DNA of 22,861 bases, from the NCBI GenBank assembly GCA_001460835.1, contig CYKH01002092.1, positions 49,688 through 72,548 of the forward strand, in the 5' to 3' direction. Each line of letters begins with the position of its first letter. Within the stretch, counting starts at the first letter, position 1. The stretch comes from Bodo saltans. Lineage: Eukaryota > Euglenozoa > Kinetoplastea > Eubodonida > Bodonidae. Positions 1-22,861 of this stretch are shown here, piece after piece. A program made the translations under genes and the position numbers. Below the pieces are notes generated by a model. The model searched no databases and was not told where the DNA came from. It saw nothing but the letters and a program-made list of their open reading frames with translations.

Positions 1-31
1 GAATAGATTTTCTTTTTCTGAGTAAAGGCAG

Positions 32-940
32 ATGAAGCCCACAAAAAATATTGCTGCCTTGGTGTGCTCAGTTCTCTTGCTTGTCCATGACTCGTATCTG
101 CTGGCAGACGCACTGCCCGTTCCGGATTGCATGGTGAACATTTCATCGTCAGATATCTCCGCAGACACCACGTTATCGTCGCAAGAAATGTACGCACTCC
201 TAGCTGTTCACAACAACGCTCGTAACGGCATTCGCTACGCCACGTCGATGCCACTAATGCAATGGAGTTCTGCGTTAGCAGCTGAAGTGGCTACATGGGT
301 GAAGAAGTGTGACCAGAGCACCACGTGGAGTGATGCCAGTGTGGGGTTCAACCTTGGGTTTGGTGATGACTCTCAAGTATGGGCCGTTGCCAACGGCTGG
401 GCGAGCCAGAGTTCAAACTACACGTACACCACTAGTACTTGCACGACGTCCACCGTGACGCCCGCCGTATGTGGGACATGCTCCTCTGGCAATTTTAAGT
501 ACTGCAACAGCTACTTGCAGATCATTTGGGCTTCCTCGACAAGTATGGGCTGCGCAAAATCTCAATGCACCTCATCGTCTGGTGCCGCCACAACTTGGGT
601 CATGTGTGCCTACTCGCCTCGAGGACTCATCGCCAATCAAGCACCGTACGAAAGTAGCAGCACTGCCTTGGTTGGTTGCCAATACCCATCCCCTGCGGCG
701 AGCGATCCAGGCACCTCAACCTGGAAAGTACTGGGCGGCATCGGTGCCGGAATTTTAATGTTGCTGGGTGGCGGGGCGTACATGTACATGGATGGGGGTG
801 ATGCCTGCTGCTGTGACGGTAAGAAGAAGAAAGAGCGTAGAATGTACGACGCCGACGCCATGGATCAACTCAACACAACACAGGTTGCCATTCTAAGCCC
901 GCCTGTCGTAGACGCAATTCCTATGAACAACAGCGTCTAA
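32..940 (+). CDS. Membrane-anchored CAP (SCP/PR-1) domain protein
   Basis: A 302-residue predicted type I membrane protein. It begins with a hydrophobic signal peptide (about residues 7-27). A CAP/SCP-like ectodomain follows: helix HNNARNGIRY near residue 55, then QIIWASSTSMGCA (the CAP1 region, usually HxTQxVWxxS) and WVMCAYSPRG (the CAP2 region, usually YVVCNYxPxGN). The usual CAP1 histidine is replaced by serine (SYLQIIW), so the metal/tetrad site is probably altered. Cysteines in the ectodomain suggest disulphides. One transmembrane helix (about 232-253) is followed by a CCC motif, a basic KKKKERR stop-transfer stretch and a roughly 45-residue cytoplasmic tail; the CCC could be palmitoylated. 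The ATG at 32 is the first after a pyrimidine tract and AG at 21-22, a likely trans-splice acceptor. CAP proteins are usually secreted, so the anchor suggests a cell-surface role. The substrate or ligand is unknown. Confidence 0.85.
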   Translation: MKPTKNIAALVCSVLLLVHDSYLLADALPVPDCMVNISSSDISADTTLSSQEMYALLAVHNNARNGIRYATSMPLMQWSSALAAEVATWVKKCDQSTTWSDASVGFNLGFGDDSQVWAVANGWASQSSNYTYTTSTCTTSTVTPAVCGTCSSGNFKYCNSYLQIIWASSTSMGCAKSQCTSSSGAATTWVMCAYSPRGLIANQAPYESSSTALVGCQYPSPAASDPGTSTWKVLGGIGAGILMLLGGGAYMYMDGGDACCCDGKKKKERRMYDADAMDQLNTTQVAILSPPVVDAIPMNNSV

Positions 941-1271
941 AGCATCTTCGAGTTGCGCCCTCATTTTGTTGCATGTAAATGACCCACTGGAAAGGACGTT
1001 GAAACGAAGTTGCTAAGAACACAAGTGCATGTTGAATAACATGTCGCAGCCTCTTTTGTCCAGTCCATGGGAGGGCAATAAGCGCACAATTATAGGATCA
1101 TATCGAACGTTATCCTCCTGTCGGAATGCTTGTCCCTCCGGCTTTGTTTTCTTAAACTTTCTTCGATTTCCTAATTTGAAGTCTGCTTCTTGATTGTTGT
1201 GGCTCCAAAATTTTGTTTCGCGTGGTCTCATGAAAAGTAGCAAACCAAAACACTGTTGACCCCCACACAAG
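941..1271. other. Intergenic spacer, no gene seen
   Basis: This 331-bp spacer holds the 3'UTR of the CAP gene and the 5'UTR of the pseudokinase gene. Pyrimidine-rich stretches lie around 1140-1225, and an AG at 1239-1240 is one possible trans-splice acceptor. No ATG-initiated frame of useful length or structured RNA was recognised. Confidence 0.5.
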
Positions 1272-3353
1272 ATGGCGGAATTCCAACAAGGATACGTATT
1301 GCAGCTGCTGCAAGAAGCTAGGAATTACATCGATGAAGCCGACGACCCTCGAGAAGCGATCCAGGAAAGTCCGGTGATTATGGGCTTGATTCAGCAGCTG
1401 CTACAGCTGGCCCTGAAAGATCAAGAAGGCCCTGAAACCGCAACTACTACATCAGGCCAGGAAGATGACACCACCAATCCAAACAGCAGCAGCGGTGGAG
1501 ATGTACCTAGGCCTCGAACAGCGACCCCTCCCCCGCCACATATCACCACCCCATTAAGCGACGCTCCCCCTCGAGTATTTGATCCAGTCGACCCTGACCC
1601 AGCGTGGATTCCTAAAGTGATTGTGCCGGCATCTAACAGTGAGGAGTTACTCGTTTCTGCAGAGTGCAGCGTCTGCGGCATGGATGGCGTCAAAGGCACA
1701 TTCTTTCGAAGAGGTTTCACTTGTTCCAGATGTATCGGGCATCATCGATTACTGAATCGCAGCGAACCAGGGGCCACCAGTGCGTCCCGGCTGACGATGA
1801 TGGAAGGGCACCATTATTACGCCTCTCGATGCCCGACAAAGGAGTGCAACGGTTTTACATCATCGTCCTCGTCAACGTCGCCAACTACGTCGACGAGCAG
1901 CAGTCCAAGTGCATTACCAACCACATCCACGACGGCTCTGCCTGACAACGTTGCGTATCTTGTTTCATTTGTTCCTCACCCATCCGAAGACAACGCGACA
2001 CGAAACGGCCTTGAGGTTAGCGCCGCATTCCGCCGTAGGACACTAGAACAGCTACGCTTGATAGCGCACCCTAGTATGTTGTTTCTTTTCAGTTGCGGTG
2101 AAGACAAAACTCGTCGCCGTACTTTTTTTGTCCATGAAGCGGCAACTCCACTGGCGCAACTCGTCCTCACCCAGCGCAACGATGCCAATACTGACCCATT
2201 GGTTGATGTGGGGTCTTACTCATTTTTCAATCCCGGGACCGGCGATGGTGAGGAGCCAACATCAGCATTATCTCCCGCCTCTTCCCCGTCGCCTGCCACA
2301 CCGCCACGGGCGGACTCCTCGTCCACGTTAGATCTTAGTGTCGGCACTCTCATTCAAACCCACGTTGGCTTACGAGTCCCCGGTCAGCACGTGGAGTGGG
2401 TTCGGAAAGTCGCCTTCGCTGGGCTCGATGCGCTGGAACACTTGCACTCGCACCACATGCACCATGGACACTGTACCCCCTCTCATTTGTACGTCGATGA
2501 CCACGGCACCATCAAGCTCAAAGCAACGATCGTAGGAGGTCTGGACTGGCAGCATCACGTGCATGTCAACGGCGAGAGTCGTTTCTTGCCACCAGAAGCG
2601 GCAACAAATCAACGCCACGGTCAACTGCTGCCCACATCTGTAGCAGTCGACTTATTTATGCTTGGTGGGACCCTCGTTGAGTTGCTGCTGAGGCCGTTTG
2701 TGGGTACGTGCGGTGATAGCGAGGCATCTGACGATGATGACCGCCCAAAATTTGAAGACTTAACGCCAGTAGAAATGCTGAAACGAGCTCAAGCATCTTG
2801 TCGGAGTGACAATTCCGTAAGTGGGAGCTTAGAAGTATTTTTCTCGTTTTTGGAAGGACTCGTGCACACAACTCCCTCGGAACGCCCATCTTCTGCAAAG
2901 AGTGCGCTGCGCCATCCCGTGTTTACATCACTGCGCGTTGTGAATGGAATTCCAGCAGAAACGATGGGCGCCACCATCACCGTCCGCCATGAAGGTGACG
3001 CAGGGGCGGGTGACGTCAGTGGTGGGGACTCTGCAGTAGGGAGCTCCTATGATTTGAGACGGAATCGCACAGTCTCGTGGAGAGCTGATACGAAGCCGCT
3101 CATCGATACGAATGAAGTCCACAGCGCCGGGCTGTTGTGGTTCCACCGCGGTGATGCAGATTCACAATCGCAGCTGAGCAAATTCTTAGCGGAGCACGGC
3201 CCTAAGTTCCAATTAGTGCGCTCTGCCCGCAGCAGCATGACGCTGTACAGTTTGAAGTCGGATCCCAGACGACGTCGTGCCGCGTCGGTGACGGACAGAG
3301 TGGGATCACCGATGCTGTTCGCATCTAGCGCAACATCGGTCGCCTCCCATTAG
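1272..3353 (+). CDS. Zinc-ribbon plus SCYL-like pseudokinase protein
   Basis: A 693-residue protein. Residues 1-50 are helical and Leu/Gln-rich, followed by a Pro/Ser/Thr-rich linker. A Cys4 cluster (C132, C135, C151, C154) looks like a small zinc ribbon, with further C187/C192. After another Ser/Thr-rich stretch comes a kinase-like fold: a C-helix-like segment ending in LIAHPSMLFLF (compare HPNIxxL), an alpha-E-like LDALEHLHSHH, then HGHCTPSHLYVDDHGTIKL where kinases have HRDxKPxNILLDxxGxxKL, an RFLPPEA in place of the APE motif, and VDLFMLGGTLVELL in place of DxWSxGxxxxE. The catalytic Asp, the loop Lys and Asn, and the DFG triplet are all missing, so this should be catalytically dead. The HG...YVD...GGLD wording recalls SCYL-family pseudokinases, but no HEAT repeats follow. 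A regulatory or scaffold role is inferred. The start is the first ATG after the spacer. Confidence 0.75.
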   Translation: MAEFQQGYVLQLLQEARNYIDEADDPREAIQESPVIMGLIQQLLQLALKDQEGPETATTTSGQEDDTTNPNSSSGGDVPRPRTATPPPPHITTPLSDAPPRVFDPVDPDPAWIPKVIVPASNSEELLVSAECSVCGMDGVKGTFFRRGFTCSRCIGHHRLLNRSEPGATSASRLTMMEGHHYYASRCPTKECNGFTSSSSSTSPTTSTSSSPSALPTTSTTALPDNVAYLVSFVPHPSEDNATRNGLEVSAAFRRRTLEQLRLIAHPSMLFLFSCGEDKTRRRTFFVHEAATPLAQLVLTQRNDANTDPLVDVGSYSFFNPGTGDGEEPTSALSPASSPSPATPPRADSSSTLDLSVGTLIQTHVGLRVPGQHVEWVRKVAFAGLDALEHLHSHHMHHGHCTPSHLYVDDHGTIKLKATIVGGLDWQHHVHVNGESRFLPPEAATNQRHGQLLPTSVAVDLFMLGGTLVELLLRPFVGTCGDSEASDDDDRPKFEDLTPVEMLKRAQASCRSDNSVSGSLEVFFSFLEGLVHTTPSERPSSAKSALRHPVFTSLRVVNGIPAETMGATITVRHEGDAGAGDVSGGDSAVGSSYDLRRNRTVSWRADTKPLIDTNEVHSAGLLWFHRGDADSQSQLSKFLAEHGPKFQLVRSARSSMTLYSLKSDPRRRRAASVTDRVGSPMLFASSATSVASH

Positions 3354-3922
3354 ATCCTCGTCGTGCTTTTCTTTTCTTAAAAAAAATTCGTGTTAGGCGT
3401 TATGATTCTCACCAAACTTTGTCCTGTGAGATGAAGCCCGAATTGTAGGTTATTAGAGGTTTTGGCCGCCAGATGCGTTTCTCAGTTGTTTGTCAAAGAA
3501 GCGTTTTTATGTCGATCATACATCTATTTTGTTTTGCCACATCACATTCATGACTTCTCTTTATCGTCGTGTTTCGATTCAATGTGTCACCGACATTTGG
3601 GTATCTGAAAGGCTCGTTGCTTCGAGGTAAGCCTGTGTGTGCCTTGAACACGCACTTGCCCGCTGAACCCTCCTCCCTCCTGTATCACATGCTTTGTTTG
3701 ATTCACAAACAATATCGGACGACGACCCCCAATTTCAGTGATTTTTTTCCCCCACAAAAATCGAAGTAAACAACAGTGAATCCTCCTCTGTTCAACCACC
3801 TTGTTCTTCGCGATGGGTACTCGTTCTTCCACTTTTTTTTGTGTGTTAACTCAGGCCCAGGTGAATGAAAGCTCTCTCATCGTGATTCACACCACCACAA
3901 CTCTTCCCACTATTCTCATCAG
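3354..3922. other. Long spacer with 3'UTR, acceptor and possible uORF
   Basis: A 569-bp stretch without a convincing gene. Short open frames here start at non-ATG codons or run into the next gene out of frame, so they were not called. Near its 3' end is a pyrimidine tract (about 3824-3849) followed by AG at 3853-3854, a good trans-splice acceptor candidate. The resulting leader would contain a six-codon uORF (ATG 3865, stop TGA 3883-3885) before the ATG at 3923. Confidence 0.5.
3853..3854 (+). promoter_or_regulatory. Candidate spliced-leader acceptor for the methyltransferase-like gene
   Basis: The AG follows the pyrimidine-rich run at about 3824-3849. It lies 69 bases before the ATG at 3923. 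A second AG at 3921-3922 directly abuts the ATG and would leave no leader, so the upstream one is preferred. Confidence 0.45.
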
Positions 3923-5341
3923 ATGTTGTCGTTCTTTCGTCGACTGGACACTTTCACGTCTCGGAATTGGGTTGCACTCGGCGGCGCCTCATTTGTAGTC
4001 GTTTCAGGTGGCGTCACGTACGAAGTCGTTCGCCGAAATCGAGTCACTGCTGTCTTGCACGACGCCGATTGTGTCAAGCGTGTTGAAGTTGCCCGATATC
4101 CATGTGAAGTGTTGCGAGGCTACGACGTTGTTGTCTCCAACCACTTTTACAAGTCGGACAAGGTATCCGAGTCGGTGTCGTCATGGTTGCGCCGATCGCT
4201 GCTCCCTGTGTGGATGCAGGAGGACCCTGAATCGATCAACACTGAATTTCGCAATGGGCGTGGTGATCGTGTCTCCGAGGATGTCAAAGCGCTGCAGAAG
4301 AATCGCCTTTCAAGTGTTCGCCAAACATCATCGCCATCGCCGCATGGAGATGTGGCTTCCACCACGGCACCCTCTGTCGCTGTGCAGCCGTTGATGGAGT
4401 GGCCTGCAGGGACTAGTCGCTACTGTGGCATGACCATCGAGCCAAGTCGGCGAGAGCCACAAGAGAACAGAGGCTTCCTGCGATCCTTGGTGGACCGGTC
4501 CACGCAGCAAACTTTAGTGAAGTGTCACTCTGGTCGGGGAGCGTCCACCACTACATCATCAGCGTCGGCATGTGAGAGCGTCCCGGAATTCCTCTCAGCG
4601 CCGTACCTGAGGTCCATGCTGGCAGTGTTCGGCCTCTTACCGCAACCGTTGCCCCCATTGCGTGTTTGTTTTCTTGGTGTAGGCGGTGGTGCGCTTCCCA
4701 TGTTTATTCAGCGTCACTTCGCGCCATCGATTGTACGAATGGACTTGGTCGATGTGGAGCCTCAGGTGCTGACCGCAGCAACTGAAATGATGGGCCTTAG
4801 GCAAATGATGCAGGCCCCCTATTACTGCCATGCTGTTGACGCTGCTGCGTTCTTGCAGCAACGTGATCCGACGCAGGGAGGAATGACTCCCATCGTTGGC
4901 TCGTCGCCTTTTGTCGATGAAGAAGGAATTGCCCTGTCCCCCACTCTGGCTGTCGCTGCTACTACGCCTGATGTGCGTAGTGCCTATGACGTGATATTTG
5001 TGGATGTGTTTGTGGGGTCAGAGACACCAGCCCACCTCCAGAGTAAGGCATTCATGCAGAGCGTGCAGCGGTCGTTGTCTCCCTTCGGCGTCGCGTCCTT
5101 CAACCTTCCTTCGTCGGATCGAGAGTTTGTGAAGGATTGCTGTGAGGTGTTTGGGCAGAAGAATGTGTTTGTCGCTTCCTGCCGGCACTCCGCCAACAAC
5201 GTTGTGTTCGCCATGAAGCGTAATACCAACGAGGGCATGTCACGTCGTCACATTATGCGGCGTGCGAATGAGTTGTGCAAAGTGTATCGTCTGCCCTATG
5301 ATGTGAGCGCACACTTTCCCTTGTGGTGGACTGTTGTCTGA
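3923..5341 (+). CDS. Membrane-anchored spermidine-synthase-like methyltransferase
   Basis: A 472-residue protein of the spermidine/spermine synthase-like Rossmann superfamily. One hydrophobic segment near the N-terminus (about residues 17-35, ending TYEVVRRNR) looks like a membrane anchor or uncleaved targeting signal. After a Ser-rich low-complexity region the Rossmann core starts: VCFLGVGGGALPMF near residue 248 is nucleotide/SAM-binding motif I, MDLVDVEPQVL supplies the acidic ribose-binding residue, and YDVIFVDVF near residue 355 is the post-II acidic motif, followed by LSPFGVASFNL. This layout is shared by polyamine aminopropyltransferases and METTL13-type methyltransferases. The polyamine-site residues could not be confirmed, so the substrate is unknown and a protein methyltransferase is at least as likely. 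The ATG follows a good acceptor region; a short uORF may precede it. Confidence 0.75.
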   Translation: MLSFFRRLDTFTSRNWVALGGASFVVVSGGVTYEVVRRNRVTAVLHDADCVKRVEVARYPCEVLRGYDVVVSNHFYKSDKVSESVSSWLRRSLLPVWMQEDPESINTEFRNGRGDRVSEDVKALQKNRLSSVRQTSSPSPHGDVASTTAPSVAVQPLMEWPAGTSRYCGMTIEPSRREPQENRGFLRSLVDRSTQQTLVKCHSGRGASTTTSSASACESVPEFLSAPYLRSMLAVFGLLPQPLPPLRVCFLGVGGGALPMFIQRHFAPSIVRMDLVDVEPQVLTAATEMMGLRQMMQAPYYCHAVDAAAFLQQRDPTQGGMTPIVGSSPFVDEEGIALSPTLAVAATTPDVRSAYDVIFVDVFVGSETPAHLQSKAFMQSVQRSLSPFGVASFNLPSSDREFVKDCCEVFGQKNVFVASCRHSANNVVFAMKRNTNEGMSRRHIMRRANELCKVYRLPYDVSAHFPLWWTVV

Positions 5342-5420
5342 CGAGGGGTCAGGAAAGAGGAAAAACCCCGTTGTTTGTGAGCTTTCTTTTTTCTCCTCCT
5401 ACTCATTGTGCACACTTTTC

Positions 5421-5461
5421 AGCTAACCTACTGTGTTTTTTTGTGGATGTCTTGCGTTGAG
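5421..5461 (+). promoter_or_regulatory. Alternative spliced-leader acceptors deciding the Hsp70-TPR start
   Basis: The pyrimidine run at 5383-5402 is followed by AG at 5421-5422. A second T-rich run (about 5433-5443) is followed by AG at 5460-5461. Use of the first makes ATG 5447 the first start codon, adding 14 residues. Use of the second makes ATG 5489 first. The Hsp70-like homology begins only after 5489. Confidence 0.4.
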
Positions 5462-5488
5462 AAAGGTAAACCTCGTAGGTTCGTAGAA

Positions 5489-7591
5489 ATGGCAGAGTCG
5501 GCCGAAGCCCCAACCGTTCTTTTGTCGTATTCCCTCGGCGTTGACGTTGGCTACAATGTGTCACGTCTCGCCCTGCTCGAGGCAACATCTAAAATGCCGA
5601 AGATACTTCGCAACGAGCTTGCAAATGAAAGCACACCAACATCCATTGCCTTCCCCCCTGGTGAGGCACGCATGTACGGTGACAACGCAACCTCGAAAGA
5701 GATTTCAAAACCACAATGTGCCGTTGGTGATCTTGTGCAATGGGCCCACCGACATGCAACGGAAACTCGTAGCGTAGGAGATGTGGATGAGCTCGCCGCG
5801 TCGAGTGCTCTCGGTTTCTTCTTGCGCAACCTTCTCACCTTTGTGCCCAAGGAATCTCTCGCTGCGGCGAAGGTCACCATCTCCGTCCCTCCAACGTGCT
5901 CGGAGGCGGGGCTCATCGCCACCAAGTCTGCCGCAGTTCTTGCTGGTATTCCAGCTGAGCGTGTGTTTCTTGCAAGCTCGTCGGAAGCCATTCTTGCGTA
6001 CATGCACCACTCCCAACGCACATCTCTCCCCTCCGGTGAGGGTGCATCGCCGTTGCCTGTGGTAGTCATCGATGTTGGCAAGGGCAACGCCTCGGTTACA
6101 GCCGCAACCCTTACTGCGGAGAAGATCACGATTCTGTCGTCCAAGGCCATCGCTGTTGGCTCCCAGCACATTGACGACGCGATTGCAGAGCACGTAGTCA
6201 AGCAACTTGATGCCAAGCATAAGGGAAGCGCTCTGCGCAACCACGCGAAGTCCTTCCAAAAGATCCTGCGTGAGTGCCGCAAGGCTAATCAAATGCTTTC
6301 GTCAGTTGATTCGGCGAAGGTTCAGGCCGAAGGTCTTAAGGACGACATCGACGTGAATCTTCCCGTCACGCGCAAAGAAGCAGACGAGTTGGCTGCGCCT
6401 TTCCTCGATCAGTTGGTCAATCTGTTCAAGGAGACAGTTGCGGAGCACGGTGCGACGCTGCGTAGCGGACCCACCAATGAAGTGCGCGTTGAGTGCGTTG
6501 GTGCAGGCTGGCGAAGCTCATGCATTACAGACGCTATTAAGAGCATTTTTGGCGTCACTCGCATTGGTGTTTCCCTTGATGGAAACATGGCGGTTGGGGA
6601 GGGTTGCGCCATCCTTGGCGCCGTTGTTGACGCCTCTATCCGCAAATCAGATGCTGAAGAGGGCCGTGATGCGCTTCACACGGTAGAACTCGAAGGTTTC
6701 ATCTCGCCGAATCGTGTCGTTGATACGCTACCCGCGGAAACCCTTGCATCCCTTGCTCAAACTGAGGAAATTCTCCTTGCTCAAGACGAAGTCATTCACG
6801 TTCGTATTCGTGCGATCAACGCTCTGGACTCGTACGTCCTCCAAACCCTGGATGCGGCGTACCACTGCACCAAAGACTCCGCTCGACAGGACGAGCTCCG
6901 ATCAGCACTCCTCGAGGATGAGGAGTACGCAAGAGACGACTGCAACGGCGATGCGGTGGACGTTATTGAGGGTCGCCTCGAAGCCTTGCGCGCACGCATT
7001 GCGGAGAAGTTCCCCGAGGTCGCTGCCCATTACGAAGCCAAGAAGGCAGAAGAGCAGAGGAAGGACGAAGAGCTAAAGCGTCTCAGTGAGCTGGCTCAGT
7101 CAGAAGAGAAGGAGCTGAAGAGTGACCCCCAGCGCCTGCGTGCCGCGCAGCAACGCCGTGAGCAGGGTCAGAATCTGTTCAAGCAAGAGCATTGGGCCGA
7201 ATCACAAACGCGCTTCGTTCAAGCGCTCTCAATTCTCGGTGAGCTGTACGACCTCAAGGATGAAGAGAACAAGAAGAAGAAGGATGAAATTGCTCTGTCC
7301 TGCCACTTGAACATTTCGTCGTGCAGCATTAAGCTGCAGATGTGGCGTAATGCGCTCAACAATGCCACTAGCGCTCTGGAGCTCTCCCCCCAAAACCCAA
7401 AGGCGCTTTTCCGCCGAGGCCAAGCGGCATCGATGATGAACGATTACGCTACTGCCCGTGCCGATCTTGAGCTTGCTAAGCAGCTTACCAATGGCGATGC
7501 TGGTGTTGCAGCAGAGCTCGATGCGGTGAACGCGAAAGAAGCTGCCGAGAAGAGCAAGGAGAAGAAGATGTTCTCTCGCATGTTTGCGTAA
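5489..7591 (+). CDS. Hsp70/Hsp110-like ATPase domain fused to C-terminal TPRs
   Basis: A 700-residue chaperone-like protein. The N-terminal half is a divergent Hsp70-type nucleotide-binding domain: GVDVGYN (phosphate-1, usually DLGTT), NESTPTSIAF, VTISVPPTCSEAG, VVVIDVGKGNASV (phosphate-2, usually DLGGGT) and VECVGAGWRSS (adenosine motif, usually VGGSTRIP). The wording is nearer Hsp110-type than canonical Hsp70. Directly after this domain the beta-sandwich substrate-binding domain appears to be missing. A lid-like helix follows (INALDSYVLQTLD), then a charged coiled coil (about 510-545) and TPR repeats (from REQGQNLFKQEHWAES to the PQNPKALFRRGQA motif) like those of Hsp90-binding cochaperones. 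The end is MFSRMFA, with no EEVD. It is probably a cochaperone or scaffold in the cytosol. The ATG at 5489 is chosen for homology; 5447 is an in-frame alternative. Confidence 0.8.
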   Translation: MAESAEAPTVLLSYSLGVDVGYNVSRLALLEATSKMPKILRNELANESTPTSIAFPPGEARMYGDNATSKEISKPQCAVGDLVQWAHRHATETRSVGDVDELAASSALGFFLRNLLTFVPKESLAAAKVTISVPPTCSEAGLIATKSAAVLAGIPAERVFLASSSEAILAYMHHSQRTSLPSGEGASPLPVVVIDVGKGNASVTAATLTAEKITILSSKAIAVGSQHIDDAIAEHVVKQLDAKHKGSALRNHAKSFQKILRECRKANQMLSSVDSAKVQAEGLKDDIDVNLPVTRKEADELAAPFLDQLVNLFKETVAEHGATLRSGPTNEVRVECVGAGWRSSCITDAIKSIFGVTRIGVSLDGNMAVGEGCAILGAVVDASIRKSDAEEGRDALHTVELEGFISPNRVVDTLPAETLASLAQTEEILLAQDEVIHVRIRAINALDSYVLQTLDAAYHCTKDSARQDELRSALLEDEEYARDDCNGDAVDVIEGRLEALRARIAEKFPEVAAHYEAKKAEEQRKDEELKRLSELAQSEEKELKSDPQRLRAAQQRREQGQNLFKQEHWAESQTRFVQALSILGELYDLKDEENKKKKDEIALSCHLNISSCSIKLQMWRNALNNATSALELSPQNPKALFRRGQAASMMNDYATARADLELAKQLTNGDAGVAAELDAVNAKEAAEKSKEKKMFSRMFA

Positions 7592-7645
7592 CTGGATCGG
7601 TCACAACGAAACGCCCAAGAAGTAAAAACCTATGACTGATAGAAC

Positions 7646-7675
7646 ATTATTATTATTATTATTGTTATTATTATT
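7646..7675 (+). repeat. ATT microsatellite in 3'UTR
   Basis: About ten ATT units with one interrupting GTT, lying between the stop of the Hsp70-TPR gene and the next acceptor. It is simple sequence with no evident function. Confidence 0.85.
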
Positions 7676-7742
7676 GCAGAATGAGCAGAGGACATTTGTC
7701 GAGCACCCCCTTTACTTGATTGTCCTATTCAACTTTTTCACC

Positions 7743-7773
7743 AGTTTTGATGCGATTGTGTAACACAAATTAA
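7743..7773 (+). promoter_or_regulatory. Spliced-leader acceptor followed by a 7-codon uORF
   Basis: The pyrimidine-rich segment at about 7721-7742 ends in CAG, with AG at 7743-7744. Only five bases later an ATG (7750) opens a seven-codon frame closed by TAA at 7771-7773, out of frame with the main ATG at 7778. If this acceptor is used, the uORF would be met first by scanning ribosomes. Confidence 0.4.
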
Positions 7774-7777
7774 AGAC

Positions 7778-9133
7778 ATGTCACTGACAACAATCGCGCG
7801 AGCGGCTGCGCGCAATATTCTGAGCGGAAGCCTTCGGATTGATTCTGTACGTAGCGGGCGACCTCACGTTGCACTTGTCGTAGACAAGAACCCTTGCGAA
7901 CTTGGATCCATTTTGTCTGAGGGGTACCGCAATGCCCTTGCTGAGCTTCGAACGTGCGACAATGAACCAGTTGTTTGTCACAACATCACATTCGAACCGA
8001 GTACGTTTGTGGAGCAGATGGAGGCTCTTCAGGGTGCTGTTGGGGGCGAGGACGGTAGCAACGAGCTACTTGGCTGCATTCTAGTCCAGCGAGGAGCATT
8101 TCAAAACGAGCTCCGATCGTATCGGCTGAGGCTGCGATTATTTGAAATGGGTCTGCGTGTTGCTGAGCACGCTCATCTTGCACCGATGAGTACCGCAGAG
8201 CGAGAGATGCATGCATACCTGAGGAGTTGCGCATATCCTGCCGAGGAAGCGCAAGGCGAGGGCAAGCACTTGGCTTTGGCGTTGGACTCCTTTGCCACCC
8301 CTCATACCCCCATGTCCATTCTGTCGAGAGCTACTAGCGACGGAGATGAATCGTTGCTGGAACTCAAGGTGGATGGGTATCTCGAGACGTGCCTCCTTAA
8401 CACAGGATCTTATGACGCTGCTCATGACCCCGCCCGGAGCTGCATACGAGCAATCCGTGAGGCAAGAGTTGCCAGAGGCACCTCGCACGTTGTTGGTGGG
8501 GTATCGCCCACCATTGACGCAACAAATACCAACACCAAGCGCCCAGCAGCTTCTGTCCACAAGACGAGTGGCGCTACCATCGGCGTTAGCATCGGAGGCA
8601 CGTTTCCAACTGGGGAAGTGATCACAGAAGCGGAGGACCTAGGGGCCCTTCACGGGAAAGCGTCCATCTTTGCATTTCCGAACACGTCGAAGCGGATGGA
8701 GATGATGCCCCGACCATTTGAAATTTCGATTGAGCGAGGCGCAGTGGTGAGTGTCTCTCCTGATGCACCTGCGTCATTCCAAGACCTCATTGGGCTGATT
8801 CGTGAGATTGAGGGAGAGGTCATGGTGCGCGAGATTGGCATTGGGTTGAACCCGCACCTCGGTCGCGGGGAAGGACAGTTTCTGACAGATGTCACCAGCT
8901 TTGAAAGGCAACGTGGGGTTCACTTGTCATTAGGAAAGCGTCACCCACTGTTTGTGAAGAAAGCAGCGCTGGCGAGCCCTGAGCGGCCCCTGCGTCCGGC
9001 ATCGTACATTCGGGCCCCTTTACGACGAAAGGACGGCACGTTTCACGTGGATGTGTTTGTGGACGCCGTTGCATTCAAGATTCCTAGCGTTGGTGGTCGT
9101 GAGGGCATGCCGCAGTTCGACTACCTATTTTAG
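7778..9133 (+). CDS. M29-like metallo-aminopeptidase homologue, possibly mitochondrial
   Basis: A 451-residue protein whose C-terminal half matches the order of metal-ligand motifs of M29 aminopeptidases (AmpS/AmpT, also the NicX dioxygenase fold). GGTFPTGEV near residue 275 gives the first Glu. REIGIGLNPHLG near 350 gives the second Glu. RGVHLSLG near 380 gives a His. TFHVDVFVD near 420 gives the His-x-Asp pair that is HLD in M29. All likely ligands are therefore present, although the connecting DE/GTxH region is diverged. The first 30 residues are rich in Arg, Ser and Ala and lack acidic residues until Asp22 (SLTTIARAAARNILSGSLR), consistent with a mitochondrial presequence. Metal-dependent removal of N-terminal residues is the expected family activity, but a different hydrolase or dioxygenase chemistry is possible. 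M29 is best known from bacteria, so transfer is possible but not shown. Confidence 0.65.
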   Translation: MSLTTIARAAARNILSGSLRIDSVRSGRPHVALVVDKNPCELGSILSEGYRNALAELRTCDNEPVVCHNITFEPSTFVEQMEALQGAVGGEDGSNELLGCILVQRGAFQNELRSYRLRLRLFEMGLRVAEHAHLAPMSTAEREMHAYLRSCAYPAEEAQGEGKHLALALDSFATPHTPMSILSRATSDGDESLLELKVDGYLETCLLNTGSYDAAHDPARSCIRAIREARVARGTSHVVGGVSPTIDATNTNTKRPAASVHKTSGATIGVSIGGTFPTGEVITEAEDLGALHGKASIFAFPNTSKRMEMMPRPFEISIERGAVVSVSPDAPASFQDLIGLIREIEGEVMVREIGIGLNPHLGRGEGQFLTDVTSFERQRGVHLSLGKRHPLFVKKAALASPERPLRPASYIRAPLRRKDGTFHVDVFVDAVAFKIPSVGGREGMPQFDYLF

Positions 9134-9293
9134 CTCAGTGTTCCTCCAACAGTACCTTTTCTCATTTTTTGCAAACTTTGTTGTTCAATTTTCTTCTGAA
9201 TGGAAAACAGTTCTATCTGTGTGTTTTCTGTTTTGCGTACGTATTCGCGTCTTGCTTCTTGCATTCGCCATAAGCTGAGAATTTCCATTTCCA

Positions 9294-9644
9294 ATGAAGG
9301 CTACCTCCGTGTTGTGCTTTATCGCATGTCTCTTTGCGGCCGTGACAATGATCTCGGCAGACTACGGCTCCTACGTGGTCATCTGTGATGAAACATTCAA
9401 GAACGTCACGTTCGTGAACTTCCCACTTTACAACTGCCAAGGAGTCCCGACACTTTTCTCGGAGCCCCTTAACACCTGCGGCTCTGAGCTCGCGGTCTTC
9501 AGCTGGAACGGTTTCTGCAACGCCACAAACATGTGGTACAACAACTTTGCCGCCCCCAACTGCACCGGCACTTCCGTCCTTTCTCGCATGTACGTCACGT
9601 ACCAATGCAAGAACTGCCTCAACGTTGAGTGCAAGAACTCATAA
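9294..9644 (+). CDS. Small cysteine-rich secreted protein
   Basis: A 116-residue protein with a clear signal peptide (about residues 1-22, hydrophobic core VLCFIACLFAAVTM, probable cleavage after ISA). The mature chain of about 94 residues contains eight cysteines, an even number fitting four disulphides, and three N-glycosylation sequons (NVT, NAT, NCT). It has no membrane segment and is not recognised as a known family. The pattern suggests a folded extracellular or vacuolar protein, but no function can be assigned. The ATG at 9294 is the first after a pyrimidine-rich stretch and AG at 9273-9274. It is followed by its own 265-bp spacer. Confidence 0.75.
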   Translation: MKATSVLCFIACLFAAVTMISADYGSYVVICDETFKNVTFVNFPLYNCQGVPTLFSEPLNTCGSELAVFSWNGFCNATNMWYNNFAAPNCTGTSVLSRMYVTYQCKNCLNVECKNS

Positions 9645-9909
9645 TCAAGTCAAGCACCCCCTCGTTTGGGCACAAACCATTTCTATGAATGACTCTCAGG
9701 GTTTTTCAAAGACCTGCTAACCATTGTGTTTTTTCATGTTTTCTTTGGCGCGTGAACGTTCAATACCCTCCAGCGAAGTGCAACCTGTGTTCTGCTCGGC
9801 ATCAGGAGGGCCAGCATCCACCTAGCGATCTTCTGTGTTGGTTCTTCGCTGCTCTTTGAAGAATTCCCAAGAAAACAAAATCTAAGTTTCAAAGGATTAT
9901 CGAATCGAT

Positions 9910-12753
9910 ATGTCCGTTGTCATCGACAGCTCGCTTCGGTTTTTCGGAGCTCTCTGTGATCAGATCACCTCAGACTCGAAGCTTGCAGTGAAGGAAGAAA
10001 TGATCGCTGGATTCGTTGCTCGCTATCGCGGCGACCTCGGTCTTCTGTTTAAGTTTCTGCTGCCAAAGTACAACGGGCGATTGTACCACTTGCAAGATAA
10101 GCAGCTCATCAAACTATTTGCACTGGCTCTCAACCGCACTGAAAAGACTTTAAAGGACGACGTCAACACAACAGGGTGCATTGCGACGACTGTTTCCAAA
10201 TTATTCGTCCCGAGGTTGACTGCAACGATTGACCCGAGCTCCGGGTGGTGCACGCTGCGGCTCGAGGATGTGGAAGCACATCTTGAGGCGTTGTCAAAAG
10301 TGACTCAGGAAGATGCGCAACTCGCAGCTATTCAGAAGTTTCTCAATGTTGCGTGTAAGCGTGCGGTTTTTATTTATCTTCGGCAAATCAAGCAAGACTT
10401 AAAACTTGGCGCCAACATTCGGTCGATCCTATCGGGACTACATCCCTCCGCAAATGACATCTTCAAGCAGTGCGCCAACATTCAAGAAGTTGTTCGCCGT
10501 GTCCAAGCAGGTGACATCGTTGTGGCACCCAACAATGACGACGAAGAGGGCAGCGCATCTCGAGCTCGCTCTCCCTCACCAGGTGGTGTTGTGAAAGGCT
10601 CCGTCACAGCCACGATTACGGTGGGTATGCCCATGTCGCCCATGCTTGCTGCGCCGTCAAAAGGTGTTGATCACGTGCTGACCAAATGTCCTAACGGTGC
10701 ATACTCTGAAACAAAGTACGATGGGGAGCGTATTCAAATCCATAAAAACGGCGACAAGTTCACCTTCTTTGCCCGCTCCCTCAAGCCAATGAAGGTTGAC
10801 AAGTTCGAGGGGCTTGAACCATTTCTTGTGAAAGCACTGAGTTCTGCGAGCTCATGCATCTTGGACGGGGAAATCCTGCTGATGGACATCACGACGTCAC
10901 AGCCGCTTCCCTTCGGCACCCTTGGCAAGCACAAGAAAGCACAATTCACGACTGCATGCACATGTATCGTGTTGTTCGATATCATGTATCTCAATGGTGC
11001 ATCGCTCCTGAACACACCACTGGACGAGCGGCGCAATCTGATCAAGACCAGCGTCAACTTCATTCCTAACCGCGTTGTCTTGTCAGAGATGCGGCAGGTG
11101 ACAGGGACACTTGAGCAACGCACGCACATCCTCAAGAAGCACCTTGGGCATGCAATTGCGGAAGGCCTTGAGGGACTAGTGATCAAGGATATCAAGTCTT
11201 TCTACGAACCAGCTGCACGACACTGGGTAAAGCTGAAGAAAGATTATCTCGATGGCATGGCGGACTCGGCGGATTTGGTGGTGCTGGGTGCGTACTACGG
11301 CAGTGGTAACAAAGGAGGCCTGCTCTCAACGTTTTTAATGGGTGTGTGCGACAAGTCAGTGCCTGTGGGTGGAAAGGGGCGATGGAAGACAGTGTGCAAG
11401 GTCGGCAACGGACACGACGACGCCACTATCGTCGCTCTCAACGCAACCTACAAGACGACCATGCAAACTCCTGTCAACGGCAAAGCGCCAATTTGGGCGG
11501 ATGTCCACAACTCGCACATTCCCGATGTGTTTGTGATCAACCCAGAGGCGTCTGATGTCTGGGAGATCATCGGTGCAGAATTCTCAACGACCAAAACGCA
11601 CACTGCAGCCACCATCTCATTCCGCTTTCCTCGTGTGCTGAAGCGGCGCGATGACAAAGATCCCAACACGGCAACAAGTCTTGATGAGTTGGTCAAGTTG
11701 GTCGAAGTGTCAAAGGAAAAAGCGACTCGAATCGGATTGGCGAGTGATTTGCCCAACGACGATGAAGATGTGAGTGTTGTCTCTCCCGTCACCGCTGCAG
11801 CACCACCACCACCACGGGTGCCTTTGGCGTCTACTGTGGTGATGTCTGAGGATGCAGCGCCATCGCTGTCACGATATTCCCGGGCACATGAAGACGACGA
11901 CGATTACCGCGCGCGCTTTGCGCCCATTCCGGCAACCGTCGTAGTGCCCATCGACGATGAAGAACAACTCCCACGTGCTCCCTCGTACCACACAGCAGCC
12001 ACCGTCACCTTTGCGACGCCCCCTTCTGCGTTGGTAGAGTACGTCTGCAGCGAAATTGCTCAGCCGCTCTCTACACCCGGCATGCCCCATCAAAATATGG
12101 TCATTCTCCACTCCACCGCGTTGAAGGGAAAGTGGTCCAACCGTGGGACAATGGGCAGCATCACGAAGTTTCTAGGCGAGGAGCCACAGGATGCATACAA
12201 CGAAATGTCTCCCACCATCAACATGGGAGAAGTGATCTTCTGTGAGGTGAGCAATCGAATGTCGAGCGGGAAGTTGTATGTAGGGACAATGATCGGCCAG
12301 AACTCGGTCAGCCGAGCAGGTGAGGTCCCTCAAGTGAACAAAGATGCGTTCGAACTATGCATTCGCAAAGGAGTGAAGTTTGCAGTGAAGTATGATGCGT
12401 CGTTGCACATCGCGAAGCTCGATCGTGTGACTGGGGTCGACTGGGCGTCTGTCGATGCACTGATAAAATCTCTTGCAAAAGAACATAACACTCGAATTGT
12501 GGTATACTCCCGAGATGGTGGCGCACTCGCTCGCACGAAAACATATGCAACCGTCCCTCCCAGCATCGAAGCGCCTGCTGGGTTCACACGCATTGCGACC
12601 AAATCACCGTCCCCTTCATTGGAAAGCCCCACTGCAGTGCACACGCCATCTATCGTGGGTTCCACTAGTCCTCCTTCATCACCACCAACACCAGCAGCAA
12701 GCATCATCACAGTTCCATGCAGTGCACACGCCATCTATCGTGGGTTCCACTAG
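9910..12753 (+). CDS. DNA ligase III-like ligase with ALC1-type macro domain (5' part of broken gene)
   Basis: The first 947 codons of a DNA repair gene. Residues 1-185 form the ligase DNA-binding domain (YHLQDKQLIKLFALAL). The catalytic core carries motif I ETKYDGERIQIHKNGDKF with adenylated Lys at residue 269, CILDGEILLMD (III), FDIMYLNG (IIIa), EGLEGLVIKD (IV), HWVKLKKDYL (V) and SFRFPRVLKRRDDKD (VI). The wording KYDGERxQxHKNGD, PLPFGTLGxHKKA and YEPxxRHWxKxKKDYL is that of DNA ligase III, not of ligases I or IV. Residues about 705-872 read like a macro domain of the ALC1/TARG1 type (KGKWSNRGTMGSITKFLGE near the start, DASLHIAKLDRVTGVDW and IVVYSR at the end). LIG3's N-terminal PARP-like zinc finger is absent. 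The last 13 or so residues (from CSAHAIYRGFH) are out of frame because of the tandem repeat at 12633-12801; the true gene probably continues to 14770. Confidence 0.9.
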   Translation: MSVVIDSSLRFFGALCDQITSDSKLAVKEEMIAGFVARYRGDLGLLFKFLLPKYNGRLYHLQDKQLIKLFALALNRTEKTLKDDVNTTGCIATTVSKLFVPRLTATIDPSSGWCTLRLEDVEAHLEALSKVTQEDAQLAAIQKFLNVACKRAVFIYLRQIKQDLKLGANIRSILSGLHPSANDIFKQCANIQEVVRRVQAGDIVVAPNNDDEEGSASRARSPSPGGVVKGSVTATITVGMPMSPMLAAPSKGVDHVLTKCPNGAYSETKYDGERIQIHKNGDKFTFFARSLKPMKVDKFEGLEPFLVKALSSASSCILDGEILLMDITTSQPLPFGTLGKHKKAQFTTACTCIVLFDIMYLNGASLLNTPLDERRNLIKTSVNFIPNRVVLSEMRQVTGTLEQRTHILKKHLGHAIAEGLEGLVIKDIKSFYEPAARHWVKLKKDYLDGMADSADLVVLGAYYGSGNKGGLLSTFLMGVCDKSVPVGGKGRWKTVCKVGNGHDDATIVALNATYKTTMQTPVNGKAPIWADVHNSHIPDVFVINPEASDVWEIIGAEFSTTKTHTAATISFRFPRVLKRRDDKDPNTATSLDELVKLVEVSKEKATRIGLASDLPNDDEDVSVVSPVTAAAPPPPRVPLASTVVMSEDAAPSLSRYSRAHEDDDDYRARFAPIPATVVVPIDDEEQLPRAPSYHTAATVTFATPPSALVEYVCSEIAQPLSTPGMPHQNMVILHSTALKGKWSNRGTMGSITKFLGEEPQDAYNEMSPTINMGEVIFCEVSNRMSSGKLYVGTMIGQNSVSRAGEVPQVNKDAFELCIRKGVKFAVKYDASLHIAKLDRVTGVDWASVDALIKSLAKEHNTRIVVYSRDGGALARTKTYATVPPSIEAPAGFTRIATKSPSPSLESPTAVHTPSIVGSTSPPSSPPTPAASIITVPCSAHAIYRGFH

Positions 12754-12801
12754 TCCTCCTTCATCACCACCAACACCAGCAGCAAGCATCATCACAGTTC
12801 C
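12633..12801 (+). repeat. Tandem duplication, 85-bp step, breaking the ligase frame
   Basis: An 84-bp unit occurs at 12633-12716 and again, identical by eye, at 12718-12801, separated by a single extra A at 12717. The net insertion is 85 bp, which is one more than a multiple of three. Copy 1 read in the upstream frame and copy 2 read in the downstream frame give the same peptide, beginning AVHTPSIVGSTSPP. This shows that a single ancestral frame was interrupted. The affected part is a Ser/Pro-rich linker between the macro domain and the first BRCT. Confidence 0.95.
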
Positions 12802-14770
12802 TCTCACTAGAACAGAAAGTGATTTAGGGAACTCACCTTTTTTTGATCGGTGCGTCTGCGCCGTGTCTCCATCGTTTGGACTGCGCGATGCAGCCACCAT
12901 CCGTCAGAAGCTTACCATGACTGGTGGTCGCGCAGTCACCATTGATCAGTTGTCGGAAGCCACCCACGTGATTGCGACTGGCGAGTATGACACTGGTGTT
13001 GCTGCAGCTGTGGGAGGGAAACGCCCAATTGTAAGCCGCGGCTGGGTGGATGAAAGCTTCGTGGCAGGGAAGCGCCTTTCGCAGGACTCTTACCTGATCG
13101 CAATCGCGGTACCTGCAGTGCCCTCTATTCCAACTTCGCGCCACTCACCACCATCACCAGCAGCCCCCCAAGTAGTTGCGTCATCTCCTCCCCAACGCGG
13201 GGGTAGTATGGTGTTTCTCACGCTGCAGGGGTGCAAGGTAGTGCTCGAGGGCTTTACTGGAAAGGAACGTGAGGAGTTGAACACCAAGATTTGCATGATG
13301 GGAGGCACTACACAAGAGCGCTGGAAGACCACTGGGTCGGACAAGAGCACGCACCTTGTGACATTCTCGATGACAAGCGAAGCGCAACGCGCAGCGGACC
13401 TTGGTGGTGTTGTTCTCAAGCGCTCGTGGGTGGACGAGGCGCTCGGGACTGGGGTTGCTCCAGCGGGTGCGCGGCTTGCTGCTCACCTCTGGGGTGACAG
13501 CGCCACTACTGTTGTGCCGCATGCAGCTCCCCAACCAGGCTTCAGCGCGGCGCAGTCGCCGCCGTCTGCCGCTGCTGCTATCGTCCATCGTGCTGGACAC
13601 CAGGCTGTCGTGACGACATCTCCTTACGTCGTTGCTCTGCCGCCTACATTGCGAGAGGACTCAGAACCAACGCCGCTAAAGCCTGCGCCCCCACCATCAA
13701 ACGTTCGCACAGCATCTCCACCCCAATCTCCCTCAACCTTCAGCCCAAGTGTGTCACGAGCGCAGTCGCCTCCCATAACGGCTGCAGCAACATCTTTTTT
13801 TTTTTTTTTACTGGCAGGGAAGTCGTTGTGCCTTGAGGGCTTTGGTGTGACAGCAACAGAGCAACTGGCTGCCCTCCTCGGTCCTGCAGGATTTGGCGCA
13901 ACGGTATTGCCTAGATCAGAAGTCCAAAGGGCGCCTTTGATTATATGCGATACCCTAACGGCTGTGTCGCGGCCGATGTGTGTAGCAGGGAGTGCGAGGC
14001 TGGTGGTCACCACGGAGTGGCTGCGTCGATACCACCAGAAAGGAACGTGGATTGAGCCAAAGTCTGAATTACGGTTCTTGTGCGGCGCAGCACTGGGGAC
14101 AACCAATCGTGCCGTCTCGCCACCTATCTCTCGTCGACGAGACCGGTCACCCTCGTCAACAGACGACGATGACCTCGCGCCACCTGCAAAATCTTCGCGT
14201 CAAGAGAAGCTCGGCCAAGCACAGCAACAAGAATGTCCCCCAAATCCCGTTCCCTCGCTGCCTCCCACACAAATCCCAGAGACCTTAGTCGTGGATGACA
14301 ATCGCACGGAGACTGCCTCCACCATCAGTGATCGGGTCGGATCCCCATCTCTACCCAGCACCGATGTGGATGAGGAGGCTCCAAAGCAAGCTGCAGCCTT
14401 TGTTGCGGCGGAATTGCCACCGTTGTTAGACGGGATGCTAGCCGTCATGATGCCTCTCAATACCGTGGAACGGGACGCAGATGTTGCCATGTCGCTGAAC
14501 GAAGCTCGGCGGTATGTCATCGCATTCGGTGGTGAAGTCGCAACTTCGATGGCCCAACTCCACGCGGAGTGGGATGCATGGGGTGCAAGGCGAACTCCCA
14601 GTGGGGTCACCCTTCTCGTTGCTGCAGCGCCGATGGCACCGAGCCGAGATGCGATCCACAACGCGATAAAGATTCTGACGACTGCTGGGATTCCAGTGAT
14701 GGGTGTCATCAGCAAGCAGTGGGTGCTCGATAGTGTTCAGCAGGGCACGCGACTCCCAACATCGTTCTGA
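12719..14770 (+). CDS. Four-BRCT C-terminal part of the ligase III-macro gene
   Basis: An open frame continuing the ligase gene one frame over, beginning within the second copy of the 84-bp repeat. Its first ATG (12917) falls inside a BRCT module, so it is not a convincing independent gene. Four BRCT-like modules separated by Pro/Ser-rich linkers can be read: about 12835-13105 (GWVDESFVAGKRL), 13216-13490 (SWVDEALGTGV), 13810-14090 (EWLRRYHQKGTWI) and 14430-14767 (QWVLDSVQQGTRL). Each shows the conserved Trp of BRCT helix 3, and the first two also show the GG turn. BRCTs bind phosphopeptides, DNA ends or partner BRCTs; animal LIG3 uses one to hold XRCC1. If joined to 9910, the product is about 1,590 residues. 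A run of 15 T (13795-13809) encodes Phe residues at the edge of BRCT 3. Confidence 0.8.
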   Translation, partial: AVHTPSIVGSTSPPSSPPTPAASIITVPLTRTESDLGNSPFFDRCVCAVSPSFGLRDAATIRQKLTMTGGRAVTIDQLSEATHVIATGEYDTGVAAAVGGKRPIVSRGWVDESFVAGKRLSQDSYLIAIAVPAVPSIPTSRHSPPSPAAPQVVASSPPQRGGSMVFLTLQGCKVVLEGFTGKEREELNTKICMMGGTTQERWKTTGSDKSTHLVTFSMTSEAQRAADLGGVVLKRSWVDEALGTGVAPAGARLAAHLWGDSATTVVPHAAPQPGFSAAQSPPSAAAAIVHRAGHQAVVTTSPYVVALPPTLREDSEPTPLKPAPPPSNVRTASPPQSPSTFSPSVSRAQSPPITAAATSFFFFLLAGKSLCLEGFGVTATEQLAALLGPAGFGATVLPRSEVQRAPLIICDTLTAVSRPMCVAGSARLVVTTEWLRRYHQKGTWIEPKSELRFLCGAALGTTNRAVSPPISRRRDRSPSSTDDDDLAPPAKSSRQEKLGQAQQQECPPNPVPSLPPTQIPETLVVDDNRTETASTISDRVGSPSLPSTDVDEEAPKQAAAFVAAELPPLLDGMLAVMMPLNTVERDADVAMSLNEARRYVIAFGGEVATSMAQLHAEWDAWGARRTPSGVTLLVAAAPMAPSRDAIHNAIKILTTAGIPVMGVISKQWVLDSVQQGTRLPTSF
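13795..13817 (+). repeat. In-frame 15-T tract followed by AG inside the BRCT region
   Basis: Fifteen consecutive T, then ACTGGCAG, lie inside the coding frame. They encode Ser, four Phe and two Leu at the start of BRCT 3. The arrangement imitates a trans-splice acceptor and is also a slippage-prone homopolymer. No evidence of use can be seen from sequence. Confidence 0.6.
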
Positions 14771-14895
14771 AGGGCATTTAAAAACAAAGGTGCACCGCCT
14801 ACGAGAGAAACAACAGCAACAAGAGTCAGCGAACACCCAACCCCCCACACCTCAGCGTTTTTTGTGTTTCGTTGCAATTTACCGGAATATTTGAC

Positions 14896-14917
14896 CAGAC
14901 AGACAGACAGACAGACA
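14896..14917 (+). repeat. CAGA microsatellite (second copy at 15438-15459)
   Basis: Five and a half CAGA units in the ligase 3'UTR. It is duplicated with the 542-bp unit, and the repeat number is unchanged between copies. Confidence 0.85.
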
Positions 14918-15033
14918 TCATAGACACAACAAAATCACACGAATTGCGTGGAACTGTTTGTAACGATATCGCTGCTCACGTAGGACTGTAGCTTTCCCGT
15001 TTTCTCACGGATCCATATATGGCGTTTTCAACA

Positions 15034-15035
15034 GA
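15034..15035 (+). promoter_or_regulatory. Duplicated spliced-leader acceptor, upstream copy
   Basis: The pyrimidine stretch around 14990-15007 and GGCGTTTTCAACAG end in AG at 15033-15034. This is the duplicate of the AG at 15575-15576 that serves the hydratase gene. The first ATG after it is 15091, which opens the BRCT fragment. Confidence 0.4.
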
Positions 15036-15090
15036 AGTCGCCAACTAATCAACAAAATACTCATTACGCAAAAAAGAAGTCGCAACTTCG

Positions 15091-15312
15091 ATGGCCCAAC
15101 TCCACGCGGAGTGGGATGCATGGGGTGCACGGCGAACTCCCAGTGGGGTCACCCTTCTCATTGCTGCAGCTCCGATGGCACCGAGTCGAGATGCGATCCA
15201 CAACGCGATAAAGATTCTGACGACTGCTGGGATTCCAGTGATGGGTGTCATCAGCAAGCAGTGGGTGCTCGATAGTGTTCAGCAGGGCACGCGACTCCCA
15301 ACATCGTTCTGA
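15091..15312 (+). pseudogene. Duplicated BRCT-4 fragment, 73 codons
   Basis: The second copy of the end of the ligase gene. ATG 15091 corresponds to an internal Met codon of BRCT 4 (14549). It starts a frame MAQLHAEWDAWGARR that runs to the same stop as the parent. Compared with the parent it has one amino-acid change (Val to Ile) and three silent changes. It lacks the N-terminal strand of the BRCT, so it should not fold as a full domain. It may be an inert by-product of the 542-bp duplication. However, it has an upstream acceptor copy and a complete 3'UTR, so transcription as a small mRNA is possible. Confidence 0.75.
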
Positions 15313-15574
15313 AGGGCATTTAAAAACAAAGGTGCACCGCCTACGAGAGAAACAACAGCAACAAGAGTCAGCGAACACCCAACCCCCCACACCTCAGCGT
15401 TTTTTGTGTTTCGTTGCAATTTACCGGAATATTTGACCAGACAGACAGACAGACAGACATCATAGACACAACAAAATCACACGAATTGCGTGGAACTGTT
15501 TGTAACGATATCGCTGCTCACGTAGGACTGTAGCTTTCCCGTTTTCTCACGGATCCATATATGGCGTTTTCAAC

Positions 15575-15576
15575 AG
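15575..15576 (+). promoter_or_regulatory. Spliced-leader acceptor for the hydratase gene
   Basis: AG ending GGCGTTTTCAACAG, after the pyrimidine stretch CTTTCCCGTTTTCTC. The first ATG downstream is the hydratase start at 15638. Confidence 0.5.
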
Positions 15577-15637
15577 AAGTCGCCAACTAATCAACAAAAT
15601 ACTCATTACGCAAAAAAAAAGCTAAAAAAAATAAGAA

Positions 15638-16459
15638 ATGCTCCGTCGCTCACTTATCAGGCTGAACAGTGCTCCAACAGGGACGGAATGCATCCTCTCC
15701 GTATCCAACTACGTCGGAACCATCATCATGAATCGCCAATCGCGTAAGAATGCACTTGGTCGCGTGATGCTAAACGAACTGCAGCAAGCAGTGCGTACCT
15801 GCCACAACAATCCAGCAGTACGTGCTGTCGTCTTGACTTCCGCAGTCGATGGCGTCTTCTGTGCGGGTGCAGACCTGAAAGAACGCAAGGAGATGACCCC
15901 CGATGAAGCTCGTGCCTTCGTGGATCAACTCCGGCAAACATTTTGCGAAATTGAAGATCTCTCTGTTCCTTGCATTGCTGCCGTGGAGGGCAAGGCACTG
16001 GGCGGGGGTTTGGAACTTGCACTGGCCGCTGATCTCCGTGTTGCAGGGTCCAAGGCCGGGTTTGGTGTTCCGGAAACTGCTCTGGCCATCATCCCTGGTG
16101 CCGGTGGCACGCAACGTCTCACGAAGACGATTGGCCTTCCCCGTGCGAAGTTGATGGCCTTCACTGCGAAGCCGCTGCCAACTACTGTTGCACTCCAATA
16201 TGGATTGATCGACTTGGCCCTAGAGGAAGGTCAAGCAACAACTGCAGCGACAGCATTGGCTCATCAAATTTCCGAGAACGGACCTATTGCTGTGGGAGCA
16301 GCGAAGAAAGCTATCAACCGCGGCTTCTACGCATCCAGCCGTGACGAGGGCATGGCCATTGAGCGGGAATGCTACGACCTGGTGCTCAACTCCAAGGACC
16401 GCCTTGAGGGTCTCTTTCCGTTCGCGGAGAAGCGGAAGCCAGAATACAAGGGTGAATGA
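15638..16459 (+). CDS. Mitochondrial AUH-type enoyl-CoA/methylglutaconyl-CoA hydratase
   Basis: A 273-residue member of the crotonase superfamily. The N-terminus MLRRSLIRLNSAPTG has Arg residues and no acids, as expected for a mitochondrial presequence. Core motifs: NRQSRKNALG, VFCAGADLKERKEM (first oxyanion-hole loop), ALGGGLELALAADLRVA (second oxyanion loop with one catalytic Glu) and PETALAIIPGAGGTQRL (second catalytic Glu). The C-terminus SKDRLEGLFPFAEKRKPEYKGE is that of the AUH/ECHDC2 subgroup rather than of fatty-acid hydratase ECHS1. The likely reaction is hydration of 3-methylglutaconyl-CoA in leucine breakdown, although a broader enoyl-CoA role cannot be excluded. The length is normal for a mature enzyme plus a short presequence. 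Its acceptor region has been duplicated upstream. Confidence 0.9.
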   Translation: MLRRSLIRLNSAPTGTECILSVSNYVGTIIMNRQSRKNALGRVMLNELQQAVRTCHNNPAVRAVVLTSAVDGVFCAGADLKERKEMTPDEARAFVDQLRQTFCEIEDLSVPCIAAVEGKALGGGLELALAADLRVAGSKAGFGVPETALAIIPGAGGTQRLTKTIGLPRAKLMAFTAKPLPTTVALQYGLIDLALEEGQATTAATALAHQISENGPIAVGAAKKAINRGFYASSRDEGMAIERECYDLVLNSKDRLEGLFPFAEKRKPEYKGE

Positions 16460-16571
16460 GGGAACATGCGGATGGCAGGGCCCTAATGTGGCTTTGCAGG
16501 CTGCATAAACATTGCGTAGCGCTTGTTGTTGATGGTTTCTTGTTTATTTGTTGATTTGCTGAACCTCACTC

Positions 16572-16586
16572 AACACACACACACAC
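16572..16586 (+). repeat. AC dinucleotide run before DHH1
   Basis: About seven AC units followed by an A-run in the spacer before the helicase gene. It is simple sequence next to the probable acceptor AG at 16594-16595. Confidence 0.75.
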
Positions 16587-16662
16587 AAAAAAAAGAATTG
16601 TGGCGCACGCCCAACCGCCTTTTACAAACAAAACTCAACACCAAAACCAACACACTATCACA

Positions 16663-17889
16663 ATGACTGCTGAAGGATCCGAAGACTGGAAGAAGAACTT
16701 GCAGGCTCCCGTCAAGGACAACCGCAAGAAGACTGAGGACGTTCAGAGCCGCCGTAACGTCAACTTCGAGGACTACTGCCTGCGCAGAGAGCTGCTCATG
16801 GGTATCTTCGAGAAGGGATTCGAGAAGCCCAGCCCTATTCAGGAAGAGGCCATCCCCGTTGCCCTCACTGGCAAGGACGTGCTCGCTCGCGCTAAGAACG
16901 GTACCGGCAAGACTGCCTCCTTCGTCATCCCCGTCCTCGAGAAGGTCCGCACTGACGTCGCCGCCATCCAGGCCCTCCTCATGGTCCCCACCCGTGAGCT
17001 TGCCCTCCAGACCGCCCAGGTCACCAAGGAGCTCGGCAAGCACATCAGCGGCCTCGAGGTCATGGTCACCACTGGAGGTACCACCCTCCGTGACGACATC
17101 ATGCGTCTCATGAACCCCGTGCACATCCTTGTGTGCACCCCTGGCCGTGTCGTGGATCTTGCCAGCAAGGGTAACGCCAAGCTCGACAAGTGCGCCATCA
17201 TTGTTCTCGATGAGGCCGACAAGCTCCTGTCACCCGAGTTCACCCAGCTGATGGAAGACACCTACCGCTTCCTCCCCCAGAACCGCCAGTCCCTCCTCTT
17301 CTCTGCCACCTTCCCCGTCACCGTCAAGGACTTCGCGGACAAGTTCATGCGCAACCCCTTCGAGATTAACCTCATGGAGGAGCTCACCCTCAAGGGTGTG
17401 ACGCAGTACTACGCCTTCGTTGAGGAGCGCCAGAAGATTCACTGCTTGAACACCCTCTTCAACAAGCTCCAGATCAATCAGTCTATCATCTTCTGCAACT
17501 CCGTGAACCGCGTCGAGCTCCTCGCCAAGAAGATTACCCAGCTCGGTTACTCTTGCTACTACATCCATGCTCGCATGCAGCAGCAGCACCGTAACCGCGT
17601 GTTCCATGACTTCCGTCAGGGTAACTGCCGTAACCTTGTGTGCTCTGATCTGATCACCCGTGGTATCGATATCCAGGCCGTCAACGTCGTCATCAACTTC
17701 GACTTCCCCAAGAACTCGGAGACGTACCTTCACCGTATCGGCCGCTCTGGTCGTTTCGGTCACCTTGGTCTTGCCATCAACTTCGTGACGTACGACGATC
17801 GCTACAATGTCTACCGCATCGAGCAGGAACTCGACACTGAGATTAAGGCCATTCCCGCTGACATCGATCCGGAGCTCTACGTTGCGTAA
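16663..17889 (+). CDS. DHH1: DEAD-box RNA helicase DHH1 (DDX6 family)
   Basis: A 408-residue DEAD-box helicase with every motif in place: Q motif ([13 protein letters not shown]), I ([10 protein letters not shown]), Ia (PTRELALQ), GG and TPGR, II (VLDEADKL), III (SAT), IV (SIIFCNS), V ([16 protein letters not shown]) and VI ([10 protein letters not shown]). The AKNGTGKT form of motif I, the [26 protein letters not shown] opening and the length identify the DHH1/DDX6/Me31B group. These proteins act in the cytoplasm in mRNP granules, repressing translation and promoting decapping-linked decay; in kinetoplastids they influence stage-specific mRNA levels. ATG 16663 is the first after the spacer. 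Codons end overwhelmingly in C or G, unlike neighbouring genes, which suggests high expression. A spacer of almost 1 kb follows, probably including a long 3'UTR. Confidence 0.95.
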
Positions 17890-18866
17890 GGTCATCCCGT
17901 CGACATTACTGGCGGTTGAATTGAGCGAGAAAGCGAACACGAATGAAAACGGAATTGAGCAAGAACCACAAACAAAGAGAAAGAGTACTGAGCTCGAATT
18001 TTTCCGGGTTGAGTATCATTTCCTTTTGCTTTAATTGAAAAGACAAAAAAAATCCAAATGAAAACGATGGATCTTCATTTTATTTCCCCCTATTTGGCCG
18101 GAACGTGAGCTTTCAAAGGCTTGAGGATAAAAGAGAAGAAGTGCTTCGTGTCGTATTCGATGTGTACGTGCGTTGATCGTCATCACCCAAAGAGACAACT
18201 GTGGGTCTGTGATGTCACCACGAACGCGCACGATGACCAGATAAACGCACTTGCGCCCCTTGCCTAATCACGCCACACCTCCCCTTTGGACCCCTCGTTC
18301 GTCGTAGGCCTCTTGTTTCTACTCCCTTTCGTTTTGCTTCCCTCATTTTTGTTTTTTCGATGTGATCTCATTCCGAAATTCAAAGAGCGGGCAAGAGCAT
18401 TTGTTTTTTTCTTTTGCGTGTGCACGTGTTGCTTTGAATTGTGTTGTGAGAGCACTTTCTCACTGAAACTAAGTCTTCCGGTTTGTAGCAGACTTTTCGA
18501 TCTCAGTCAGGGTGGTTGCCGCAGAACATCAAGCAATGTGCGCGCGCAATAGTTCAAAGCGCGAAACTGCAGAGCAAGAAGAAATTTACCTTTTCGGAAC
18601 AAAAAAAATCCGTCGATGCGTTTGTACAAGGACATATCCAACAGTTATTTTCAAAGGAACAATGAATGAAACTTTGAAACGTGAAGCTGCGATGCCGTTT
18701 CCGAATTTCGGGAATACGTGCGTGGCCTCACGGATTGATTGAACTCTCCCGAACTTACCGCGATGCAAAAACAAAAAATGGGAAAGTGAGGAACTTTGTG
18801 AAGCGTTTTGTTTCTGTGCATTGCGGTATTTCTTTGCTATTCGCCAGTAAGGAGTTGTTGCCTTCA
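17890..18866. other. Longest spacer, 977 bp, no gene seen
   Basis: It contains the DHH1 3'UTR and the leader of the next gene. T-rich tracts occur at about 18004-18035 and 18310-18410. The open frames here begin at non-ATG codons or are biased to Phe/Leu/Cys as expected from T-rich DNA, so none was called. An AG at 18846-18847 after TATTTCTTTGCTATTCGCC is the likely acceptor for the next gene. No tRNA or snoRNA was recognised by eye. Confidence 0.5.
18846..18847 (+). promoter_or_regulatory. Spliced-leader acceptor for the thioredoxin-like gene
   Basis: AG after a short pyrimidine-rich segment, 20 bases before ATG 18867. It supports that ATG over the longer upstream open frame, which has only a GTG start. 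Confidence 0.5.
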
Positions 18867-19994
18867 ATGCCCCAAGAAGACGTTGCTACTGTTGATTCCG
18901 ATCAGCCCCCGCTGAAGGTGCGTCGCACCGAAGACGTGGCAACGACAATCATCTATGCGACACCATCGTTCATTCACAATGTCTCTCACAATGTTGATCA
19001 ACTGAACAAGGTGCTCCAAAGTGTTGCGTCCGACAGCAGTGCTGCCATCTTGCTTCACAACAGCGGCGTTGAGGGAGCCAATTTGTCAAATCTCACTGCG
19101 GATGGTGCCTTGACACGCGGCGCTGTGACACTGATTGCATTTGATGTGGTACAGCTGTACGAGGCGAACAAGGATACCATTGAGCTGCTCATCAAGAATG
19201 CTCCGAACGAAGACAGTGAAGCCCATCCTCAGAGCGACGACGTTGTTGACGACGTCAATGCCAACCTTGAAGCGGATGCCGCCACGGAAGAATCGCCAAC
19301 GAAAGAAGGCGCTGCATCAGCTGTTCAGAGTGACAACTCGGTATCAACTCTTGTTTCTGACGCCAACGGCTCGCAGTTGATCACGATGGATGACATGGTT
19401 GCCCTCCCGCGTCTTGTACTTCTCTACAAGGCAAAACATGAGAAGAGTGGTCTGCTGCAGCGAAAGCTTTCCAAGCACGTCAAGTCGGGTGAATCTGTTC
19501 AGGTGACGAGTCTTGTCGAGCCTGTGTTCACGTTTTCTCACATGCTGCGAGCCCTGACCGGGTTCGCACGCGCAGCGCACGTCGCCGACCCAAATGCTGC
19601 CTCATTTTCCATCATGTGGATGAGTGCTGCATGGTGCCCGCCCTGCCTTCGAATTCTGCATGCTCTTCCAGCGATGCTACCACAGCTCCCGCCATCCGTG
19701 AAAGGCATGGTGAAGGCGGACATGGACCTCACTCAACCCATCTTTGACGCGTTTGGTGTGTCCATTATTCCTACATTTGTCATCCTTGACAACAAGAAGA
19801 TCCTAAGTGCCGTTCAGGACAACAACAACACTCACAACTCTTCCAACGATTTGGAAGAGGTTGCTGCCAAAGACATTTTGGTTGCTGCACGTGTTGATTC
19901 GTTGCAGAACTCCCAGCAGGGAATCGTGATGACATTCATAGAAAAGCATTGTGCGACGTTGAGCTTCGATTTGGGGAACGATGAGGACTTTTAG
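18867..19994 (+). CDS. Thioredoxin/tryparedoxin-like WCPPC protein with N-terminal extension
   Basis: A 375-residue protein. The C-terminal part (about residues 240-330) is a thioredoxin fold with active site AAWCPPCLRIL (cysteines 257 and 260) and SIIPTFVIL, which holds the cis-proline. WCPPC is the tryparedoxin signature in kinetoplastids, whereas classical thioredoxins have WCGPC. The first 240 residues are unrecognised: a basic KVRR stretch near 18, a mixed alpha/beta segment (residues 30-110) and an acidic low-complexity region (about 115-160, ending AATEESPTKEG). No signal peptide or membrane segment is seen, so a cytosolic or nuclear location is likely. Electron donors and targets are unknown. 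It is not a standard tryparedoxin, which is about 145 residues. Confidence 0.75.
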   Translation: MPQEDVATVDSDQPPLKVRRTEDVATTIIYATPSFIHNVSHNVDQLNKVLQSVASDSSAAILLHNSGVEGANLSNLTADGALTRGAVTLIAFDVVQLYEANKDTIELLIKNAPNEDSEAHPQSDDVVDDVNANLEADAATEESPTKEGAASAVQSDNSVSTLVSDANGSQLITMDDMVALPRLVLLYKAKHEKSGLLQRKLSKHVKSGESVQVTSLVEPVFTFSHMLRALTGFARAAHVADPNAASFSIMWMSAAWCPPCLRILHALPAMLPQLPPSVKGMVKADMDLTQPIFDAFGVSIIPTFVILDNKKILSAVQDNNNTHNSSNDLEEVAAKDILVAARVDSLQNSQQGIVMTFIEKHCATLSFDLGNDEDF

Positions 19995-20265
19995 TTTGCT
20001 TGCTTATTCAGAGAGAGTTGCGTGTCCCGCACTCCCAAGTGATTCGTCCTTGATCAAGAATTACATAGAACCAATATTCTTACAGAAAATTCAGTCAAGC
20101 TTTATTTTTGTGTCAACACATCATACTGAGATTAGATTCAAACTACGTATCAAGAATCACTCATATGAGTTCAAGTCACTTTTGCGAAGGTTCTTCTTTT
20201 CTTTTTTTTTTTGCTCAAAACGACTGATTGTATTTCTTCTCCAACGAACAGAAATTCAGCAGAGG

Positions 20266-20589
20266 ATGTCCAACCGAAACGGCGGCGGCCGTCATACTAT
20301 TGTGCTGATCCAGCAACAGCAGGACCTCAACACCCGAACATACACTGACCACGAGAGCGTTGCCGATGCCGTCCGCTCTATCGTAGGCCTCTACGAGAAC
20401 TTCCTGCGCACCAAGAAGTCCCAAGGTGCGCTATCGTACGACACAAAGGAACTGTTCCACTACCTTGACAGCTACCATGATATCTCCATTTTAGCGTTTG
20501 ACCGCAATACGAAGGCCTACCAACCGTACGACCGCACTTGGATCAAGAATTCCATCTACCAGCAGCTCCAACGCGACCAGAAGAAGTAA
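20266..20589 (+). CDS. ERH: Enhancer of rudimentary homologue
   Basis: A 107-residue protein, close to the 100-104 residues usual for ERH. The family pattern is unmistakable: HTIVLIQ at the start, RTYTDHESVADAVRSIVGLYENFL, then SYDTKELFHYLDSYHDISILAF and TKAYQPYDRTWIKNSIYQQL. ERH is a small homodimeric adaptor with nuclear roles in mRNA processing and RNA elimination pathways, best studied in animals and fission yeast. The N-terminus has a short extra NRNGGGR. ATG 20266 is the first after a long pyrimidine tract (about 20191-20213 and 20231-20243) and AG at 20250-20251. The open frame extends further upstream, but that portion is low-quality spacer sequence. Confidence 0.92.
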   Translation: MSNRNGGGRHTIVLIQQQQDLNTRTYTDHESVADAVRSIVGLYENFLRTKKSQGALSYDTKELFHYLDSYHDISILAFDRNTKAYQPYDRTWIKNSIYQQLQRDQKK

Positions 20590-20806
20590 AGTGAAGTCAA
20601 AAAAGTGGGCAGCTTTTGTCTTGTGTCGTCTTTGTAAGCCACATGTTGAAGATGTCTTAATATCAAACAAACAAGTGCTCACCCTCCTTTTGCCGGTGGT
20701 TTCGCTTTATTGTGCCATGTGTGTCTTCATTCAGTTCAACCCAGCCTTTTTCACCCTTTTTTTTTTTCTTCTTGAGGCAACTATCACTACGTAGATCAAC
20801 CAAAAA

Positions 20807-21004
20807 ATGTCCTCCGACGCAGACAAGGAGTACTTGAAGAAGCACGGAATTCCCACTCTGTTCAATGACCTAACTCAGCAATTGTTTCGCGACCGTCCAG
20901 AGCAGCCTGTACCGTATCTCATTCAACTATTGAAAGAACGAAAAGCCGCAAGGGATGCTACCAAGGCTGCCGATGGTGCTCAAGCAGCAACGTCGACCTC
21001 TTAA
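20807..21004 (+). CDS. Small RIIa/DPY-30-type dimerisation domain protein
   Basis: A 65-residue protein that is almost entirely one helical hairpin: DKEYLKKHGIPTLFNDLTQQ and DRPEQPVPYLIQLLKERK (about residues 6-47), then an Ala/Thr-rich tail. The IPxLFxxLxxxLxxxRPxxPxxYLxxLL pattern is that of the RIIa/DPY-30 dimerisation-docking fold. This fold binds amphipathic helices of AKAP-like partners and is common in cilia and radial spoke proteins as well as histone methyltransferase complexes. A flagellar adaptor is the most likely role in a flagellate, but this is inference. The ATG follows a T-rich tract (about 20744-20773) and AG at 20775-20776. Confidence 0.8.
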   Translation: MSSDADKEYLKKHGIPTLFNDLTQQLFRDRPEQPVPYLIQLLKERKAARDATKAADGAQAATSTS

Positions 21005-21224
21005 ATGGGCTCGACTATCAAACTACAGCATTGCTAGTGTGTTGTGTATTACGAGGAGGAGCGAGCGACTATTGTCCCCAGCCGTGGTTGCTCCGGAAAA
21101 CGTGCGCGGGGAAACAGTAACAAAAAATATGCAAGGTGTGCTTGGTTTGGTTCACGTTGTATTTCATGTCTCTTGGTTGTTGCAATCTTTCTTGAGGAAA
21201 AAAGTCATTTCATTTAAAGAGCAG

Positions 21225-22508
21225 ATGGCGCTAGAGCATCCGCGAGTCCAGCGACTATGGAACGCAGAGGCACTTGGTAGCGCGTCGCCTTCGTTGCTCG
21301 CATTCACTTCGTCTCCCTCTGCTGCAACAACATCGTCGCATCCCCCCAGCACTGCGCCATACGTTCCTAGAACGTCTGCAATCCTTCACGCCTCTGTGAG
21401 GGATTCGTCTGCCGTCGTCGTTGATGTTTGGATGCCAGACAAGCGCACTGGACAGCAACTGGTGCGTGTGACTACCACCGGCCCTTCTTCTACTGGTGGT
21501 GGTGTGACTGCTGCACCTACTGTCACGTCATCCACCGCTACCATTCCTTCCAATAGACGCATTCATGCTATGACGATGCCAATAGCAGCATCTGGTATCA
21601 CGCTTGTAGCCGACGATATCGGCAATGTGTTCCAGCTGAAAACAGAAGACGAATCCATCGCAAAGCGTCACAGAACTGAGAATGCGGCCTCCACTAGTAC
21701 TCACCATGCTCAACAGTGGACCCTGTCGCTGAGTGCAAGCCAGCACGCTCCTCAGCGCGGGTGTCTTCCCGCATACGGAGCGGCTGGTGGTTGGGTGGGC
21801 CTATTAGCACAAGGAGACTCACAAGCAATCTGCTCGCGAGAACATTTTCTAGACTCCCGTATCTTCGACACGGAAATCTCAGCGATTGTGAAGAGCATTC
21901 AGCACATGCACGGACCCACAGCCCTTACCGCTGTGACGGCATTGGGAAGCAACAGCGTAGTGTTTGCAGAAGGCCCTTTGCTTGCTGCCTATGATTCACG
22001 CCTCCCTTCTGCAAAGTCAGCAGTCAACAGGTCATCCCTCCCAGTAGCGGCCGCATTCTCGCACGTTGTGGATCTAGGGCCTCAGCGCCCACATGAAATC
22101 GCCACGTGCTCCTCAGACAGGTCGGTGATTATTTGGGATGTGCGTAACTGGACACGCGTGACGACGCTGTCTGCAGTACTTAAGTACGCCACGATGAGCA
22201 CGACGCCCCTCTCTGGTGGAAAGTTCCTCGTGTGCAGTGGCGTGGACTCGGAAGTCCGCGTCTGCTCGACTGCACCGATTGTTGGAAAAGCACAACAACA
22301 GCAGCCAATCGACTCAGAGGCTACTACTATTCCTGCTGTGTCGTCGTTTCGTAACCGTGTCAACGAGACGGAGCATTGCGAGTCCACTTGGCACGGCTCG
22401 TGGACCTCCGACGCAACTGGCTCCGTTGCGATTGGGATGGCCATCACAGGAGAAGTTTACGTCGCTCGTTCCATTGTTGCACCTAGTGGTGCCGCAGAAG
22501 AATTGTAA
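21225..22508 (+). CDS. WD40-type beta-propeller protein
   Basis: A 427-residue protein. One good WD repeat can be read near residue 290 (HEIATCSSDRSVIIWDVRNW), preceded by a weaker one (VVFAEGPLLAAYDSR) and followed by another (FLVCSGVDSEVRVCST). The N-terminal half has Ser/Thr-rich insertions and a possible blade around TLVADDIGNVFQL. It is probably a divergent seven-bladed propeller acting as a protein-binding platform; the partner and location are unknown. ATG 21225 is the first in-frame ATG after the likely acceptor AG at 21195-21196. Upstream in-frame ATGs exist but lie before that acceptor. The last codons and the stop are copied in the 179-bp tandem duplication downstream. Confidence 0.7.
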   Translation: MALEHPRVQRLWNAEALGSASPSLLAFTSSPSAATTSSHPPSTAPYVPRTSAILHASVRDSSAVVVDVWMPDKRTGQQLVRVTTTGPSSTGGGVTAAPTVTSSTATIPSNRRIHAMTMPIAASGITLVADDIGNVFQLKTEDESIAKRHRTENAASTSTHHAQQWTLSLSASQHAPQRGCLPAYGAAGGWVGLLAQGDSQAICSREHFLDSRIFDTEISAIVKSIQHMHGPTALTAVTALGSNSVVFAEGPLLAAYDSRLPSAKSAVNRSSLPVAAAFSHVVDLGPQRPHEIATCSSDRSVIIWDVRNWTRVTTLSAVLKYATMSTTPLSGGKFLVCSGVDSEVRVCSTAPIVGKAQQQQPIDSEATTIPAVSSFRNRVNETEHCESTWHGSWTSDATGSVAIGMAITGEVYVARSIVAPSGAAEEL

Positions 22509-22658
22509 GCGAAAGCATTTCAATTTGTTTTCTCACTTGGCACACTCGTTGCTAATAATACATTCGATACTGAAGGGCGTCAATACTTCAGGCTATCCCT
22601 TTACTCAAGATTTGGCAATGGTTGATTCTTTTTTGTTATCATCAATAGGCTTATCAAC

Positions 22659-22667
22659 ATGGCTGTT
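22659..22667 (+). pseudogene. Duplicated start of the eS1 gene (decoy ATG)
   Basis: The ATG GCT GTT of eS1 is repeated here 179 bases upstream. It runs into the duplicated WD40 end. The resulting frame stays open to the window end, out of frame with the real gene. It is a by-product of the duplication. Confidence 0.7.
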
Positions 22668-22825
22668 GTGCCGCAGAAGAATTGTAAGCGAAAGCATTTC
22701 AATTTGTTTTCTCACTTGGCACACTCGTTGCTAATAATACATTCGATACTGAAGGGCGTCAATACTTCAGGCTATCCCTTTACTCAAGATTTGGCAATGG
22801 TTGATTCTTTTTTGTTATCATCAAT

Positions 22826-22827
22826 AG
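22826..22827 (+). promoter_or_regulatory. Spliced-leader acceptor for eS1
   Basis: GATTCTTTTTTGTTATCATCAATAG ends ten bases before the ATG, giving a very short leader as is common for kinetoplastid ribosomal protein mRNAs. A duplicate lies at 22647-22648. Confidence 0.5.
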
Positions 22828-22837
22828 GCTTATCAAC

Positions 22838-22861
22838 ATGGCTGTTGGCAAGAACAAGCGC
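22838..22861 (+). CDS. 40S ribosomal protein eS1 (S3a), 5' end only
   Basis: The first eight codons, MAVGKNKR, reach the window edge. This is the conserved N-terminus of eukaryotic ribosomal protein eS1/S3a, a small-subunit protein near the mRNA exit. Only eight residues are visible, so the call rests on that short match and on the strong acceptor just upstream. Confidence 0.7.

Follow-up and report, generated by a model that had tools for sequence, protein, structure and literature searches.

In this study, a 22.9-kb stretch of DNA (the window), lying at the end of a 72.5-kb contig (assembly size 29.3 Mb, 934 contigs), was found to carry what is probably one gene for a nuclear-type ATP-dependent ligase. 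Its LIG3-family core is followed by an ALC1-like macrodomain and then, toward the C-terminus, by BRCT modules in a row, and we propose that the protein is recruited to broken DNA strands through ADP-ribose. Our confidence refers mostly to the architecture, and the alternatives considered below overlap with this reading and with one another. The features of the locus are as follows.

9910..12753, + strand: ORF1, 947 aa; encodes the LIG3-type ligase core and the ALC1-like macrodomain
9937..10443, + strand: ligase DNA-binding domain (DBD; DNA_ligase_A_N), Pfam PF04675, E 2.9e-21, residues 10-178
10639..11238, + strand: adenylation domain (NTase) with KYDGER, Pfam PF01068, E 1.3e-49, residues 244-443
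11314..11658, + strand: OB domain (OBD) with RFPR, Pfam PF04679, E 2.7e-11, residues 469-583
12028..12516, + strand: ALC1-like macrodomain (residues 707-869) with substitutions at several pocket positions
12473..14770, + strand: ORF2, 765 aa as mechanically listed; coding signal from ~12800 onward
12633..12801, + strand: 85-bp tandem duplication (TRF, 2.0 copies, 100%), separating the ORF1 and ORF2 frames
12812..13093, + strand: BRCT module 1; Pfam BRCT_2 0.012, below cut-off; hhalign 78.6%, 62.7%
13220..13459, + strand: BRCT module 2; Pfam BRCT 5.3e-8; hhalign 96.8%, 96.2%
13808..14053, + strand: probable BRCT-like module 3; no Pfam BRCT at E<=10; hhalign 22.8%, 49.2%, 21.2%
14411..14755, + strand: probable BRCT-like module 4; Pfam BRCT_2 0.0016, below cut-off; hhalign 6.4%, 7.6%, 33.3%

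The ligase core and the macrodomain

Judged by sequence comparison, the ligase core of ORF1 is LIG3-type. The DNA-binding, adenylation, and OB domains were all recognized by Pfam, and the ligase motif strings follow in order from 10708 to 11250, with SFRFPR at 11617-11634. The best solved relative of ORF1 is human LIG3, with 433 bits over residues 6-602 (597 residues), and a LIG3 fragment consisting of the adenylation domain alone reached 218.6 bits. Against other ligase chains the best scores were 154 bits for LIG1, 147 bits for LIG4, and 155 bits for an archaeal ligase that we take to be from Sulfolobus. The DBD-NTase-OBD core is common to ORF1 and vertebrate LIG3 (PDB 3l2p and 10ye); identity over the NTase and OBD was 49% with human LIG3, versus 33% with the LIG1 of the same genome. 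In a five-taxon unrooted tree, the window sequence and human LIG3 were split with a support of 100 from human LIG1, the genome's own LIG1, and the Sulfolobus ligase; LIG4 was absent from this tree, and the separation from LIG4 comes from the scores. The initial annotation had described the motifs as LIG3 in style, and a LIG3-type core is supported. Nick-sealing catalysis is predicted by homology to this well-studied core. An N-terminal PARP-like zinc finger is a feature of animal LIG3. No zf-PARP match was found in ORF1 with Pfam at E<=10; thus, a LIG3-type core is claimed here, not an animal-type LIG3. A single-sequence search of viral contigs yielded no relative of the macrodomain or the ligase core (five and two candidate stretches, none confirmed).

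Profile comparison confirmed that residues ~707-869 of ORF1 belong to the ALC1-like macrodomain class. In phmmer searches against solved chains, the segment matched 2afc/BT1257 at 3.7e-7; a weak match, at 0.13, was to chain 5e3b, presumably SCO6735. A reference profile was built from 30 bacterial BT1257-like proteins, picked from the best 80 of 339, with the window excluded. This profile scored 46.1 bits on the macro segment, where the top of 2,000 shuffles was 6.6, and hhalign gave 97.5%. From the PDB, the profile also retrieved human ALC1 at full length (2.8e-21) and TARG1 over the last 66 positions alone (8.5e-10). Since a profile built without the window retrieves both proteins, the ALC1/TARG1 pattern noted earlier in this segment was correctly recognized. 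The general Pfam Macro model gave no match to the segment at E<=10, and the segment is absent from the three genome matches of that model.

The binding pocket was compared against the alignment of the 30 bacterial proteins. The segment retains the Tyr, Pro, His, and Trp, one loop Gly, MIGQ, another His, and the Gly and Trp at the end. Of these, the Tyr, Pro, His, Trp, MIGQ, Gly, and Trp landmarks are shared with ALC1/CHD1L, TARG1, BT1257, and 5e3b, which fall into the same class by profile, whereas the pocket loops have diverged and the domain is fused to a ligase, not to a remodeller or standing alone. In the pocket, G-D-A-T has become S-E-I-A, the N-D after the histidine has become A-L, R-Y has become N-K, and the G-C-G-L-A-G-G loop has been shortened, with most of its residues exchanged. 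With these changes, the poly(ADP-ribose) (PAR) sensing assumed in the initial annotation is putative. The changes would fit a macrodomain that has lost ADP-ribose binding and acts as a structural or protein-docking spacer, with the BRCT modules alone targeting the ligase and the duplication being an assembly artefact; we regard this as rather unlikely, though it fares better than the other alternatives. The position of ALC1 Asp723 is still acidic, being Glu in ORF1, and the Dictyostelium APL macrodomain, which has Glu at the same position, is described as binding PAR in vitro (PMC5087659). This likeness, together with the many PARP-family matches in the organism, argues against such a loss, and the ORF1 macrodomain may possibly bind ADP-ribose or PAR.

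BRCT modules and the interrupted frame

Four BRCT modules had been proposed in the initial annotation. By profile, module 2 is certain and module 1 well supported, while modules 3 and 4 are only probable; at least two BRCTs are therefore safe, and a row of four is probable. The first hhalign percentage listed above for each module refers to a set of 12 BRCTs, comprising six bacterial loci (L125, L126, L131, L132, L134, and L135, retained out of 12 bacterial ones), three PDB chains, and three sequences from the same genome. The second percentage refers to the six non-bacterial BRCTs (three PDB, three own-genome), and the third to a set extended by modules 1 and 2. The bacterial rows lower the value of module 3, from 49.2% without them to 22.8% with them, and the 33.3% of module 4 in the third set spans 20 residues only. 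For each of the four modules, in each set, none of 60 shuffles reached the true hhalign score; in the linker control, the score was reached by 6 of 60 and 17 of 60 shuffles. With the whole ORF2 as query against solved chains, the best match of BRCT-2 was an XRCC1 BRCT (E 1.3e-4), and that of BRCT-1 among solved chains was a TopBP1 BRCT. Unlike the BRCTs of XRCC1 and TopBP1, these modules would sit on the ligase chain itself, provided that the reading frame is unbroken. The LIG3_BRCT profile reached 23.7 bits, below its 27-bit cut-off, and the BRCTs lie in the other frame here.

As assembled, the ligase and the BRCT modules do not form the single chain that had been supposed. ORF1, which is preceded by an in-frame stop at 9883 with no in-frame ATG between 9883 and 9910, ends at 12753; a different frame (ORF2) encodes the BRCT part. 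Between the two frames stands the 85-bp tandem duplication, situated in the low-complexity linker that joins the macrodomain to the BRCTs, with copies identical at 84 of 85 bases in an identity run of 84 bases. Because 85 bp is not a multiple of three, the frames of ORF1 and ORF2 differ, and with the frame broken in this way the encoded product is a 947-aa ligase-macro protein without BRCTs. The break may exist in the organism or in the assembly alone. The best reading of the sequence is nevertheless that ORF1 and ORF2 are one gene of ~1,590 aa, interrupted by the duplication, so that the intact gene would encode a single polypeptide.

Several observations lead to this reading. Under a codon model trained on 21 other genes from the same genome, the ORF1 frame was best in all 18 of the 150-bp windows of 9910-12632 and the ORF2 frame in all 13 of those of 12803-14767, with a signal clear in neither frame in the linker (~12,600-12,850); the coding signal thus switches frame across the duplication. 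Furthermore, the same 28-aa peptide, AVHTPSIVGSTSPPSSPPTPAASIITVP, is given by copy 1 in ORF1 and by copy 2 in ORF2.

A duplication that is real and fixed in the strain would leave the 947-aa LIG3-macro ligase as the working protein and the BRCT part as a dying remnant or a transcript of its own. The assembly does read this way, and no second copy or allele of 11900-13500 was found, as the stretch matches itself alone across the assembly. Near-exact tandem duplications (period 20-600) were scanned in 21 stretches totalling 218,858 bases, of which 9,065 were N. The window contains two, of 85 bp and 179 bp, and the 20 other stretches of the assembly together contain two, of 29 and 408 bp. The 408-bp duplication (in L029) is exact and falls within a long open frame; genuine duplications may therefore occur. 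The 179-bp duplication, likewise exact, lies at the extreme contig end, where assemblies often err, and favors an artefact, as was also supposed above for the spacer-like macrodomain. That the duplication is real, with the BRCT part decaying or separately transcribed, is improbable, however, given that the BRCT frame is open for 655 codons with coding signal in every window scored. As a separate gene, ORF2 would need a start at one of its in-frame ATGs, which are found at 12515, 12545, and next at 12917, with none between the last two. The first two are inside ORF1 (12515 corresponds to the last macrodomain codons in the ORF1 frame), and 12917 is within BRCT-1. Both the position of these ATGs and the overlap of the listed ORF1 and ORF2, which amounts to 281 bases, speak for one gene: of the 10 other listed neighbor pairs, nine have 66-867 bases between them and a single one overlaps, by 14 bases.

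Ligases, ADP-ribose enzymes, and XRCC1 in the genome

The ligase adenylation family has six matches in the genome: a LIG1 (53% identity to human LIG1), the LIG3-macro-BRCT gene, a divergent LIG3-like ligase (L019), two small ligases in tandem, read here as LigK-like, and a further small ligase (L023). The ligases usually discussed for kinetoplastids are LIG1 and the LigK set. For neither of the two ligases compared in this respect, the LIG3-macro-BRCT gene and L019, was LIG4 the closest solved chain. L019 (C494, 977 aa) took a very long branch in a six-taxon tree, with a support of 40. A C-terminal macrodomain was suspected in it from a 26-aa similarity (BLASTP E 7e-4) and was ruled out by hhalign, which gave 0.2% against the macrodomain family. 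As a side observation on the assembly, the 3' half of the kinetoplastid spliced leader has two exact matches, and a reversed-pattern control has none. Together with the LigK-like pair, these matches make it likely that the host is a kinetoplastid or closely related to one.

The genome is well provided with ADP-ribose enzymes. There are 27 PARP-family matches, 25 of them over the cut-off, the top one being a protein of 739 aa that combines WWE, WGR, PARP regulatory, and PARP catalytic domains. Two PARG matches and three Pfam Macro matches elsewhere in the genome add to this system. The sole zf-PARP match is a separate protein of 275 aa in which a PBZ finger is also present; by our own reading, it ends in another PBZ-like C-C-H-H stretch. 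Guessing from its domain content, this protein could provide nick and PAR recognition in trans. The earlier suggestion that the macrodomain replaces the zinc finger is thus only partly sustained: zf-PARP is missing from ORF1 yet present in this separate protein of the same genome.

XRCC1 was not found in six-frame searches of this one, possibly incomplete, assembly. A single XRCC1_N match was rejected, the protein being CEP104 (CEP104_N 1.4e-37). Outside the window, the only matches in the BRCT search were Pescadillo and two FHA-BRCT proteins; this search is insensitive, since it detected only one of the modules of the present gene.

Proposed recruitment and relation to known systems

The following mechanism is proposed for the intact gene, whose product is presumably nuclear. 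The cell's own PARP1/2-like enzyme would mark the broken strand with ADP-ribose, and the macrodomain, perhaps together with BRCT modules, would bring the ligase to this mark. The DBD-NTase-OBD core would then close on the nick and seal it, while the remaining BRCTs may dock partners in cis, as XRCC1 does for animal LIG3. It is quite improbable that the macrodomain is instead an eraser, that is, a TARG1/DarG/SCO6735-like hydrolase that clears ADP-ribose from the end or from a protein before sealing: its closest solved relatives are bacterial (BT1257 and chain 5e3b, presumably SCO6735), but the conserved N-D, R-Y, and GCGLAGG of that bacterial family are lost. According to a review that describes ALC1-class macrodomains as easy to find in animals and scattered in bacteria, SCO6735 is a hydrolase without the TARG1 catalytic pair, so that a missing pair would be compatible with activity (PMC7050489).

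The initial annotation knew of no described protein with this architecture, which overstates the case. In Dictyostelium discoideum, the orthologue of DNA ligase III is reported to contain a macrodomain, first in a 2016 study that used profiles seeded with human macrodomains such as that of ALC1 (PMC5087659) and again in PMC8529158; the combination of LIG3 and macrodomain is therefore already known. The likeness concerns the presence of a macrodomain in a LIG3 orthologue. The hosts differ, Dictyostelium being an amoebozoan and the present one a kinetoplastid-type flagellate. Vertebrate LIG3 has a C-terminal BRCT (PMC4488670), and the single BRCT of animal LIG3 pairs with XRCC1 (PMC10386641). 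In contrast, the ORF of the present gene has no N-terminal zf-PARP, the gene carries a macrodomain in addition and several BRCTs where vertebrate LIG3 has one, and XRCC1 was not found in its genome. What is new here is thus a variant, less than the self-contained repair machine without precedent that the initial annotation put forward: the kinetoplastid-type host, the several BRCT modules, and the apparently XRCC1-free setting.

No report of LIG3 in kinetoplastids or Euglenozoa was found in searches of one open-licence library. According to a 2009 analysis, LIG3 arose through duplication of LIG4 when the unikonts began (PMC2806865). A later review, citing a 2011 survey, describes a spotty distribution of LIG3 ancestors among divergent branches (PMC4488670), and early-branching LIG3 genes may thus already stand in that survey.

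In sum, a LIG3-type core with a macrodomain, as in Dictyostelium, occurs in a kinetoplastid-type genome, which argues for an old origin or for transfer. Tentatively, and with considerable doubt, the fusion of LIG3 with an ADP-ribose reader could be an old eukaryotic design rather than one that arose in animals or unikonts, serving here in XRCC1-free single-strand-break repair, with zf-PARP and PBZ kept in a separate protein, in which case vertebrates would later have swapped the macrodomain for the zinc finger and XRCC1. The gene makes it testable whether direct reading of ADP-ribose by the ligase preceded the XRCC1 route, and it adds a ligase beyond LIG1 and the LigK set for this group.

Further ligases and a zinc-finger protein

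Two further ligases and a zinc-finger protein were located on other stretches of the same assembly (L-numbers, each with its own coordinates):

L019:3947-6880 (G000:C494), second LIG3-like ligase, 977 aa
L023:2-1033 (G000:C105), small ligase with a DNA_ligase_OB_2 domain
L042:1483-2310 (G000:C409), zinc-finger protein, 275 aa

The LIG3-like ligase is strongly diverged and retains KYDGER; the Pfam DBD and OB domains gave no match in it at E<=10. The small ligase, Cys-rich in its N-terminal part, sits at the extreme start of its contig. In the L042 protein, a zinc finger of the PARP/LIG3 type (1.2e-17) lies at the N-terminus; there is also a PBZ finger (1.9e-14), possibly accompanied by a second one. 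This protein may provide a LIG3-like zinc finger in trans. PARP-family matches (27, 25 of them above the cut-off) are spread across many contigs, and the majority span just part of the profile; they point to a large expansion of this family in the genome.

Other tandem duplications

Window 22489-22847, exact, 179 bp, covering the end of ORF 20955-22508
L029:1986-2801, exact, 408 bp, within an open frame

The former stops 14 bases short of the contig end and may be an assembly artefact; the latter is contained in a stop-to-stop open frame of 1357 codons.

FHA-BRCT proteins and a match to the XRCC1_N profile

L040:278-1705, FHA-BRCT protein
L041:199-2028, FHA-BRCT protein
L020:3378-6215, CEP104 protein

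The two FHA-BRCT proteins resemble each other, and we read their layout as similar to that of NBS1. The L020 protein, matched by the XRCC1_N profile above its cut-off, was rejected as XRCC1 because it is CEP104. Since this profile matches CEP104, automatic annotation of XRCC1 could be misled by that protein.
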